Part shown: positions 1 through 64,000 of the stretch, piece after piece | How positions within the stretch are numbered: position 1 is the first letter of the stretch | Layout: the number at the start of each line of letters is the position of its first letter | NCBI GenBank assembly: GCA_903825645.1 | Contig: CAIKBL010000080.1 | Coordinates: 1 to 64,000 of the forward strand | Reading direction: 5' to 3' | DNA from: an uncultured Pseudomonadota bacterium | GTDB lineage: Bacteria > Pseudomonadota > Gammaproteobacteria > Ga0077536 | DNA: 64,000 bases | Program-made: the position numbers and the translations under genes | Notes under the pieces: model-generated | What the model saw: only the letters and a program-made list of their open reading frames with translations | The model's database searches: none | Told to the model about the DNA's origin: nothing

Positions 1-888
1 GAAATGATGACCGTGCGCAAAAAAGCCCGGGAAATTTCCATCGAAGGACTCGAATTCATCAACGCCGGAAAATGTGGCGAATGCTACCGACTGGACGAGG
101 AAACCGTCGTCAAGCTCTACCACGAAGGGGTGACGAACGAAGTCACTGAGCAAGAAAGAGAAGTCGCCCGAGCCGCGTTTGTACTCGGGCTCCCTACCGC
201 CATTTCCTACGAGGTCGTCACTTGCGGCGCGCGAAACGGCGTCATCTACGAGATGCTGGATGCGACACTGTTCAGCACTGTCGTCATCAACGATCTGGAC
301 AACATGGACAAACATGCCCGCATGCTCGCCGCAATTGCCCGAAAAATTCATGGCACGAAGGCGAATTCTCCCGTGTTTCCTGATATCAAGAATACTATTC
401 GACAATACCTGCCGCAGATGGATTTCTTTCTCTCAGCGGAAGAGATTGCCTTACTTCAGCGAAAACTTGAGACGATTCCGGACTCTGATACCTGTGTCCA
501 CTTCGACCTCCACACCAGTAACATCATGGTTAAAGATGACGAACCGATCATCATCGACATGGGTGATTTTTCGCGCGGCAGTCATCTGTTCGACCTCGGA
601 CAAATTCATACGGTCTATGGTTACCCAGAAATAAATTTCTGCTCATGGGCGACAAAAATCCCGGATGACAAGGGCTCAGAACTAATGGAGCTGACTTTCA
701 ACCATTATTTTGCGGACAAACCAGCAGCGGAACTTGAATTCTTTAATCAGAACCGAGATTTTCTTTCCGCGCTCCGCTTGTGCTGCGGCATCGCGACTTT
801 TCCCGCCATCCGAGACGTCCTCTGCCCCACGGTGAAGAATACTGTCCTGCCGCGGATGATGGCCGCAGATGCCGCTAGAGGCGTCTGA
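1..888 (+). CDS. APH-like kinase domain, 3' part of a STAS-kinase fusion (partial)
   Basis: The reading frame is open from base 1 and its start lies outside the window. About 295 residues are visible, almost all of a protein-kinase-like / aminoglycoside-phosphotransferase-fold domain. The catalytic-loop motif HFDLHTSNIMV (H-x-D-x4-N) lies near residue 167, followed by the metal-binding segment IIIDMGDFSRG. The protein is nearly the same as the kinase half of the next gene, and the bases before its first ATG (Glu codon, then ATG-ATG) match the interdomain junction of that gene. I infer that this copy also begins with a STAS domain upstream. It resembles the TIGR02172-type putative kinase family. 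The phosphorylated substrate is unknown. Confidence 0.8.
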   Translation, partial: EMMTVRKKAREISIEGLEFINAGKCGECYRLDEETVVKLYHEGVTNEVTEQEREVARAAFVLGLPTAISYEVVTCGARNGVIYEMLDATLFSTVVINDLDNMDKHARMLAAIARKIHGTKANSPVFPDIKNTIRQYLPQMDFFLSAEEIALLQRKLETIPDSDTCVHFDLHTSNIMVKDDEPIIIDMGDFSRGSHLFDLGQIHTVYGYPEINFCSWATKIPDDKGSELMELTFNHYFADKPAAELEFFNQNRDFLSALRLCCGIATFPAIRDVLCPTVKNTVLPRMMAADAARGV

Positions 889-901
889 ACTGACGCTTTT
901 T

Positions 902-935
902 TTGTAGGTGCCTAGGCTAGCCTCAGCACCTACAA
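902..935. repeat. Inverted repeat between the tandem STAS-kinase genes
   Basis: TTGTAGGTGC (902-911) pairs perfectly with GCACCTACAA (926-935). The 14-nt loop contains a smaller palindrome, AGGCTAGCCT. Seven T residues precede the left arm, and no T-tract follows on the + strand. It could be a factor-dependent terminator or processing hairpin for the upstream gene. No protein site is recognised. Confidence 0.5.
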
Positions 936-1004
936 CCGGATCGGACGCAGCCTTAGGCTCGTCATGAATAACCCTTGCCGCCATGCTTACCCAGGAAGAC
1001 CTCC

Positions 1005-2165
1005 ATGGAAATTTCAGAACAACGCGCCGGTGATCGGCTAACGCTTCAGTTGAAAGGCCGCCTGGATATGGCCGCCGCACCGCTCCTCGACAAAGCGATA
1101 CAACTCGAGGGCATCCAACAGCTGATCCTCGACTTCGACGGCTGCTCGTTCATTTCGAGTGCCGGCTTGCGGGAAATCCTCCGCGGCTACAAGGCGGCCG
1201 TCAAACAGGGCGGCACCTGCGAAGTCGTCAACGTCTCGCGTGAAGTCAAGGAAGTGTTTGACTTGAGTGGGCTGTCCGAAATGATGACCGTGCGTAAAAA
1301 AGCCCGGGAGATCTCCATCGAGGGCCTCGAATTCATCAACGCAGGAAAATGTGGGGAATGCTACCGACTGGATCCGGAAACAATCGTCAAGCTCTACCAT
1401 GAAGGGGTGACCAACGAAGTCACTGAGCAGGAAAAAGAAGTTGCGCGGGCAGCTTTTGTGCTGGGACTCCCTACCGCAATTTCCTACGATGTAGTCACCT
1501 GTGGTACGCGAAGCGGCGTCGTCTACGAAATGTTGGATGCGACGATGTTCAGCTCTGTGGTTATCAGCGACCTGGACAACATGGACAAACATGCCCGCAT
1601 GCTCGCCGGGATTGCCCGAAAAATCCACGAGACTAAAGCCTATTCACCCGTATTTCCGGATGTTAAAGAAACCATTCGCCAATGCCTGCCGCAGATGGAT
1701 TTCTTTCTGTCAGCGGAAGAAATCACATTGCTACAGCACAAACTTGAGACGATTCCAGACGCCGATACCTGTGTCCACTTCGATCTCCATACCAGCAATC
1801 TCATGGTCAGGGACGGCGAGCCTATTATTATCGACGTGGGTGATTTCTCGCGCGGGAGTCATTTGTTCGGCTTGGGCCAGATCCATACGATATATGGCTA
1901 CCCCGAAGTCAACATCTGCTCGTGGGTGACCAAAATCCCCGATGCCAAAGGCTCTGAACTGATGGAGCTGACTTTTAAACATTATTTCGCCGACAAACCG
2001 ACGGAGGAATTTGAATTCTTTAATCACCATCGGGATTTTCTTACCGCGGCCCGCTTATGCTGCTCAATCGCGACGTTCCCCTCCCTTCGGGACGTCTGCT
2101 GTCCCCTGGTGAAGAATACTATCCTGCCGCGGATGATGGCCGCGGATGCCGCGAGGAAGGCTTGA
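1005..2165 (+). CDS. STAS domain-kinase fusion protein
   Basis: A 386-residue protein. Residues 1-95 form a STAS (anti-sigma-factor-antagonist) domain with SFISSAGLREIL, where the serine of SSAGL sits at the position phosphorylated in SpoIIAA-type proteins. Residues 97-386 are an APH/protein-kinase-fold domain with HFDLHTSNLMV and IIIDVGDFSRG. A longer frame could start at a TTG at 975, but ATG 1005 has AGGAAG 7 nt upstream and opens directly into the STAS fold, so it is chosen. It is a tandem duplicate of the gene before it. The architecture suggests a regulatory switch in which the kinase acts on, or is controlled by, its own or another STAS domain. The target is unknown. Confidence 0.85.
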   Translation: MEISEQRAGDRLTLQLKGRLDMAAAPLLDKAIQLEGIQQLILDFDGCSFISSAGLREILRGYKAAVKQGGTCEVVNVSREVKEVFDLSGLSEMMTVRKKAREISIEGLEFINAGKCGECYRLDPETIVKLYHEGVTNEVTEQEKEVARAAFVLGLPTAISYDVVTCGTRSGVVYEMLDATMFSSVVISDLDNMDKHARMLAGIARKIHETKAYSPVFPDVKETIRQCLPQMDFFLSAEEITLLQHKLETIPDADTCVHFDLHTSNLMVRDGEPIIIDVGDFSRGSHLFGLGQIHTIYGYPEVNICSWVTKIPDAKGSELMELTFKHYFADKPTEEFEFFNHHRDFLTAARLCCSIATFPSLRDVCCPLVKNTILPRMMAADAARKA

Positions 2166-2675
2166 TGCGACGATAAGCGTTTGTCCTCGCTCTGACTGAC
2201 AGCCAGAGCGGCTCATCGGTCAGCGTTGGGGCCCCGCACCACAACGCGCGGGGAGGTCCCTCACCGTCGCGATTTCACACTACTCGGCCGACCACCAGGT
2301 GGCCCGGTCATCGAGGCGGAGGCTCTAAAGTAGATAGCCCTCAGATCGAGTGGAGTCTCTGCGTGCACTATCTTCACCAGTGCCCGGGTCATCGCACAGG
2401 GCCGTGCCGCCCATAGCAGGCGCTTCCCGCTCAATGATCCTGTAGACCGTCTTACAGCCCGTGGCTTACGCACCATTTGGCCTATGCACAAAAGCGCCAA
2501 TGTTTAGGCCTTCTCGCCGAGTGAGGTAGCAAGACTGCCCGACGCAAGATAGGCACCCGTAGCAAGGAATGCGGCATCAGCTTATGCTCTGGCTTGGCAG
2601 GACGGCCTCTGCACCCGAGGACACAGCAGACGGTGTATCACCGCTATTTTTTAAAAACGAGACGGAAAAGCAAAT
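2166..2675. other. Intergenic stretch without recognisable gene
   Basis: A hairpin CGCTCTG (2188-2194) / CAGAGCG (2204-2210) follows the STAS-kinase stop codon and may help end transcription, although no T-run follows. Only short open frames without ribosome sites or family resemblance are present. Confidence 0.5.
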
Positions 2676-3047
2676 ATGGATGCCGAAAAAATCGTCAATA
2701 CATTTATCGCTGCGGTCGGACGTAAAGATCTGGATGCCGCCTTGGCACTGGTGACTGCAGACTGTTATTACGACAATGTGCCGTTAGGAGAAATGCGTGG
2801 GGAAGCCAAGATGCGCGAATTTCTAGCGCCGATCTTTGCCGGCGATGGCCCCGTGGAATTCGAGATCGTCCGCCAGACCTGCACAGGGAATATGGTCATG
2901 AACGAACGGATAGATCGCTTCACGATGGGGGGACGCGCAGTTGCCCTGCCCGTCGCAGGTATTTTCGAAGTCAACGATGGGAAAATTTCGTTCTGGCGAG
3001 ACTACTTCGATAACGGGATGTTTATGAAAGCCTTGAAAGGCGAGTAA
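2676..3047 (+). CDS. Limonene-1,2-epoxide-hydrolase-like protein (NTF2 fold)
   Basis: A 123-residue single-domain protein of the SnoaL/limonene-epoxide hydrolase type. The conserved catalytic elements are visible: Arg and Asp in MNERIDRF (about residues 78-85) and Asp in FWRDYFDNG near residue 109, matching the Asp-Arg-Asp triad that opens epoxides to diols. Length and the closing beta strands fit a complete protein. The ribosome site is weak (GGA in acggaaaag, 8-12 nt before ATG). It is transcribed alone, upstream of an LLM monooxygenase. A true hydrolase on a terpene-like epoxide is plausible. A non-enzymatic SnoaL relative cannot be ruled out. Confidence 0.75.
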   Translation: MDAEKIVNTFIAAVGRKDLDAALALVTADCYYDNVPLGEMRGEAKMREFLAPIFAGDGPVEFEIVRQTCTGNMVMNERIDRFTMGGRAVALPVAGIFEVNDGKISFWRDYFDNGMFMKALKGE

Positions 3048-3599
3048 TTAACCGGCTGAGATATCAATCGCTTGTGTTTGCGCGTTTTTCCTCGCTTGCC
3101 GAGCGTTGTGGAGACATGTCTAACCCGGACCACCTTCGCCATGTTACGGACGCGCGGCGGGCCTTGATGGCCTCCACGGTCTCCGGCGCGATGATGGTGC
3201 CGAGGTCCCCATGGACGGGTAGATTTGGCTCGTGTATTTTTCTGTGCGCTCGTCCGTCTTAGGCTTGATGCCGACAGCCGCATGGGGTTGATCACTATGG
3301 GTGATTTTGAACGGCGAAAACGGGTCCGACGGCGGGCACACCCCAAAATCGGCCGTAAAAATCACGAGCGTGCCGGGATGCCGAAACGTTGCGCAGTTTT
3401 TTCGGGCAAAACCCAAACTGTGCTGGCGACTTCGCCGAAACGGTAAGCCGAGCGATAGGGTTCCGAGAAACTGGAAACCCTGCGTACGGCGCGCGTTTAT
3501 GGTTCGATTTGACCGAACATGGAGACGGCGCTAGGCGCCCTTAGCAATAGAGGGCGCCGTTCCTTGAAAGCCAATCTTCCACAGGCAAGGATCACGGAC
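3048..3599. other. Intergenic stretch with leader hairpin
   Basis: No convincing gene. An 8-bp inverted repeat GGCGCCCT (3534-3541) / AGGGCGCC (3551-3558) lies about 40 bp before the next start codon and could be a leader hairpin or operator. The short open frames here overlap one another on both strands and resemble nothing known to me. Confidence 0.45.
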
Positions 3600-4646
3600 A
3601 TGAAATTTGGATTGTTGTACTTGCCGACCTTCGATGCGTCGGTTCATCGTGATTCTGCTGGTCTATACCGCCAAATTTTTCAACAAGTCGAACTATGTGA
3701 ATCGCTAGGCTTCGACTCGGTATGGGCAGCCGAGCATCATTTCACGCCCTATGGCGGAGACATACCGAACCCGTCATTACTCCTGGCGGCACTCGCCCAG
3801 CGCACACACCGAATACGACTCGGCACAGCCGGCGTCGCCTTGCCGCTAAACCGCGCACTCAACGTCGCCGAACAGCTCGCCATGGTCGATGCGCTATCCG
3901 GTGGACGTCTCGATATTGGAGTCGTACGTGCATTCCTGCATTTCGAATACGAGGCCTTGCAGATTGATATGGCGGAAAGCCGCGAACGCTTCAATGAAAG
4001 TATCGAAATCTTGCTCGGCACTTTTGCGCACGAGCGATTTTCTTACCACGGGAAATACAATCATTTTGACGATGTTGCGCTGCGTCCACGGCCACTCCAG
4101 CGCAAGCCGCGCATCATGATCGGGACGGTCCTGAGCCCAGAGTCAGCGCGTTATGCGGGGCTTCACGGTTTTGACCTCATGGTGATCCCCTATGCGGTCT
4201 CGCTTGCAGGCGTCAAACAGACCGTCAAAATTTACCATGAGGCGCTACTGGAAGCTGGCCATCGAATCGATAATCACCACGTGCATGCCACTTTCCACAT
4301 GTATGTAGAGCCCAGCGAGACGTCTGCGATTGCGACCATTCGCGAACCCATCTTGCGTTATGTACAGTATTTCGCCGAGGCGGTCGCGGGGGATCACTGG
4401 TCAAAAGACTATGCGGGGTACGAGGGTCTGGTCAATAAGGTGCTAGCGCTAAAAGACTTTGATGTGCTCTATGATCGACGAACCCTTTTCGGTCATCCCG
4501 AACGTCTACACGAGACGATGGAGATGATCATCGATGCGGGTATCACCGAACTATCCTTTATTACCATGATGCCGGGCTTACCACAGACAAAAATACTGGA
4601 TTCGCTGCGCCTGTTTGCGGCCGACATCATGCCGCGGTACCGCTAA
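3600..4646 (+). CDS. LLM-class flavin-dependent monooxygenase
   Basis: A 348-residue luciferase-like TIM-barrel oxidoreductase. It starts with MKFGLLYLPTFD. It carries GFDSVWAAEHHF (active-site His-His region), the strand RIRLGTAGVALPLNRALNVAEQLAMVD split over typical positions, and SGGRLDIGVVRA, the flavin phosphate-binding signature of the family. An upstream in-frame ATG at 3519 adds 27 residues without homology. ATG 3600 has AAGGA 8 nt upstream and begins at the family's usual first strand. Such enzymes use reduced FMN or F420 and often oxygen to oxidise aldehydes, ketones, sulfonates or terpenes. The substrate is not deducible. Confidence 0.85.
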   Translation: MKFGLLYLPTFDASVHRDSAGLYRQIFQQVELCESLGFDSVWAAEHHFTPYGGDIPNPSLLLAALAQRTHRIRLGTAGVALPLNRALNVAEQLAMVDALSGGRLDIGVVRAFLHFEYEALQIDMAESRERFNESIEILLGTFAHERFSYHGKYNHFDDVALRPRPLQRKPRIMIGTVLSPESARYAGLHGFDLMVIPYAVSLAGVKQTVKIYHEALLEAGHRIDNHHVHATFHMYVEPSETSAIATIREPILRYVQYFAEAVAGDHWSKDYAGYEGLVNKVLALKDFDVLYDRRTLFGHPERLHETMEMIIDAGITELSFITMMPGLPQTKILDSLRLFAADIMPRYR

Positions 4647-5017
4647 CTGCCCTACCAAGGCGCGCAGGAATGCACCAAGGAATTCACTAATACGCTCTGC
4701 TGGGCTGCCCGTCACGTCTTGCCTGCCAAGGTGCGCCACCTCTTGCGCCTCGCAGTACCGCTGAATGGGACGGAAAAACGGGCCTGCAGTTATCCGGATG
4801 CTCGTGCCGCACTCGAAGATATCCTGCAACGGCACGCGCCGCCCGAGCATCTGCTCGTCGTCTCCCTGATGCCGATACCCGACGATCAACGCGCCGGATA
4901 GACGGCCTTTGCCTGGCTGCCGGCGATAGGATGAGCGTCGCTATCCTGCGCAGGACGAGCTGTGCCCGTGACGGTCAACAGCGTCCTCCACTTTCGGCGC
5001 TTCACCGGCAGACGGCA
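4647..5017. other. Intergenic stretch, possible coding remnant
   Basis: A + strand frame ending near 4901 has protein-like composition (ARAALEDILQRH, LLVVSLMPIP) but no start signal and no recognised family. It may be the relic of a lost gene. Nothing else is seen. Confidence 0.3.
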
Positions 5018-6199
5018 TCAAGCGCGACGTGAAAGAATGCGGCGCGCCAGCGCATGGCGATGAACCTCGGAAGGGCCGTCATAAATGCGAAAGCAACGGA
5101 TATCGCGATAGCAACGCTCGATCACGGTATCGCTGGTGATCCCGATCGCCCCCAAAATCTGCATGCACCGATCGACCACGCGACCCAAGGCCTCTGAGCA
5201 GAACACTTTGGCCATACTGGTTTCGTTGCGTGCCTGCTGGTGCTGATCGAGTAACCAGGCGCAATGCCAGATCGCCAGACGACACATGTGCAGATCAATT
5301 TCGTTGTCGGCCAGCATAAAGCCAACGCCCTGATGCTCGCCCAGTGTTTTCCCAAAGGAGTGCCGCCTACCCGCATGTTCGACCGCGATGGCCTGACAGC
5401 GCCGCGCGAGCCCAAGCCAGCGCATGCAGTGGGTGAGCCGCGCAGGCGCTAGCCGCAGCTGCGCCTGCGCGAAACCGCGGCCAACTTCACCAAGCACTTG
5501 ATCGGGTTTTACCCGTACTCGATCAAACGATACCTCCCAGTGCCCGCCGGGCGTGTTCGAGTCAAGTGTTTCGAGCTCGCGATCGAGCGTAAAGCCCGGG
5601 GCATCCATGTCGACGAGAAACATCGACGCCCCCAGATCTTGGCCCAACACGCTCAACGTGCGCGCCATGACGATGTTGACTCCGGCCCCTTCTACACCCG
5701 AGATCATGTATTTTTGTCCAGAGATGAGATAACCCTCCGCGTCCTGCTGAGCTACGGTCTGGAGGAGAGAGGGATCGGCGCCGGCCCCATCCGTAGCGGT
5801 CTCCGTCATCGAGAAGACCGTACGCAGCTCACCGCGCACCAGCGGCGGGAGCAGACGTGCTTTCTGCTCCGGCGAGGCCGTGCGCATAAGCAGATTGACG
5901 TTTCCTTCGTCGGGCGCCTGAATATTCAGCGCTAGATGTCCCAACGGGCTCCACATGGCAGCCTCAAAGATCACCGCGATCCCGCGATGATCGAGCCCCA
6001 ATCCACCGTATTCCCGCGGGGCATGGGGCGACAATAAGCCCGCCTCCCGTCCCAGTGCGATCAACTCCTTGCGCAGTGACTCGTGGATGTGGGGCCGCTG
6101 GCGTGGGTCTTGTTCGAGAGGAACCACCTTTGCCTTGATGAAGGCATCCACTCGTAGACGCAGTTCTTCTAACTCAGCGGGGAGCTCAAAATCGATCAT
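5018..6199 (-). CDS. Acyl-CoA dehydrogenase (ACAD10/11-like)
   Basis: A 393-residue FAD-dependent acyl-CoA dehydrogenase with all three family regions: an N-terminal helical part, the FAD-binding segment FSMTETATDGAGADPS, and a C-terminal helical domain with RHSFGKTLGEHQGVGFMLAD. The C-terminal motif is IYDGPSEVHRHALARRIL, the form seen in ACAD10/11-type enzymes, instead of the YEGT of short- and medium-chain enzymes. The frame extends to 6406, but ATG 6199 (MIDFELP) has AAGGA 8 nt upstream and fits the family N-terminus. It oxidises an acyl-CoA at the alpha-beta bond and passes electrons to ETF. It stands alone on its strand. Confidence 0.85.
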   Translation of the reverse strand: MIDFELPAELEELRLRVDAFIKAKVVPLEQDPRQRPHIHESLRKELIALGREAGLLSPHAPREYGGLGLDHRGIAVIFEAAMWSPLGHLALNIQAPDEGNVNLLMRTASPEQKARLLPPLVRGELRTVFSMTETATDGAGADPSLLQTVAQQDAEGYLISGQKYMISGVEGAGVNIVMARTLSVLGQDLGASMFLVDMDAPGFTLDRELETLDSNTPGGHWEVSFDRVRVKPDQVLGEVGRGFAQAQLRLAPARLTHCMRWLGLARRCQAIAVEHAGRRHSFGKTLGEHQGVGFMLADNEIDLHMCRLAIWHCAWLLDQHQQARNETSMAKVFCSEALGRVVDRCMQILGAIGITSDTVIERCYRDIRCFRIYDGPSEVHRHALARRILSRRA

Positions 6200-6553
6200 C
6201 AGATTGTTCCTTCTAGTCTTTTCGGAAGCGTAGGGGGTACCGTCGAGCAGAGAGCGTAGTGACAGCCCACAGTAAAATAAAGCCCCAATTGATGTCGGCA
6301 TCCCGGATGCGTGCGGCGCAGGACGCGCTCGCATAAAATCGTCGAGGGTCGAGGGCTCAACGCTGGAAATCAATATAGTGGGCGACGGCGATCTCGATGA
6401 CCGCAAGGGTGCCTAGGTAGTCCGGTCATCAGGAATGTATTTTTAACGACGCACATTTTTAGGGTTGTCGCGGAACGCGTAGCGAACTTTTTTGAATCAA
6501 TCATCGCGTCGGACACCACGGACTAAACACATTCGATCCAAGGAGGATCTCCC
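6200..6553. other. Divergent promoter region between acyl-CoA dehydrogenase and EthD-like gene
   Basis: The genes on either side point away from each other, so promoters for both should lie here. No textbook -35/-10 pair stands out. The acyl-CoA dehydrogenase frame stays open without homology up to 6406. Confidence 0.4.
6540..6547 (+). promoter_or_regulatory. Strong Shine-Dalgarno for EthD-like gene
   Basis: AAGGAGGA, 6 nt before the ATG at 6554, is a near-perfect anti-Shine-Dalgarno complement and fixes the start of the gene. Confidence 0.8.
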
Positions 6554-6910
6554 ATGGCCAAATACCTTTTCCTTGCCTTCAGTAACCCAATCCCGGGACG
6601 CGAAGATGAATACAACGCTTGGTATGACGCGCACCATGTACGCGACGTCCTCGACGTGCCGGGATTCGTATCCGGGCAACGCTATCGTCTGGCAACCACG
6701 CAGTTCACACTGAGCCAAGGGGAGCCTGCGCAGCGTTATTTGGCGCTTTACGAGATCGAGACCAACGATCTCGAAACGACTTACCAGCAGGTACTGGAAA
6801 GGCTCGGCACGGCGCAAATGATCGGTTGTGAAGCTTTCGACCTAACGAGTCTGCAGGCGCTCACGTTCGAACCCATAGGACCCCGCATCACCCCTTTGGT
6901 GACAAGCTGA
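6554..6910 (+). CDS. EthD-like ferredoxin-fold (dimeric alpha-beta barrel) protein
   Basis: A 118-residue small protein. The segment YNAWYDAHHVRDVLDVPGF followed by GQRYRL is typical of EthD/DUF4286-like dimeric alpha-beta barrel proteins found in catabolic clusters. These often bind small hydrophobic ligands or act as accessory decarboxylases or dehydratases. It has a very strong ribosome site and stops 45 bp before the convergent end of the PQQ dehydrogenase. The fold call is good. The reaction is unknown. Confidence 0.75.
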   Translation: MAKYLFLAFSNPIPGREDEYNAWYDAHHVRDVLDVPGFVSGQRYRLATTQFTLSQGEPAQRYLALYEIETNDLETTYQQVLERLGTAQMIGCEAFDLTSLQALTFEPIGPRITPLVTS

Positions 6911-6955
6911 GAAGCCGGCCTGACGCAGACAGCCCGAGAGACCTTAATACCCCGG

Positions 6956-8812
6956 CTACAAACCCTGCACATAGGCAGCGACGTCTGCCACGCCCTGTGC
7001 ATTCAGGATTGAAGGGTAAAGTTTCGGCATTTTACTCGACGGCTGGGTCACCCACTTTACCGTCGCCGCGAAATCTCGTCGCGTGTGGAGCCCCTGCAGG
7101 GCAGGCCCGACAGCACCCTCGCCACTGCCGCCGTGACAGGCGGCACAATTTTTGCCGTAAATATCGCGCCCGCGGTCGGCATCGGCGTCCTTCCCTGGGA
7201 TGGCGGCAGGATCTGCAACTACCGTCGCCGCGAGCACGGGAACTACCGCGCCCGCCTCATTCCCGAGTGCATAAATAATGACGCTCGGCTTGCCATTCTC
7301 GCCGAACGAAAGACGCGACACGTTACCCGAGTCGATGGCGAGGTATTGCTTGCCCCCTAACGCGTAAGTAATGATCCCCCCTGCGACTGCGCCACCCGTC
7401 GCCACCTGATGCAGTAATTTGCCGTTGGCCGAATCAAGTGCTAACAGGTTCCCCATCATGTCGCCGGCGAAGGTCACCCCACCCGCGGTCGGCGTAACCC
7501 CGGCCACGACCGGACCTGCTGCGTGATATTGCCAACGGACTTTGCCGTTATCGGGATCGACGGCGGTGATCCAGCCACTTCGGCGCTGATCAAAGACCCA
7601 GCTGCCGCCGATCAAGAATTTGCCTGGCTGGAAATTTGCCTCCCCCGACTTGATAAGTGCACACCAGTCGACCGCACCCACCACGATCTGCTTACTCTTT
7701 TGATCGTACGCCGGCCCATTCCACTCGACGCCGCCGACTGGCCCTGGGCAACTGTGCACCCCTTGTGCGTCAGGCGCATGGGGCGGCTTTTCAATCGTCG
7801 TCACCGCCGTCATGAAGGTGCGCTGGTGAGTTTCGCGGTTGACGCCGTAAACGTGGCCATCTTTACTGCCGAGCGCCACCATCGCGTCGCCCTTACTATT
7901 CCAGTACAGCATGGGTGCCGCGCCAATATCTAGGTCAAGCCCGTCATGCGGCGCTAGTTGGTGCCACCATTTCAATGCCCCGGTGCGGGCATCGAGTACA
8001 ACCATACTATTGGTGAAGAGATTCTCACCAGGGCGATGATTGGGCGCGAAATCAGGTGCGGGATTTCCGACCGGTACAAATACCTCGCCGGCTGACATGT
8101 CGAGCGCGTAAGTGCTCCAACTTCCCCCGCCGCCATAACGGGCACTGTCGCGCTTAACCCAGGTGTCAGCACCCGTTTCCTTGCCTCGGGGTATCGTATA
8201 AAAGCGCCATAACTCACGTCCGCTCTCTTGATCGAAAGCCATGACACGTCCGCGGATCCCCCAATCGCTGCCCGCCGCACCCGTGATCAACTGCCCCTGC
8301 CAGACCACCGGCACTGAGCTAAAAAATTCGCCCTGCATGGGATCGCCAATCTGCTGTTTCCACAACATTTTTCCGGTAACAGCGTCGATCGCGAGCATGC
8401 GCGCGTCAGGCGTGCCCCGAAACAGCTTGCCATTGGCGTACGCGACGCCCCGGTTGACCTGGAATACGTCTTGCTCCTCCGGACGATATAGGTGTCGCCA
8501 GCGCAGCGCACAGTTCGTGGCGTCGACCGCCAAGGTGTCGTGCGCATTCGTCATGTAAAGGATCCCGCCGATCTGGATCAACCCCGCCTGGAAAGTACCG
8601 GAATCGTCTACTTGCATTCGGCAAACTTCCTTCAGACCGGTGACGTTCTGCGCGTTGATTTGACCGAGCGTCGAATAGCGCCCGCCATCCGCAGTATTGT
8701 TGTAGCTCGGCCATTCGGTGTCAGCGAGATCATTAGCCAACACGTTGGCATTGAACAACAGAATGCTGGTCAGGACGGAAACGCACAGTGCTGACTGCGG
8801 TCGTGATTGCAT
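6956..8812 (-). CDS. PQQ-dependent dehydrogenase with C-terminal cytochrome c domain
   Basis: A 618-residue quinohemoprotein. It has a Sec signal peptide (hydrophobic core ending VLA-ND, residues 1-26), an eight-bladed propeller with repeated A-x-D-x-x-[TS]-G-x3-W blades to about residue 520, then a cytochrome c domain with CAACH and a later Met-Pro (SSKMPKL) for axial ligation. The conserved GLDLDIGAAPM segment supplies the catalytic-Asp region. The vicinal Cys-Cys pair of many alcohol dehydrogenases is not visible. It acts in the periplasm, oxidising an alcohol or sugar-like substrate and passing electrons through its own haem. Start ATG 8812 has GGGGAAG upstream. It is a paralogue of the gene at 40692-42275. 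Confidence 0.85.
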   Translation of the reverse strand: MQSRPQSALCVSVLTSILLFNANVLANDLADTEWPSYNNTADGGRYSTLGQINAQNVTGLKEVCRMQVDDSGTFQAGLIQIGGILYMTNAHDTLAVDATNCALRWRHLYRPEEQDVFQVNRGVAYANGKLFRGTPDARMLAIDAVTGKMLWKQQIGDPMQGEFFSSVPVVWQGQLITGAAGSDWGIRGRVMAFDQESGRELWRFYTIPRGKETGADTWVKRDSARYGGGGSWSTYALDMSAGEVFVPVGNPAPDFAPNHRPGENLFTNSMVVLDARTGALKWWHQLAPHDGLDLDIGAAPMLYWNSKGDAMVALGSKDGHVYGVNRETHQRTFMTAVTTIEKPPHAPDAQGVHSCPGPVGGVEWNGPAYDQKSKQIVVGAVDWCALIKSGEANFQPGKFLIGGSWVFDQRRSGWITAVDPDNGKVRWQYHAAGPVVAGVTPTAGGVTFAGDMMGNLLALDSANGKLLHQVATGGAVAGGIITYALGGKQYLAIDSGNVSRLSFGENGKPSVIIYALGNEAGAVVPVLAATVVADPAAIPGKDADADRGRDIYGKNCAACHGGSGEGAVGPALQGLHTRRDFAATVKWVTQPSSKMPKLYPSILNAQGVADVAAYVQGL

Positions 8813-9518
8813 GATGGTCTTCCCCTGCGGATTTATGGCAACGCGCGTGATGCCATCGCCTGATTCGTTCAACGCCAGTGCGAAGGCTGATCCGATTACC
8901 GCCTCAACCGCTCCCAATGGACCGGCGGAACAGAGGCAGATTCACCGAAAGTATACGCTGAGACATTATTTTTTTTATAAGACAATGGGAAGATGACGCG
9001 GCCGTGCCCGCCTCACTAGGCGGCTGCGATGGCGCACTCTCCGAGTGTGCGAAAGACTGCCCCGGGAAACGGCGGCTTGTCGCACGGGTTCTGCCGAAAA
9101 TTCGCATGATGTTCCCACATCAGACCGGCGCGGAGTAGCCGGGAGACAAGCAGAAACCTTGGTTCAGCCGCGTTCGAATGTCCGCAGCCAATTTTATTCC
9201 CCGACACTCGGATTTCTGCCGGTTTCGGCGGGATACCTTCGCTGACACGGATAGCCCAGATGGGCTTGGGCGTAGCTTCTGATCTTGTGCCCGGAGGTCG
9301 AACAATTCCAACCAGCTCCCTTGATCCGGTGAGCGAACCAAGTGCTACTTGAGGCATCGCGAATTTTTAACGAAGGCACCACCCCGCCTGGGACCGGGCG
9401 CTACGCACCAATTTGACGAGACACCAGGCGTCCGTCCCCAGGCTTCAACAGATCGCTGCGACCGATGATCCCCACGCCGAGCGACGGAGGGCGGTGCCAG
9501 TCCCGCCCTGGATGTCTG
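8813..9518. other. Long intergenic stretch
   Basis: No recognisable gene. An A/T-rich tract (aagacattattttttttataagacaatgg, about 8960-8990) about 150 bp upstream of the PQQ dehydrogenase start could hold its promoter. Frames between 9016 and 9357 on the minus strand are open but have no family resemblance or ribosome sites. Confidence 0.4.
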
Positions 9519-9710
9519 CTAGGCCGTGGTATTCACATTGTTGCCGACGGTCGGGGATAACGGTGCGGAAACTGATTTCTCGACTTCACCCGCTTTGCTA
9601 CCATCCTGATCACCATCACTATCCGTGCGCGCGACCGCTGCCCCCTTCGCGGTCGAATTGACCGGAATAATCGGTGATGTTGCCGAAGTGCTGTTGATCG
9701 CCATGGTCAT
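9519..9710 (-). CDS. Small Asp-rich hypothetical protein (DSDGDQDGS motif)
   Basis: A 63-residue, hydrophilic, low-complexity protein rich in Ser, Thr, Ala and Asp. Its centre holds RTDSDGDQDGSKAGE, an EF-loop-like Asp ladder (DxDxDG type), and it ends in GNNVNTTA. I have the impression that short proteins with this D-S-D-G-D core and an N-N-x-N-T-x-A tail occur in several proteobacteria, but the family has no name or function I can give. The start at 9710 (or the ATG two codons on) has GAGGTAAG just upstream. It may bind calcium or be a secreted or adhesin-associated peptide. No signal peptide is seen. Confidence 0.55.
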   Translation of the reverse strand: MTMAINSTSATSPIIPVNSTAKGAAVARTDSDGDQDGSKAGEVEKSVSAPLSPTVGNNVNTTA

Positions 9711-10151
9711 GCTCTTACCTCTATGTTTGATACGCGCCTATCCAGGTTAGCGGCCACGGTCGGGGAAAGCGTTGTCAGCGCCGACGGCGCTCGACCGGTC
9801 ACGACAGCAAACCAGCAACAGCGCGCCGCCTGATTGAACCCAGGGAGATCCGGCAGAGCAAACTGATTGAGACGAGGCTGTCCGAAAACAGGGGGACGGA
9901 TTTTCGATGCCCCCCCCCAACTTAGCGCCGGGATTGGCAGGTTTTGCGGCGAATTCGGGGATATCCACACTATCCAACAGTCGCTCGGGAGACCTCGGAG
10001 TTTAGCGTTATTCTTACGAGATCCAGCACTTAGCGCGGCGCCTCACGACCTACGCGACAGATTTCCCACACGCCAATGGGCCTTACGTCACAGGTGGATA
10101 GACCGGCGCAGATATGCCCCGTCTGGGACGGCTTGTCGAAGCTATTTTCCA
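9711..10151. other. Intergenic stretch
   Basis: Contains a run of ten C residues near 9911-9920. Open frames on both strands lack start signals and resemblance. No gene called. Confidence 0.4.
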
Positions 10152-10862
10152 TCAGACCTTGACCGAGAAAAATCCGCCTTTCTGTGACGTAAACTCTGCG
10201 GCAACAAGCGAACCGTGGATGACATAACGACCGCCGGCTCCCCGTACTAAAGTAACGCGGGCGACCGCCGCAAGCAGCGGCGAGTCGATCTTGATGATTT
10301 GGTTGACCCGCGGCGCAAATTCGCTGGCCAGACAAATCCCACTACGCGACAAATTTTGCAGCTGAGCCCGGTATCCCTCATGCGGCCAATGCGGGTAAAC
10401 CATAAGGCCTCCGGTCTTGGCAATACGGGGCGCGGCACGCCGCCCAAACACCTCTTGCTGGCCTCGCCCTGCTGCGCGCCTAGCCAGCGGCATGGGACTG
10501 GCGCAGCAGCGACAGCGATGCGGCGCACCCGCCAGCAGTCCCGTCGACGTATCGCAGAATAGACAAATTTCTCGCGATTCGTACGGCCCCGCTCTTAATG
10601 GTTGCACATACATGGCCGGCGATGCTGTGGCGCGGAGCCGTTGTGGACTGCTATGGGAGCCCCGGTCGTAGCGCGCGCGCTGTTCCGGATCACTCAACAC
10701 GGCATAGGCTTCATTAATGAGCACCGCGGCCTCATGGTCGCCGCCAAGGTCGGGATGTGCCTTGAGTGTGAGCATCAACCCGCGATAACTCGCCTTGATA
10801 ATTTCGAGCGGGGCGTCGGGCTGGATGTGCAAAATTCGATAGTAGTTACGACGGTTCTTCAT
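10152..10862 (-). CDS. DnaJ-domain / PilZ-domain fusion protein
   Basis: A 236-residue protein with an unusual domain pair. Residues 5-68 are a J domain (YYRILHIQ..., HPD at 36-38, then AYAVLSDPEQRARYD) that would stimulate a DnaK-type ATPase. A middle segment has two cysteine pairs (CLFC and CRCC), which could hold a metal. Residues about 130-230 look like PilZ: RAAPR (RxxxR) followed by NLSRSGICLAS (the [D/N]-x-S-x-x-G element), the two c-di-GMP contacts of canonical PilZ domains. The start has only a weak ribosome site. The design suggests a co-chaperone whose activity or partner choice responds to cyclic di-GMP. Confidence 0.75.
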   Translation of the reverse strand: MKNRRNYYRILHIQPDAPLEIIKASYRGLMLTLKAHPDLGGDHEAAVLINEAYAVLSDPEQRARYDRGSHSSPQRLRATASPAMYVQPLRAGPYESREICLFCDTSTGLLAGAPHRCRCCASPMPLARRAAGRGQQEVFGRRAAPRIAKTGGLMVYPHWPHEGYRAQLQNLSRSGICLASEFAPRVNQIIKIDSPLLAAVARVTLVRGAGGRYVIHGSLVAAEFTSQKGGFFSVKV

Positions 10863-11759
10863 TGTCTCGGGGGGGCATCACTCCAACTTCACAGGCACCG
10901 TCTTAATCTTCGGGCGTCGCTAGCATCGTCGCGCAATAAGGTCCTCTTCTATTTCGGCACCGGGAGCCGCCTACTTGAACAGCAGCGGACTGCTCTCTTA
11001 ACCTGCCAGCGCAACGCTTGTTCAATGGACGGCGCGGACAAACTGACGGAAATACCCCGCGCTTTGAGACACATCAGACATAGCTGATGCAGAGCAGGCA
11101 GAATCCCATCAGGCAGCGACTCAGTAATGACCTGCTCTGCACAGGTAATCACTTATTGGACAGCCCGGAGACGTCAGCTGCCCGCTCAAGTCCCGACTGA
11201 GTTGCTGATTCGGTGGGTCTTTCTATGGTGCCCGGGGCCACACGGACCATTAAGCCGACCCGTGTTTTTTGTATGCCCGGCGCATTCCAGGCGCCCCATC
11301 TCCCCGCACCAACATCTTCGGGGGGCGACGGAATATCCGCGCAAATAAAATGAAATCCCGCAGGCCGAAGCACAGTACCGGTCAAATACCGTCTCTGACA
11401 CCTTGCTTGCGCAACTTTGTTTTATTTCGCTGATTAAGGTCATCAGCGTCAACTAAGGCGTTTTACCTACGCAAAATGGTCCGACCGGCTGGCTATCGGG
11501 AGGGGCTGAACGGCATTACTGAAAGGAGGAGTGTGTTGTTCTAATCCATTGGTATCGTTACCGCCGCGATCAGAATGTCGATAATCGCCACCACGGTGAT
11601 ACGGTCGAAAGATGTTCTCTTTGTTATCCAAATGTGCAGTGCTATCGGGCTGCTAACAGATGAGAGACGATCAAGGAAAGCGGAAGGCGGCGAAATCATC
11701 AATCAAACTGGCAGCAGATTCACCTAGGCGAAATCTGGATGAGACACATGGTGAGACGT
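10863..11759. other. Long gene-free stretch
   Basis: About 900 bp with no supported gene. A minus-strand frame of 67 codons (10949-11152) has protein-like composition but no ribosome site. An aaaggagga sequence at 11521-11529 is followed by no long frame. Confidence 0.4.
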
Positions 11760-12830
11760 TCAGAGAACAAACTGTCGACTTCGCATGCGGGGTTGAATGT
11801 GCTCGCCAAACGCCTGCATACCGGCGATAAAATCGTCAAAAGTCAGCATCACACCCGCGAGACCATGAACCGATGCGAGCTCGTCCATTAGCTGCGCGAC
11901 GGTTTCATAGGAGCCCACCAGCGTCCCCATGTTCAGGTTAACGGGCGAAACCGGGTTAATCATGCTCATTGCAGTCCCCGCCACCGAGGCCTTGTCGTCT
12001 GCCGAGGCCTGATCGCCAAGCCAGCTTAACGCGTCCAGATCTTTGTTCGCCTTATAGGACTCCCACTTGCCCTGAGCCGCCTCGTCGGTATCCGCGGCGA
12101 TGATCATAAAAAGGGCATAGGCGCCTACTTGACGACCAGTTTCGTGCACGGCCGCTAATAACCGAGCGATCGTACTCGATACTTTCTTGGGGGTGTTGAC
12201 CCCCTCACCTAGACAGAAGTTGTAATCGGTGTGTTCCGCCGCAAACTTCATCCCAATATCGCTTTGTCCTGCCGAGACCAGCAACGGACGCGAAAAGGGT
12301 CGCGGACTCAGCCGGCAATCCGTCATCTGAAAATATTCTCCCTTGAAATCGGACCTGCCGGTTTCCCATAACTCTTTCATGACCGTCACGTATTCAGTGC
12401 TGTAGTCATATCGCTTTTGATAATGCTGGTCGCCCGGCCATAACCCCATCTGGCTATACTCGGCCTCGGCCCAGCCCGAGACGATATTTACCCCGAAACG
12501 ACCCGGTGCGATGCTATCGATGGTCGCGGCCATGCGCGCCACGATCGCCGGTGGCAACGCCAGCACCGCGGTGCTCGCATAAAGTTTGATTCGTTGTGTG
12601 ACCGCAGCGATCCCGGCCATCAGCGTAAAACTTTCCAATGCATGATCCCAAAATTCAGTGGCGCCTCCCCAACCGCGGAGTTTGACCATAGACAGCACAA
12701 ACTCGAACCCATACTGCTCAGCAAGCAGTGTCACATCACGATTCAACGCGAAAGTCGGTTTATACTGAGGAGATGTTTTGGAGACAATCCAGCCGTTATT
12801 GGCGATAGGAATAAAAACACCCAGTTCCAT
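11760..12830 (-). CDS. rutA: Pyrimidine monooxygenase RutA homologue
   Basis: A 356-residue LLM-family flavoenzyme that matches RutA closely: [45 protein letters not shown] split across the family positions, [15 protein letters not shown], and [16 protein letters not shown]. RutA uses FMNH2 and O2 to open the uracil ring to ureidoacrylate, the first step of the Rut pathway. GGAGGAGG lies 7 nt before the ATG. No rutB-F genes are nearby. The only partner is the broken NCS2 (RutG-type family) permease 116 bp upstream on the same strand. A role in pyrimidine nitrogen use is likely. Action on a related ring is possible. Confidence 0.8.
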
Positions 12831-12946
12831 GATTTTCCTCCTCCGTTCTGTTTTCTCAAAAAAAGCAACAGGCCCAACTGAAAGACGACCTCTACGCCGA
12901 TAAAAATCCGAAAAATAACGGGACTGCGTTGGTTTTAAGGGTCACT

Positions 12947-14589
12947 TTAAATCTCCGGAAAGGGCAAAAAATAGTTTACGGCGGTGACAATTTTTTGCGA
13001 GTAGTCGCCCCTAATAGTGCTGTGTTCGAGGTGATCAGTCCAGTGCCTCATGAGGTTGAGCGACAACATGAAAAAATCATCTGGGCTGTCCTCCATGTCT
13101 TTTCCGGCCAATGCTTCGCCTTGCCAAAGAAACTCAAAAAGAATGCGTGACTCACCACGCTCCACGCCGATTTTCACGGTGACATCTGACGCGAGACGTC
13201 TGCTCGCCGCGAGCGCAAATTCCCAGATAAAAGAGCTCGTGCGGGCCGCTGCGTCTGTCGTGGTTGTCCAACCGCGGCAAGCGTCCCGCACGAAGTCACA
13301 AGCCAAGGCAGGTCCCTCTGCGGGACACCATTCGCATTGAATCTTGCGGGTCTCGCCCAGCCGAGAAATTAGATTCAGCACGATGGCCGTGGTCATGGCA
13401 AATACCACGGCCGATCCGAACAAATAGGTGAGCGCCTCGCCCAGGTCCACCTGGATTTGCGGTGCGATATACATCAATCCCGCGACGATCGCCGCACCCG
13501 CCGCAAAAATACGCTTCGGATCCAGCAACCGTTGAGCCAGCATGCGGATGCCTAGGGCGATTGTGAAAGTGGCCGAAAAGAAGTAAGCCGCCCCGAGGAC
13601 ACTGACGGGGATAGCGACCACAAATGCGGCAGCACCGGGCGTTAGCGCCAGTAGCAGCCACCCGAGACCGGCAAACCACCCTATCCGACGCGACCAGAGA
13701 CCGCTTGCGCTGCTCAACCCGACACTTGATCAAAAGGTATTCGTGCCCAGGACCCCGCGCAGACCCGCAATCACGCAGGCGATACCATCCGCGAAGGTGC
13801 CGGCCGCGACGAGACGCTCATCGCCATGCGAACGCTCTGGCGCGGCGAGTAGCGAGAAGGCGGCGATGTTCGCGGTGGCCCGCACGAGGCAGGAAAGTGC
13901 CGCAATCATGATACCCGGGACAAGTAACGGGATAATCCGAGGGGCGACATGCGGCCACGGCGCGGGCGTGGCCGCATGTCGTGGCCGCAGCTCCCTGCTC
14001 GTTGCGACTAAGAAAAGCGAACACCAGACAACCGCATATGACGCCAACTAATACGGCTAAGGCACGAAGACGCGGCGGCCCACGGATTGCCGTGCCGAGT
14101 ATGACCACAAGCGTGATCATGCCAGCAATTAAATCAGCAGAGGTCTTGCCTGCTGCCGGATTTTTCCCCAGGAGAAGATCCGCCCCGCGCCCGCAGCAAC
14201 AGACGGGAGCGCATGATCTCGACGAGCCCGGCGATAACTGTCAAACCCGCTACCGCATCGAGACCACCGCGCTTCGCGGCCATGACGGCGAAGGGGAGAT
14301 AGAGAATTGTGGTGTGAAAAAGAAGCGGATAACCCGTGCCAATGCCGTGTCGTCCGTAGCTTTGGATGAGGGTTCCGATCCCCATCGCAAGCATCGCGAG
14401 GCTGATGTAGCCCATGGTGTGCGCCGCGTCTAGCCCGGCCGCTTCGGCAACAATTCATGGAAAAATAAGCGCGACGGCGCTAATCAAGATGTGCTGCAAT
14501 GCCAGCGACAACGCGACCGGCAAAGGCGGCTCGGAACTTGTGCTAGACAGTGGACTGTCCAGAATGGCGGCAATGCGCGGCTTTGACAT
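12947..14589 (-). pseudogene. NCS2 xanthine/uracil permease, broken by two stops and two frameshifts
   Basis: Translation from ATG 14589 gives EPPLPVALSLALQHILISAV, the signature start of NCS2 nucleobase permeases. It then meets TGA at 14455-14457 (LIFP-stop-IVAEAAG, where homologues are uninterrupted). The frame changes between about 14200 and 14130, before MITLVVILGTAIRG, and again near 13980-14010, before PAPWPHVAPRIIPLLV. A second TGA lies at 13730-13732 (GTNTF-stop-SSVGL, normally a Ser). From there the rest is open to 12947, with the last helices and a soluble C-terminal extension of about 120 residues. It precedes rutA on the same strand and probably once imported its substrate. Confidence 0.85.
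13945..13992. repeat. 15-bp perfect inverted repeat plus 13-bp imperfect duplication
   Basis: Positions 13945-13959 pair perfectly with 13967-13981 across a 7-nt loop. The right arm also belongs to a 13-bp unit (13967-13979) repeated imperfectly at 13980-13992. A 13-bp gain shifts the frame by one, and this is where the permease pseudogene changes frame. Confidence 0.7.
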
Positions 14590-14782
14590 ACGCTTCAGTA
14601 GGGTCGTCGACGAGAAAAGTTATTCATCTAGCGATGATGGTTATTTTCGTCGCATTGCCTTGCCGAACTGCGCCCACGCTCGATTGGCGGATTCGCGCCA
14701 AAGCTGTCGCAAACGCGCACCTAGAATCCACGCGTCTTCCTCCTATCCGCTGCAGATATGCGTGTGTCTTCTGCGGCCGCCT

Positions 14783-15691
14783 TCAATCCAAGCCGATCTG
14801 TGAAAAGGGTCGATAACGCTCGATGGCCGTCATCTTAATAATCCGAGGCGTTGAACACCCGTGGGCCGCGAGAAAGGCCCGCTCTGCAGCCTCATCCCGG
14901 GTTTCTATCCACCAGGCCTTGGGTGCACCATCTTTCCCATCGCTCCAGCGGTAACCGCGTGCGGAAGCGTAGTCCTTCGCGTCAAAAGGTAGGCCGGTAG
15001 CGAAGACCCGACAGTTAGCCACCCGCGCAGAAGCGAGAAGACAGCGTAATAAGCTTCCCTCGCCTGCGGGTACAGTTTGCGTGAGCAACGCCGTCACCAT
15101 GTCGACATCGGCGCGGGCACGATGCGCCGTATGAAAGAGCCCGAACTGGGCACCGAGGTAATCAAGCTTCGCGCTGCCGATCTCCCACTGCTGCCAAGGT
15201 AACTCTTCGAGCGTACAGGCAAATGACATCCCAACGAACGCTGGATATCGCGCCTCGAGGAACGCCCGATCGAAACGGGCATTATGACAAACGATCAGGC
15301 TAACCCCCTGCAGGGACGCACCCAGTGCGGTATCGTCGATCCGCTTTCCCCGCACCATGTCGTCGGTGATCCCCGTGAGGCGAGAGATCTCGGGGGAAAT
15401 GGATTGCTCCGGATCTTCAAGACTTTCGTAGCGTCTGACCACGCGATAAAGCGTACCGCTATGGCGCCCGTATTCGCACACGGAGACTGCCAAATCGATG
15501 ATTCGGGCACCCTGCTCGAGCTTCAGTCCGGTGGTCTCTGTGTCGATGACCGCCAGCAAGCCGCACGGTTCGCTGGTGAGGTTTTCTGCAAACCGGTGCT
15601 GCTCTGAAATACGAATCCGGCGCAACACACGATAGTCCGGATCTGCGTCCAGAATACTAGCCGCGACTTCGGGAGTGAGTGGATTAGCCAC
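14783..15691 (-). CDS. DnaQ-like (DEDDh) 3'-5' exonuclease
   Basis: A 302-residue protein. The exonuclease motifs are all present: IDTETTG (about 49-55), LTGITDDMV followed by CHNARFD (about 132-138), and HRARADVDM (H-x4-D, about 193-201). A further 100 residues end in a W/Y-rich segment (GYRWSDGKDGAPKAWWIE), a tail seen in stand-alone relatives of DNA polymerase III epsilon. It uses two metal ions to remove nucleotides from 3' ends of single-stranded DNA or RNA. The start is a GTG with a poor ribosome site. No repair or replication genes adjoin it. Confidence 0.8.
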   Translation of the reverse strand: MANPLTPEVAASILDADPDYRVLRRIRISEQHRFAENLTSEPCGLLAVIDTETTGLKLEQGARIIDLAVSVCEYGRHSGTLYRVVRRYESLEDPEQSISPEISRLTGITDDMVRGKRIDDTALGASLQGVSLIVCHNARFDRAFLEARYPAFVGMSFACTLEELPWQQWEIGSAKLDYLGAQFGLFHTAHRARADVDMVTALLTQTVPAGEGSLLRCLLASARVANCRVFATGLPFDAKDYASARGYRWSDGKDGAPKAWWIETRDEAAERAFLAAHGCSTPRIIKMTAIERYRPFSQIGLD

Positions 15692-15957
15692 GTGCCGCTT
15701 ATGCTCCTCTACTTAATCGGCGCATCATATCCCAACGCTGACGGGGAAGATCCTTCCGCCGACACCGCGGATCGTCGTCCCAGAATCCGTCCGGGCCGAT
15801 CTTCCACTAATCGCTTTCGTGAATCGGTCCGGTTTTTGGTTTTCATGACGGCCGGCGTCGCCACGGCCTCTTGAGAAATTTCTGCGTGGCGGGGAGACAG
15901 CCCCGTCTCCGACTTCGAAGCCGTGGCCCACGGGAAAAGCAAAATTCGTGCCTGCAC

Positions 15958-16677
15958 TCAGCCAGCTTGTGGCTCGCCAACCCGGAGGTTCTGCCAAGTC
16001 CCCCGAATTCCCTGAACTTTCAACGATTGACTGCGTCCATCTGCACACGGGTGCAGTGTCAGCAAACCAAGGCCCAGCACAATCTCACGGGGAAAAAGCA
16101 CGTCGCGAGCCTCGAAAATAAACCCCCCATTGACATGCCAGAATACCGAGCGCGTCGCCGGCTCAAACACCAACACGCAATCAACCACCGTCCCTGGCGA
16201 AAGTCGGCGCCCGGAAAGCGGCGCATCGACGATGTACGTAAACGGCGTCTCAACGCCGGGTAGTGGCAGCCGTTCATAAAGCGCAAACAAGCGATCGCTC
16301 CTCATGCCGAAGTCGAACACCATGCCGGTACTGAGTTCAATCACATTAAAAGTGACAAACCCGTCTCGATAGTCATGCGGCGTCGCGTACAGACTAGTGG
16401 CGCTCATTTCGATAGCGAATGTACTCGTCTCTAGAGCGGACACCAGGAATGTCGCCGTAGAGAGCAACAGGTGTTTACAGTTATCAATGCTCTGATGTTC
16501 CGGATGGGCCGTTTCGAAACTTTCCACCTCCACCACTAACCGTCCCCCGACGCACGCGGTCCGCGCCTGCGGCTCGCGGCATACGCGGACACTGCCATCG
16601 TCCTGGGGATATTCAAGAAATTTCCAACGTGAGACGTCCAGCGTCGGTCCACTAAAAGTGTCGTAAGCCTCCGGCAC
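15958..16677 (-). CDS. Uncharacterised protein, probable all-beta (jelly-roll-like) fold
   Basis: A 239-residue cytosolic protein (no signal peptide) beginning YDTFSGPTLDVSRWKF, then alternating hydrophobic strands such as VVDCVLVFEPATRSVFWHVNGG. The DxFSG...W opening and the strand pattern resemble concanavalin-A-like / glucanase-fold proteins and family DUF6081, a match I hold loosely. It begins with GTG at 16677, supported by GGGAGG 7 nt upstream. It is alone on its strand between an exonuclease and a PEBP gene. Function unknown. Confidence 0.65.
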   Translation of the reverse strand: MPEAYDTFSGPTLDVSRWKFLEYPQDDGSVRVCREPQARTACVGGRLVVEVESFETAHPEHQSIDNCKHLLLSTATFLVSALETSTFAIEMSATSLYATPHDYRDGFVTFNVIELSTGMVFDFGMRSDRLFALYERLPLPGVETPFTYIVDAPLSGRRLSPGTVVDCVLVFEPATRSVFWHVNGGFIFEARDVLFPREIVLGLGLLTLHPCADGRSQSLKVQGIRGTWQNLRVGEPQAG

Positions 16678-17075
16678 GCGTGAACCTCCCGACTTTAAAT
16701 TGCGATCGTTTTTTCAGCTGGCCGCCGCGAAGGATGAGCGCTGACTCAGTTGCAAATAATAGGCATTCTCGAGTCTCTCTACACCTCTTGGGATGTGGAC
16801 CAGAATCGCAACCTCACCGTGTCTACACCCATCGGCTACCGCAGTTCCCTGCCGGCTATGCGCCGGCACCGGTGTCTCGCCCTTGCCACTAACATCCGTA
16901 TCTCAATGCCCCCTGCGCCAAGTCGTGTGTTCAAGGAGAAACTAAGAGTCGAGCGAAAAAAATTGAACTCCCCGATAATGATCGGATAGCCGGTGAGCGC
17001 TTACCTCGAAAATTACCGGCGAGGCGCCGGCTTGAGACCAATCGCACGAAAAACAGGTAGTAGGAGAAAGAGGCG
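16678..17075. other. Divergent intergenic stretch
   Basis: Lies between two genes that point away from each other. No recognisable gene. The A-rich segment gagcgaaaaaaattgaactcc near 16950 may form part of a promoter for the PEBP gene. Confidence 0.4.
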
Positions 17076-17717
17076 ATGACGCAATACGCGAGGCGCTTTC
17101 TGAAGCTCATTTTCGCCACATCGCCGTACCGGCGCTGTGGCACCCGAGTCTGGTCATTACGTGTGCGGGCGTGGCTGTTTGTGGCGAGTGGGTGGTTCCT
17201 GGGCGGAACCCTGCCCCCCCCTTGTTTGGCAGCTGGTAGCGATTTCACACTCGCCAGCCCCGAAATAAGTGCCGGCGTCGTCGCCACCGAACAGGTCCTC
17301 AACGCCTTCGGCTGCACAGGACGCAATATCTCGCCGGCCCTGTCTTGGCGTGGCGCGCCCGCGGCCACCAAAAGCCTCGCGCTGACATTTTTTGATCCCG
17401 ACGCGCGCCAAGGTGCCGGGTTTTGGCACTGGCTGGTGATCAATATTCCGGCGACGGCTACCGGGCTACCCCGCGGCGCATCTCAACGCGATCTCCCCGC
17501 AGGGAGTTTGCCGACCCGAACCGATTTCGGCAGACCAGGATATGGGGGGCCGTGTCCTCCCGTCGGCGATGCACCACACCACTACCTGTTCACGCTCTAT
17601 GCGCTTGACGTCGTTGACCTGACAGTACGCGCAGACACCCCACCGGCGGCGGTGGATGCTAGCCTGCGCCACCATGCGTTAGCGCTGGCCAGGATAACGG
17701 CGACTTATGGCCGTTGA
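17076..17717 (+). CDS. Secreted YbhB/YbcL-type PEBP-family protein
   Basis: A 213-residue protein with a long N-terminal leader (a basic region, then WLFVASGWFLGG and a likely cut near CLAAG, residue 52). It is followed by a phosphatidylethanolamine-binding-protein fold: CTGRNISPALSWRGAP, FFDPDARQGAGFWHWLVINIP (split over two strands), and the pocket motif GYGGPCPPVGDAPHHY. This is the bacterial YbhB/YbcL (Raf kinase inhibitor-like) group, periplasmic here. AGGAGAAAGAGG precedes the ATG. Ligand and role are unknown. Some members modulate kinases or bind phosphorylated small molecules. Confidence 0.8.
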   Translation: MTQYARRFLKLIFATSPYRRCGTRVWSLRVRAWLFVASGWFLGGTLPPPCLAAGSDFTLASPEISAGVVATEQVLNAFGCTGRNISPALSWRGAPAATKSLALTFFDPDARQGAGFWHWLVINIPATATGLPRGASQRDLPAGSLPTRTDFGRPGYGGPCPPVGDAPHHYLFTLYALDVVDLTVRADTPPAAVDASLRHHALALARITATYGR

Positions 17718-17892
17718 GGTCGTTGCGTCATCAGGCCTGCTGAGACGTCGATCGTCTGCGGCGGAACGATCGATGGCCTCTGATGTTGAGATAATACGCG
17801 TCTCGACCCCCAAAGGACGCAGGCAGGAAAGAGTCTAGGCCACGTTGACTAGACAGGATGTTTCTAAAACGCCCACTAAAAAATGGACCGCC

Positions 17893-19206
17893 ATGCAACA
17901 GCATCAGAAGACGCCTATCGGCCCGACCAAGGCTAGTTGGCTCCATATTCTCTGGGATCGCCTGAAAGAACATCCGCTCGCCCGCGTGGGGCCGGGTTTG
18001 ATCACCGGGGTCGCAGATGACGATCCCAGCGGGATCGTGACTTACTCCCAAGCAGGTGCACAATTCGGCCTGAATATGCTCTGGACCATGCCGTTATCGT
18101 TCCCGCTAATGGCCGCGGTACAGTCTATGTGTGCCCGCATCGGCCGCGTGACCGGTAAGGGCCTCGCCGCGAACATCAAAGAATCATTCCCACCCTTCGT
18201 ACTGTATGGCGTCGTTTTTCTGCTGCTACTCGCCAACACCCTCAACATCGCCGCGGATGTCGCCGCGATGGGCGAAGTCGGCGAGCTCGTGACCGGCATA
18301 AACCGTCATCTGATGACGCTCTTCTTTGTGCTAGGCACGCTCGGACTTCAGGTCCTCGTGCCCTACCACCGCTACATCGTCTTTCTCAAGTGGCTGACCC
18401 TGTCGCTGCTGTCCTATGCGGCCGTTCTTTTTACCGTTCATGTGCCGTGGGGCGAAGTCCTCTGGCACACGCTTTGGCCCCGATTTATCCCTGACTCCAC
18501 CGCTGCTGCGGTGATCGTCGGCATCTTCGGCACCACCATCAGCCCCTATCTTTTTTTCTGGCAAGCCTCGGAGGAAGTCGAGGACATGCAGCGGGACAAA
18601 GCGACTGCCCTAGTGCAAGATCCGGCCGCTGCCGCGCCCGAAATCCGACGGATAAATTGGGACACTTGGAGTGGGATGTTCTATTCAAACATCACGGCCT
18701 ATTTCGTCATCCTCACCACAGCCGTGACACTCAACGTGGTGGGGATCACCGACATCAACACGGCAGCACAGGCCGCGACCGTGTTACGTCCCCTAGCCGG
18801 TGATTTTGCTTTCCTGCTGTTTACACTAGGGATCATCGGCGTCGGTCTCATCGGCGTTCCGGTGTTAGCCGGATCCGCCGGCTACGCGGCGGCGGAAGCC
18901 ATGGGCTGGAATGAGGGGCTCGAACGTAGCGCCAGCGATGCGCGCGGGTTCTACGGCGTGATATCGGTAAGTGTGCTATTGGGTCTGCTGATTCAATATT
19001 CGCCCATTAGCCCCATGAAAGCGTTGTTCTGGAGCGCGGTCGTGAATGGCATCATCGCAGTGCCTCTGATGGTGGTCATCATCGTGATGGTTTCCAAGAA
19101 GGCTCTGATGGGCGCATTCACCGCCGATAGGGTAACCCTCGCGCTCGGCTGGATCGCCACCCTCGTCATGGGGATCGCGACGATCCGAATGTTCCTGCCG
19201 GATTAA
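17893..19206 (+). CDS. NRAMP-related metal ion transporter with altered metal-site motifs
   Basis: A 437-residue membrane protein with about 11 hydrophobic segments. GPGLITGVADDDPSGIVTYSQ begins TM1. The canonical NRAMP TM1 motif DPGN is DPSG here, and the TM6 region reads TISPYLFFWQASEE, without the usual MPH metal ligand. It therefore belongs to the DPSG-type NRAMP relatives, in which Mn/Fe selectivity is unproven. A TTG at 17845 would extend the frame. ATG 17893 is chosen because it precedes the conserved part, although no strong ribosome site is seen. It is transcribed toward the nuclease gene 109 bp downstream. Confidence 0.8.
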   Translation: MQQHQKTPIGPTKASWLHILWDRLKEHPLARVGPGLITGVADDDPSGIVTYSQAGAQFGLNMLWTMPLSFPLMAAVQSMCARIGRVTGKGLAANIKESFPPFVLYGVVFLLLLANTLNIAADVAAMGEVGELVTGINRHLMTLFFVLGTLGLQVLVPYHRYIVFLKWLTLSLLSYAAVLFTVHVPWGEVLWHTLWPRFIPDSTAAAVIVGIFGTTISPYLFFWQASEEVEDMQRDKATALVQDPAAAAPEIRRINWDTWSGMFYSNITAYFVILTTAVTLNVVGITDINTAAQAATVLRPLAGDFAFLLFTLGIIGVGLIGVPVLAGSAGYAAAEAMGWNEGLERSASDARGFYGVISVSVLLGLLIQYSPISPMKALFWSAVVNGIIAVPLMVVIIVMVSKKALMGAFTADRVTLALGWIATLVMGIATIRMFLPD

Positions 19207-19315
19207 TGGTCATGCAGCAAATTATTCCTGACCCGTTACAATAAAGCGGGGGTACCCCTGCTGCGTGTCTAACCCCTAGCCTTCGGTCAGCCAACCCCGC
19301 GAGAAAGACAGTCTT

Positions 19316-19795
19316 ATGCGTTTTTCGGTCCCATTGATCTGGCTTGGCCTGTACTTCGCTCTCCCTTCGTTATGCGATGCCGACGCCTTACCGGATCGAA
19401 CCCATACGCCCGGCGTCATTAACGAAACGCTGTCGCAGCACACTTATCTCTTGCAGTGCCGCGAACGTGGCTGGACTCGTCTATACCGTCCCCCCGCTGC
19501 TTTCACCAACCGACTCAAACGACAACAGATGCGCCAGTATGGTTATGCCAATCGCGATCCGCGCGACTTTGAGGAAGATCACCTGATCCCTTTATGTCTC
19601 GGCGGTGCCCCTCAAGATCCTCGAAATCTGTGGCCTCAACCCCGCTTCGGCCAGTGGAGTGCTGCCCAAAAAGACGCCCTTGAAAACCGCCTCTGCCATC
19701 TCGCCTGCGCCGGGCGAGTACCTCTCAGGGACGCCCAACGCGATATCGCAACCAACTGGATTTATGCTTACAACCGCTACATGAAGACTCATTAA
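19316..19795 (+). CDS. Secreted HNH-like nuclease / DUF1524-type protein
   Basis: A 159-residue protein with a signal peptide (hydrophobic residues 3-20, cut near CDADA) and a compact domain holding FEEDHLIPLCLGGAPQDPRNLWPQP. In this segment Asp-His and the downstream Asn-Leu-Trp-Pro-Gln match the beta-beta-alpha-metal core of HNH-related secreted proteins. Four cysteines may form disulfides after export. The family is common but mostly uncharacterised. A periplasmic or extracellular nuclease is the simplest guess. GAGAAAGA lies before the ATG. It follows the NRAMP gene and may share its transcript. Confidence 0.65.
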   Translation: MRFSVPLIWLGLYFALPSLCDADALPDRTHTPGVINETLSQHTYLLQCRERGWTRLYRPPAAFTNRLKRQQMRQYGYANRDPRDFEEDHLIPLCLGGAPQDPRNLWPQPRFGQWSAAQKDALENRLCHLACAGRVPLRDAQRDIATNWIYAYNRYMKTH

Positions 19796-19865
19796 GGCCA
19801 GGGAAGCGCATTTGACGCGCGCCGCACCCATTTAGCCCTCGCGAAAGAAGCTACCCTAGGCAATA

Positions 19866-19897
19866 TTTCATATAAATTTCATATAACTTTCACATAA
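19866..19897 (+). promoter_or_regulatory. Three 11-bp-phased direct repeats, PhoB-box-like
   Basis: TTTCATATAA at 19866, TTTCATATAA at 19877 and TTTCACATAA at 19888 repeat with an 11-bp period, one helical turn. PhoB boxes are tandem 11-bp units of the form CTGTCATA plus A/T. These units match TTCATA-A/T but lack the G. They end 24 bp before the SulP start codon. They probably form the operator of that gene. Confidence 0.55.
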
Positions 19898-19920
19898 CAC
19901 CTATAAAGTTGGTGGTACTC

Positions 19921-22185
19921 ATGACTGCTTTGGAATCAATGACACCGTATTCGCCTACCCCAAGGCCCGCGAGGGAGAGCCACTCACTGCGTGGCGATCT
20001 CATCGGTGGCATGACTGGTGCACTGATCGTCATCCCGACGCTACTTTCTTGCGGCAGCGTTATTTTTTCCGGGATCAGCGGTTCTCTTGTCGCGATGGGC
20101 ATCGCCAGCGCCTTCGTATCCGCGACAATCTGCGCGCTCGTCGCAGGCGCCTTCGGCGGACACACTCTCCACGTCATCAATTGCCCCAAAACCAGTCATG
20201 CGGCGATCCTGGCAGGACTCTGCACAGTCGTGCTCGCGCAGCCCGGCTTTGTCAGTACCTTTCCAGGACCCACTGCAGTGCCCGCGTTATTAATGGTGTG
20301 CTTCTTGGCCATCTTCGTCTCAGGCATAACGCAATTCTGCTTAGGGGCAGCGCGACTGGGCACTGTCGTCAAATTCGTCCCCCAACCTGTGCTCGCGGGC
20401 TTCATAAATGGTTTCGCGCTACAGATCATCGTCGGACAAATACCCGGCTTATTCGGCATTAAAAAGCTGGCCCAATTCGCCGTTCATGGCACAACCCTGC
20501 TGTCACCTTGGCCACTGAGTTTGGGGATCTTGACGCTCGTTACAAGCCAGCTATCCAGGCGCTTTCTCAAAATGATTCCCGCGCCGCTCGTCGGTATGAC
20601 CATCGGCGCTCTCGCTTGGCAGGCAGGCGCACATTTCGTTCCTGAAGCGGCCTTAGGGCCCCTAATCGGCGCACTCCCTGAACAATGGATACCACAGTTT
20701 CGCTTGTTTGAAATCGTCCATTTTGCCTTATCACCCGGATTCCTTTCCCTCGCTTTTCCCATTCTGGCCACCGGGCTGACGCTGGCGATGATTTCGTCCA
20801 TCCAGTCGCTCATGAGTATCGCAACCGCTGATAGGCTAGCCGACACGCGCCATAACAGTAACCAGGAGCTGATGGTTCAGGGCGTCGGCAATTTGCTTGC
20901 GGCAATTTGTGGCGGCGCACCGAGCGGTGGATCGCCGAATGTTACCCAGGCCGTGTTTGCCGCGGGGGCACGCACCCAAAAAGCAAACTTCGCCCATGCG
21001 GCAGCGATGATTATGCTCGCTATCGCACTCGGGAAGGTCATTGCGCTGATCCCGATTTCCGTCATGGCCGCTGTCGTTATCACGACAACGCTTGCCCTCT
21101 TTGACAAGTGGACACGACAACTTTTCCAGGGCTTGCGGACCACCCAGGGGAAAAATCGCATCGATATCGCCATCAATCTGACCGTCATCCTGACCGTCAC
21201 TGTCCTCGTTATCGCCGTCGGCGCATTGGCTGCGCTCGGCACCGGGATGTCGCTCGCCTTCGTTATTTTCCTATACCGTGCAGGCGATCAGTCCGTGCGT
21301 CGCGTACTGCGCGCGGGTGCGCTGCGTTCTCGCACCAGCCGTAGCCCGAAAGCCTACGAAGCTTTGGAAAGTGCGCGCGCCCGGATTGCCCTCGTGGAGA
21401 TGGAGGGCGCCATGTTCTTTGGTTCCATTGACTCGGTGATCACGAAGGCTGAAGCAGAGCTCGAGGTCGCGGATTGGCTGATTCTTGACTTCGCACGCGT
21501 CAGCCTCATCGACAGCAGTGGGGCGATGCTCCTCAAGCGGCTTGATGATGCCATCAAGAAGCAGCGAAAGCGCTTATTGTTCAGCGGTCTCGCCAAAGAC
21601 AGCCCTCACGTGGTTTACATGAACTCCGTGGGATTCGACGCACCGACCAAGGAGAACCGCATCTTTGCTAGCGCTGACGAAGCTATGCATCTAGCGGAGG
21701 AAGAATTGCTGGGACACCTCGGGATCACGGGCCCTATCCGAGAAGTAGCACTTGGTGAATTTGAAGTATTAAAAGGGCTCACCGAGCAGGAAATCGAACA
21801 CTTTTCCAACTGCCTGACACAGCGCGAATATCCGGCGGATAGCACCTTAATCCGAACCGGGGACACCGACCGCAGTATTTATCTGCTCACCCGCGGCAAC
21901 GCAAGTGTACGTTTAGGCGGAGACGGTCCTACCCGCAACCTACCGATATTTCGTTATGAGGCTGGGACCCTATTCGGCGAAGTGGCCTTACTCTCGGGTC
22001 AACCACGCTCGGCGGATGTCATAGCGGAAACATCCGTGATCGTCCACGAGCTTACACCAGAGAATTTCGAACAATTGACGACGGAAGAGCCGAAGATCGC
22101 AGTCCAGTTGATGCGAAATCTTGCCGCTATCATGGCGACCCGTCTGCGTAACCAAACCGAGGTGATCCGCCAGTTGGGCGCTTGA
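19921..22185 (+). CDS. SulP-family anion transporter with STAS and cyclic-nucleotide-binding domains
   Basis: A 754-residue protein in three parts. Residues about 20-430 are a SulP membrane domain (LRGDLIGGMTGALIVIPTLL, FVPQPVLAGFINGFALQI). Residues about 470-570 are a STAS domain (MEGAMFFGSID, LIDSSGAMLLKRLD with the DSSG loop). Residues about 600-745 are a CAP-type cNMP-binding domain whose phosphate-binding cassette is GTLFGEVALLSGQPRSADVIAE. SulP proteins carry sulfate, bicarbonate or dicarboxylates. The C-terminal sensor suggests gating by cAMP or cGMP. The frame opens at a TTG (19909). ATG 19921 is taken as start, without a strong ribosome site. The repeats just upstream suggest transcriptional control as well. 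Confidence 0.85.
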   Translation: MTALESMTPYSPTPRPARESHSLRGDLIGGMTGALIVIPTLLSCGSVIFSGISGSLVAMGIASAFVSATICALVAGAFGGHTLHVINCPKTSHAAILAGLCTVVLAQPGFVSTFPGPTAVPALLMVCFLAIFVSGITQFCLGAARLGTVVKFVPQPVLAGFINGFALQIIVGQIPGLFGIKKLAQFAVHGTTLLSPWPLSLGILTLVTSQLSRRFLKMIPAPLVGMTIGALAWQAGAHFVPEAALGPLIGALPEQWIPQFRLFEIVHFALSPGFLSLAFPILATGLTLAMISSIQSLMSIATADRLADTRHNSNQELMVQGVGNLLAAICGGAPSGGSPNVTQAVFAAGARTQKANFAHAAAMIMLAIALGKVIALIPISVMAAVVITTTLALFDKWTRQLFQGLRTTQGKNRIDIAINLTVILTVTVLVIAVGALAALGTGMSLAFVIFLYRAGDQSVRRVLRAGALRSRTSRSPKAYEALESARARIALVEMEGAMFFGSIDSVITKAEAELEVADWLILDFARVSLIDSSGAMLLKRLDDAIKKQRKRLLFSGLAKDSPHVVYMNSVGFDAPTKENRIFASADEAMHLAEEELLGHLGITGPIREVALGEFEVLKGLTEQEIEHFSNCLTQREYPADSTLIRTGDTDRSIYLLTRGNASVRLGGDGPTRNLPIFRYEAGTLFGEVALLSGQPRSADVIAETSVIVHELTPENFEQLTTEEPKIAVQLMRNLAAIMATRLRNQTEVIRQLGA

Positions 22186-22716
22186 TCCAGGCCTGGTATC
22201 GATATCCTCCACCGGCCATGATTGCGATTGAGTTGAATATTAACCCGCGCTGCGTCTACTGCCCATCTCTCACCCTCTGCCCTACCGATCATTGATGCCA
22301 AGCGCTCACTTTTTGACTTTAAGAGGATGAGCCCGTTCGATGCCCTAAAAACGTTTCTGGCACCGTTTCTCCGTCGCGGCCTCGAATTTATTTTGGGGCC
22401 CGCTGGGCGAAGCTAATCTCCCTACATTATTCTGAGCGCCGCGCGGAATCGCCAAACGAAGTGACTGTTGCATAAAATTTTTTCGATAGGGCTATTGTGT
22501 TCGCTGTTCGATAATCATCTTCGACCATTGGCGCAGCACTGCTTGTTTGTCTTAAATTCGCCACCGGTAGTACGAGACCCTGACGTCAAATCATAACTGC
22601 GTCAGGTGCTTAACCGCAGGAAAATAAAACAAATTATGCGGATTTCTCAGAAATGAGAATATGTGCGCACAGATAATCGCGCTCGACGACCATCAATCAA
22701 AAAAAGGGGTACGTAG
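22186..22716. other. Intergenic stretch upstream of esterase
   Basis: No gene seen. A palindrome TTCTCA-GAAA-TGAGAA (22644-22659) lies in an A/T-rich segment about 60 bp before the esterase start and could be an operator. The rest is featureless. Confidence 0.45.
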
Positions 22717-23493
22717 ATGCTTTGGCAACGTGAAGTGCACCATTACAAAAAGGATGGGCGGGTCATTCATGTGGCACTCCCCGAAGGCTATCGCGCGCGC
22801 GCCACATCATACCCTGTGCTGGTGTGCCTCGACGCGCAATGGATTTTTGGCACGGTATGCGACGCAGCACTCAACCTGGGGCTTGCACGTCTGCTGCCGC
22901 GGGTCATCGTGGTAGGTGTTGGCTGGAATCGCGCAACGGCTAGAGAGGTGGTCCATTCTCGCGCTGCAGCGTATACCCCTACCGCAGCCCCCATTCCAGA
23001 AGCTGTCGCGCGGAGCATGGCGAATGCCCCGGCATTCGGTCAGGCACCAGAATTCCAGCACTGGCTACTCGACGAGGCGCTACCGGAGTTGCAGGCCAAT
23101 TACGCCATCGATGCTGAGCAACAAACTTTGATCGGTCATTCGCTCTCAGGGCTATTCGGACTCTACACGCTCTTTACCCGCCCGCAGGCCTTCACGCGCT
23201 GGCTGCTCGCGAGTCCTTCTTCTTGGTGGGACAATCGCCTCATCTTTGACTTAGAGAAGACAAACCGCAGCGAGGGGCCTCACGCAAAAGGCAAAGTTTT
23301 TCTTTCGGTAGGTGGTGAAGAAACCTGGGTGGGCGACATCCCCATGGGGGAAAACACTGAAATGCTGCACGCCAGACTGGCTGAAAGACGGAGTGAAGAT
23401 TTCGACACGACCCTCGCCGTCCTCGAAGGAGAACTTCATCATTCGACGATTCCGGCGGCTGTCAGTCGCGGGCTCCGCTGGCTTTATCAATGA
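22717..23493 (+). CDS. Alpha/beta-hydrolase esterase (esterase D / ferric-enterobactin-esterase type)
   Basis: A 258-residue protein with the putative-esterase fold: LVCLDAQW early, nucleophile elbow LIGHSLSGLFGLYTLF (Ser near 143), an acidic region around VGGEETWVG, and a His in ELHHSTIPAA near the end, which gives a Ser-Asp/Glu-His triad. It lacks a signal peptide and so is cytosolic. Relatives cleave siderophore esters (Fes, BesA, IroE) or S-formylglutathione. No siderophore genes adjoin it, and the upstream palindrome is not a clear Fur box. No canonical Shine-Dalgarno precedes the ATG (ggggtacgtag). Confidence 0.75.
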   Translation: MLWQREVHHYKKDGRVIHVALPEGYRARATSYPVLVCLDAQWIFGTVCDAALNLGLARLLPRVIVVGVGWNRATAREVVHSRAAAYTPTAAPIPEAVARSMANAPAFGQAPEFQHWLLDEALPELQANYAIDAEQQTLIGHSLSGLFGLYTLFTRPQAFTRWLLASPSSWWDNRLIFDLEKTNRSEGPHAKGKVFLSVGGEETWVGDIPMGENTEMLHARLAERRSEDFDTTLAVLEGELHHSTIPAAVSRGLRWLYQ

Positions 23494-24160
23494 ACTAGGT
23501 CGCGTCAGGTTGGTGCGCCGCATCCGCGCCCTCCCCACTTTGTCTTTAGAGAGACCGTATCGCCGCCGTTCATCTCAGATCGTGAGGACACGGCCACGTG
23601 TCCAGGGCCGCCACAGTACGCGGAGCGGACAAGCACCCCGAGGGGCCGTAAGCTCGCTGCCGCAATATCGCCCTATGCTGATCGAAATGCGCGGTTGTGT
23701 ATCGACAATAGCGCTGCAGGATAGCGACAACGATCGTCCGGCATCGTGACCGGATAATTTCCTCACACGATCTCCGTAATTGCCCTTGTATGCCAGGGTC
23801 ATACCCCTGTCTTAGTCTCTTAGTCTGAAAGAGAAGGCTTCGCTTTCATTTCAAAACCAATTCATCAATAACGTGCGAAAAAGACCACATATGCGTGGCT
23901 CACAGGGGAGAAAAACGTTTTTTGCCTCCACGCAATCGAGCGTTAAACTCTTCTATCGCCGGTCGACTCAATGGGCGACTGCTCGCCGCTAAAAATGCGA
24001 TCCCGATCAGTCTTGCCACGGGGACTCGGTTTTTTATGCCCGCTCTGCGTCGACCATGATAGAACGGTCTCGCGATTTAATTTTTTCTACGCGGAGAAAT
24101 GTTTAATGCACGTGCTACCCGCTTTCCCCGCTCAACCTGAATTTAATTTGTGTCGCCAAC
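23494..24160. other. Long gene-free stretch
   Basis: No gene supported. A frame at 23971-24168 is open but has no recognisable protein and no ribosome site. Confidence 0.4.
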
Positions 24161-24607
24161 GTGGCTGAATCTTGGTATGGAGGTCACTGTTTCTGCGGCG
24201 CCGTGCGTATCGAAGTACGAGGGATCCGGATTTTGTCTGACTACTGCCACTGTTAGGACTGCCGTGATTGGTCTAACGCGCCGGTGACCTCTTTCGTGAT
24301 GTGGCCCTTTGATACCGTCTCCATCACCCGCAGAAAAGAAAAGTTAGCGGCATGGGGTCTAAATCCGGAAACCCCTAGGGCTTGGTGTGCGCTTTGTGGC
24401 GGCCATGTCGGTGCCTTCCGCAAACACCACGCGCTGCCACGTGTCATCCTCGGCCCTCATATCCTGCCGACACTGACCTTTGTACCTTCCCTGCATGTGT
24501 TCTATGGCGAAAAGGTCATTGAGACACACGATGATCTACTGAGAGTTCGCAAACTGTCTCAACTGATCACAAAACCAAAATCAGGCGCTTGCGGTGGCGG
24601 CGAATGA
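24161..24607 (+). pseudogene. GFA (glutathione-dependent formaldehyde-activating/CENP-V) family gene with in-frame TAG
   Basis: From a GTG at 24161 the frame reads ESWYGGHCFCGAVRIEV, the first zinc ligands of the GFA fold. It then gives DYCHC-TAG-DCRDWS, where family members read CHC-x-DC without interruption, and continues to WCALCGGHVGAF, the last zinc ligands, ending GACGGGE at 24607. Length (149 codons) and all cysteine pairs are normal apart from the stop at 24254-24256. One base change would restore it. GFA proteins bind zinc and glutathione-type thiols and are often annotated as formaldehyde-detoxifying. No start with a good ribosome site was found. Confidence 0.8.
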
Positions 24608-25018
24608 ATCGCCCCCGTTTTCCGACAGGACTAGAAAAGAGCTGTCTGTCGTCACGATTCGGCACAACAACCGCCGCCCGACTGTCCAGAGATCTCCACT
24701 TCATCGCGCCGCTTCCCCAGCTCGGTACTTTGGGAAACACCGAACAGGGTGATGGGCTGGATGAGGCGCTCCGAGGTTATCCTGTCGACCCTTGTTGTGA
24801 ATATCGGAGGGCGCATGCGCGGACGGACGCCATGACGACAGGCCCGGTCTGTATCGATCAACGCATGGCGTGGTTAATCAGCGTTCAAGTTGAGAACTGA
24901 ACCACCCCCGCAAAAATAGCCAAAGCGGTAGGACTTCCTGAGGTGCCCTTTAACCGTGTTCTCCGCCCGCAGGGCTTGCCGGTCAACGCGCAGCAAAACC
25001 ACGGACAATGGCCGCCAC
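24608..25018. other. Intergenic stretch between convergent genes
   Basis: Between the GFA pseudogene and the minus-strand Tim44-like gene. Nothing recognisable. Confidence 0.4.
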
Positions 25019-25927
25019 TTAGTCCTCGGTCTGGCGGATACCATCCAAAAACCAGGTCGGCTCCACAGCCCCCCGGTGGCGGATAAAATTCCACACCTCA
25101 TGCACCCGACGCGCAGGCTCCCCCTCACACTCCTGAACAAGTGCGTCAAAGTGGACCACGGCCTCTAACCGGTCGTCGGTCTCGCTCACCTGCAGTAATT
25201 CGGCTTCGAGTCTCAATACGGTTGTGTGGTTGTCAGCATCGAGATCCTGAATGCGTGCCGCCACCTCTACGTACATGCCTTCCGTGGTAAGCCGGCGCAC
25301 TATCCCGAGATCGCGTGCGTCCCAGGCTTTCTGCAAATCACCATAAGCATTCTTGGCCCCGGCGATGAAACCAGCCTGATCGAAAGCGACCGGTAAAGAT
25401 GGTCGCCTAACATCGCCGTCCCCGGGCGGGAGACCATTCCCCGGGCCACGCCCGACTAAATTCTGGCTCTCGAGCACTCGTGCGTATCTGTTGTCCACGG
25501 GTCGAGGCTGGGGCTGGTAAGCCGCTCGAGGCGGACTCGCTCGCCTGGATATCGCCAGCACGCGAAACAGCAAAAAAATCACGCCACCGAAAATCAACAT
25601 ATCCATTAGATTGATATGCTCGAAGGCACCCCCGAAAAAGAGCGCACCCAGCATTCCTCCAATGGCGAACCGACCCAGCATGCCCGTCAGACCACCCCGC
25701 AGGCCTAAGCTGCTGCGCATCGATTGATTACGCGCCATGCTTTCCTGTTGATGGAGTGGAGACATGGCCGGCGCGCTACCTTCGCGCTTAAAGGGGGTGC
25801 CATAGGATGCACGGCTACCAAACGATGCCCCTCCCCCGAAACGCTTCGCCTCAACGTCATGCATCATCCCAAGTGTGAGCATGACGCCCAACAGAAGCGA
25901 AACCAAAAACCCGAGGCGCTTGTTCAT
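25019..25927 (-). CDS. Tim44-like domain membrane protein
   Basis: A 302-residue protein: signal or anchor segment (residues 4-24, ending VEA), a Gly/Ser/Arg-rich linker, two hydrophobic helices (FAIGGMLGALFFGGAF and MDMLIFGGVIFLLFRVLAI), a Pro-rich stretch, then a C-terminal Tim44-like domain (about 190-300; FIAGAKNAYGDLQKAWDARDLGIVRRLTTEGMY in its first helices). This is the common bacterial Tim44-like inner-membrane protein. Its mitochondrial relative tethers Hsp70 to the import channel, but the bacterial role is unclear. ATG 25927 is preferred over the TTG four codons earlier. Confidence 0.8.
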   Translation of the reverse strand: MNKRLGFLVSLLLGVMLTLGMMHDVEAKRFGGGASFGSRASYGTPFKREGSAPAMSPLHQQESMARNQSMRSSLGLRGGLTGMLGRFAIGGMLGALFFGGAFEHINLMDMLIFGGVIFLLFRVLAISRRASPPRAAYQPQPRPVDNRYARVLESQNLVGRGPGNGLPPGDGDVRRPSLPVAFDQAGFIAGAKNAYGDLQKAWDARDLGIVRRLTTEGMYVEVAARIQDLDADNHTTVLRLEAELLQVSETDDRLEAVVHFDALVQECEGEPARRVHEVWNFIRHRGAVEPTWFLDGIRQTED

Positions 25928-26098
25928 TACTGCTCTCAATTATCTGTAATGGGCGTTAACGCCGCCCGCGACTGCGCAATATGGCAGGTCCGGTCGCAAA
26001 CTCAAGCGCCGAGACCCATTCGACACGAGCGCCGTGGCTTGCGCTGGAGATGTGCCCTGCGTTACGGTCCCGGGGACATACCGCAACAGGAAGACGTT

Positions 26099-26992
26099 AT
26101 GAAAATCGGTTTTTTTGCGATCGGTCTCGCCAACCTGGCCCGCCCCGAATTGCTCGCAGCGGCAGCCCAAACGGCCGAACGAGTGGGTATCGATACGCTG
26201 TGGACCGGTGAGCACATCGTTTTTTTTGATGACATCAAGTCTCAATATCCTTATGCCAGAACCAGCACGGAGCCACCGGTCCCCGGAGATATCGCCATTT
26301 TGAACCCGTTCGTGGCGCTTTCTTATGCGGCCGCCCTCACCACACGCATACGGCTGGCAACCGGCGTCTGCCTGATCCCAGAATATAACCCTCTACTACT
26401 CGCAAAGCTCGCCGCGTCCCTTGATGTCGTCAGTAACGGACGATTCGTATTTGGCGTCGGCGTGGGGTGGCTTAAAGAAGAATTCCAAGCTCTGGGGATC
26501 CCCTGGGAGCGCCGAGGCGCGCGCGCGAGAGAGACCGTGGCCGCCATGCGCGAACTGTGGGAGCAGCCACGAAGTAACTTTGACGGCGAGTTCGTCTCGT
26601 TTTCTGGTGCCCGTTCGTACCCGAAGCCGCCACGGGACGGCAAGATACCGATCATTGTCGGCGGCCAAAGCGATGCGGCACTCACGCGCGCAGCCGCGTG
26701 GGGGGATGGCTGGTGTGGCTTTAATCTGACACCCGAAGAGGCCGGTGTCATGGTCGAACGCCTCGACAGCCTGCTGATCAAACACGGTCGGCGACGAGAC
26801 GCCTTCGAGATTTTTGTAGCCCCAATCCGCTCCGCTGGACCGGAAACGATAGCGGCCTATCGCGATGCAGGCGTCGATGAGCTGTATCTCACCCCTATTT
26901 TCGACCAACCGTTTTCAACCATCGAAGAAACGACCCGGGTAATTGAAGACATCGGTCGCGCTTGGGTGGACGTCGCCAAGCGAGGCCGTTGA
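26099..26992 (+). CDS. LLM-class F420/FMN-dependent oxidoreductase (TIGR03619-like)
   Basis: A 297-residue luciferase-like protein: MKIGFFAIGL, GIDTLWTGEHIVFF, TTRIRLATGVCLIPEYNPLLLAKLAASLDVVSNGRF split over the barrel strands, then GVGWLKEEFQALG, typical of the TIGR03619 F420-dependent group. The frame runs back to 25724, but ATG 26099 has AGGAAG 6 nt upstream and begins at strand one. A strong terminator follows 92 bp after the stop. The substrate is unknown. Relatives act in cholesterol, terpenoid and xenobiotic breakdown. Confidence 0.85.
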   Translation: MKIGFFAIGLANLARPELLAAAAQTAERVGIDTLWTGEHIVFFDDIKSQYPYARTSTEPPVPGDIAILNPFVALSYAAALTTRIRLATGVCLIPEYNPLLLAKLAASLDVVSNGRFVFGVGVGWLKEEFQALGIPWERRGARARETVAAMRELWEQPRSNFDGEFVSFSGARSYPKPPRDGKIPIIVGGQSDAALTRAAAWGDGWCGFNLTPEEAGVMVERLDSLLIKHGRRRDAFEIFVAPIRSAGPETIAAYRDAGVDELYLTPIFDQPFSTIEETTRVIEDIGRAWVDVAKRGR

Positions 26993-27084
26993 GCAAATCA
27001 CCCCGGCCGGCACCACATTCAGGCGCACCAAGAGATGCCCTATCCCCTTGTCGAGCCGAGCATCTCATCGGCCAAGTTGCACAC

Positions 27085-27113
27085 AACCACGACAGCGGAC
27101 TGTCGTGGTTTTT
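27085..27113 (+). terminator. Rho-independent terminator
   Basis: AACCACGACAG (27085-27095), loop CGGA, CTGTCGTGGTT (27100-27110) form a perfect 11-bp stem followed by TTT, so the T-run spans 27109-27113. It ends transcription of the LLM gene. Confidence 0.85.
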
Positions 27114-27216
27114 CCGCGTCACGCAGGCTGCTGATGCCGGGCTTTAAACCTACTTCGCGCCGGACCATCGGCCCGCGGGTAGCCTATCCATCTGCGCGTT
27201 AAGGAGCGGTTACTGC

Positions 27217-28296
27217 ATGGCGGAAATTTTAGTCATCGTGCCGCCAGACGACGTCACACCCGCCTGGATCACCGAGGCGCTGCAGCTGCGTGGAATTGAC
27301 GCCCGCGTCGCACGTCTTGAGAGCGAAGGTGTCGGCACGGGACAGGTCGGTGAAACCCGCCGTTTCTTTCTGCACTACGCGGGGTTGGTACCGCCAGATG
27401 CGCCCAAAACCCTGATCGGAAAATTCAGTTCGTGCCATGAAATTGCCCGTAAGACCGGGCGCGACATGGGGATCTACAAAGCCGAGGTCATGTTCTATCG
27501 TGAATTGGCCCACCGTGCAGGCATTCGTACCCCGGCTGTGTATGCCGCCGAGCTGGACCCGTTGACCCATGATTTCATCCTGCTTCTGGAAGATCTCGCG
27601 CCGGCGACACAGGGCGACCAGATGCAGGGCTGTACGCTCGCGCAGGCGCGCATGGTGTTGGGCGAAGCCGCCAGACTGCATGCGGCTTTCTGGAACGATC
27701 GGTCGCTGGCGGCGCAGCCCTGGTGCGCTGTCCCAGCAGGCGCACAGGGTTTTTATACGACCGAACTCATCGAGCGGAGCTGGGATCATGTCCAGCGACA
27801 TTACCGCGACTGGCTTTCGCCAGAAGTGCGTGAAGTCTGCGCGCGCTATGTACGCCATCATGCATGGTGGAACCGTCCACGCGACTTCCCGAAATGTTTC
27901 TCACATAACGACTTTCGGCCCGACAACATGTTGTTCAGCGCGACCGGTGAACGCGTCGCCGTCGTGGATTGGCAGACGGGTAGTTTCCTCGGCACCGGCA
28001 TGGATGTGGCCTATTTTCTGGGCGGCGCCCTACCACGCGAAGTGCGGCGGGCCAACGAGGTATCGTTGTTGCAGGAGTATCACAAAGCGTTGCTCGAGGG
28101 GGGTGTGACCGATTATACCTTCGATCATCTGATGGACGATTATCGACACTACACGTTCGCCGCCATTGCCGTCGCGCTCGCCGCGACACGTATCGTCAAT
28201 CGTACCGAACGCGGCGACACCATGCTGATGCACATGACCACCAGTGCCGCGCTGCAGGCCCTCGACACCGGTGCCATCGATCTACTGCCGACCTGA
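27217..28296 (+). CDS. APH/EcKinase-like phosphotransferase family protein
   Basis: A 359-residue kinase-fold protein. The N-lobe has IGKFSSCHE as its nucleotide-binding lysine region and GIYKAEVMFYREL as the alpha-C-like helix. HDFILLLEDLAP forms the hinge. The catalytic loop is SHNDFRPDNMLF (Brenner H-x-D-x4-N), and VVDWQTGSFLGTGMDVAYFL provides the metal-binding Asp. Such proteins are frequent beside acyl-CoA dehydrogenases and LLM enzymes in catabolic loci, where they may phosphorylate hydroxylated substrates. AAGGAG precedes the ATG by 10 nt. It is not expected to be an antibiotic-resistance enzyme. Confidence 0.8.
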   Translation: MAEILVIVPPDDVTPAWITEALQLRGIDARVARLESEGVGTGQVGETRRFFLHYAGLVPPDAPKTLIGKFSSCHEIARKTGRDMGIYKAEVMFYRELAHRAGIRTPAVYAAELDPLTHDFILLLEDLAPATQGDQMQGCTLAQARMVLGEAARLHAAFWNDRSLAAQPWCAVPAGAQGFYTTELIERSWDHVQRHYRDWLSPEVREVCARYVRHHAWWNRPRDFPKCFSHNDFRPDNMLFSATGERVAVVDWQTGSFLGTGMDVAYFLGGALPREVRRANEVSLLQEYHKALLEGGVTDYTFDHLMDDYRHYTFAAIAVALAATRIVNRTERGDTMLMHMTTSAALQALDTGAIDLLPT

Positions 28297-28478
28297 TGCG
28301 CCGCACTACCCAGAAAGCTCCGTACGCCCACCCCAGGTAGCGTTTGGCGCGTTGTCGCCTACTTGCCGTCCCTCCCGGGCAGTTGACGGCCCTCGTCACG
28401 AACGGGGGTCGTCAACCAACGGCTCAGACTCCGGAGTAGCAACGCTATCGTGCAGCGTTGTCTATCTCGGTGGCGCTG

Positions 28479-29639
28479 CTAATCCGCCAGATTGAAGGCT
28501 CTGGTGACGTTCTCAGCAAGGATACGCCGCCGAGATATTTCCGGGAGTGGCGCCAGCATTTCCCGCAGTTCATGCATGTAAGTCGCGGTGTGATCGGGAT
28601 GTGGAAAATCAGACGCCCAAAAAAACCGATCGTCTCCGACGTAAGGAATGACACCTGCGACCGCCCGCTCGTCCGGATCAATGGACACATAGCATTGCTG
28701 TTTGAAATAGGTGCTAGGTAATTCCTTCAGACCGGTTTTAGGCATCAAGGGGCCTTTCGACACCGCATCCATTCTATCCAGTAATTGACCTATCCAACCC
28801 GCCTGCGACTCCAGCACGACCGCCTTGACCTTCGGAAAGCGTTCGAAAATTCGGTAATGAAACAATGACGTAAACGCCTGCTGCATACCTTGGGCGACGA
28901 GGACATCAAAGTACCAGGTAAACTCGAATGTCGCTTTTTGGGCCAACTCGTCAAAACGACGATGGACGTCGAGCGACGGCGGATCAACTGTCGGGTGCAG
29001 TGCGACGGGCGCATCGTGCGCCTGAGCAGTTGCCCAAACACGAGCGTAATCAGGATGTCCGGGAGATTTACGCGTCCAGGTGAACGGATGAAAAAAAAGT
29101 CCTTTGCAGCCCGAGGCGAGTGCCCGTTCGGCTTCTTCCGCCGCCAAGGTCGGATCGGACAGCGAGATATGTGCTATCGGGATCAGTCGTCCACCGGAAT
29201 CAGAACAGAAATCGACGATCCATCGATTGTAAGCGCGCGTATAGGCTGCTGCGATTTCCGGCTCGCTAACTTCTGGCTCCCATAAAAGTCCAAGAGTGGG
29301 ATATAGAATCGCCTTGGCAAGTCCTTCCTGATCCAGACGCGCCATGCGTTCTTTTGGATCCATCGATCCGAATGGCGCCGATTTCACATAACTGCGCTCC
29401 GGCGAGGGATTGATATCTGCCGAACCCATACCACCGAGCGTACCGGCCAGCCCTGCCGGCATGAGGGTCGAAGGCTTCCCGTTATATTCGAAATATTCCA
29501 GACCCTCCGCATTCGTCTTGATGCGTATCGCGCGATCACGATATTTTGCTTCGAGATATTTTTCCCATAAATCGGGGGGCTCTAGAATATGCCCGTCAGC
29601 GTCAATCGCGCCCCGTGTGTCGACGTTGTTTTGCGACAT
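28479..29639 (-). CDS. Amidohydrolase-2 family metal-dependent hydrolase / decarboxylase
   Basis: A 386-residue TIM-barrel protein of the ACMSD/amidohydrolase-2 group. AIDADGHILEPPDLWEKYL opens the barrel with D-x-H in place of the usual H-x-H, GLFFHPF and PVALHPT supply later His ligands, and FFWASDFPHPDHTATY supplies the Asp near the C-terminus. AGGAG lies 9 nt before the ATG. Family members hydrolyse or decarboxylate ring-fission products and hydroxy-aromatic acids. It may be the last gene of a minus-strand cluster with the lactonase (228 bp upstream), decarboxylase and MmgE/PrpD genes. A second member of the family lies at 50333-51472. Confidence 0.8.
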   Translation of the reverse strand: MSQNNVDTRGAIDADGHILEPPDLWEKYLEAKYRDRAIRIKTNAEGLEYFEYNGKPSTLMPAGLAGTLGGMGSADINPSPERSYVKSAPFGSMDPKERMARLDQEGLAKAILYPTLGLLWEPEVSEPEIAAAYTRAYNRWIVDFCSDSGGRLIPIAHISLSDPTLAAEEAERALASGCKGLFFHPFTWTRKSPGHPDYARVWATAQAHDAPVALHPTVDPPSLDVHRRFDELAQKATFEFTWYFDVLVAQGMQQAFTSLFHYRIFERFPKVKAVVLESQAGWIGQLLDRMDAVSKGPLMPKTGLKELPSTYFKQQCYVSIDPDERAVAGVIPYVGDDRFFWASDFPHPDHTATYMHELREMLAPLPEISRRRILAENVTRAFNLAD

Positions 29640-29867
29640 CAGATTATTCTCCTGTTGTATTAACCATTACCGATAATCACCCGCGCGCGTCAACGCCCTG
29701 TCAGCGGACGCACGACCGCCAAAAACCGCGAACAGCTCAGCGCATACCGCCGGCACTTCGAAAACCGATGATTCGACACGAACCGCGCTCAGCAGTCGCC
29801 CACCTATATACCCAAGATCCGCCGAGACGATCGCCCGGTGGCGCCGTCGTGCTCTGCCCACCGACAT

Positions 29868-30665
29868 TCAGCCGATTGGCGGCAGGTCTAGCCGGACAAT
29901 CCAATCTTCAAATCCAACGCTGGCGATCGGATAGCGCAGCATCACGAGTGGATCGTGACCCGGGATGACATGCGCAGGCGAGGAAGCCAAGGCTCTGAGT
30001 TTGTCGTAGCCTTCCAGCATGGCGGCAAGGTTATGCAAAATCGGGAAAGCCCGGTCCTGCTCCAGATGGGCGTAGAAATGGCTCGCATCGGACGCTAGGA
30101 CTACCCAGCCACGCTGGGTCCTCACCCGAACTGCCTGCAAGCCTTGGGTGTGCCCGCCGATATGATGAACCTCCACACCCGGCGCTAGCTGGCTTGCCCC
30201 CTCATGGAACTGCACCCGCTGATCAAAGACGTAGCGCACCATCTGGACCACATCATCTGCTTCGTAGCCATGACGCATCAGGCCGTGGCACATACAGCGG
30301 CCGGTGGCAAACTGCATCTCCTGATCTTGGAGATGGAATCGCGCCTCGGGGAACAGGGGCAGATTGCCCGCATGGTCGTAATGGAGATGCGTGATGATGA
30401 CGTTCTCCACCTGCGCAGGACTAATACCGATCGCCGCTAAGCCTTCGCGCACCGGCCGGATGATCTGACGTCCGCGCTTGCGGGCCATCTCCTCGTTGAA
30501 ACCACAGTCTACTACCCAGGTGCGGTAACGATTCGTCACTACCCAGACGTAATAATTGAGTGGCATTGGCGTGTCATGCAGATCTCCACCCACAAAATTA
30601 TCTGGGGAGCGACGCTGGAGATAGGCGTATTTAATAGCGTAAATTTCGTAGACATCGTCATTCAT
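29868..30665 (-). CDS. N-acyl-homoserine-lactonase-like metallo-beta-lactamase-fold hydrolase
   Basis: A 265-residue MBL-fold protein. ENVIITHLHYDHAGNLPLF carries the H-x-H-x-D-H motif, GGHTQGLQAV the next His, VVLASDASHFYAH the bridging Asp, and VIPGHDPLVM the last His. The first half (YVWVVTNRYRTWVVDCGF) is typical of the AttM/AhlD/AiiB lactonases that open the ring of acyl-homoserine lactones. No signal peptide. GGGAG lies 8 nt before the ATG. It starts 26 bp after the carboxymuconolactone decarboxylase stop codon, so the two are probably co-transcribed. The natural lactone could instead be a catabolic intermediate. Confidence 0.8.
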   Translation of the reverse strand: MNDDVYEIYAIKYAYLQRRSPDNFVGGDLHDTPMPLNYYVWVVTNRYRTWVVDCGFNEEMARKRGRQIIRPVREGLAAIGISPAQVENVIITHLHYDHAGNLPLFPEARFHLQDQEMQFATGRCMCHGLMRHGYEADDVVQMVRYVFDQRVQFHEGASQLAPGVEVHHIGGHTQGLQAVRVRTQRGWVVLASDASHFYAHLEQDRAFPILHNLAAMLEGYDKLRALASSPAHVIPGHDPLVMLRYPIASVGFEDWIVRLDLPPIG

Positions 30666-30691
30666 TGACTGGCGCTCCCGGTTTGCCGTCC

Positions 30692-31087
30692 TCAGGTCTG
30701 GCTGTCTTCCGTCCGTTCATATTCAGCTATCGCTTTGCGCGCGACCCGGAAGGCCTCGACTGCAGCGGGCACGCCGCAATCAATCGCCACCTGCGGCAGC
30801 GGCTCGCGGATCTGCGTTTTAGACACCCCGTTACGCAGCGCGCCCCCGACATGAGTCTTCAACTCCTGAGACCGGTTAAGCGCCGAAAGCATCGCAAGAT
30901 TAAGCAAACTACGGGTCGTTTTGGGCAGTTCTTCCCGCCCCCAAACCGCGCCCCAGCAGTACTCCGTCGCTAACCGCTGCAAGGGCATAGTGAAATCGTC
31001 TGCATTCGCAATCGCCTTATCGACGAATGCCTCACCTAAGACCGCCTTACGAATCGCAAGCCCGGTTTCAAATAATTCATCATTCAT
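30692..31087 (-). CDS. Carboxymuconolactone decarboxylase family protein
   Basis: A 131-residue AhpD-fold protein. EYCWGAVWGREELPKTTRSLLNLAMLSAL split over helices, SQELKTHVGGALRNGVSKTQIREPL and AIDCGVPAAVEAF match gamma-carboxymuconolactone decarboxylase (PcaC type), and the peroxidatic C-x-x-C of AhpD is absent. It would decarboxylate a ring-cleavage lactone. The frame stays open to 31177, overlapping the MmgE/PrpD gene. ATG 31087 gives the usual family length although its ribosome site is weak. Gene order (MmgE/PrpD-like, decarboxylase, lactonase) suggests a degraded catabolic operon. Confidence 0.75.
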   Translation of the reverse strand: MNDELFETGLAIRKAVLGEAFVDKAIANADDFTMPLQRLATEYCWGAVWGREELPKTTRSLLNLAMLSALNRSQELKTHVGGALRNGVSKTQIREPLPQVAIDCGVPAAVEAFRVARKAIAEYERTEDSQT

Positions 31088-31127
31088 CGCATGATTAGTC
31101 TCGTTGTCTGAATGATCGGGGGCCAGG

Positions 31128-32541
31128 CTACTCTCGTGCATTTGGGGCACCCGCGCGCAGGAGTCGAGCGAGCGCACCGCTGTCCTCGTAGCGCTCGAGA
31201 TGTTCGATGCACGTATCTATTTCTTCCAGGCGCGCCGCCCCTAACGCGCACCCGACCGCTGCGCGGAAACGCGTCCGAATAGTCCCATCATCAGCAGGCA
31301 TCACATCTTCGAGCCGCGCCTCGTGGCGCGTACCATCAGCCATGAGGACCACGACGGCTGCACCCTGACGAGTCGGATAGGCCGCAGTAAATGCGTCATC
31401 TGCCAACAACGTCGTGCAAGCGATGAGCCGTGCCCGCTGCGGATCGCCGAGTCGGGTAAAATTGTGCTCGGTCACAGCACCCTCAATCAGCGCGGCGGCG
31501 ACATTGAACTGAATACTCATCTTTGCCTGAGGAATTTGCGTGAAGGGTCCTTCCGCATCGCAGCCTGGATAGCGCGCACAGGCCAACGGGACACGAATGA
31601 TGATCCGGGCGATCTGCTCGGGTCGCGGCACCGTCGCGTGCACAATCTGTAAGGCGGCGATGGTCGGTGCTTGGGCGAAATTACAGACAGGAACAGGCTT
31701 ATGGTAGACGCGCAAGATCTCGGGCGTGTCGCTAAACAAATGAATGCGCGCGTTAGCCTCCATTTTTCCCAACGACGCAAATAGCCCGACCGGACCCTCC
31801 AGCGCATCTGGAGAGGCGAACGCGCCCTGCTCTGCGAGTCGCACGGCACTGAGCGCATTGCGCGCTGCGAAACCGGCATGGAAAAAAAGCTCACTGCCGT
31901 CCGTATAGGCCCACTGGTTAAAACCCAAGGTCGTGTTCGTCGCGAGCCCAATCGCGCTAGTGAATGCCGTTGCGGAAAGCGTCCTCAATCTACTGCCGGC
32001 AGCCGCAGGTGCAATGGGTCCGGAGATCCCAGTGGGCCGATGAATCCGCGCCAACTGAGTGTCCATAACCGCGCTACCCAACTGCCCCCCCCGCTTCATA
32101 ACCCGTCACCACTGCGCTGACGAAATCAAGCCCGGTAGCGCGCCGGGATTCAGCCAGCGCAAGCAGTGCCGGTAAAACCACAATACCGAGGTGGCTGAAA
32201 CTGCCCCGATGCATATCTTCCTGCACCCGTCCGTGGCCCATGCCGGCATTGCCAAAAGCAGCCGCCCCGGCAGAAACGGCCGTCGTGCTTCCGATCATCG
32301 TACACCCCGCATTCACCGGTTCGGCGAGTCCGCGGGCCTGAACCGCCCAAGGCAAATGATGCGACTCAAAGGCGCACCCGATGGAATCATGAAGACACCG
32401 TTTGACCTTGGCGAGCGCCATCTCGACAGTCGCAGGCGACGGGTCATATGCCCAGACCTGGCAACCGGCCTCCAGCAAGCGTACTGACATCAGCGAGCCG
32501 ATGCGCCCGATACCATTAAATCCATAAATAGGCGGGGTCAT
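31128..32541 (-). pseudogene. MmgE/PrpD family gene: chimeric N-terminus and homopolymer frameshift
   Basis: Start ATG 32541 has GAAGG 8 nt upstream. The first 40 or so residues read YGFNGIGRIGSLMSVRLLEAG, a Rossmann nucleotide-binding start as in 3-hydroxyisobutyrate dehydrogenases. They run directly into KRCLHDSIGCAFE, the MmgE/PrpD core (2-methylcitrate dehydratase/immune-responsive-gene fold). The frame breaks at a run of eight C (G on the coding strand; 32085-32092): GYEAGGAVG-stop in one frame, GGQLGSAVMDTQ in the next. Seven G would restore GYEAGGQLGSAV. The remaining 320 residues are intact. It heads a cluster with the carboxymuconolactone decarboxylase and lactonase genes. Confidence 0.8.
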
Positions 32542-32727
32542 GGCGATTGCCTTCACATGGAGATGTCCGCAATCGTAGCAGCAACTATCCAAAAATTGAT
32601 ACATGGTTTCAATTTAAACTTGAGGTGCAGCGCAGCCAGGACAGCCGAGAGGGGAACAGCGGGGACATTTTGGGGCGCGCCGTTTCAGTACTGCGCACCC
32701 CATGCGGTGGCACGCGACGGTGGGTGC

Positions 32728-33292
32728 CTACCAGGATTCCCCGAAAGGGCGAGGCTCAACGTTGAATGACCAGCCGGCTCGATCCTGATGTACGACGTGC
32801 CAGATCTCATCGGCGATAACGGCAGGCCTGATAAAAAATGTATCCGGACGCTCCGGCCAGCGCGCACGGGTCCAAGGCAAATCGATGACCGCATCGATCA
32901 CCAGAGAGGCGACATGGATCCCCTGCGGACCGCGTTCGCGCGCAATCGCCTCGGCCAGGATACGTTGTGCCGCTTTGGTGGGGGCAAAGCCTGCGAAGTT
33001 GGCTTTACCGCGTAGGGCAGAGGTGGTGCCCGTCGTAATCATCGCGCACTTACCCGCCGCCACCCTGGTCGGTGCGAGACGCTGAGCGAAGTGGAGAAGG
33101 GCTAAGGTGTTAATCCGAAAATTACGTTCGAGCAGCGCCGGTTCGATCTCCAGAAAAATCTGCAAAAGCGCCACCCACGGCATTATGGATCAGAACCTCG
33201 GGCGCACCGAGATCGTGGCGGACCGCCGCAAGCGTCCGATCGATTTGCGCGGGAACGGTCACGTCACGAACATAAGAAAGTGCTGATCCGCT
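32728..33292 (-). pseudogene. Short-chain dehydrogenase/reductase, 5'-truncated and frameshifted
   Basis: Homology begins at SALSYVRDVTVPAQIDRTLAAV (33292 downward), so the glycine-rich NAD-binding start is missing and the gene abuts the stop codon of the formamidase gene. LIHNAVGGAF follows, then a frame change at five A (T on the coding strand; 33154-33158). Four T would join GAFADF to LEIEPALLERNF. The rest is normal: NTLALLHFAQRL, catalytic-region GTTSALRGKANFAGFAPTKAAQR (Ser...Phe-x3-Lys, where Tyr is usual) and an intact C-terminus. The Tyr-to-Phe-like position also argues against activity. Confidence 0.8.
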
Positions 33293-34229
33293 AACCGAAC
33301 ACGCACCGCGGAAAATAGAACGACACGAGCCAATTCGGCATGTCAACGATCTCACTGATCCGTAAATCGCCACATACAGAACACAGCAGATAAGCCTCCA
33401 CTGCACTCATGTGCTGCTGCTTCGCGATCAAGTCCACCATCGACAACAAGGCGTCTCTCGCGGCCGTCATCAGATCTGGGCCGATACCGGTGGTGACGTC
33501 ATACCCGGCACTATCGACATGACGCGTAACCGGTCCCGGCGTCGTAAAACGTGGGGTTCGTAGGAGCATGCCTTTGATCAAATCGAAGCGCACCGCGATC
33601 GCGCAAGCGGTTTCGATAGCCGTGCCGCAAACCTCGCCATCTCCCTGAGCTGCATGCGCGTCCCCCAGACTAAACAGCCCCCCCGCCACCTCAATCGGCA
33701 GGTACAGCTCAGTGCCGGTGGCCAGATCTCGAATGTCCATATTGCCGCCGACCCTTCGCGGCGGCACTACCGAATGCAATCCCGCCTCGGCTGGGGCGAC
33801 CCCCAGCGTGCCGCACATCGGCTTCAGCGGGACTTTTCCGCCCGGACCATAGAGCGCGGGTATGCGCGCGTTTGCGTCATATTTCCACAGCTGCAGGTGA
33901 GGATCGGGAAAGTGATCCGCCAACAGGCCAAAGCCCGGGATATTACCCGTCCAGCCCCACCCGGAAGGCGTGAACCCAAGCAAGGTAACCTTGAGCACAT
34001 CCCCTGGCGCTGCCCCGTCAACATAGACGGGCCCAACCACGGGATTCACTTTTCCAAAATCAAGCGTGACTAAATCTGCGGCCGTCGACGTCGCCGTGAT
34101 TTGTCCGCAGGACGCATCGAGTGGGTGAAATTCGACCGTTTCGCCCGGCGCGACACGCAGGACGGGCGGATTGGCATTATTCCACCCGTAGTGCCCTTGA
34201 GCATGGTGGATCGTATGTTGGCATTTCAT
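33291..34229 (-). CDS. Acetamidase/formamidase family protein
   Basis: A 312-residue all-beta enzyme: HYGWNNANPPVLRVAPGETVEFHPLD at the N-terminus, PGDVLKVTLLGF, NMDIRDLATGTELYLPIEVAGGLFSLGDAHAAQGDGEVCGTAIE in pieces across the conserved centre, and VSAVEAYLL-type helices at the end. The family hydrolyses formamide or acetamide to ammonia and acid. FSLGDAHAAQGDGE holds the metal/substrate Asp, His and Glu. The ribosome site is weak. It follows the periplasmic binding protein by 153 bp on the same strand, which may mean joint use of an imported amide. Its end touches the SDR remnant. Confidence 0.8.
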   Translation of the reverse strand: MKCQHTIHHAQGHYGWNNANPPVLRVAPGETVEFHPLDASCGQITATSTAADLVTLDFGKVNPVVGPVYVDGAAPGDVLKVTLLGFTPSGWGWTGNIPGFGLLADHFPDPHLQLWKYDANARIPALYGPGGKVPLKPMCGTLGVAPAEAGLHSVVPPRRVGGNMDIRDLATGTELYLPIEVAGGLFSLGDAHAAQGDGEVCGTAIETACAIAVRFDLIKGMLLRTPRFTTPGPVTRHVDSAGYDVTTGIGPDLMTAARDALLSMVDLIAKQQHMSAVEAYLLCSVCGDLRISEIVDMPNWLVSFYFPRCVFG

Positions 34230-34382
34230 TGCTCAACGATGCGCCCCGCTCAGCACACTGTCAACCAAGGCCAAGCCGTCCTGAAACGCGCACATGTCCG
34301 ACCCAGCACAGACGGCGGAGACGGTGTCAGGGCCATTTGCCGCTACGCCGCCCGGCCAGTCGGCACACAGAGACAACCTCGA

Positions 34383-35522
34383 TCAGCGCGGAGGAGACGC
34401 CTCGGGCAACTGCCAAAGCCGCGCAAACTGATGTTTGAAGTCATCCCCATAGCCTTGATCGAAAGTGGCCGGCACACCGGCTTCGGCCGCATTGGTCTGC
34501 GTGAAAACGCGGAAGGGGACCTTCAACGATTGAACTCGCCCTGATCCGGCGAGGATCCGCATTTCAGCGTCCGCGATCGCGTAACCGGCCCACTCGAGTC
34601 CCTCGCCAAGGACCATCTCGACCTTGCCAGCCCGGACGAGATCTATCGCATCAGGCGTGCCATTGAAGCCGATAACTTTAATCCGGCTGTCGGCATGGTT
34701 TTTTTCGAGTGCCGCGACGATAAACTTCGCCATACCGTCATAAATGCCGATGATATAAGTCAGTTGCGTGTCTCCTGCGACCGCGGCGGCTACTGCCGGG
34801 GGGATTCCACCTTCCCAACCGTTCAAGGGGACATTCACAAATGTATATTGAACATTGCTGCCGCCGTATCGACCAAACTCATTGACGATCCCGGTCCGCA
34901 TCGCTGCTGTCGCGGCAACATCATCGGAAATAAGCACAAGCACATGCGCATGGAGATCTTTGGTAATAACCCAATCAGCCAGCAAGCGTCCTGCCCGCTG
35001 GTAATCGAGCGTGAGTGTGTAACTCACGTGAGGCGCTCTTATCCCAACCCCGTAACCATGCGAAGAAACAACGGGGATACCTGCTTTTTTTACGGCGTTA
35101 ATCTCCGGTTTAAGGCGCGTCGGATCCGGACCTGACAGCAAATCGACTAGCGCGGGTTTAGTCGCCAGTGCGCTGACGATCCCTTGTTTATGTTCGGACT
35201 CAAGTCCTTGGTTGATCCACACCGAGAAGGGATATCCAACGGCCTCGGATGCCTCCTTCATCCCGATCAAGACGTGGGCATAAAACGGAATATTAGTCGG
35301 CCCAGGAATAGACAGGATACTTTTGTTCGCCATTGCACCGCGCGCATCGAAAACCGGTCCCGGCGCGCTGAAAGCCGGCAATTGGAAAAGCCCGGCCAAC
35401 TCGCGCCGCGCGTGTGCTTGATCAGCTGCTTTCACTTTATCATCGGGCGCCGCTGACACCGCGGAGGCTAGCATCGTCAGGCCGAGCAAACATGCCATGA
35501 CGCGGGGCATTGGTCTTTTCAT
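34383..35522 (-). CDS. Periplasmic sugar-binding-type (type 1 PBP) substrate-binding protein
   Basis: A 379-residue exported protein: signal peptide (LLGLTMLASAVSAAP, cut near residue 24), then two Rossmann-like lobes of an RbsB-type binding protein (FYAHVLIGMKEASEAVG, LLSGPDPTRLKPEINAVKKAGIPVVSSH, VLISDDVAATAAMRTGIVNEF, IKVIGFNGTPDAIDLVRAGKV). No permease or ATPase gene adjoins it, so it is an orphan receptor, a partner of a distant ABC transporter, or a sensor subunit. AAGGA lies about 12 nt before the ATG. The ligand may be a small polar molecule. Confidence 0.8.
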   Translation of the reverse strand: MKRPMPRVMACLLGLTMLASAVSAAPDDKVKAADQAHARRELAGLFQLPAFSAPGPVFDARGAMANKSILSIPGPTNIPFYAHVLIGMKEASEAVGYPFSVWINQGLESEHKQGIVSALATKPALVDLLSGPDPTRLKPEINAVKKAGIPVVSSHGYGVGIRAPHVSYTLTLDYQRAGRLLADWVITKDLHAHVLVLISDDVAATAAMRTGIVNEFGRYGGSNVQYTFVNVPLNGWEGGIPPAVAAAVAGDTQLTYIIGIYDGMAKFIVAALEKNHADSRIKVIGFNGTPDAIDLVRAGKVEMVLGEGLEWAGYAIADAEMRILAGSGRVQSLKVPFRVFTQTNAAEAGVPATFDQGYGDDFKHQFARLWQLPEASPPR

Positions 35523-35699
35523 GAGAAGATGGTTCCTTGGGTTTAGCGAGGCGCGGGTACGCTCGTCAGAGACGGTGGCCCAATAGCGATGACCGGTCTA
35601 CCCGTCGCCCGATTCGCCTCTAGGCGCAACCGCGCACGGACGGGCCCTGGCGGGCAAGAACAGGGTAACAGTAATTGCGCGACCGATACTACAGCGGGT

Positions 35700-36131
35700 T
35701 CATTCAATCGCTAACAACAGCACCCCACCCGCAATGAGCGCGATCCCCATCCACTCCCTGAGTCCGGGCCGTTCACCGAGGAAGAGCACCGCGAAAAACG
35801 CGGCAAGCACGACGCTCAACTTATCAACGGGTGCGACTCTGAAGGCCTCCCCCACCTGGAGGGCGCGAAAATAACACACCCAAGAGGCCCCGGTCGCGAG
35901 CGCCGACAACCCGAGGAATAGCCAACTTCGCGGCGACAAGGTGAATGGATTAATCCATTGCCCGCGCATCACCACAAAAGCGGCCAGCAGCAACAGAATG
36001 AAAACCGTACGCATCAGGGTCGCGAAATCCGGATCTACATCCCGCACGCCCAGTTTGGCCAGAATGGCGGTGAGTGCCGCAAACACCGCCGACAGGAGCG
36101 CCCAGTGGAACCAGTTCGCCGAGAGGTGCAT
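35700..36131 (-). CDS. EamA-domain (DMT) small membrane transporter
   Basis: A 143-residue protein with about five hydrophobic segments forming a single EamA repeat: WALLSAVFAALTAILAKLGV, TVFILLLLAAFVVM, WLFLGLSALATGASWVCYFRAL, VVLAAFFAVLFLGERPG and MGIALIAGGVLLLAIE. Single-repeat DMT proteins act as homodimers and export metabolites or amino acids. ATG 36131 is chosen over a TTG two codons earlier because AAGGA lies 7 nt before it. Confidence 0.8.
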   Translation of the reverse strand: MHLSANWFHWALLSAVFAALTAILAKLGVRDVDPDFATLMRTVFILLLLAAFVVMRGQWINPFTLSPRSWLFLGLSALATGASWVCYFRALQVGEAFRVAPVDKLSVVLAAFFAVLFLGERPGLREWMGIALIAGGVLLLAIE

Positions 36132-36237
36132 GTTCAATCCTTAATCACCCGCATTCATCACCCCCGTCACGCGCCCAGCCATTTTCGCTGCACACGGGAA
36201 CGACGTCCGAACCGTCAGCCCCGCCGGCCGTAGGACT

Positions 36238-37848
36238 TCAGGCCAGCGCGAACCCCTCGTAGGCCCGACTGGCGACTGCTTCACACTTTTCGCGATAACT
36301 CACCCAATCGACATAGATGGTAAAGACTCTCGGTTTGCCGGGCACATTAGCGCCGACGTACCAGTTGTCGCAGGCCCCCCACAGCGTGCGCTCAGCGAGC
36401 GTACGCACCGTTTCCACCCAAGGATCTTCAGCTTCCGGACGCGCCTCAATACGTGTCAGGTGCGCGGTTCGCAGGTGCACGAGACAATCCGCAATCCAAT
36501 TCACATGCTGCTCAATCGTCGGAATCATGTTGGTCAGCACCGACGGACTTCCAGGACCCGAAATCATGAACAGGTTGGGAAACCCGGCGGTCTGCAGCCC
36601 AAGGTAAGTCCGCGGCCCGTCCGCCCACTTATCCTTCAGACGTAACCCGTCGCAGCCGCGGATATCAATCCGGTTCAGGCTACCGGTGATGGCATCAAAT
36701 CCAGTCGCGAACACCAGGATGTCGAGCGGATACACGCGTCCAGCAACCTGAACGCCCTCGGCTGTAATGCAATCGATACCGCCACTGCAGTCGACGAGGG
36801 CAACATTCTGTCGGTTGTAGCTCTCAAAATACCCCGTGTCCAGACACGGCCGTTTGCATCCAAAAACGTGCTTCGGCTTCAGTAACTCGGCGGTCGCCGG
36901 ATCCCGTACTACCTGCCCGATCTTGTCCCGAATGAACTGCGACATAGCCGCGTTTGCCTCGAGCGAAGTCGCGGCGTCCCGAAAGCTGAAAGGCAAGGCT
37001 AGGCCACCCTCGGTCCACGCGCGTTCATAGCGTTCACGCCGCTCATCTTCCGAAACCTCAAAAGTCTTCGGGGTACCAAGCTTCAGGTTGATATCCATCG
37101 CGAGTGGCTTGCCATAGTTCCGCCGACGAAACCCCGGATAGTCAGCCTTGATCTGCGCCTCATAGGTAGGATCAGTTCGACTGTTACGGGCGGGGATGGA
37201 ATATTGCGCCGTTCGTTGGAAAACGCTGAGCTGATCGGCCACGGCGGCGATCACAGGAATCGCCTGGATGCCGCTTGATCCCGTACCGATGACACCTACC
37301 CGTTTACCGGCAAAATCGACGCCTTCGACCGGCCACGCCGCCGTATGAAACCACTGTCCTGCAAATTGCGCGAGTCCCTCGATCGTCGGCGTCAGTCGGT
37401 CGGAAAGATTACCCGTTGCCATGATGCAGTAGCGGGTGAACAGCGTTTCGCCAGAACTCAACGTCACTGACCAGCACACGTTCGCCGCATCGAACACGGC
37501 CTGCGTGACGGTCGTATTGAAGGTGATCAGTTGACGGAGGCCGAAGCGATCGGCGACGTGGCGGGCATACGCTAGGATTTCGGGCTGCGCTGCATAGTTC
37601 TCCTGCCAATGCCAATCCTGCTGCAGATCTTCTGAAAATTGGTACGAGTACTGCAGACTGGGAGCATCACACCGCGCGCCGGGATAACGATTCCAGTACC
37701 AAGTGCCGCCCACATCACTGCCCCGCTCAAAACCACGCACGGTAAAACCGAGCTCGGCGAGTTTGCGGACCATCGCCATACCGGCAAATCCCGCGCCGAC
37801 CACGATGACGTCCAGAGGAGGAGACGAGACGGTTGAAGCATTACTCAT
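36238..37848 (-). CDS. Baeyer-Villiger-type flavin monooxygenase
   Basis: A 536-residue FAD/NADPH enzyme. VIVVGAGFAGMAMVRKLAELG is the FAD Rossmann motif, RCDAPSLQYSYQFS the substrate-channel segment, FAGQWFHTAAWP the Baeyer-Villiger fingerprint (FxGxxxHxxxWP), and VGVIGTGSSGIQAIP the NADPH site. FATGFDAITGSL closes the FAD domain. Such enzymes insert oxygen beside a ketone to give esters or lactones, as in cyclohexanone or monoterpene-ketone breakdown. The frame stays open to 37983. ATG 37848 is supported by AGGGA 9 nt upstream. Confidence 0.85.
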   Translation of the reverse strand: MSNASTVSSPPLDVIVVGAGFAGMAMVRKLAELGFTVRGFERGSDVGGTWYWNRYPGARCDAPSLQYSYQFSEDLQQDWHWQENYAAQPEILAYARHVADRFGLRQLITFNTTVTQAVFDAANVCWSVTLSSGETLFTRYCIMATGNLSDRLTPTIEGLAQFAGQWFHTAAWPVEGVDFAGKRVGVIGTGSSGIQAIPVIAAVADQLSVFQRTAQYSIPARNSRTDPTYEAQIKADYPGFRRRNYGKPLAMDINLKLGTPKTFEVSEDERRERYERAWTEGGLALPFSFRDAATSLEANAAMSQFIRDKIGQVVRDPATAELLKPKHVFGCKRPCLDTGYFESYNRQNVALVDCSGGIDCITAEGVQVAGRVYPLDILVFATGFDAITGSLNRIDIRGCDGLRLKDKWADGPRTYLGLQTAGFPNLFMISGPGSPSVLTNMIPTIEQHVNWIADCLVHLRTAHLTRIEARPEAEDPWVETVRTLAERTLWGACDNWYVGANVPGKPRVFTIYVDWVSYREKCEAVASRAYEGFALA

Positions 37849-38037
37849 AAGCACGGTCCCTACACAATAATGACAGGAATAGGGTGGCGCCCATGTGCGC
37901 CCCGCCCAAAATTTAGACGATGCTGCGTTTTTTTTTGCGCGCGAGCAATCCTCGCGCGCTAGTGCACGGGAGATCCCGGTCATGCGCCGAACCCGCTCGA
38001 ACAGCGGGGCCGGTCCGTGCGGGTTGCGACCGAACGA

Positions 38038-38811
38038 CTAGTTGCGGAAACTCGAGTCCTTGCGGTCCAACATCCTCAGCAACGCCGGCCAGGCTAGTTG
38101 GTCGAGTTGGCCGGAGGCCATCAACATCTTGCCCTGCCGGCGGGTAGTCTCCAGTGATTGAGCGGACGGTTGGTGCAAGGCGGGCGCCGCGAGCGCCCGC
38201 ACCTGCATGCTGCAGGCGCGCTCCAGTGTATAGAGCATCATGAAACAGTCCGAGACCGTGGCGCCCACCGCAAGCGTGCCATGGTTTCGCAAGATCATGA
38301 GTTTTTTATCCCCAATATCGCGCACCAGCCGTGACCGCTCATCGAGATCGAGCGCCACTCCCTCATATTCGTGATAGGCGACTTCGTCCTGAATAACCAT
38401 CGCGGTCTGCGTGACCGGCATCAACCCATCCGCCATGGCCGAGACGGCGACCCCGTCGTCGGTATGCAAATGCATCACAGCCCGGGCATCTTCCCGAGCC
38501 ATATGGATCGCGCTATGGATACAGAAGCCGGCAGGGTTCACGTCATAGCCGCTCGACAGCACGATGTTGCCGTTTAGATCGATTTTGACAAGGTTCGAAG
38601 CAGTCACCTCATCAAACATGAGCCCATACGGGTTAATCAGGAAATGATGTTCAGGTCCGGGCACGCGGGCTGAAAGATGGGTAAATATCATATCCGTCCA
38701 GCCGTAATGGTCGACCAACCGGTAGGCCGCCGCGAGATCGACACGGATCTGCCATTCTTCGGCACTGATTCCAGTCCGAATCTCATTAAGGGCGTGTAAT
38801 GCCTGAACCAT
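38038..38811 (-). CDS. Class II aldolase/adducin family protein
   Basis: A 257-residue protein: YGWTDMIFTHLSARVPG at the start, DLNGNIVLSSGYDVNPAGFCIHSAIH in parts, ARAVMHLHTDDGVAVSAM with the two His of the zinc site, and LMILRNHGTLAVGATVSDCF with the third. Family members carry out retro-aldol cleavage of sugar phosphates, or decarboxylate or hydrate other carbonyl substrates. AGGAGG precedes the ATG by about 8 nt. It lies 189 bp upstream of the Baeyer-Villiger gene on the same strand, so joint transcription is possible. Confidence 0.8.
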   Translation of the reverse strand: MVQALHALNEIRTGISAEEWQIRVDLAAAYRLVDHYGWTDMIFTHLSARVPGPEHHFLINPYGLMFDEVTASNLVKIDLNGNIVLSSGYDVNPAGFCIHSAIHMAREDARAVMHLHTDDGVAVSAMADGLMPVTQTAMVIQDEVAYHEYEGVALDLDERSRLVRDIGDKKLMILRNHGTLAVGATVSDCFMMLYTLERACSMQVRALAAPALHQPSAQSLETTRRQGKMLMASGQLDQLAWPALLRMLDRKDSSFRN

Positions 38812-39299
38812 GTCGGCTCCTCCTGATGATGGGGTTAGGGCAACCCTGAGCGTACCACCCGCAGCGGCGTAACAGAATCCTTCTTACGCTATCGGATCTC
38901 ATTCGAGCCTCTGGCGTCCCGGCCTGCGGCGCGAGATATCCTAATCCCACCTTGACTCGCCAACCCTGCCAGGCGACCGCCTAGCACAGTCCCCAAGCTG
39001 CCGGCGGGACCCGATCCCCCGAGGCAAATGGCGCAGGGATGCCGACGCCACATTCCGAGGGCCATACGCAAAATTACGAATTGCCACAGCGGAGAAAAGC
39101 CTCGTAGCTTAGCGGGCCAGTTTTCAGGATCATGACAGTCCGCATCACTTACTGAGGGCAACAGACTGATCACTCGAGCATAAGGCCACCAGATTAGGGC
39201 GTCGTTCGCCACACACGAAAGGACTTAGGGGGAACATAAGTTGGTCAGTGCGTTGAGGGTCGTTTGCCACTGCGCTTCGCTTCAGGAAAGCGCAGCGTG
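38812..39299. other. Divergent intergenic region
   Basis: Lies between the minus-strand aldolase gene and the plus-strand flavoprotein. No gene recognised. Promoters for both directions should lie here, but no clear -35/-10 pair was found. Confidence 0.4.
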
Positions 39300-40532
39300 A
39301 TGAAAGTATTCGATGTCGTGATTGTCGGGGGCGGCGCAGCAGGGAGTACGCTCGGTGCCAATCTCGCCCGCGAAGGTCTTGCGGTTTGCATCCTCGAACG
39401 CGAAGTTGAATTCACCGACCGCGTCCGTGGCGAGTGGTTAGCGCCCTGGGGTGTCGCCGAGTGCAAGACGCTTGGCATATATGATCTATTGATCGCCGCG
39501 GGTGGTCATCATGTCGAACGGTCCGTGACGTACGATGAACTGATGACGCCGACCGAGGCCGAAGCCGCCGTGCTTAAGCTAAACACCGTCCATCCGCTAG
39601 GCGCAAGACCCCTGTGCCTGCAGCACGTCGTCATGCAGAATACCCTGCTTGCGCACGCGATAGGTTGTGGGGTCGACGTACGCCGAGGCGTCCGCGATCT
39701 CATCATTAGAAACGGCCGCCATCCTTCGGTGAGCTACACCTTGAACGGCGATACGTACACCACTGAATGTCGACTAATTGTAGGCGCAGACGGCCGCTCG
39801 TCGACCGTCCGGCGGCAAGTCAATCTCGTGATGGAGGAATTGCCGGTCGATCATCTGATTTCGGGGTTGCTGGTGGAGAATGCGTATGGCTGGCCTGCCC
39901 ATCTCCAAGCGTTTGGCAAGTCCGGGAACGCCATGCATCTCCTCTTTCCACAGGGCGATGGGCGCATTCGACTTTACCTTGAATACGGGCTCAATGACCG
40001 TGGGCGGTACAGCGGCGGAGGCGGTACACGGAATTTTCTAGAAGCCTTCGACGCCGCGTGCTTGCCGAACGGTCGCTCGGTGAGCGAAGGGACCCCGGTC
40101 GGACCGTGCAAAGCCCATCCGAGCAATGACGCCATCCTGCTGCAACCCTTCGCCGGAAACACCGTTCTAATCGGCGACGCTGCCGGCTACACAGACCCTA
40201 TTTCGGGCCAAGGGCTCTCGGCCGCAATGCGGGACGTGCGGACTGTGCGCGATATTCTGCTGGCAAAGACCGACTGGTCACCGTCTCTATTCTTGGAATA
40301 TGCGGTTGCGCGTAACGAATATGTGCGACGTATCCGGTGCGTAACTCGTTTCACCACCACGATGTTCGCCCGCTTTGATCAAAGCGGCTTTGAAACGCGC
40401 CAACGCGGGATGCGTCGCCTCGCCGCGAACCCCGATCTCGGGGCCCTCTATCTGGCTACGCTTGCCGGCCCCGACAGCCTGCCGCAAGAAGTGTTCACCC
40501 ATGAGTACTTTCAACAGATCTTCGCGCCCTGA
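39300..40532 (+). CDS. FAD-dependent oxidoreductase / hydroxylase (PHBH-like fold)
   Basis: A 410-residue flavoprotein. FDVVIVGGGAAGSTLGANLAREG is the GxGxxG FAD site, LIVGADGRSSTVRRQ the DG motif, and TVLIGDAAGYTDPISGQGLSAAMRD the GD motif of p-hydroxybenzoate-hydroxylase-type enzymes. It would hydroxylate or epoxidise an aromatic or isoprenoid substrate, or act as a geranylgeranyl-reductase-like enzyme. AGGAAAG lies about 11 nt before ATG 39300. The PQQ dehydrogenase gene follows on the same strand after 159 bp. Confidence 0.8.
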   Translation: MKVFDVVIVGGGAAGSTLGANLAREGLAVCILEREVEFTDRVRGEWLAPWGVAECKTLGIYDLLIAAGGHHVERSVTYDELMTPTEAEAAVLKLNTVHPLGARPLCLQHVVMQNTLLAHAIGCGVDVRRGVRDLIIRNGRHPSVSYTLNGDTYTTECRLIVGADGRSSTVRRQVNLVMEELPVDHLISGLLVENAYGWPAHLQAFGKSGNAMHLLFPQGDGRIRLYLEYGLNDRGRYSGGGGTRNFLEAFDAACLPNGRSVSEGTPVGPCKAHPSNDAILLQPFAGNTVLIGDAAGYTDPISGQGLSAAMRDVRTVRDILLAKTDWSPSLFLEYAVARNEYVRRIRCVTRFTTTMFARFDQSGFETRQRGMRRLAANPDLGALYLATLAGPDSLPQEVFTHEYFQQIFAP

Positions 40533-40691
40533 TCGCCGGCTGCAAGGCGTCCAGCACAAGTTATCAGGCGATCGTTCGCCCGTTCCGGTGGAGGCATCCA
40601 CACTCCCCATCCCAGGAAGGTTCCGCAACCGGTCCCAGCGTTGCATAATCGGGGGCGAACCCCCCATATTCCTACACATTAGCGAGGCATT

Positions 40692-42275
40692 ATGCGACGT
40701 TTTACCGCGCTTGGTCTGATACTTTCCGTGTTTTCCCTCAGTGCTGCAGCGGCCGGAGACACCCAGTGGTTAAGCTATAACGGCACCGTTAACGGTCAGC
40801 GTTTCGCCGATCTGAATCAGATCAGTACGGACAACGCCTCCCAACTGGTGGAAGTCTGCCGGGCAAAGATTGATGAAGGTGGTGCCTTCCAGACAGGGCT
40901 ACTGCAACTGGACGGCGTTCTGTACTTCACAACCGCGAGCGATACCTTGGCCGTCGATGCCACGAATTGCGCGATCCGCTGGCGGCATCACTATGCTACC
41001 GAAGAGCCCGGTGGCACGCCGTTCCTGGTAAATCGAGGCCTGGCGGCCGCCAATGGCAAGCTCTTTCGCGGCACGCCGGACGGCCGCTTGCTTGCAATCG
41101 ATATGACAACCGGCAAGCTGGTCTGGAAGTTTCAGGTCGGCGATCCGTCGCAGGGCGAATTCTTCTCGGCGGCACCGCAGATCTATGAAGGCTTGGTTAT
41201 CATCGGGGCGGCCGGCGGCGACTGGGGGATCCGCGGTCGCGTGATGGCTTTCGATACCGAGAGTGGACGAGAGATTTGGCGCTTTTATACGATCCCGCGG
41301 GATGATGAGCCGGGGGCCGACTCCTGGAAAAATGCACCGAGCGCACGTTATGGCGGTGGCGGCACATGGACGACCTACACCCTTGACATGTCGGCTGGAG
41401 AGCTTTTTGTTCCGGTCGGAAATCCCACGCCCGACCTCATGCCGGGTCAGAGACCAGGCACAAACCTGTATACGGACAGCTTGGTGGTTTTAAATGCCGC
41501 GACCGGCAAGCTGAAATGGTACTACCAACTGATTTCGAATGATGGGCGCGATCTCGATCTGGGCGCTGCCCCGATGTTGTACTTCAACGGCAAGGGCGAT
41601 CGCATGGTCGCCTTCGGCGGTAAGGATGGCTATCTGTACGGCGTCAACCGCGAGACCCACAAACTGGCGTTCAAGACACCGGTGACTACCGTTACGAAGC
41701 CCACCGTCATTGCGAATACCAAGTCGATTCACTCCTGCCCCGGCCCGCTCGGCGGTACCGAGTGGAACGGACCTGCCTTTGATCGACTCCACAATGCCAT
41801 CGTCATCGGCACCGTCGATTGGTGCACGACACTGACGCCGTCGCCTACATTTGCCTATAAACCGGGCGTGTTCAATCTCGGCGGGAGCTTCAAACTGGAC
41901 GACAAACACACAGGCTGGATCATGTCGGTCGATGCCGATACAGGCGTTCCGCGTTGGAAATTCGCTACTCCCTCGCCGCAGGTATCGGGCGTCACACCCA
42001 CCGGCGGAAGCGTCGTGTTTGCGGGCGATATTGAAGGTAATTTCTTCGTGCTCGATTCGCACACCGGCAAATCGCTGTACCAGAAAGCGACCGGCGGTTC
42101 GGTGGCCGGCGGTGTCATCACGTATATGCGCGCAGGCAAACAGTATGTCGCACTGACCTCTGGGAATGTGTCTCGTATCACGTTTGGTGCGATCGGCTCA
42201 CCCAGCTTAGTGCTTTATGCGCTCGATGCTACCAACACACCGCCAGCGCCAACGCGGACTGCCACTCAGCCCTGA
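40692..42275 (+). CDS. PQQ-dependent dehydrogenase without cytochrome domain
   Basis: A 527-residue periplasmic protein: signal peptide (FTALGLILSVFSLSAAAAG, cut near residue 20) and an eight-bladed PQQ propeller with the same blocks as the gene at 6956-8812 (TLAVDATNCAIRWRH, GKLFRGTPDGRLLAID, GDWGIRGRVMAFD, RYGGGGTWTTYTLDMSAGE, DLDLGAAPM). It ends after the propeller with a Pro/Thr-rich tail and has no CxxCH, so it needs an external cytochrome or azurin-like acceptor. The vicinal Cys pair is also absent. A GC-rich hairpin follows the stop codon. Confidence 0.85.
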   Translation: MRRFTALGLILSVFSLSAAAAGDTQWLSYNGTVNGQRFADLNQISTDNASQLVEVCRAKIDEGGAFQTGLLQLDGVLYFTTASDTLAVDATNCAIRWRHHYATEEPGGTPFLVNRGLAAANGKLFRGTPDGRLLAIDMTTGKLVWKFQVGDPSQGEFFSAAPQIYEGLVIIGAAGGDWGIRGRVMAFDTESGREIWRFYTIPRDDEPGADSWKNAPSARYGGGGTWTTYTLDMSAGELFVPVGNPTPDLMPGQRPGTNLYTDSLVVLNAATGKLKWYYQLISNDGRDLDLGAAPMLYFNGKGDRMVAFGGKDGYLYGVNRETHKLAFKTPVTTVTKPTVIANTKSIHSCPGPLGGTEWNGPAFDRLHNAIVIGTVDWCTTLTPSPTFAYKPGVFNLGGSFKLDDKHTGWIMSVDADTGVPRWKFATPSPQVSGVTPTGGSVVFAGDIEGNFFVLDSHTGKSLYQKATGGSVAGGVITYMRAGKQYVALTSGNVSRITFGAIGSPSLVLYALDATNTPPAPTRTATQP

Positions 42276-42296
42276 GTCCAACCGCCACCGGACGGC

Positions 42297-42330
42297 CCCG
42301 CGCCCGGCCGCAGACGCGTCCGGGCGCGGG
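42297..42330 (+). terminator. GC-rich hairpin after PQQ dehydrogenase gene
   Basis: CCCGCGCCCGG (42297-42307) pairs perfectly with CCGGGCGCGGG (42320-42330) across a 12-nt loop, 22 bp after the stop codon. No strong T-run follows, so it may be a pause or processing hairpin as well as a terminator. Confidence 0.6.
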
Positions 42331-42844
42331 ACAATTACTGAGTCAAAAAATCTCACCTCCACAACAAACTGAGACAGCTTTTTTGCCCTGCGGCATACTG
42401 CCCCCCGGACCGCCTTTTTAAATCACCTAACGCTGCTGGCATGACTATCTCCCTGCGCCCGGAGCCATCTCTAGAGATCTCGCTGAGCAGCCCCACAACG
42501 CCTGTCTGCGTCCAGGCAGTGATACTGCATGGGCCATGCTTTTAACCACCCGACGAACATCGACAGTGCGGATGTTCGCCAAAAGGTCGGTATCGCCGTA
42601 GCGCGAGGAGGCTGAGTAGTGACTGTCCGAAGACTCTCCGCCGCAGCTTGTCTTATCGGACTATCTGACCGCCTTTTTTGTTGCCGGTTCAGTTTCGTCC
42701 GAGTCACCGTAACCTCGGCGCGGATTTCCGGCGTACTTGATTTTCGGGGCGGACTCCGCAGCAAATCGTCTCCGACACACGACCGTCGCGCGGGCACAAC
42801 TTCAGTTCATTCCGGCCTCAAATCACCGCGATAGAGGTGCGCAC
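42331..42844. other. Gene-free stretch between convergent genes
   Basis: No gene recognised. It includes runs of A and T (near 42345, 42380 and 42415) but no further clear hairpin. Confidence 0.4.
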
Positions 42845-44512
42845 TCAGTGGAAAAATTTAGTGACATTGAGCGCCATACGCCAGAACCCCCATGCCAGTG
42901 GGCTTCCGATACCGATCCAAGCCAGCACGACCATGCCCACGCTCGACCGTTGAAAAGTGACACCCTCACCGCTGGCATCCAGCGCCTTCGCGTCTTCGTG
43001 CGCGAGGTGTCGCTCTCGGGCCAGTTCGGCGTCACTCATGAACCACTTGGCGTCGAGTGGGCATATCAACCCGTTGCAGAACAGACCGATGAGCAGCATG
43101 CCGGCGAGGATATACATGGTTCGGTCATAAACCTGCGCTGGTGCGAGCCCTACCCCAAGTTCGTAATCCCGCATATGCATCATCAATACTGGACCGATGA
43201 CCCCGGCCGTTGACCAGGCCGTCAGCAACCGCCCGTGAATAGCCGCCGCCATCTGTGCGCCGAATAGGTCCGCCAGATAGGCTGGAACCGTAGCGAAACC
43301 ACCGCCGTACATACTTAGGATGAGGCAACACGCGGCAACAAATAATCCGCGGTTGCCAATCCCCGCGCTGACGGGAATACTGCAATACAACAAAGTACCC
43401 AGCACAAAAAAAACGACGTAGGTCGTCTTGCGACCGATCTTATCTGACAGACTGGCCCAGCAAAATCGTCCCATAATATTGAACAGACTGAGCAAGGCTG
43501 TGAAGCCGGCCGCAACATCGGCCACCGCGGCGAGTTGCACTTTGTCGAGCTCTCCGAATTTTTTGGCCACGCCGATCAGACCGCCGCCGAAGACTTCCTG
43601 TAGCATCGGACTGGCCATGCCTATCACGCTGATCCCTGCCGACACGTTCAGGCAAAGCACCAGCCATACCAGCCAAAACTGCGGGATGCGCCAGACGTTC
43701 TTCACGTGAACATGACCGCTGGTGATCATGGGCGCAACCCTTCGCACCGCAGTCGATGCCCGCGCTGCCGGTACCCACCCCGGGGCCGGCAGCCGGTAAC
43801 CGAAAGCGCCCACAGTCATGAAAACGGCGTAGCCCCCCGCGAGCGCGAGAAAAGTTTGCCCGACTCCGACACTGGTTGATGACGCGAAAAATTTCATCAA
43901 CTCAGTGGCCAGTGGAGAGCCGATCATTGCACCGCCGCCAAACCCCATGATCGCCATACCGGTTGCCATACCCCGTCTGTCCGGGAACCACTTGATCAGC
44001 ATCGAGACTGGCGAGATATAGCCTAGACCGAGGCCCAAACCGCCAATCATCCCCAAACCCACCCACAGCACCCACAGCTGATGTAGACGAACACCGAATG
44101 CCGCGATCGTCAGCCCGCCGCACCAGCAGAGGGCCGACGCGAAGCCCGCCTTGCGCGGCCCAGCGCGTTCCACCCAGCCACCCCACATCGCGGCCGAAGA
44201 GCCCAGAAAAATAAAGAAAAGCGTGTATATCCAGCCCAAGCTCGAGACACGCCAATCGCAATCCTTAACGAATAGTTCGGCCATCAAGCCCATGGTGCCG
44301 GGACAGGTCCGTGGCGCGGTCAAACCGATTGCTCTTGACAGCGGCAACCAGAATACGGAAAAGCCGTAGGCCATACCGATGCACAGATGGATCGCCAGCG
44401 CCGCTGGCGGCAATAACCAACGATTGAACCCGGGCCCCGCGATCGTGCGCTCCTTAGCCAAGAAATCGATTTTGTCAGGGGGCCCGAAAACGGCTTTCGG
44501 TAAGGTTGTCAT
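42845..44512 (-). CDS. MFS transporter, oxalate/formate antiporter-like (OFA family)
   Basis: A 555-residue membrane protein with about 12 hydrophobic segments. IHLCIGMAYGFSVFWLPLSRAIG begins TM1. The loop motif GPRKAGFASALC, then GLGMIGGLGLGLGYISPVSMLIKWFPDRRGMATGMAIMGFGGGA in pieces, is typical of the OFA group. FCWASLSDKIGRKTTYVVFF is the second-half motif. A loop of about 35 residues after TM2 (TCPGTMGLMAELFVKDCDW) is long for the family. OFA members exchange monocarboxylates or dicarboxylates. ATG 44512 has GGAG 10 nt upstream. An in-frame upstream start at 44608 adds no homology. Confidence 0.85.
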   Translation of the reverse strand: MTTLPKAVFGPPDKIDFLAKERTIAGPGFNRWLLPPAALAIHLCIGMAYGFSVFWLPLSRAIGLTAPRTCPGTMGLMAELFVKDCDWRVSSLGWIYTLFFIFLGSSAAMWGGWVERAGPRKAGFASALCWCGGLTIAAFGVRLHQLWVLWVGLGMIGGLGLGLGYISPVSMLIKWFPDRRGMATGMAIMGFGGGAMIGSPLATELMKFFASSTSVGVGQTFLALAGGYAVFMTVGAFGYRLPAPGWVPAARASTAVRRVAPMITSGHVHVKNVWRIPQFWLVWLVLCLNVSAGISVIGMASPMLQEVFGGGLIGVAKKFGELDKVQLAAVADVAAGFTALLSLFNIMGRFCWASLSDKIGRKTTYVVFFVLGTLLYCSIPVSAGIGNRGLFVAACCLILSMYGGGFATVPAYLADLFGAQMAAAIHGRLLTAWSTAGVIGPVLMMHMRDYELGVGLAPAQVYDRTMYILAGMLLIGLFCNGLICPLDAKWFMSDAELARERHLAHEDAKALDASGEGVTFQRSSVGMVVLAWIGIGSPLAWGFWRMALNVTKFFH

Positions 44513-45393
44513 GCGTATGCTCCGCTTTTCGGGCGAGTCCGTGGCGGGAGCCTTTTTATCACTCACGCCGATCGATATAGCAATATATACCGCGTCTCCC
44601 GGCGCCACTCAACAATCCTCCGGCACGAGAGCGGTTCAACGCCTAATCGCCGCGAAAAATGCCCGCCTGTCAGCGGTCAATCAGCTTAATGGCCTCGCTT
44701 AAAGATCGTGGACATGATCAAAACCGGAATCCATCGCGATCTGGATTTCGCTTCCATAGAAACAGATGGTTGCTTAATTTACCGAGAACCCTAGCTGCTT
44801 TTTTTGCGCAAGCGCCGCGCCTTCGCAAATGAAGCACGCAAGCAGATTTGCCTAGACAGTCGACATATCACGGCCGGCGCATATCCCAGGGTCCTGGTGA
44901 AGAACCAACCGGGCACAATTCGCGCTTGATTTAACGCGCATAAACCGTGGACGTATGGTTACCCTCCTCTCGTGCTCGCCGATTTCCCCAGCAGGGTTAG
45001 TCCGTTGCTTCACCCCTAATCGCGTGGCAGATTCAGTCTGCCGGCTCGCGTCTCACGTGAGTCCGTCCGTCGATCGCAGGCGCTTTCCCGCGGGTTCCCC
45101 AATCAGGGGTGAATCAAATAGGGAAAGAGGCGTAGGCGGACTGCAATCTGCGCCTCGACACCACGGTGTTGAAAATAGGGACTACCGTGCTGCAGTGGGC
45201 GAACTGGGCTCCTGATTCCAGACGAGGCGTGTGCGATCAGGGTGTCCTGCAAGGACTGCTTCGCGCGCGTCGAACAGCGAGCGCGAGGCCGTACCCGGAC
45301 GACGGGACCGCGGCCAGTGGATCAAGGGAAGACGAGCTGGCTACGCGATCGACCCACAACCCCGCTTGCTCGGGGTGAGCGGAAGAAAGCGGA
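44513..45393. other. Long gene-free stretch
   Basis: About 880 bp with only short open frames and no recognised protein or RNA. An A/T-rich segment near 44565-44590 could carry the promoter of the transporter gene. Confidence 0.4.
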
Positions 45394-45695
45394 TTACTGT
45401 TTGTTACAGACGTCCATTTGATTCTCCGCGATCGAAATTCCGAGATCCCCCGCGTGCCAGACTTCGGGCGCGACATGTCGTACCCGCTCGAGAGGACAGC
45501 CTGAAAAAGGCTGCTGTAGGGCGTGTGGGCGCTGAAAGCCTTCCAACGAATAGCCATCTTGCTGGTTACATCGTCCTGACCGTCGCAATTGACGTTGACG
45601 CCGCACGCCAACGGCCGATCGCCATCGTACGCCACCGCGGCAGCACTGAGACTCAATCCCAAGAGAAAAATCAAAGGGTGTTGCCGCCTCAACAT
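45394..45695 (-). pseudogene. Small secreted protein, probable one-base frameshift
   Basis: From ATG 45695 the frame gives a good signal peptide (LIFLLGLSLSAAAVA) and a polar domain (CGVNVNCDGQDDV, KMAIRWKAFSAHTP, LFQAVLSSGYD). After GYDMSRPK it turns low-complexity. The adjacent frame continues naturally as HVAPEVWHAGDLGISIAEN and ends CNKQ at 45394. A single-base shift near 45475 would join them into a protein of about 100 residues. I do not recognise the family. The call rests on composition only. Confidence 0.4.
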
Positions 45696-45927
45696 GGCTT
45701 GATCTCGAAGGGGAACTCAAATTTCCCGACCAAATTTTCTTCACCTACATCCGCGACAAACAACGACTCGTCGTCATCTGGACCCGACTGTCGCCCAGAC
45801 TGGGACACGCCACAAGGAAACCGCACATGGGTATGGTCGGAAGAACGATGGTCCTGCTGGCCACCGCCGCTGCATTAGCCGCGGGCCTGAGCACTCCCCT
45901 CGTGCCATCCTGGTTTTTCTAGCACCT

Positions 45928-47070
45928 TCAAAGTCCCATCTGCCTGACCGCGAGATCGCGCATAATCTCCGCCGAACCGCCGCCGGTGGCCATGACCTTC
46001 GTCTCTCGATAGATACGCTCGACCGAATTTCCGCGTAGGTAGCCTACGCCGCCGAGGATCTGCATCGCTTCATTAGCGACAAATTCGAGGTTCGTTGAAC
46101 AGAAAAATTTAGCTTTACTGATTTCGGCAACCGGCATATCCCCTTCATTGACACACCAACAAATCTGATTGATGAGGGCCTCCATGGCGTCGATTCTCGC
46201 CGACATATCGGCGATTTTGTGCCGGATAACCTGATGCTTTATCAACGGTTTATTGAATGTGGATCGTTGCTGTGCGTAGCCAACACTTTCTTCCAGGCAA
46301 CGTTTTGCCATGCCCAGCATTTGCGCACACATGAACAGACGCTCGTAATTGAAATTATTCATGGTGGCGAGGAATCCGCGATTCTCCTCGCCCATGCGAT
46401 GAGAAGCGGATACACGACATTCGTCGAAATAAAGCGTTGCGGTATCCGATGCCCACCACCCCATTTTTCGCGCAATAGCTGTCCGCGAGAATCCAGGCGT
46501 TCCAGCTTCCACGAAAAAAAGCGAAATCCCCTCGACACCCACCTGCCCGGTTCGAGCTGCCACAACGAAATAAGCCGCATTCATACCGCCGGTGATGAAT
46601 GTCTTGACCCCGTTGATCACGTAGCTATCGCCGTCGCGCCGCGCCCGCGTCTGCATGTTCGCGACGTCTGAGCCACCCGAGGGCTCGGTGATGGCGAGCG
46701 CTCCTCCCTTGAGGCCGGACAAAATCTCCGGGAGCGAGCGAGCCTTGAGCTCCTCCGAGGCCAAGGCGTTCACAAGCCCCACCATGATGCCCCGCGCTCC
46801 GATGCTAGCAACGACCCCGCCTATCCCACTGCGACCGAGCTCCTCTGCCGACCCCGTGCGCATAAAAGCATCGTCGAAACCAAGCCCCCCATAGGACTCA
46901 TCGATGCCGAAACCGAACAACCCGAGCGCGCACGCCCGCGCGTGGACTGCCCACGGGAAAGTGCCTGCTTCGTCCCAAACATCCCCAAACGGTTCAATTT
47001 CTTGTTTGACAAAGCGCGCGATCGTGGCGCGGAATGCCCGACGCTCGTCGTTATCGAAAGGATTTCGCAT
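45928..47070 (-). CDS. Acyl-CoA dehydrogenase (isovaleryl/citronellyl-CoA dehydrogenase type)
   Basis: A 380-residue acyl-CoA dehydrogenase: LAITEPSGGSDVANMQTRA for FAD, GEENRGFLATMNNFNYERLFMCAQ with the Glu used as catalytic base in isovaleryl- and long-chain-type enzymes, QQRSTFNKPLIKHQ, and QILGGVGYLRGNSVERIYRETKVMATGGGSAEIM at the end. The GGGSAEIM tail replaces YEGT and resembles citronellyl-CoA dehydrogenases (AtuD). AGGTGG lies 5 nt before the ATG. It is the last gene of the GST / peroxiredoxin-like / acyl-CoA dehydrogenase cluster (145 bp after the peroxiredoxin gene). Confidence 0.85.
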   Translation of the reverse strand: MRNPFDNDERRAFRATIARFVKQEIEPFGDVWDEAGTFPWAVHARACALGLFGFGIDESYGGLGFDDAFMRTGSAEELGRSGIGGVVASIGARGIMVGLVNALASEELKARSLPEILSGLKGGALAITEPSGGSDVANMQTRARRDGDSYVINGVKTFITGGMNAAYFVVAARTGQVGVEGISLFFVEAGTPGFSRTAIARKMGWWASDTATLYFDECRVSASHRMGEENRGFLATMNNFNYERLFMCAQMLGMAKRCLEESVGYAQQRSTFNKPLIKHQVIRHKIADMSARIDAMEALINQICWCVNEGDMPVAEISKAKFFCSTNLEFVANEAMQILGGVGYLRGNSVERIYRETKVMATGGGSAEIMRDLAVRQMGL

Positions 47071-47215
47071 ACCACCTCGCCTCAGCCACCCTCAATCGCA
47101 GGGCAGCGCTCACCGCAGTGCTTAAAAGACCCGCATCTGTCTGCGCGCAACCGTTCGAGGTTGGGGCCGCCGCTAGGGTTGATCGAGCCGGCAATACACG
47201 CCCATTCGCGCGGGT

Positions 47216-47866
47216 TCACATAGTCAGTTTCTTCACATCTTCGAGCGTTTTCTCAGGATCAGGGCGCACGGTGTAGTCGGGATCGACATCAACGTGCCGC
47301 ACGATACCATCCTGACCTACCACGATCCGTGCGGGCATGGGTAAAGTCCAGCTCTCATCACCGTTGAATGCGGGAAGGTCGATCCCAAAACTGCGATAGA
47401 TAGTTTGCAGTTCTCCCGTCAGAGCGTAGCGAAGGCCCAGCGCTTGGGCATAGGCGTTGTCCGGATCGCTCAAAATATCAAAGCCAAAATTATGTTTTTC
47501 GGCGATAGAAAGGCCGAATTTTGGCAACTGGGGCGACAGGGCAATCAGGGTCAAGCCCAGTGTCTGCAAACGCTTGGCGATGTCCTGCAAAGCATACAGC
47601 TCTGCAACACAATACGGTCACCAATGCCCGCGGAAAACCGTCAAAACGACACCGCCCTTGGCCAACAGATGGGCCGATGATACGGCCAAGCCCCGCATGT
47701 TGGTCAGTTCAAAAGGCGGCAGTGCGTCCCCTGTCTTGATCACCTTGTCGAGAATTCCAGACGCACGCAGATCCGCAGTGGCCCGGTTCATGGTGGCGAG
47801 AGTATCCGGCGGGATCTGTTTTACAGCACCCGCTCGGATTTCGTTCAGCTTTTCACACAGGTTCAT
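47216..47866 (-). CDS. Peroxiredoxin-like (AhpC/TSA fold) protein with in-frame TGA at the active-site Cys, candidate selenoprotein
   Basis: Read through one TGA (47618-47620, codon 83) the frame gives 216 residues: a helical N-terminus, GDALPPFELTNMRG, VVLTVFRGHW-TGA-PYCVAELYALQDIA, LIALSPQLPKFGLSIAEKH, and DPDYTVRPDPEKTLEDVKKL. Peroxiredoxin-like relatives read RG-x-W-C-P-Y-C here, so TGA sits on the catalytic Cys and yields a U-x-x-C redox motif with Cys86. The whole remainder is intact and matches the family on both sides. AAGGAGAAAGC precedes the ATG. A stem-loop 10 nt after the TGA could be the bacterial SECIS. It lies between a GST and an acyl-CoA dehydrogenase gene. The alternative is a simple nonsense mutation. 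Confidence 0.75.
47585..47607 (-). promoter_or_regulatory. Candidate bacterial SECIS stem-loop
   Basis: On the coding strand, 10 nt after the TGA, TTGCAGAGC (47607-47599) pairs with GCTTTGCAG (47593-47585) through nine pairs, two of them G-U, around the loop UGUAU with G at loop position 2. The UGA-to-loop distance is 19 nt. Size, distance and a G among the first loop bases agree with the published bacterial SECIS pattern as I recall it. Confidence 0.6.
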
Positions 47867-47937
47867 GCTTTCTCCTTACGTTCAGTTCCGTTTCGAGCCT
47901 GGAGCAGCGAAGTGCCTAGGGTCGGCGAACACACAGT

Positions 47938-48636
47938 TTAAACCGGATAACCAAGGGCCGCACCCGCAATACCGCCGAAGGCTTCCAGCATGCTCGCCCG
48001 CCAGACGGCCACAGGATCAGCCGCGTCGAGTAACTTGAAGGAGCTAATGCAACGCGCCCACTGAAAGGCACCAAAAACGATGTAATCCGCGTAGGCCGGT
48101 CGAGCCCCAGCGAGATAGGACTGACTCTGCAGGACCGTACGGACTGGCTCAAGAATTTGGCGGAAAGCAGGCAACTTGGCTTCGCGTCCCTCACTGACCT
48201 GCTCGATCGTCTTACCGAAGACTTTCTCACGACTCGTCCGGAAATAGTCCTGATCCTGGACACGGATATGCGCGTATATATCAATCAGCACGAGCGCTGC
48301 CAATGCCGGGTGTAGCACCTTGTCCGCCCAGGCATTAACGAATCGAGTGGTTGCCATTCCGGTGGCACCGCCAAACAAGGAAGGCCTTTCTGGGTAGCGG
48401 GTTTCTAGGTATTGGGCAATTGCCCATGAATCGAACACGGTTTCTTCCGCATCCACGATCACCGGCACGCGACCTTGGCCGGAGAAGGCCAGCGCCTCGC
48501 GTTCCGTGAACCGCCAGGGGACCGCATCAAACTCCAATTCCTTGTGGAGAATAGCCAATTTTGTGCGCCAACAGAACGGACTGAACCGGCGGGCCGGATC
48601 TGCACCGGCAAGGTCATAGAGCTTAATGGCTGTCAT
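47938..48636 (-). CDS. Glutathione S-transferase family protein
   Basis: A 232-residue GST: a thioredoxin-like N-domain (IKLYDLAGADPARRFSPFCWRTKLAILHKELEF in pieces, with SPFCWR at the glutathione site, GRVPVIVD with the cis-Pro, and EETVFDSWAIAQYLE for gamma-Glu binding) and a helical C-domain ending near FGGIAGAALGYPV. It resembles the beta-etherase / LigE-like or Ure2p-like groups that act on ethers or isomerise ring products. AGGAG lies 10 nt before ATG 48636. It is the first gene of the cluster with the peroxiredoxin-like gene 71 bp downstream. Confidence 0.85.
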   Translation of the reverse strand: MTAIKLYDLAGADPARRFSPFCWRTKLAILHKELEFDAVPWRFTEREALAFSGQGRVPVIVDAEETVFDSWAIAQYLETRYPERPSLFGGATGMATTRFVNAWADKVLHPALAALVLIDIYAHIRVQDQDYFRTSREKVFGKTIEQVSEGREAKLPAFRQILEPVRTVLQSQSYLAGARPAYADYIVFGAFQWARCISSFKLLDAADPVAVWRASMLEAFGGIAGAALGYPV

Positions 48637-48978
48637 ACCTAGTGTCTCCTTTGTATTCGTTACGTCCGGCCCTGACGTGGGTGTCCAGCCGGCGCACGTG
48701 CCTGCGGCCATCTTAACTACCCAGACAAGATTCCCCTATGGGGTGAACCGCCTCCCGCCTAGGACCGTTAGCGTCATCGCTTTCAGCCTGGAAACGCCTT
48801 TAAGGCGATTGGGGCGCCGCCACGTTTGGCATCCCGCACGCGGAATAAGGTCTCGAGTTCTCGACCACGCCCCTTAGGCCCTGAGGGGCTTACTGTCGGC
48901 TTAAAGTACATTCATTACCGTTGATTGGTGGCGACCGAACGACCCTCCGCTCGGCACCGGACGGCCGGGCCCATAAGA
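48637..48978. other. Intergenic stretch
   Basis: No gene recognised between the GST start and the lipoprotein stop, both on the minus strand. Confidence 0.4.
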
Positions 48979-49191
48979 TTATTCGGCATCGGCTTCTGCC
49001 GCTTTTCGCCGTCGTGCATTAGTCGCGGCCGCTTCATCAAGTTTCTGCGTGATGGCGGCCTCGGTTTTTTGTGCTTCTTGTGCCTGTTTGGCCTCAGAGA
49101 TCCCTCCGGAAACGCCGGAAACGGCTGTCTCACCGAGGCCGCAATCGGCAAGCGCCAAACAACCCATCATGAGCAGAACTATGCGTCTCAT
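48979..49191 (-). CDS. Small lipoprotein
   Basis: A 70-residue protein with a lipoprotein signal: MRRIVLLMMGCLALADCGLGE, with LADC as a slightly atypical lipobox (Cys17). The mature part is a short Gly/Ser linker and an Ala/Gln/Glu/Lys-rich helix (EAKQAQEAQKTEAAITQKLDEA) likely to form a coiled coil. After lipid attachment it would sit in the inner or outer membrane, like other small Lpp-like proteins. AAGGA lies 10 nt before the ATG. No family name is recognised. Confidence 0.65.
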   Translation of the reverse strand: MRRIVLLMMGCLALADCGLGETAVSGVSGGISEAKQAQEAQKTEAAITQKLDEAAATNARRRKAAEADAE

Positions 49192-49827
49192 CGAGCGAAT
49201 CCTTTGCTTTAACGTTCGTGCCCCTCAAGGCGCCTGATCCCGACGCGATCAGTTTACGCTTGAATATCGCTCACTGGCAGCGGCTACCCGTCTGGACACA
49301 CTGCTCGGTAGGTTATCGACGACCTCGGGATCGGGTGAATCTTCTTCCCCTCAAAAGCCCAACCTGGGATTACGCATCCTAATCTTCTCAGAGCAAACGC
49401 CGTTCGGTACGACTTCTTGCGGTTCGTTGCGCCGTGCCCCGATTCATGCTGGCGCCGCCGGCGTGATCCGAAGTTATAGACGGCTCACTGGAATCCATCA
49501 TCGCGAATGCTCGTCGGGTCCTCGTCGGCACGATTTAAGCCTTTCCCCCTTATCGGCGCTTGGGAAATAAATCGACGGCCAGCTTAAAGGCGCTCTGCGG
49601 ATGAAAAAATGGATAGTGCCCGATTCGCCTCACCGGCCAATTCACCCGTGAGTGGCACCTACAGGATTCGATATCGAACCGGTGTCGTGATCAATCGCAT
49701 CAGATTGATCGGGAAGTAGCCAACGCAAGACTAGCGCCGTCGACGACGGTCCCGGGCTAAAGAGAAGACATTCGGCCATCACTGCAGCTAAAGTTCGGAT
49801 GACCGGTCAACATCACAGGAGAACATC
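49192..49827. other. Gene-free stretch
   Basis: About 640 bp between a minus-strand lipoprotein and a plus-strand DUF1330 gene. No protein or RNA recognised. Promoters for both genes should lie here. Confidence 0.4.
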
Positions 49828-50118
49828 ATGGCCAAAGCCTATTGGGTCAGCGCCTACCACGCCGTTCACGATGAAAATAAACTTGCCGCCTACGCCAAGA
49901 TTGCGGGACCGGCTATCATAGAAGCCGGTGGCACATTTTTGGCACGGGGGATGGCGGCAAAAATTTATGAGGCGGGCATGCTCCAGCGGACGGTGATCAT
50001 CGAATTTGAATCACTCGAAAAAGCGCTAGCGTGTCATGACAGCGTGGGCTATCAGCATGCGCTGAAGGTATTAGATGATGGCGCGACCCGCGATCTCCGC
50101 ATTGTCGAAGGCTCCTGA
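49828..50118 (+). CDS. DUF1330 family protein
   Basis: A 96-residue dimeric alpha-beta-barrel protein: KAYWVSAYHAVHDENKLAAYAKIA, then GGTFLARGMAAKIYEAG, VIIEFESLEKALACHDSVGYQ, and RDLRIVEGS. This is the DUF1330 pattern of ferredoxin-like fold proteins found in catabolic loci. AGGAG lies 8 nt before the ATG. It is followed by the amidohydrolase gene on the same strand after 214 bp. Function is unknown. Members may bind or process small aldehydes or lactones. Confidence 0.85.
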   Translation: MAKAYWVSAYHAVHDENKLAAYAKIAGPAIIEAGGTFLARGMAAKIYEAGMLQRTVIIEFESLEKALACHDSVGYQHALKVLDDGATRDLRIVEGS

Positions 50119-50332
50119 TCAGGCGTCGCCAGCGGGCGGCTGGTCTGCGCGGCGAGTGAGGGCGAGCTCGCGTCGATTATTCGACGCGACGCCGAACGCA
50201 AAACCATCCCCTCTGCACACTGACCAAGCGCCCTTCGTTGGGGGGGTAAACTTTGCAAATGTTATGATTAATCCCAAGGTCCTGACATTGTTGCAGTGCA
50301 AAGCCGTATTCTTTTAAAGTCGGAGAGATACC

Positions 50333-51472
50333 ATGATCGATGCAGGCGAGTTTTCCGAAGCCGCGCGGCCATATTGCGTTATTTCTGCTGATTGCCACGT
50401 TAATGAGCCCGCAAATCTTTGGGCAGAGCGAATCGATGCGCGTTATCGCGACCGCATTCCCCGAATCGAAATTGACGAGCAAGGACAGAAATGGTCGGTT
50501 GCAGAGGGCCTTCGGCGCGTGCGCGTCAAGGACGCGCCGAAGGGATTCAGCGAGGGGCAAGCCTTCTCGCTCGAAAGCAAAGATCTTGATCTTGCCACCC
50601 GCGGCACACCCGACGTAACTGTGCGTGCGCGGCATCATGCCGATGATGGGGTAGATGCCGAAGTCATCTACCCGAACAAAGGTCTATTGATGTGGACCTC
50701 TCCGGATCACGCGCTGTCCGCTGCGCTCTGCCGCGTGTGGAACGACTGGGTCGGCGAAGTATTCGGTCCAGCAAACCCTCGCCACCTGCCGGTAGCTGCC
50801 ATTGCGCCAGGTGACGTCCAAGCGGCCGTGGCAGAAGTCTCGCGGGTTGCCGAACTAGGCTTTCGCACGGTGTTCTTTCCCGTCCAGATCGCCGGGATGC
50901 CCTACAATCATCCGATCTTTGATCCCCTCTGGGCGGTGCTGCAAGAAACAGGTCTCCCGATCAGCTTCCACGTAGGTACCGGTCGCGATCCGCGCGAGGC
51001 CACCGGGAACGGTGGCGCCGTCATTAATTATGTCGCAGCCCTCTCAAGCGCCATCACACCGATTACGCAGCTCTGCGCATCCGGCGTATGTGAGCGCTTT
51101 CCAGGACTTCGTTTCGTCACGGTCGAATGTGGTATCGGTTGGCTCGCCTGGACTCTTCATGCAATGGATGAGTCATACGTCAAACATGGTTTCTGGGTTT
51201 CGCCCAAGCTACCTATGAAACCGAGCGACTATTTCCGCCGTCAGGGTTGGTGTACTTTCAGTGACGATCCTATGGGGATCGAGACACGCCATTGGATCGG
51301 CAGTGACCGGCTAATGTTTGGAAATGACTACCCTCATCACGAAGGCTCTTGGCCGCATACCCGAGAAGTCGTTCAGCGTACGATGGCGAGCGTGAATGAT
51401 GAGGAGAGGCGGATGATTCTGGGCGGCAATGCAGCCAAACTCTACGGATTCAAACTCGACGCGCTGGTTTGA
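50333..51472 (+). CDS. Amidohydrolase-2 family metal-dependent hydrolase / decarboxylase
   Basis: A 379-residue TIM-barrel protein: VISADCHVNEPANLW (D-x-H), AEVIYPNKGLLMW, LPISFHVGTGRDPR (His ligand), FVTVECGIGWLAW, and MFGNDYPHHEGSWPHT (Asp and His near the C-terminus), as in ACMSD-like hydrolases and decarboxylases. It belongs to the same broad family as the gene at 28479-29639 but is not a close copy. CGGAGAG lies about 7 nt before the ATG. A stem-loop follows the stop codon. The substrate is probably a carboxylated ring-fission or aromatic compound. Confidence 0.8.
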   Translation: MIDAGEFSEAARPYCVISADCHVNEPANLWAERIDARYRDRIPRIEIDEQGQKWSVAEGLRRVRVKDAPKGFSEGQAFSLESKDLDLATRGTPDVTVRARHHADDGVDAEVIYPNKGLLMWTSPDHALSAALCRVWNDWVGEVFGPANPRHLPVAAIAPGDVQAAVAEVSRVAELGFRTVFFPVQIAGMPYNHPIFDPLWAVLQETGLPISFHVGTGRDPREATGNGGAVINYVAALSSAITPITQLCASGVCERFPGLRFVTVECGIGWLAWTLHAMDESYVKHGFWVSPKLPMKPSDYFRRQGWCTFSDDPMGIETRHWIGSDRLMFGNDYPHHEGSWPHTREVVQRTMASVNDEERRMILGGNAAKLYGFKLDALV

Positions 51473-51486
51473 CTCGTCACATGAAC

Positions 51487-51518
51487 GCGCTCTACGGTCC
51501 CAAAAAACCGCGGAGCGC
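51487..51518 (+). terminator. Possible terminator after amidohydrolase gene
   Basis: GCGCTCTACGGT (51487-51498) pairs with ACCGCGGAGCGC (51507-51518) except for two central mismatches, with an A-rich loop. Only two T follow, so strength is uncertain. Confidence 0.4.
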
Positions 51519-51970
51519 TTCTGCGATCAGTCGTCGAAGCTGACATCCCCTGCACAGGATGTCGGCGGCCGTCACCCCGCGTAGACGAACACTCGACTCA
51601 GCGTTCGTTCGGTCGAGACAGGTGTCTAAGCGTATCTAAGACCCGACATTGGGCGTCGACCATCTCGGTCGGCGACTATAGTTCGTTATCATCCGTGCGG
51701 CAAATCAGCTATACACGCACACGAATGCGCTCGAACCCTGGGCAGATGCTGCCGTTGATAGCGAAGAAGCCGTAGAAATTGATATCGCCCTCCCCCCAGC
51801 GACAAAGAAGGGGCACCATCGGCGAATTGGCGCTTGCCTCCGCAGAAAACGCCTCAAGCAATTCTGTTTTTATCGCGAACCAGCTGGTTACCGCGCGCAT
51901 CAATGGTCATCCTGCAAACAGCGCCTCCGAGATTCGGAGCCCGTGCCGATCGCGGTTTGTTACCCGCCGT
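51519..51970. other. Gene-free stretch
   Basis: A minus-strand frame of 64 codons (51709-51903) has protein-like composition (SWFAIKTELLEAFSAEAS, WGEGDINFYGFF) but no family or ribosome site. It might be the remnant of another gene. Nothing else is seen. Confidence 0.35.
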
Positions 51971-52663
51971 TCAGATGCTGGATGACAGGGGGAGCCCAGA
52001 CAATAAATCGGTAAAGCAGAATCCGTCGCGGGTGAGTGTTTCGCCGATCGAGATCGGGATGGCCTGAACAACCATCGGCCCGGCGTAACAAAAAGTATGG
52101 AACTCGCCGTTCTCACCGCAGGGATCAACGCTCGGTGGCAACTCATCCAGCAAGACCACATCATAGCCGCGACCCGAAAATTTCGTCGCTCACTGCGCTG
52201 GATCGACGCAAGTAATGACTGCCCGCAACCCGCCCCTCAACATCTCGCGCGCGAGCGCCGAAGTATCCAATGGGGTCCCCCATAGCGGGAACAGCGGCGT
52301 GATACCCGTATCCGCCAGCATAGCCTCGCGGTAGGCACGGATATCCTCGAGAAAGGATCCCCGAAGGCCATGTGTGTGGCACCGTCCGTCACCGCTTTAG
52401 TGATCACCTCGCGCATCGCGGAGGCGATGCTCGACATTGGTGCACGGAAAAGGTAGTGGGACGGGCCAAAGCGGCAGCCCGGTCGCCAACGCCTGCGCCT
52501 CGACCAGCGTCCGCCGCACGGCGTGCATCGCAACGCGCCCCACGACTTGATTGAAAGTCGTCAAAAAACCGACGATTTCGATGTCGGGTGTCTGCCGTAG
52601 GCGATGCAGTGCCCACGCGCTGTCCTTGCCAGAGCTCCAGGAAAGTAACACACGAGTGACCAC
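51971..52663 (-). pseudogene. Dph6-like / adenine-nucleotide alpha-hydrolase-fold ATPase, broken gene
   Basis: Starting from GTG 52663 the frame reads VLLSWSSGKDSAWALHRLRQ, the PP-loop (SGGxDS-like) of Dph6-related ATP pyrophosphatases, then LPFPCTNVEHRLRD. The frame changes near 52415 (probable loss of one copy of an ATGCG repeat). AMREVITKAVTDGATHMAFGD follows, then a second shift near 52355 into FLEDIRAYREAMLADTGITP. A TGA at 52190-52192 interrupts CVDPAQ-stop-ATKFSGR. The end, VDPCGENGEFHTFCYAGPM, is intact. All the conserved blocks remain, so the loss is recent. The family makes amide bonds by adenylation (diphthamide in eukaryotes). Its bacterial role is not known. Confidence 0.85.
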
Positions 52664-52808
52664 CGATTATCTCCGGGGCAACGGACAGCCTTTGAGGTGC
52701 GTCGCGTCGATTGCCGACAACATGCAGAAGCCGCGACATTCGTGAGAACGACGCAGCATGACGGAGGAAAGGGACGCAGGCCGAAGTCGGCCTGCGTCCA
52801 ACGCATGA

Positions 52809-53657
52809 TTAGATGAACTTCGCGTACTTGTCGAGGAGCGGAAGCACCACATCAGCCTTGGCGGCGGGGACCGGGAAAATTGCCCGGGTGACACCTTTAT
52901 CCGCCAGCCCCTTGAGCGGGTCATCACCTTCGGGGGCCATGGCAAAAAACATGCCTAGGGACACCGATGACGGATCACGACCGCGTCTAACACAGGCCGC
53001 GTGGACTTCCTTCAATCCACCGTCAAAGTCGTACATGCCGCCGATTGGCATCCAACCCGTGCAGAATTCTGCGATGTGATCCGCGGTCTTTGGGCCGGCG
53101 GCGCCGCCCATGACGATCGGTGGATAGGGCTTTTGCGTGGGTTTCGGCCATGCCCAACTCTTCTCGAATTTAATGTGCTCGCCGGTGAAGCTAGCCTCTT
53201 CCTTGGTCCACAGCTCACGCATCAACATCATATTCTCGCGTAGGATTTCGCGACGCTTTTTGAAGTTGAGCTTGTGATTGCGCATTTCTTCGACATTCCA
53301 GCCGTAGCCAATACCGAGCTCAAAGCGGCCACCGGACAACATATCAAGACTCGCCACTTCTTTCGCAAGCCAGATGGGGTCACGCTGCGCAACGAGGGTG
53401 ATACCGGTCCCTAGTCGCAATTTCTTGGTCACTGCGGCACAGGCAGCCAGTGCGACAAACTGGTCATGCGTACGCCAATACTCTTCGGGCAAGGGTGGTG
53501 CGCCAGGGGAGCCGCCCCAGGGGGTTTCACGGCTGGTGGGAATATGGCTGTGTTCAGGAAACCACAGCGACTCAAAACCGCGCTCCTCGCAGGCTCCGGC
53601 CAATTCCATCGGCTGGATAGCCGTGTCGGTCGGGAACATGATGATGCCGATATCCAT
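52809..53657 (-). CDS. LLM-class F420/FMN-dependent oxidoreductase (TIGR03619-like)
   Basis: A 282-residue luciferase-like protein: MDIGIIMFPTD, GFESLWFPEHSHIPTSRETPWG, KKLRLGTGITLVAQRDPIWLAKEVASLD in pieces, GGRFELGIGYGWNVEEMRNH, and PIVMGGAAGPKTADHI. It is a relative of the gene at 26099-26992 and belongs to the F420-type subgroup (long EHSHIPTS insertion). GAGGT lies just before the ATG. It is alone on its strand downstream of an A/T-rich region and next to the Dph6 pseudogene. The substrate is unknown. Confidence 0.85.
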   Translation of the reverse strand: MDIGIIMFPTDTAIQPMELAGACEERGFESLWFPEHSHIPTSRETPWGGSPGAPPLPEEYWRTHDQFVALAACAAVTKKLRLGTGITLVAQRDPIWLAKEVASLDMLSGGRFELGIGYGWNVEEMRNHKLNFKKRREILRENMMLMRELWTKEEASFTGEHIKFEKSWAWPKPTQKPYPPIVMGGAAGPKTADHIAEFCTGWMPIGGMYDFDGGLKEVHAACVRRGRDPSSVSLGMFFAMAPEGDDPLKGLADKGVTRAIFPVPAAKADVVLPLLDKYAKFI

Positions 53658-54086
53658 TGATACCTCTTCTCGTTAGTGTTTATTCGGGTGACCCCCGACG
53701 ATAGGCGATTCCTCGCCCAAAGGCAACTCGCGGGCACTCTCCCAAGCGAATTGCTGCCGCACTTTAACAGATTGTTTTTAAATGTTTTTTAATCATCTCT
53801 TGTGGGGAAAATCGCCTCACGTGCCCCTAAGGGGCGTTTATCCTTCAGCGGAAACACCTAGAGCCATGTGTCGAGGCGACTCGTCTCTACGGCCCGCTCG
53901 CGCCGGGGGGGCATTCCGCTCACCGGCGGACATTGAAAAAGGGATGGCTCGGGCTGATCGCCCGCGCGTCTCCTCGGTCGCGTCCCATTGCCAAGCGGTC
54001 GCGGAGACGGCGCGACGCCCCGCGGAATGGACATTGGACACGCTTGCTGATTGCGGTGGAGAAGCCCACCAGACAGTCTGGCGCGA
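53658..54086. other. Upstream region of LLM gene
   Basis: T-rich segment near 53765-53800 (tttttaaatgttttttaatc). A plus-strand open frame from 53782 to 54456 crosses the region, but its composition is irregular and it matches nothing, so it is not called. Confidence 0.4.
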
Positions 54087-54227
54087 CTATTGCCGCGTGA
54101 ACAACCAATGCCATACATTATCTGAATGTAACGTAACGCAGATCTCCTCGGCAAAAACACACACGAAGGCCATGACGAACCAAACCGCTAGCGCTGCCGA
54201 CAAAGTTTTAAATTCCCGCACCGACAT
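54087..54227 (-). CDS. Possible small single-pass membrane protein
   Basis: A 46-residue frame: MSVREFKTLSAALAVWFVMAFVCVFAEE, with one clear hydrophobic helix (about 9-25), and a short polar tail ending WHWLFTRQ. The ATG at 54227 has AAAGGA 4 nt upstream, a close but plausible ribosome site. The surroundings are A/T-rich and otherwise empty. No family is recognised. Confidence 0.4.
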   Translation of the reverse strand: MSVREFKTLSAALAVWFVMAFVCVFAEEICVTLHSDNVWHWLFTRQ

Positions 54228-54776
54228 ATCGTCCTTTGACTTCCTGCAAGCATCCGCAACATCCGACGATGCCAAAAATGTATGCATTTTGAAGAATCGC
54301 ACCGCGGCGAAAATTCCCACTCATCGAGTTATAGCAAAAATCAGGCCATTCGTGCTTAATAGCTTTAATTGTTTGTTTTTTATAGATAAACCTGCGGACG
54401 AAATTAAAAGATTTCGACGGCTTGTAAGGATCATAAGAATAAACACCTACAAATAAAGGTTTAAATGTAAAAAATGTTGACAGTTTTGGCGTCCGAGTCG
54501 GGAAGTCGCGGGGAATCGTATACGGTCAACGCCGCCGTAGTTGCAGGCAGCGGCGCCGTGCCAAAAGCCCGGACAGAAAATTCGCCTTAACATCCACGGC
54601 GATACGGCGGACTGACATCGCGGTTACCTTGACGCCCCATCAACGAGAGCCGACCGGAATCACAGTGCCGGCGCTACGATCCGTGGACGTACGCGCCGGG
54701 TTGACGCCGTGCCGGCGGCCATGTCAGCCGGGTAAGTCGCCCGCGCCCTTCGTGACGGATGCGGACGTCACGTCGC
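54228..54776. other. A/T-rich island
   Basis: From about 54260 to 54480 the DNA is much richer in A and T than the rest of the window, with stretches such as tttaattgtttgttttttatag and aaataaaggtttaaatgtaaaaaatg. A TTGACA hexamer lies at 54477-54482 without a clear -10. No gene is recognised. Confidence 0.5.
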
Positions 54777-55253
54777 TTAATCGCCCGCGGTCAAGATGCT
54801 TTTCGCGGCCACCGCCAGCAAAAAGAGGACCAAGAATACGCTGGGCAGGCCCGGCAGAAAGGCCAACAACCCTATCAGATCGGGCTGACCGAGCAGACTA
54901 GGTCCAAGACTTAGCCCGCGGTTACTGGATGCATTACCCAACCAATAAAAAATAGTGAACGACCAGGCAACATAGATGAAGCCATACGCCATGAAGCGTT
55001 GCATCAAATTACTCAGCCGAAGCTTCGGCAAAGCAAGCGCCACCACAATAACTAGCATGCCATTGAGCGCGCCACCGGTGTGCGCCCTCACCCACCCCTG
55101 GGCGGTGCCATACATAGGAATTGGGAGGATTTTTCCGGGCCAAATTTCTATGCCTCCCAGCAGGGTAAACATCAACATAAAGCCTGCCAACATCGCAAAA
55201 AGAACGACCAGTAAGCCATTCCCAATCATGATTCGCTGTAATCTTTCCGTCAT
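54777..55253 (-). CDS. Styrene-oxide-isomerase-like membrane protein
   Basis: A 158-residue protein with four hydrophobic segments. RIMIGNGLLVVLFAMLAGFML begins TM1, GWVRAHTGGALNGMLVIVVALALP holds the conserved His and Asn at TM2 (the haem-ligand region in StyC-type isomerases), LRLSNLMQRFMAYGF follows, and FTIFYWLGNASSNRGLSLGP ends TM3. Length and motif order match styrene oxide isomerase, which converts epoxides to aldehydes by a Meinwald rearrangement. Start ATG 55253, where the frame extends by eight codons upstream. It follows the di-metal hydrolase by 41 bp and is probably its operon partner. Confidence 0.65.
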   Translation of the reverse strand: MTERLQRIMIGNGLLVVLFAMLAGFMLMFTLLGGIEIWPGKILPIPMYGTAQGWVRAHTGGALNGMLVIVVALALPKLRLSNLMQRFMAYGFIYVAWSFTIFYWLGNASSNRGLSLGPSLLGQPDLIGLLAFLPGLPSVFLVLFLLAVAAKSILTAGD

Positions 55254-55294
55254 CACGCCCCCGTTGTTTTTATCCACGCGAATCCATACCCGTC

Positions 55295-56203
55295 TTATCT
55301 TGAAGAACTCTCCGGAAACGGAACCGGCATGTCGGGGTTATGCGTATCGAGCAGCGGCAAACGTTCGCCCGTAGGCAGTGCGGCGTGCCCGGCGATCCAG
55401 TCATGCATCCATTTCGGATCGTCTTCAGATCGTGGGTTATGCCAAGGCAGCAGTGCTCGCAGCAAATAGGGTCCCACATTGAAAATCATTGCCAAAATTT
55501 CTCGAAACACGGCGCCGATATTACGCGGCGCTCGCAGCAATCCGTCTTTTTTCAGCGCCGTCAACATGCCCACGAGACCATAGCCAATCACATGGCACGA
55601 GCCGTGAAGGACGCCAAGAGCCCGCGGCCAATACTGCCCGCTGTAGGCCATATAGACATCAAACGCTACCGTTTTGTGCTCGATCTCTTCGACCATGTGC
55701 ATTAACCAAAAAGAGGTCACCTGAGGTGATGCATCCTTGAAAAGCGCCACGCGCTTATGAATTAACCAATGCGTAAATCCGTTCGTCATGCATTCGAACC
55801 CCGCGTTATAGGCAAGTTGGGTGCGTAAACTCATGCATGAGAGCCGATCGTAGGACCGGCGGAGCCGTGCTTCCACGGCCGCAAATTCTGGGTAACCATT
55901 TGCTTTCAGGAGATCATTCAACCGCCGATGGCACTGATAGTGCCGAGCCTCTTGGCCGTTAAATCCACGCATATCTGCTAGCAACGCCGGGTCCTGCACA
56001 TACGCCATCGCTTTTTGCGTGCTTCTGATGAGGTAGGGCTCGAGGTAGGGCATTGTCAGGGACATGCCGTTGAATAAATGCGAACGGAACGGGTTACCGG
56101 GGATCCAATGGGGGGCCAGATCGTCCTGAAATTCGAAAGTAAACGGCCTCACGACGATCTCCGCGACCTGCTTCTTTTCGTACTGATAGGGGCGCTTTGA
56201 CAT
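55295..56203 (-). CDS. COG3687-type predicted metal-dependent hydrolase (PF10118-like)
   Basis: A 302-residue protein with a ferritin-like helical core: FNGQEARHYQCHRRLND (E-x-x-H) and HMVEEIEHKTVAFDVY (E-E-x-x-H), which would hold two metal ions. GNPFRSHLFNGMSLTMPYLEPYLIRS begins the family region. The frame extends to 56317. ATG 56203 (MSKRPYQYEK) has GAGG 6 nt upstream and is chosen. The annotation as hydrolase is by family name only, and a di-iron oxygenase is equally plausible. It is cotranscribed with the isomerase-like gene. Confidence 0.8.
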   Translation of the reverse strand: MSKRPYQYEKKQVAEIVVRPFTFEFQDDLAPHWIPGNPFRSHLFNGMSLTMPYLEPYLIRSTQKAMAYVQDPALLADMRGFNGQEARHYQCHRRLNDLLKANGYPEFAAVEARLRRSYDRLSCMSLRTQLAYNAGFECMTNGFTHWLIHKRVALFKDASPQVTSFWLMHMVEEIEHKTVAFDVYMAYSGQYWPRALGVLHGSCHVIGYGLVGMLTALKKDGLLRAPRNIGAVFREILAMIFNVGPYLLRALLPWHNPRSEDDPKWMHDWIAGHAALPTGERLPLLDTHNPDMPVPFPESSSR

Positions 56204-56430
56204 ACCGAACCTCATCGTTTTGAATCCGCGCAAAGTCCCACGTGGGCGTATCATCACCAAGATGATGCTAGTAATAGAGACTCTAGTTCGCCCTCCTTCG
56301 GCGCGCAAGGTAAACACGCTTGGCGAAGCGCTCTGAAAAATCCTCGATCAGCATCGTCTCCCGCCGGCAAAATTATGCTGGCGGGAGACAGATCATGCGC
56401 GGCGGCGAGGGTTGTCCGGGCATCGCGCGT

Positions 56431-58167
56431 TTAGCGGCGGGGCGCCGCCTGAGGACCGCGAATCAATTTTCCCGGTAGCACACCCGTGGCAACCCCGTCC
56501 TGATAGGTCAACTGACCACTTTGCACGGTCGCTTTGTATCCATCGACGCGTTGCACGAGACGACGCCCCGCAGCGGGCAAATCCCGCACGGCTTCCGGTG
56601 CGTGCAGGTGGAGTCGCTCAAAGTCGACGACATTCACATCTGCGCGCATGCCCGGAGCGAGAAGCCCCCGATCGTGGAGACCATAGGCACAAGCCGTATC
56701 CCGCGTTTGTAGCTTGACGGCTAGTTCGAGCGGCAGACGGGCACCCCGCGTCCTATCCCGAACCCAATAGCTCAACATATAGCTCGGGGAACTGGCGTCG
56801 CAGATAACGCCACAGTGCGCGCCACCGTCGGACAGGCTCAGCATCGCTCGGGGATGTAGCAACATCTCCCGAATCGGGTCGAAATTGGCTTCCGCATAAT
56901 TGATGATCGGGTAGTAAATAAAATCACTGCCGCCCTTTGCCAGCATCGCGTCAAGGAGCACCGCCTGTGGTGTGCGTCCCGTCCGTTTTGCGATACCGGC
57001 GATGCTGCACTCCGGCGTAGGCTCATAATCCGGCGGATCGCCGAGCGGGTACATATTGTCAAAGTGCGTCACGAAAAAAGTGTCGAACTTGCCGGTGAGC
57101 GTGGTCTCCTCCGCCGCGAGCTGGGCGCGCATCTCAGGCGCCGAAAGTAACCGAATCCGCTCGTCGAACGGACGTCCCGCCACTTTCAGATAACTCGGAT
57201 GCCCCTTGAACGGGTGCATCGGATTATCAAAGCTGAGCAGCATGCCTGCTGGTCGCGTTGCAACCTGCGCACGCAAATTTGCGCCGGCCGCCACGGCCTC
57301 CTCAGTCCATCTCAAGATATCGCGCCATTCGCCCGGGTTGTGGCTCGCCTGCGCCAGGATGAAGCTCACCGGCAGGCCTGTCTCGGTCGAGAGATCTCTC
57401 ATCCAAGCAATATCTTCATGAAAACGGCCATGCATCCCGCCCAGCCCGAAGTCGCTCGCGATCTCGAAAACGCCGTGTCCAGCACGTGCGCAGGCACGCC
57501 CGATCCCGATCAACTCTTCATGCCCGGCGAAAGTACCCGGCACCGGCCTTCCATCCTTGGCCCGATGGAGCATCGTGCGAGACGAGGTAAAACCCAGCGC
57601 GCCGGCCCGCAGCGCGTCTTCGACGATATCCGCCATCGCCGCGATGTCCTCCGCGCTCGCCGCTTCATTCGCCGCGCCGCGATCGCCCATCACATAGCCA
57701 CGGACAGCACCATGCGGAACCTGAGTGCCGATATCCAGCGCACGCGGGAATTTCTCGAGGGTGTCGAGATATTCCGGGAACGTTTCCCAGCCCCATTTAA
57801 TGCCTTCGGCGAGCGCGCTGCCCGGGATGTCCTCTACCCCTTCCATCAATTGGATCAACCAGTCATGCCGATCTGGGCGCGCGGGCGCGAAACCAACGCC
57901 ACAATTACCCATGACAAGCGTCGTGACACCGTGCCATCCGGAGGGCGCGAGGTAGGGATCCCAAGTAGCCTGGCCATCGTAGTGCGTATGGACATCTACA
58001 AAGCCGGGCGTCACCAGCAGACCATTGGCTTCTATTTCCCGTCGACCAGGACCCGCCTTGCCGCCCACCTGGGTAATTCGATCACCATCGATAGCTAAAT
58101 CGCCGTTGACGGCGGGCGCCCCGCTACCATCCACAAGCCGTCCGCCCCGAATGACTAAATCATGCAT
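56431..58167 (-). CDS. N-acyl-D-amino-acid deacylase / amidohydrolase-3 family protein
   Basis: A 578-residue protein: [36 protein letters not shown] (H-x-H of the metal site), [14 protein letters not shown] with the metal-bridging Cys of the D-aminoacylase group, [29 protein letters not shown] (Asp and His), and [16 protein letters not shown] at the end. These zinc enzymes remove acyl groups from D-amino acids or cleave related amides. GGGAG lies 8 nt before ATG 58167. The frame stays open to 58257. No partner gene is adjacent. Confidence 0.85.
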
Positions 58168-58370
58168 TGCAGCACTCCCGCGTAATATCGTTGTTCTGGG
58201 ATTAGAACCTATCCAGCGCGATGCGGCTAGCCGGACCACGAGATATCCGGAGAGCATGGTAAATTAGCCTTGCCGCTGATCTCTTTATAGCCCCGCCCCG
58301 TACCGGTGGTCTTTTTCTGAAAAAATGAAAGACATGGTGGTTGCTATCGTTGGTTTCAAAGGGGGGAGTA

Positions 58371-60566
58371 ATGGAAAAACCCACTGCTAATCGAGAGATC
58401 TTGGCCGGGCTCGTCGAACGCGTCACCTTTCACAACGGCGACACGGGATTCTGTGTGCTGCGCATCAAGGCACGGGGCCATCGTGATCTGGTAACCGTGG
58501 TCGGACACGCCGCGATGATTTCGGCAGGCGAGTGGGTAACCGCTGCCGGGGACTGGACCAATGACCACACTCATGGCCAGCAATTCAAAGCCCATTTTCT
58601 CCGCAGCTCTGCGCCGAGCTCCCTTGATGGCATCGAAAAATATCTCGGTTCGGGCATGATTCGGGGTATCGGTCCTGTCTATGCGAAAAAGATGGTCTCC
58701 GCCTTCGGCACAACCGTATTCGAGACTATCGAGAATGCGCCCGAACGGCTCCGGGATGTCGCCGGCATTGGTCCCACGCGCGCCAAACGCATCACCGATG
58801 GATGGGCAGAGCAAAAAGTCGTCCGTGAAATCATGGTATTCCTTCACAGCAACGGTGTCGGAACCGCGCGTGCTGTACGTATCTATAAGACTTACGGGGT
58901 AGATGCGGTGCAGGTCATGATTGAAAACCCTTATCGGCTCGCGCGTGATATCCGGGGAATTGGTTTCAAGACCGCGGACGCCATTGCAATGAAGCTCGGC
59001 ATAGACGCCACCGCTAGCGTCCGGATCCGTGCTGGGATCTCCTACGCGCTGAAGGAGGCGATGACCGCAGGGCATTGTGGTCTGCCGATAACTGATTTGA
59101 TCTCGCTGGCCGAAAAACTGCTGGAAGTGCCAGCGGCGCTCGTCGTTACTGCACTGGATCTCGAACTCGCGGACGGCACCGTGATCCAAGACACATTAGG
59201 AGAGACGCATTGCGTTTTTCTCGCCAATCTCTACCGCGCCGAGCAGTCGATCGCGGTCGCCCTCCTTACGCTTGCGAGATCTCCCCTGCCGTGGGAAAAG
59301 CTCGATGCGGGAAAAGCGCTCGAATGGGTGAGCCAACGGATTGGGCTTAAGCTTGCGCCAAGCCAGAAGGCTGCGGTCACCCTCGCCATGTCCTCGAAGA
59401 TCCTCGTCTTGACCGGCGGTCCAGGCGTCGGCAAGACGACCATCGTGAACGCGATCCTACGTATTCTGCTCGCAAAACAGGTCACCCTCCTGCTTTGCGC
59501 ACCGACCGGCCGCGCAGCAAAGCGCCTCAGTGAAACAACCGGGCAGGAAGCAAAGACCATTCACCGGCTTCTCGAAATCGATCCTAAAACGGGCGGCTTC
59601 AAACGCAATGCGGATAATCTACTCGACTGTAATCTCCTGATCCTCGATGAGGCATCGATGGTCGATGTGCTTCTGATGAATGCGCTACTAAAAGCAGTAC
59701 CCGCCCACGCCGCACTCCTCATCGTCGGTGACGTCGATCAACTACCCTCAGTAGGTCCTGGCCAAATCTTGGCCGACCTTATTGACTCTCGGGTATTGCC
59801 GGTCGTCCGTCTGACTGAAGTATTCCGACAGGCCGCCAGCAGCCGAATCATCACCACCGCACATCGCATCAACCAAGGACTGACACCGGATCTTGGCAAG
59901 CCGGAAGCAGAGAGCGACTTCTATTTTGTCGAGGCTGATACGCCGGAAGTCGCGGTTGCCCGCATTATCGAACTCGTGAAGACGCGGATCCCCCGTCGCT
60001 TCGGCCTCGACCCTATTCGGGACATTCAGGTGTTATGTCCCATGAACCGAGGCGGTATCGGCGCCCGTTCACTCAACATCGCCTTGCAGGCAGCACTCAA
60101 TCCCGCAGGTGAGCATAAGGTGGAGCGGTTCGGCTGGATATTTGCGCCGGGCGACAAGGTTATGCAAATCGAAAATGATTATGACAAGGAAGTTTACAAC
60201 GGCGACATCGGCTATGTGGACGCGGTCGACCCGGAGGCAGGAGAACTCATCGCGCGCTTCGATGATCACCTCGTAACCTATGCCGTCGGTGAGCTCGACA
60301 CGTTGGTCCCGGCCTATGCCGTGACTATCCACAAGAGTCAAGGATCCGAATATGGTGCAGTCGTGATCCCGGTGATGACCCAGCACTACACCATGCTGCA
60401 ACGAAACCTACTGTATACCGGCGTGACTCGAGGCAAAAAACTTGTCGTGTTGGTGGGCCAGAAAAAAGCCATCGCTATCGCCATCCAAAACGTCTCCGGG
60501 CGCCAACGCTGGTCAAAACTCAAAGAGTGGCTTCTCACACCACCCGTGCTTTCAGTTCCAGCGTAA
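58371..60566 (+). CDS. recD2: RecD2-family ATP-dependent helicase
   Basis: A 731-residue SF1B helicase: an N-terminal OB/helix-hairpin region (GMIRGIGPVYAKKMVSAFG and DVAGIGPTRAKRIT), Walker A VLTGGPGVGKTTIVNA near 350, APTGRAAKRLSETTG, Walker B ILDEASMVDV, GDVDQLPSVGPGQIL, RLTEVFRQA, and YAVTIHKSQGSEYGAVVIP with YTGVTRGKKL at the end. This long form is RecD2, which works outside RecBCD in 5'-3' DNA unwinding and repair. The start at 58371 has GGGGGGAG just upstream. It stands alone, with no recB or recC nearby. Confidence 0.9.
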   Translation: MEKPTANREILAGLVERVTFHNGDTGFCVLRIKARGHRDLVTVVGHAAMISAGEWVTAAGDWTNDHTHGQQFKAHFLRSSAPSSLDGIEKYLGSGMIRGIGPVYAKKMVSAFGTTVFETIENAPERLRDVAGIGPTRAKRITDGWAEQKVVREIMVFLHSNGVGTARAVRIYKTYGVDAVQVMIENPYRLARDIRGIGFKTADAIAMKLGIDATASVRIRAGISYALKEAMTAGHCGLPITDLISLAEKLLEVPAALVVTALDLELADGTVIQDTLGETHCVFLANLYRAEQSIAVALLTLARSPLPWEKLDAGKALEWVSQRIGLKLAPSQKAAVTLAMSSKILVLTGGPGVGKTTIVNAILRILLAKQVTLLLCAPTGRAAKRLSETTGQEAKTIHRLLEIDPKTGGFKRNADNLLDCNLLILDEASMVDVLLMNALLKAVPAHAALLIVGDVDQLPSVGPGQILADLIDSRVLPVVRLTEVFRQAASSRIITTAHRINQGLTPDLGKPEAESDFYFVEADTPEVAVARIIELVKTRIPRRFGLDPIRDIQVLCPMNRGGIGARSLNIALQAALNPAGEHKVERFGWIFAPGDKVMQIENDYDKEVYNGDIGYVDAVDPEAGELIARFDDHLVTYAVGELDTLVPAYAVTIHKSQGSEYGAVVIPVMTQHYTMLQRNLLYTGVTRGKKLVVLVGQKKAIAIAIQNVSGRQRWSKLKEWLLTPPVLSVPA

Positions 60567-60638
60567 TCCACCGCGAGGGCATAATCGGTGTTGTGTCGTC
60601 CTTGACCAAATTACAAGCATCCGCCTGGGCAAATGCGC

Positions 60639-61292
60639 TCAGGGTTCAAGCAGATTGCAACGGATCGCAAGTCGCGCCATTTCCGCAACGGATTTCAACT
60701 GGAGTTTCGTCTTTATGTCAGTGGTGTAATTCGCGATAGTCTTGCCACTGAGAGACAGACGCTGTGCAATCTCCTTGACTGTCTCGCCGCTCGCAAGGAG
60801 AAGAAAAATTTCGAACTCCCGGATAGACAACGCGGCCACGGGCGAGCGTACGCCGCGGTTTGCCTGGCGCTCGATCCGAAGGGCCGTCGCAGGATCAACG
60901 AAGCGCTCGCCCGCCAGCAACGCGCGTAAGGCATCCAGCAGGAGGCTTGGCGGACTGCCCTTGTTCAGATAGCCCTGTGCACCGGCCTGCAGCGCTTGCC
61001 CCACATAGAACGCATCCTCCTGCACGCTGCAGGCCAGAATGCGTGCGCGGGGCTCCCTTTCCCTGATGCGCCGTATGGCCTCAAGCCCACCGATACCGGG
61101 CATACGCAAGTCCATGACGACGACGGCCGGCGCGAGTGCTGAAAAGGCGCGAACCGCATGTTCACCCGTATCCGCTTCGCCGACCACATTCAGATCGGCG
61201 GCCCGCTCGAGCACCGTGCGATAGGCATGACGCATAAAGGGATGGTCATCAACCAAGAGTACCGTACGGAACACAGTCTCTGTGCTTTGCAT
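60639..61292 (-). CDS. NarL/FixJ-type (LuxR) response regulator
   Basis: A 217-residue two-domain regulator: a receiver domain (VLLVDDHPFMRHAYRTVLE, VVVMDLRMPGIGGLEAI with the phospho-acceptor Asp near 61, GYLNKGSPP with the conserved Lys) and a C-terminal LuxR helix-turn-helix (LSIREFEIFLLLASGETVKEIAQRLSLSGKTIANYTTDIKTKL in pieces). No sensor kinase gene is adjacent, so it is an orphan here. It ends 72 bp from the convergent end of recD2. The target genes are unknown. Confidence 0.85.
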   Translation of the reverse strand: MQSTETVFRTVLLVDDHPFMRHAYRTVLERAADLNVVGEADTGEHAVRAFSALAPAVVVMDLRMPGIGGLEAIRRIREREPRARILACSVQEDAFYVGQALQAGAQGYLNKGSPPSLLLDALRALLAGERFVDPATALRIERQANRGVRSPVAALSIREFEIFLLLASGETVKEIAQRLSLSGKTIANYTTDIKTKLQLKSVAEMARLAIRCNLLEP

Positions 61293-61961
61293 GGGCGAGT
61301 CTCCGAAGTCGTGTCCCCGGATTCTGGGAGGTCAAGGTAAAGATCTGCAATACCATCGCGAAGCTCCCCTCAAGGCCATCACCCCTACCGTAAACGGACC
61401 TCACCTTCGTGTACGCGACAAGTTTTTCAGTCGGCTCAATGGCATTGCTTGCTTTGCGACTGAAGTTTATTAAGAAAAATCATCTGTAGGCGCTTTTCCC
61501 ATCTGGCAGGAAAATTTCCCTGCTCGTGCAAAAGCACTCAAGCGCTGGCCGCTACGGCCGGACTTGCGCTTTTTACGTCAGCAGAAAGATCAAGATGCAA
61601 GCGTCGCCTCACCGAGCCGGCGGACAAGTCGTCTTGTCGGCGCTAGGCGCGTTCGCCCTAGGCAAGGAAGACTAACTACCATGCACACATGATTCGCCGA
61701 TTTCCGCTACCCACAGTGGCGTTTAGCCCCCGGGGGCTCCGGGATCGCAGGCCGAATCCGCTCAACAGCGCTGCAGTTAACGTAACGGACCCCGTGGGGG
61801 GGTTAGGTTAACTTGTGCTCTAGAAAATTTCGCGCCTATAAAGTGACCATAAGAGCCGCATACGGTTCAGTCAATCCACAGGAACGTTTTAACTGACTCG
61901 TTAGCGGCGAAAAAACTCGACGGGGACCACCACATCGTTTCGATCCGGTTAAAGCCCTGCG
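61293..61961. other. Gene-free stretch
   Basis: About 670 bp without a supported gene. It contains runs of C and G (near 61720 and 61795) and no recognised RNA. Promoters for the response-regulator gene should lie at its left end. Confidence 0.4.
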
Positions 61962-62723
61962 TCAATGCGGGTCTGGCTTGCGGAATTTCAAGACAAATTG
62001 GTTTGTCTTGCCGCGAATGGTGGGGTCGAAAACCGGGATGTTACCCGGATCGTTATCGTTTTTGAGGAGATTACTTGCCGCTTCCAGCACAAAGCCGGCG
62101 GCGGCCGCTTCGCGCTTGACCACTGCCGGATCTATGCGATGTAGCGCGGTTACCTGTGCTTCCGTGGCGCCCGGAAGCGCACAATGATCCACGATAAAAT
62201 AAACGCCGCCAGGCTTCAGCGCCGCGAAGATAGCGCGGTTCATCCGGGCGATATCGATCTTTTGTACATGCTGATCGTGGTAGAGCTGACTCATGAAAAC
62301 AAGATCGACCGGCGCCTCGAAGTGAATCTCAGCCATCGGCTGGATTCGATTCTCGATATTGGTATAACCCGCCGCGACCAGTGCCGTGATGCCCTCTTTC
62401 GCCTTCGGGAATCTGGTATCCAGCCACGTCGGATTGAAAGCAAAGACCTTACCGCCAGAACCCACGACGCGACTCAGCAAACGCGTGTAGTAACCGCTTC
62501 CTGGACCGATGTCGACGACACGCGCAGCAGTCTCGACCCCCGTGAGAACAAGAATTTGACTCGGTTTTCGGTCGCCATCACGGGCACGATCGGTGGCGGG
62601 CCGCTCGGGATCGGCAAGCGCCGCCACAATGGGCGGGGCTAGCGGCATCGCCGCCTGAGGCGATCCTCCGGCAAAGAGACCCAGGTACAGCACCATGCCA
62701 AGCATTAATCGATACGACACCAT
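61962..62723 (-). CDS. Exported class I SAM-dependent methyltransferase-like protein
   Basis: A 253-residue protein with an N-terminal signal sequence (MLGMVLYLGLFAGGSPQAA) and a methyltransferase fold: ARVVDIGPGSGYYTRLLSRVVGSGGKVFAFNP in parts (motif I and the acidic end of strand 2), VDLVFMSQLYHDQH, LKPGGVYFIVDHCALPG. Periplasmic members of this group are common in proteobacteria but their methyl donor and substrate are unproven. GGGGAGG lies just before ATG 62723 and overlaps the ATG of a longer frame (62735). A GTG next to it is another possible start. Confidence 0.75.
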   Translation of the reverse strand: MVSYRLMLGMVLYLGLFAGGSPQAAMPLAPPIVAALADPERPATDRARDGDRKPSQILVLTGVETAARVVDIGPGSGYYTRLLSRVVGSGGKVFAFNPTWLDTRFPKAKEGITALVAAGYTNIENRIQPMAEIHFEAPVDLVFMSQLYHDQHVQKIDIARMNRAIFAALKPGGVYFIVDHCALPGATEAQVTALHRIDPAVVKREAAAAGFVLEAASNLLKNDNDPGNIPVFDPTIRGKTNQFVLKFRKPDPH

Positions 62724-62786
62724 TGGCCTCCCCATTTATTTTATAAACCACCGATCATCGAACCCAATATCAACCCCCACGAAACT

Positions 62787-63440
62787 TCAGCCCTCACCTC
62801 GCGCGACCATCGCCTCGTATTCGGCAAAGGTAATCAAGCCAAGTGCGCGCGCCGTTATCTGGGCCGTCTCCGGCAGAACATGCTGCAGCGTATCGATGCG
62901 TTTCCACACCGCGAACGGTGTTTCAAGGGGAACCTGTGGCACGTACTTCGACTGCCTCGCTTTTTCATAACGATGCACGTAGCGCGGGCAGTTAACCCAA
63001 ATCCGATTCACATCGACGCGCACGAGGTATTGCGCCTCGGGGTAGATCGCGAGCAACGGATGTTCGCGCAATAACGCCGCCGTTCCTTGCACGCGCATCC
63101 GGTGTGGATTTTCGAAATCGATGAAGAGCAGCCCAACTCGACGCTGCCCCACAATGTTGCCCATCGAATAGAACATACCGTTGCCGTCATATCCAGGGAA
63201 GATCAACGTGCAGGCATCCAACACGGTCACAAAACCGTACGGTCCGCCCTTGTAGGACACCGTGGGCTCGCCTTCCGGATCTACGCTGGACAGAAAGAAC
63301 ATATCGCGCGAGGCAACGAATGCCTGCTCTTCTGGGGTGAATTGCGCGTGAATAATCGCCTGGTCGAGTAACGCGGCGAGCTTAGTAGTCCCGAATTCCT
63401 GTTGAAGGGCGAGGTGTTCCGCCGCATAGATGGACTGCAT
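62787..63440 (-). CDS. Pyridoxamine-5'-phosphate-oxidase-fold flavin protein
   Basis: A 217-residue protein. DMFFLSSVDPEGEPTVSYKGGPYGFV and FPGYDGNGMFYSMGNIVGQRRVGLLFIDF in parts form the split-barrel FMN site. RMRVQGTAALL and WVNCPRYVHRYEK follow. This group (PPOX-like, broad specificity) binds FMN, F420 or haem and reduces or detoxifies small substrates. AGGAGGG lies just before ATG 63440. The frame extends upstream to 63506 without homology. It is followed by the methyltransferase gene after 63 bp and may be cotranscribed. Confidence 0.8.
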   Translation of the reverse strand: MQSIYAAEHLALQQEFGTTKLAALLDQAIIHAQFTPEEQAFVASRDMFFLSSVDPEGEPTVSYKGGPYGFVTVLDACTLIFPGYDGNGMFYSMGNIVGQRRVGLLFIDFENPHRMRVQGTAALLREHPLLAIYPEAQYLVRVDVNRIWVNCPRYVHRYEKARQSKYVPQVPLETPFAVWKRIDTLQHVLPETAQITARALGLITFAEYEAMVARGEG

Positions 63441-63590
63441 GCATCCCTCCTGAATTGAAGCTTTGATCTGGTGTGCGCCAATCAATCTCTCCAGACGGGC
63501 CATCACGTCGCGAGATTAGCATCGCGACGCCCCGCGTGCACCGCCGCAAACGTCCGACCTTGAGCAGGACTCAGTCGCGGCCCCGCGCCC

Positions 63591-64000
63591 TCAGGAAAAA
63601 AGAGGGGTGGCGATGCCCGGAGCCATCGACAAAAGGGCTGTACTGAAGTCATTCCCCGCAAGGAGCGCCGTCTCGTCGTCCGGCACACCCGCCTTCCGAA
63701 GTTTGCCTCGGACACGATCGTTGGCTTCGCACACTGCGACCTTGACCCCACGACTTCGAAGCGTCTTTACCACCTCGCCGAGCGTCTGAATCCCGGTGAT
63801 ATCCATGAATGGGACGCGGCGCAACCGTAAAATCAACATCTCCGGCTTGGTATGGCTCTGCAGCAGCGCGCGCGCAAAATTCTCAACCGCGCCGAAGAAA
63901 AGCGGGCCCGCAATTTCGAAAACCAGGATCCCGCGCGGCAAGGCCCCTATCCCGAGCGTGGACAGCTCCGCACGGAGCGATTCCGCGCCAACCTCCTGGG
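63591..64000 (-). CDS. SulP-family transporter, C-terminal STAS domain (partial)
   Basis: The frame is open to the window edge and runs LPRGILVFEIAGPLFFGAVENF, VPFMDITGIQTLGEVVKTLRSRGVKVAV split over two elements, ending SMAPGIATPLFS. This is the STAS domain that closes SulP transporters (FFGA start, then M-D-x-T/S-G loop). The membrane part lies outside the window. It differs from the three-part SulP protein at 19921-22185 by lacking a cyclic-nucleotide domain after the STAS. Confidence 0.8.
   Translation of the reverse strand, partial: QEVGAESLRAELSTLGIGALPRGILVFEIAGPLFFGAVENFARALLQSHTKPEMLILRLRRVPFMDITGIQTLGEVVKTLRSRGVKVAVCEANDRVRGKLRKAGVPDDETALLAGNDFSTALLSMAPGIATPLFS

Follow-up and report, generated by a model that had tools for sequence, protein, structure and literature searches.

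Could a single small bacterial protein couple the Hsp70 machinery to cyclic di-GMP (c-di-GMP)? The question is raised by a gene in the window, by which we mean the whole 64,000-nucleotide stretch analysed here, from an uncultured Pseudomonadota bacterium (contig CAIKBL010000080.1). An earlier note on this DNA had read the gene as a J domain joined to a PilZ domain through a segment with cysteine pairs, and had listed an HPD tripeptide, CxxC-like pairs, and both RxxxR and NxSxxG elements. That architecture is borne out by the exact open reading frame, the Pfam match to the J domain, conservation across a family, and the predicted fold; every listed motif is present in the window protein and kept in its relatives. 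The cysteine pairs read C100-L-F-C103 and C117-R-C-C120, the RxxxR element is R142-AAP-R146, and the NxSxxG element is N170-L-S172-RS-G175. Coordinates are collected in Table 1.

Table 1. Features of the J-PilZ gene and its product, in window coordinates. Counts refer to the 40-sequence family alignment; Z scores are from VIA-align.
Feature	Position	Strand	Support
Whole gene, 236 aa, J domain - cysteine segment - PilZ	10152..10862	(-)	ATG start; full-length relatives exist
J domain, residues 6-66	10665..10847	(-)	Pfam DnaJ 1.1e-13; predicted helices; match to CbpA J domain, Z 11.8
HPD tripeptide, residues 36-38	10749..10757	(-)	40/40 aligned sequences
CxxC-x13-CxxC, residues 100-120, probable zinc ribbon	10503..10565	(-)	Four Cys in 38/40; weak Pfam double zinc ribbon
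PilZ domain, residues 141-231	10170..10442	(-)	Sub-cut-off Pfam match; family profile retrieves true PilZ proteins; predicted barrel resembles VCA0042
RxxxR c-di-GMP motif, R142-R146	10425..10439	(-)	39/40 aligned sequences
NxSxxG c-di-GMP motif, residues 170-175, mostly DxSxxG in relatives	10338..10355	(-)	39/40 with D or N, S, G

A class C J protein with a probable zinc ribbon

The family set of 40 sequences comprises 25 loci found by full-length similarity, 14 found by a profile of the cysteine segment plus the PilZ part (the Zn+PilZ profile), and the window protein itself; in three of the 14 (L147, L155, and L157) the N-terminus is shortened by the start rule used. The window protein scores 51.5 bits against Pfam family DnaJ (PF00226), whose cut-off is 27.8, and all 40 sequences match that model at E <= 1.7e-4. 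A search of Pfam with the window protein up to E 10 returns only DnaJ and PilZ, with no match to the DnaJ C-terminal domains or to the domains of DnaK. The CxxCxGxG repeats of class A are likewise absent from the window protein, which has a single CxxC...CxxC segment without GxG. Because it lacks both the class A/B C-terminal domains and these repeats, we assign the window protein to the class C J proteins.

An AlphaFold2 model built from 26 sequences has a mean pLDDT of 78.5 and a pTM of 0.53. The J part is modeled with confidence as helices at residues 7-10, 19-34, 43-57, and 59-69, and the HPD tripeptide sits between the second and third of these. It aligns to the DnaK-bound J domain 5nro_B with a Z score of 9.3 over 61 residues, a score that the CbpA J domain exceeds (Table 1). 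Ten residues separate position 26, a Tyr in 37 of the sequences, from HPD in all 40. This spacing exceeds by two residues that of the five best-aligned PDB J domains, where the known structures show a gap, and the contact with DnaK may therefore differ.

The linker from the J domain to the first cysteine runs from 19 to 65 residues in the 36 family members that lack a second J-like domain. Given such variable length, the J domain seems to be tethered. In four of the 14 profile-found relatives (L148, L151, L152, and L155), another J-like domain, this one lacking HPD, follows the J domain and precedes the cysteine segment. All four cysteines of the two CxxC knuckles are kept except in two members (L056 and L060). 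The Pfam double zinc ribbon model matches weakly in 7 of 26 sequences, with a best E value of 0.0081, and on this sequence evidence the segment is probably a zinc ribbon.

The C-terminal part is a PilZ domain at the level of the family

Against Pfam PilZ (PF07238), the window protein scores 15.5 bits (E 0.022, residues 141-201), below the cut-off of 22.5, and a PF07238 search of its genome at E <= 0.001 finds six other PilZ places without this one among them. The Pfam cut-off sets a limit of detection and does not describe the fold. Family sequences match the same model in 25 of 26 cases at E <= 1 and in 21 of 40 at E <= 1.7e-4, a threshold close to the curated cut-off; the best value is 1.6e-7. 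The family profile (A3) retrieves standalone PilZ proteins with E values down to 3.8e-9; ten of these PilZ-only proteins were scanned, from the 15 loci L158-L172, and all ten score above the Pfam PilZ cut-off. The earlier note had made its reading depend on domain models recognizing this region. They do so for about half of the family, and for the window protein taken alone they fall short of the curated cut-off, which goes halfway to the refutation that the note had set out.

The model is also confident in the PilZ part, whose strands lie between residues 152 and 224. The predicted barrel (residues 147-223) superimposes on VCA0042 with bound c-di-GMP (2rde_A) with a Z score of 10.8 and an rmsd of 1.9 over 75 residues; PA0012 (Z 9.7) and MapZ (Z 8.6), both with c-di-GMP, and BcsA also match the PilZ part of the model. 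Three stretches are of low confidence, namely residues 73-92, 129-145 (which includes R142), and 232-236. Without ligand, known PilZ proteins have a flexible RxxxR loop. A Foldseek search of the PDB at E <= 0.001 gave 16 matches, of which one was BcsA with c-di-GMP (9.1e-4) and the other 15 were J-domain chains, including four kinase chimeras and three chains in respiratory complexes. A common fold by itself shows no function.

The notion that the C-terminal part is something other than PilZ, its motifs being chance matches, could draw on the weak score of the window protein and on a profile search of PDB sequences that ranks PilZ chains first (eight of nine listed chains are c-di-GMP PilZ proteins) at E values of only 0.32 to 1.8, which alone are not significant, but it is practically refuted by the family's Pfam matches, the standalone proteins that its profile retrieves, and the predicted fold match. 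The motifs are more than chance, since relatives keep them. On the sequence evidence of the family as a whole, the C-terminal part is a PilZ domain.

The ligand residues are the best-kept columns

The 40-sequence alignment has a mean column identity of 30%, with mean pairwise identities of 62% for the J domain against 28% for PilZ. The one exception to the arginine pair carries a Q (L061), as does the one exception to the second motif (L049), so that both PilZ motifs stand in 38 sequences. N replaces the usual D at position 170 in two of the 40, the window protein included. Across residues 136-236, the six best-kept columns are G229, G175, S172, R146, R142, and D170. R142, R146, D170, S172, and G175 are the positions known from PilZ structures to hold c-di-GMP; G229 is part of a C-terminal G-x-F-V-S element that the family shares. 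Our best argument for selection on ligand binding is that five of the six best-kept C-terminal columns are ligand residues. Distances among J domains and among PilZ parts are correlated (Mantel r 0.34, with none of 9999 permutations as high), a figure to which close relatives contribute.

Distribution and gene neighborhoods

Among 58 genomes searched, full-length relatives occur in the window's genome and four others (G002, G005, G006, and G010), at 43-52% identity. Named genome records supply relatives at 25 loci (L037-L061), four of which (L037, L038, L042, and L058) are the same genes as in those four genomes. Record titles include Klebsiella pneumoniae, Gemmatimonadetes, Syntrophobacter, Caldithrix, Sulfopaludibacter, Acidobacteria, and Nitrospirae (L037, L039, L043, L048, L050, L059, and L060). 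Some metagenome record names are therefore wrong, or their contigs mis-binned, because L037 corresponds to G002, which belongs to the same genus as the window's genome.

With the Zn+PilZ profile, the complete module is recovered at 74-147 bits from at least 15 of 369 genomes searched in the class; this is a lower bound, as it covers the best first-pass candidates of each genome, at most 11. Below these scores comes a gap, and then matches to the PilZ part only, at 37.7 bits and lower. The window's genome apart, all 14 genomes that carry the module encode a J domain with HPD ahead of it and in frame: the two travel together. Within the window's genus the distribution is patchy, with the gene carried by G002 and G005 and no full-length match found in G001, G003, and G004, which are 90-100% complete. 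In a search of 398 genomes of the phylum, with an unspecified share of them outside the class, a match at 1e-12 was found only in the window's genome and in one other of the same class (G355).

Clustering by blastp of open reading frames of at least 90 aa around the 25 related loci and the window revealed no operon partner. Apart from the family itself, what recurs, at scattered places, are antisense shadow reading frames, short-chain dehydrogenases (seven loci), and ABC ATPases (five), with cluster family names assigned by eye. GGDEF domains are encoded in each of the 19 J-PilZ-bearing genomes searched, with 15 matches in the window's genome, and in 8 of 14 control genomes; as GGDEF is common, we regard its presence as a consistency check only.

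A short J protein close to the window J domain is encoded in three genomes of the same taxonomic family (G014, G019, and G020), which have no Zn+PilZ match at E <= 0.001. In the J-domain tree the three short proteins, which could have lost the C-terminal part, group together (92/87) among the long ones, and most forks are weakly supported. Short J proteins of the same type at loci L012, L013, and L014, about 120-145 aa long, end in a W-Q-x-F-x-P tail and have no PilZ; their genomes, of the same taxonomic family, are without the long form. Matches at eleven viral loci lie in the J domain or just past it, ending by query residue 102 and short of PilZ, and none of 71 matching plasmid records covers more than 80% of the query. 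On plasmid pKV1 (L184, 1480-2403), an annotated J domain-containing protein two genes downstream of the anti-phage gene ppl aligns to query residues 5-156 at 31.6% identity.

Relation to described proteins

In its barrel fold and similar motif region the PilZ part is like the receptors VCA0042, BcsA, Alg44, and PA0012, which presumably have other partner domains or none, and no J domain. The earlier note had added that it knew of no described protein of this kind. This stands in so far as a search of the open-licence literature found no paper on a J-zinc ribbon-PilZ family, although domain databases may list the architecture, and it gives way in that fusions of PilZ to Hsp70 components are on record from Myxococcus xanthus. 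According to the available text of one paper, four of the 24 PilZ proteins of that species carry a DnaK or DnaJ domain (PMC8316039). Those with DnaJ are the nearest described architecture, likened to the window protein by domain content alone, and the same available text reports no function for them (PMC8316039). Within that literature, as far as its available text goes, this is the only paper on PilZ and DnaJ that bears on a fusion; the available parts of a paper on acidophile proteostasis (PMC10490939) and another on Leptospira (PMC12943098) mention PilZ and chaperones, and no such fusion.

CsdK1 and CsdK2 of M. xanthus are PilZ-DnaK chaperones for which a link between c-di-GMP and chaperones has been proposed, to go by the portion of the report available (PMC10313047). 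The window protein resembles them in fusing PilZ to a part of the Hsp70 machinery, but their PilZ domain sits on DnaK itself, whereas here it is on a J domain with a cysteine segment between (PMC10313047, available part). Across the open-licence literature searched, in the text available, a c-di-GMP-Hsp70 link is on record only from Myxococcus. AtcJ of Shewanella oneidensis is, in the accessible text of its report, a comparable case, a class C J protein with a dedicated role and a C-terminal part specific to its partner; it has 94 aa, a 21-residue tail that binds AtcC, and an operon with atcA, atcB, and atcC (PMC6715715). Unlike AtcJ, the window protein has 236 aa, a PilZ domain, and no conserved operon. 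Membership in the AtcJ family was considered and rejected, as the NCBIfam cold-adaptation J model NF050028 scores 15.9 bits against a cut-off of 150 and conserved neighbors are absent. We are dealing, then, with a conserved, uncharacterised family whose architecture is undescribed in the open-licence literature searched, and whose novelty is lowered by the M. xanthus precedent.

A proposed function

Judged from family conservation, the likeliest function is that of a c-di-GMP-responsive co-chaperone, and we lean, by a modest measure, toward a class C J-domain co-chaperone in which c-di-GMP sets either the activity or the choice of partner. DnaK would be recruited by the J domain, and its ATPase triggered through HPD, while the cysteine segment, as a small zinc ribbon, would dock a client or keep the two domains in register. 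The PilZ barrel would bind c-di-GMP through R142 and R146 together with N170, S172, and G175. Binding might order the loop between zinc ribbon and barrel (residues 129-145, where model confidence is low), and the ordered loop could then expose or move a client-binding surface, such that DnaK would act on a particular client only at high signal, or only at low. Since the J domain seems tethered and ligand sensing would lie in a separate domain, targeting fits better than direct inhibition. Against a co-chaperone set by c-di-GMP stand the PilZ score of the window protein below the Pfam cut-off, its N for the usual D in the second motif, the longer spacing before HPD, the existence of PilZ proteins that bind no c-di-GMP despite intact motifs, and the lack of a conserved neighbor to hint at a client.

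Two other readings start from the same domains. The J domain may instead serve the PilZ part, the protein being a c-di-GMP effector directed at a pathway partner, with DnaK only remodeling, disassembling, or turning over the effector-partner complex. The conservation of both domains suits this, and in the available text on M. xanthus the PilZ-DnaK chaperones enable accumulation of the PilZ protein CdbS, so that chaperones do act on c-di-GMP effectors (PMC10313047); but no partner gene is conserved beside the J-PilZ gene, and sequence cannot separate this reading, which we consider unlikely, from a c-di-GMP-set co-chaperone. Slightly less likely still, in our judgment, is a PilZ domain that serves only as a docking module without c-di-GMP binding, on what is otherwise an ordinary class C J protein with a single client to deliver. 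The weak Pfam score would suit it, and there are known PilZ proteins that fail to bind although their motifs are intact, PlpA of M. xanthus being one so reported (PMC8316039, available text). It is disfavored by the ligand residues being the best-kept columns: at a mean identity of 28%, 38 of the 40 sequences retain both motifs, which would be unexpected had binding been lost.

Returning to the c-di-GMP-responsive co-chaperone, the J-PilZ protein may tie protein folding to the decision whether to swim or settle, much as the earlier note had supposed. Tentatively, and with somewhat more doubt than confidence, we suggest a gammaproteobacterial, perhaps wider, family of J-domain proteins through which c-di-GMP directly switches DnaK onto specific clients. 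Second messengers act on enzymes, transcription, flagella, and secretion; if the suggestion is true, one would also control which proteins fold, disassemble, or are degraded as cells move between motile and sessile life. In a small, conserved single-gene family whose ligand residues are the best-kept, the question is tractable in vitro with one protein plus DnaK and GrpE.

Other features of the window

A perfect 11-bp inverted repeat, TGCAGAGCAGG / CCTGCTCTGCA, with its arms 32 nt apart, lies at 11088-11141, about 225 bp upstream of the J-PilZ start codon. Near the start of the window, two adjoining open reading frames (4-888 and 975-2165) are similar to each other. The second looks, by our own assumption, like a STAS-type anti-sigma antagonist joined to an aminoglycoside-phosphotransferase-like kinase, and the first presumably like the kinase part alone.

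Follow-up and report, generated by a model that had tools for sequence, protein, structure and literature searches.

Peroxiredoxin-like (Prx-like) selenoproteins with a UxxC motif on the PF00578 (AhpC/TSA) domain have been known since 2005−2008 from the Sargasso Sea, GOS, and bacterial genomes (PMC1088965, PMC2398784, PMC1794560), and they also appear in a list from 2026. The gene investigated here lies in a 64,000-nucleotide stretch of DNA (the window) from an uncultured gammaproteobacterium, and its product can be likened by description to one of them, the Prx-like thiol:disulfide oxidoreductase or 'Prx-like 1' (PMC1088965, PMC2398784, PMC1794560, Table 1 of PMC13188914), with which it shares PF00578, UxxC, and the common occurrence of both selenocysteine (Sec) and Cys forms. 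More specifically, the translated protein matches PF00578 with 74.1 bits (cut-off 26) and also exceeds the cut-off of PF08534 (62.6 bits), and its motif reads U83-P-Y-C86. 'Prx-like 1' was described from Deltaproteobacteria, which also contribute Sec forms to the present set. The RGHWUPYC gene thus fits the published PF00578 UxxC Prx-like description, a selenoprotein type that is already known.

Other described families differ in the motif or in the position of Sec. The peroxiredoxin-like family protein (AhpC/TSA; cd02970) in Table 1 of PMC13188914 is a UxxS selenoprotein, whereas the present motif is UxxC; its family name is borne by plasmid Cys homologues of the present protein. A 2022 review places the cd02970 UxxS protein under pfam13911, and a Pfam profile search of our protein returned no match to pfam13911. 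The Sec peroxiredoxin (TxxU) belongs to the same fold family but carries Sec at the position of the peroxidatic Cys, which is occupied here by Cys86, with Sec three residues earlier; its classical PxxxTxxU motif is replaced by RGHWUPYC. Bacterioferritin comigratory protein/PrxQ (3drn, 5epf, 2ywn) is among the closest solved structures in both sequence and fold, yet identity to the present protein is only about 20% and 2ywn has neither CxxC nor UxxC at the matched place. No true match to the motif emerged from a full-text literature search.

The gene occupies positions 47216−47866 on the minus strand and comprises 216 codons when TGA is translated as U, with homologues matching along the entire length. 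It starts with ATG at the 47866 end, preceded by a ribosome-binding region (47867−47885, minus strand, gaacgtaaggagaaagc-ATG) with a Shine-Dalgarno-like AAGGAG just upstream, and ends with a TGA at 47216−47218. The sole internal stop is the TGA at codon 83 (47618−47620, minus strand), the first position of UxxC within RGHW-U-PYC, at which an ordinary ORF listing breaks the gene into ORFs of 82 and 124 amino acids. In a codon-usage scan covering every TGA of the window that is flanked by 40 or more open codons to each side, this TGA obtained the best score for its weaker side (0.186 bits/codon; runner-up 0.139). The initial annotation had described a frame interrupted once, exactly at the position of the active-site Cys, behind an intact ribosome site, and both statements hold for this gene; its homologues have TGA or Cys at codon 83. 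Its neighbors in the genome are a glutathione S-transferase (GST)-like gene and an acyl-CoA dehydrogenase gene, and selAB does not adjoin it. The GST-like protein (47938−48711, minus strand) contains FSPFCWRTK and matches an NCBIfam beta-etherase model below cut-off; its codon at this site is for Cys, not Sec, and GST-like selenoproteins are already known from the 2026 list.

The genome to which the window belongs (4.1 Mb, 99.5% complete) encodes the complete selenocysteine machinery, for which a search had been proposed along with the candidate. Contig C69 carries, consecutively, selA (114948−116297, 565 bits), selB (116342−118258, 425 bits), and a tRNA-Sec (118324−118419, 69 bits) with the anticodon TCA (UCA); the selB frame ends at 118288, short of the tRNA. 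Furthermore, selD was found on contig C34 (423 bits). SelA, SelB, SelD, and tRNA-Sec(UCA), the combination expected for a bacterial selenoprotein, therefore occur together in one genome.

Homologues are present in 24 of 36 genomes of the same family, our own included, and all 26 genes from these 24 genomes, which are separate assemblies, have TGA at the codon 83 site. One of them (L043) was read from its second part, with its first 68 codons apparently in another frame. In other families of the class, homologues show TGC or TGT at this codon. A scan of GTDB genomes recovered the motif in 79 of 80 loci, with TGA in 27 and a Cys codon in 52 (TGC 45, TGT 7). The alignment suggested in the initial annotation consequently places either TGA or Cys at exactly this site, the in-frame TGA standing where homologues have Cys, as is characteristic of bacterial selenoproteins. 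According to the taxa named in public records, Sec forms occur in Gamma- and Alphaproteobacteria, Desulfobacterota, Nitrospirota, Rokubacteria, and Planctomycetes. Within the family, selA accompanies the homologue in 23 of 24 genomes, counts that are not independent because these genomes share ancestry; the exception (G035) is 86% complete. Outside the family, selA was found above cut-off in 14 of 19 genomes with a Sec form versus 9 of 31 with a Cys form (Fisher one-sided p 0.0025). Among the remaining Sec-form genomes, four yielded no credible match to selA, and one yielded only a fragment located where a contig ends, which may reflect the incompleteness of draft genomes.

Directly downstream of the TGA, we found a hairpin of the bacterial SECIS type (47587−47605, minus strand), with a 7-bp stem (GCAGAGC/GCUUUGC) beginning 12 nt 3' of the TGA and the 5-nt loop UGUAU located 19 nt after it. 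These values agree with the bSECIS model, which describes an upper stem of 4−16 bp, a loop of 3−9 nt with G in its first two positions, and a distance of 16−37 nt between UGA and loop (PMC13188914). Starting at the TGA, a 45-nt stretch folds with −18.9 kcal/mol (z −3.75), and none of 200 shuffled sequences was as good. Pairing was seen for 93.4% of stem cells over 43 distinct Sec sequences, compared to 30−49% when the partner is slid by 1−3 columns; both partners have changed in two stem pairs, and the four inner pairs form in almost every case. As the stem overlaps coding sequence, codon choice is a stronger test than pairing. At the hairpin codons, the family's Sec genes use GAG for Glu (26/26), CTG for Leu (25/26), and GCT for Ala (26/26), while GCT appears in 3 and GAG in 27 of 52 Cys homologues at the same places. 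Another invariant Ala of these family genes, 26 codons past the TGA, uses all four codons. This gene and L024 show no differences in the hairpin stretch, with synonymous sites saturated on both flanks, indicating that synonymous change is suppressed within the hairpin. A search of the window against Rfam gave no match. Scanning the whole genome with the SECIS model revealed, besides this gene and a broken copy of it, weak matches only (two with E about 0.02, the others at least 0.7). The two best further matches were rejected, one lying antisense to a long gene and the other being a partial model match without TGA.

The broken copy (L050, C87:91908−94371 of the same genome) retains the TGA and the hairpin (50.5 bits to the SECIS model), but an insertion of 1.8 kb disrupts it after codon 139, near a contig end. 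Within the insertion lie a Gp49-like/HTH pair, resembling a toxin-antitoxin system, and a frame with a match to PF20279 (ABC-3C C-terminal domain 12).

Taken together, the sequence evidence makes it nearly certain that the gene encodes a Prx-like, thioredoxin-fold redox protein in which UGA-83 would be decoded as Sec; the candidate proposed initially is strongly supported by the machinery, by TGA or Cys in homologues, and by a SECIS hairpin whose synonymous sites are frozen. Decay or misreading of the gene, with the TGA as a real nonsense codon, might be considered given that another frame of the window carries stops and that the second copy in this genome is broken by an insertion. A TGA at the same codon in all 26 family genes and in other phyla speaks against such decay, however, as do the frozen hairpin and the pattern of substitution past the TGA, where pN/pS amounts to 0.19/0.77 in the comparison with L021 and to 0.25/0.75 with L022, values similar to those of the upstream part. 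By these sequence comparisons, the region past the TGA is under strong purifying selection, and a pseudogene or sequencing error has hardly any probability left. The reading of a single TGA through in frame would also be compatible with a genome-wide reassignment of TGA, for example to Trp or Gly, instead of Sec recoding at one site. This is more improbable still: homologues have Cys at this site rather than Trp or Gly, selA, selB, selC, and selD are all present, and TGA terminates several homologues as well as this very gene, so that it still works as a stop there. We regard pseudogene, sequencing error, and code change as effectively excluded.

The choice between two roles for Sec83 within a true selenoprotein is less one-sided. 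The AlphaFold2 model (pLDDT 95.7) matches Bcp/PrxQ structures and places Sec83 directly before a helix spanning residues 84−102. In the profile alignment to 2ywn, Sec83 takes the place of the Thr in TxxC and Cys86 that of the peroxidatic Cys, so that Sec83 corresponds to the first Cys of a thioredoxin-like CxxC. The TGA had initially been assigned to the catalytic cysteine, which stands insofar as it replaces the Cys of the homologues' CxxC but not in the sense of the classical peroxidatic Cys. The same alignment could argue for a classical peroxiredoxin mechanism, in which Cys86 would be peroxidatic and Sec83 would act as its resolving partner. We consider this rather unlikely, since Sec is expected to raise the catalysis of UxxC selenoenzymes over that of Cys homologues (PMC1088965) and Sec83 sits just before its helix, as does the Cys with which thioredoxin attacks. 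In analogy to other UxxC selenoproteins, Sec83 would instead be the attacking residue of a Sec83/Cys86 redox pair, in keeping with the U-x-x-C motif of known thioredoxin-fold selenoproteins to which the initial annotation had pointed.

Based on the established bacterial mechanism and the anatomy of the gene, SelB carrying Sec-tRNA(UCA) would bind the hairpin just 3' of the UGA, and this complex would lead to the insertion of Sec at UGA-83 without translation being stopped. The predicted product presents the motif U83-P-Y-C86 at the start of the helix. A peroxide or disulfide is the probable target of Sec83, which Cys86 would then resolve as a selenenylsulfide, and a thiol reductant such as thioredoxin could reduce the latter.

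To place the gene among its relatives, we consider a tree of 110 proteins, rooted at midpoint and built with one and the same residue at the Sec position of every row. TGA occupies the site in 52 of the 110 homologues, a sample that leans to the Sec group since loci were ranked by likeness to the Sec query, and in which some genes are represented twice, having been recovered in two ways. All 52 Sec proteins, which represent several phyla, fall on the same side of a branch (support 100/86) with L079 as the only Cys protein among them, and the Sec/Cys label requires two changes on the tree. No selA match was detected in the genome of L079, which fits what a change from Sec to Cys would predict and makes it a good case for studying selenocysteine loss. 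In a genome of the same family (G011), selA, selB, a PF00144 hydrolase gene, and the selenoprotein gene follow each other in this order on one strand, with a pyridine nucleotide oxidoreductase-SelD fusion beyond, and in three others (G012, G019, G030) the selenoprotein gene is within a few kb of selA. A tentative reading, which we would not favor at present, is that RGxWUPYC proteins represent an old, separate selenoprotein subfamily distinct from the published Prx-like families, with Sec ancestral across several phyla and the gene often beside Sec-machinery genes in this gammaproteobacterial family, perhaps with a selenium-handling role. The near-invariant SECIS core across these phyla makes the Sec subfamily findable and annotatable by that signature, an aid to annotation where standard gene calling splits the gene and no NCBIfam model covers the protein above its cut-off.

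Further frames with TGA were observed in the window and beyond. The initial annotation had mentioned real stops in other genes of the window, and a frame at 51971−52667 (minus strand) indeed contains TAA at 52397 and TGA at 52190. It presumably resembles a diphthine-ammonia-ligase-like ATPase; no SECIS-like hairpin was found at TGA 52190 and no Pfam match in the piece scanned, and the frame is probably a true pseudogene. In a genome of the same family, a more distant redoxin (L054, G011:C12:156566−157024) has N-terminal hydrophobic stretches and likewise reads FFRGHW-U-PYC, its single TGA being followed by a hairpin; several same-family genomes contain weak matches that also have one TGA. Beside selA on C69, a CMD/AhpD-like (PF02627) frame (L053) carries a single TGA at about 114597−114599 (minus strand) within C-H-Y-U (CxxU) and a predicted hairpin, and this candidate is likely a further selenoprotein of an already known sort.

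Follow-up and report, generated by a model that had tools for sequence, protein, structure and literature searches.

A probable SECIS element inside a peroxiredoxin-like gene with a UxxC motif in an uncultured gammaproteobacterium

We found that a hairpin directly following an in-frame UGA codon in a 64,000-nt stretch of gammaproteobacterial DNA (the window, i.e., the whole stretch analyzed) is very likely a bona fide bacterial SECIS element, which would place selenocysteine (Sec) as the first residue of the UxxC motif of a peroxiredoxin (Prx)-like selenoprotein. This reading is based on the conserved hairpin, constraint at the codon level, coding constraint that continues past the UGA, the exchange of Sec and Cys among homologues, and the presence of the Sec machinery. 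It adds a well-supported case to a mechanism already known, and the surprise is low to moderate.

The gene and its predicted product

Standard ORF calling breaks the gene at the TGA into ORFs of 82 and 124 amino acids. Translation of the TGA as Sec (U) corrects this annotation to a single gene with the following features:

47216..47866, minus strand: predicted Prx-like selenoprotein gene with an ATG start, encoding 216 amino acids including Sec83 (FRGHWUPYC)
47618..47620, minus strand: in-frame UGA, putatively read as Sec at residue 83; TGA in 27/27 copies of the order, TGC or TGT in 39 Cys homologues, aligned with an invariant Cys
47218-47216, minus strand: TGA stop codon terminating the gene

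The ATG at 47866 is preceded by AAGGAG, and the protein read with Sec at 47620-47618 contains ...VFRGHW-U-PYCVAELYALQD..., with U-P-Y-C at the place where the Cys homologues have C-P-Y-C. The 216-aa protein scores well above the cut-offs of both the AhpC-TSA domain (Pfam PF00578; 74.1 bits, cut-off 26) and the Redoxin profile (62.6 bits, cut-off 26.6). Its AlphaFold2 model, built with 19 homologues as input, reaches a pLDDT of 95 and a pTM of 0.91, and the structures nearest to the predicted fold are Bcp/PrxQ-type peroxiredoxins. In this model residue 83 immediately precedes the long helix 84-102, which is the usual site of the redox residue in the peroxiredoxin fold. The same-strand neighbors of the gene encode an acyl-CoA dehydrogenase (45928-47070, minus) and a beta-etherase-like glutathione S-transferase (47938-48711, minus).

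Prx-like UxxC selenoproteins are known from the Sargasso Sea and GOS surveys (PMC1088965, PMC2398784). The protein described here shares with this group (PF00578; also Table 1 of PMC13188914) the AhpC/TSA fold, the UxxC motif and the CxxC Cys homologues, but is distinguished by its RGHWUPYC motif and an N-terminal helical extension. The selenoprotein of the cd02970 "peroxiredoxin-like family" is given with UxxS, not UxxC (PMC13188914), and we treat the kinship with cd02970 PRX_like2, hinted at by an RGxWCPYC motif, as a lead only. Weak sequence similarity was also found to the SelL-related redox proteins (NF040769), which carry UxxU as opposed to the one Sec encoded here. Membership in this family was rejected, as the score of 23.8 bits falls far under the curated cut-off of 120 bits.

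The hairpin and the bacterial SECIS model

The hairpin and its parts are located as follows:

47585..47607, minus strand: predicted SECIS hairpin of 9 bp with a 5-nt loop, UGUAU; the inner 7 bp (47605-47599 with 47593-47587) are kept in all TGA-bearing relatives
47594..47598, minus strand: apical loop UGUAU with G at position 2, then U; the loop G stands at position 2 in 26/27 copies and at position 1 in one
47581..47611, minus strand: hairpin bounds including three lower pairs, UGU/ACA (47611-47609 with 47583-47581), which are separated from the stem by one G-G mismatch and present only in some relatives

The original prediction, made from the letters of the sequence, placed at 47585-47607 a stem-loop of nine pairs, two of them G-U, with G at position 2 of a UGUAU loop lying 19 nt from the UGA. 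Both coordinates and description proved exact to the base: 47607-47599 pair consecutively with 47593-47585, and 19 nt separate the UGA (47620-47618) from the loop (47598-47594). RNAfold returns this same structure and no other, as both the MFE and the centroid structure of the 37, 40 and 60 nt after the UGA, with three further pairs beneath it. Its energy amounts to -17.3 kcal/mol for 40 nt (z = -3.2), and for the 37-nt stretch after the UGA the z-score is -4.6, with 0/200 shuffles equally stable.

Bacterial SECIS elements are described by a loop of 3-9 nt, an upper stem of 4-16 bp and a G in the first two loop positions (PMC13188914, Fig. 2A), together with 16-37 nt from UGA to apical loop and an MFE of at most -7.5 kcal/mol (PMC13188914). 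The hairpin falls within all four numeric limits of this model (5-nt loop on 9 bp, loop G, 19 nt, -17.3 kcal/mol), and the loop G is within the first two positions in 27/27 copies. It is also placed as a bacterial SECIS would be, i.e., inside the coding sequence and directly after an in-frame UGA aligned with a redox Cys, which bears out the resemblance noted beforehand. Compared with the consensus (PMC13188914), no feature goes beyond the limits of the model and the loop G is likewise followed by U, but in the U-GUA-U loop the bases corresponding to N1 and N2 of the common pattern are not Watson-Crick partners. As a control we folded the E. coli fdhF SECIS, which also carries GU in a small apical loop, at 18 nt from the UGA as compared to 19 nt here. 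The upper stem described here is longer, uninterrupted and different in sequence, and it lacks the bulged U of the fdhF element, a bulge which the general model does not require. An Rfam search of the region gave no family match.

As background, we counted qualifying stems, defined as perfect, at least 9 bp long, with G in loop position 1 or 2 and at an allowed spacing from a TGA. Such stems follow 28 of the 1951 TGA trinucleotides in the window (1.4%), five of them also being this stable. When synonymous codons were redrawn with the protein kept fixed, 0.7% of the versions paired equally well, the mean being 5-6 of the nine pairs. Since both the TGA background and a share of the recoded versions match it, the single hairpin on its own is only moderately unusual and not decisive; the comparison of homologues is. 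As an internal control, the best stem of this type after the gene's own terminal TGA has 4 bp, and the terminators of the homologues show no consistent hairpin.

Conservation of the stem and codon choice

In the order we sampled 36 genomes, all of one family, and found the gene in 24 of them, the source genome included, in 27 copies (two in each of three genomes). All seven inner pairs are complete in every one of the 27 TGA copies (189/189 pairs). The outer two of the nine pairs, along with the three lower ones, are kept in roughly half of the copies. Thus, the nine-pair stem as first described is conserved across the clade in its inner 7 bp and small loop with an early G, and the full 9-bp form was rejected as the conserved unit. 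When one strand is slid by 1-3 bases, pairing drops from 82% to 33-50%.

Four of the seven inner pairs vary (C-G/U-G/U-A, A-U/G-U, G-U/G-C and A-U/G-U). The first of them passes from C-G via U-G to U-A, the latter state being found in two copies (L035 and L046) that belong to separate, well-supported parts of the Sec clade in the protein tree. In both, an Ala-to-Val replacement on one side of the stem is accompanied on the other by a switch of Leu to the rare codons CTA or TTA, which restores the pairing in these two lineages. Since the majority of the inner seven either do not vary or vary on a single side, covariation proper rests on this one pair and its two independent double changes.

The Cys homologues serve as a negative control. 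Two sets (12 + 27) make up 39 such homologues, in which the codon is TGC or TGT and which encode similar peptides, e.g., CPYCNMELQALQ. All seven inner pairs occur in 0/39 of them, most having 2 to 5. Both checks that could have overturned the original prediction came out in its favor: TGA-bearing homologues retain the pairing, and folding yields no rival structure. With the SECIS structure imposed on eight Cys homologues, 44% of cells pair, no more than in shuffles. A covariance model derived from the Sec set gives 60.5 bits in the window against a best of 16 bits in 25 Cys loci, and searching the genome with it retrieved both copies of this gene and, beyond these, a single match that was not significant. 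Owing to this internal negative control with a similar peptide, the 27 copies form a useful natural data set on SECIS constraint.

One alternative, which we judge very improbable, is that conservation of the peptide AELYALQ yields the pairing as a by-product, with no function of the RNA. These residues are indeed strongly conserved, and from codon choice by itself one would expect on average the 5-6 pairs seen in the recoded versions. Yet the synonymous choice is far off expectation: all 27 copies use GCT for Ala codon 9 in the 3' arm, although it makes up 9.9% of the Ala codons in the remainder of these genes, and Glu codon 6 in the 5' arm is GAG in 26/26 sequences with Glu vs 51% elsewhere in the same genes. 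These counts treat related sequences as independent, so their nominal probabilities are too favorable. The Ala of the 5' arm is encoded by GCA or GCG in all copies. Identical synonymous codon pairs make up 77% in the stem vs 37-40% on either side, a comparison that controls for relatedness by using the same sequence pairs. The by-product reading is further contradicted by Cys proteins that have similar peptides, such as ELQALQ, and lack the stem, and by the Leu CTA or TTA codons that met the Ala-to-Val change in the two lineages.

Sec machinery, distribution and other Sec-type genes

The genome encodes all the components expected of a host of SECIS elements: tRNA-Sec (anticodon UCA) adjoins the genes for SelA and SelB, and SelD is encoded elsewhere. 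Of the 23 other genomes that carry the TGA gene, 22 also have SelA; in the remaining one (G035), which is 86% complete and 7% contaminated, it was not detected. Eight of the 12 genomes of the order that lack the gene have SelA. Another genome of the family (G013), 100% complete, has neither SelA nor the selenoprotein gene, and looks like a loss of the whole Sec trait. SelA was found in 0/22 other families sampled in the class, where the homologues carry Cys.

The TGA could also be a nonsense mutation in a pseudogene or a sequencing error, the hairpin arising by chance. The 1.4% background after the TGAs of the window leaves room for such a coincidence, but the reading is hardly credible, in effect being refuted by the conservation of the same TGA in 27 copies from 24 genomes. 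Apart from the TGA the frame is unbroken. Past this codon, codon positions 1 and 2 show 0.22-0.35 differences against 0.64 at position 3, a constraint also seen before it, and the Sec machinery is complete. Equally hard to sustain is a UGA reassigned or generally read through in this organism (e.g., as Trp or Gly), for which no SECIS would be needed: the frame is open under a code with TGA as sense, but the gene itself ends in TGA, as do many homologues, such a code carries the neighboring genes beyond their natural ends, and tRNA-Sec, SelA, SelB and SelD are present.

With the hairpin taken as a SECIS element, SelB carrying Sec-tRNA-Sec (UCA) would bind the upper stem and the apical loop, located 19 nt past the UGA, and deliver Sec to codon 83 in place of termination by release factor 2; in other words, recruitment of SelB by the hairpin would make the UGA mean Sec (cf. 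PMC10778597). The 216-residue product is predicted to be an oxidoreductase of the peroxiredoxin fold whose active site, Sec-Pro-Tyr-Cys (UxxC), sits at the N-terminal end of a helix. This site suggests a selenol attacking a peroxide or disulfide and a resolving Cys86, a Sec83-Cys86 selenenylsulfide being the probable route to their reduction. SelB binding, Sec insertion and enzyme activity are what we infer from sequence and model.

The protein tree groups the Sec genes in a single clade (support 100/99) next to the Cys genes. A single Cys-to-Sec change seems the simplest reading of a tree whose root is not fixed. A Cys version of the gene was not found in the 36 genomes of the order (E 1e-40). 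We tentatively raise the possibility, with more doubt than confidence, that the gene represents a Prx-like UxxC subfamily not separately listed so far, in which Cys gave way to Sec a single time, at the base of one order where no reversion to Cys is found, and codon choice just after the UGA maintains the SECIS in all copies.

The organism appears to use selenoproteins, with three or more kinds of Prx-fold gene coding for Sec. Two further peroxiredoxin-fold genes with an in-frame TGA were detected in the same genome: C13:60965-61330 (L066), with FTGGUTAEC, has the TxxU arrangement of known Sec peroxiredoxins; C44:42090-42500 (L071), with GSYUGCS, resembles the Prx-like proteins containing UGC from the GOS survey (PMC2398784). 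In both genes the UGA is likewise followed by a hairpin with G at loop position 2 and then U (CGUGA at 21 nt in C13, CGUGU at 20 nt in C44). The second copy of the selenoprotein gene in this genome (C87:91908-94371, L060) retains the TGA and the SECIS hairpin intact, but is interrupted after residue 139 by an insert of ~1.8 kb. The insert carries a Gp49/HigB-like gene (PF05973) together with an HTH_37 partner (PF13744), as well as an ORF whose product has an ABC-3C CTD12 domain (PF20279).
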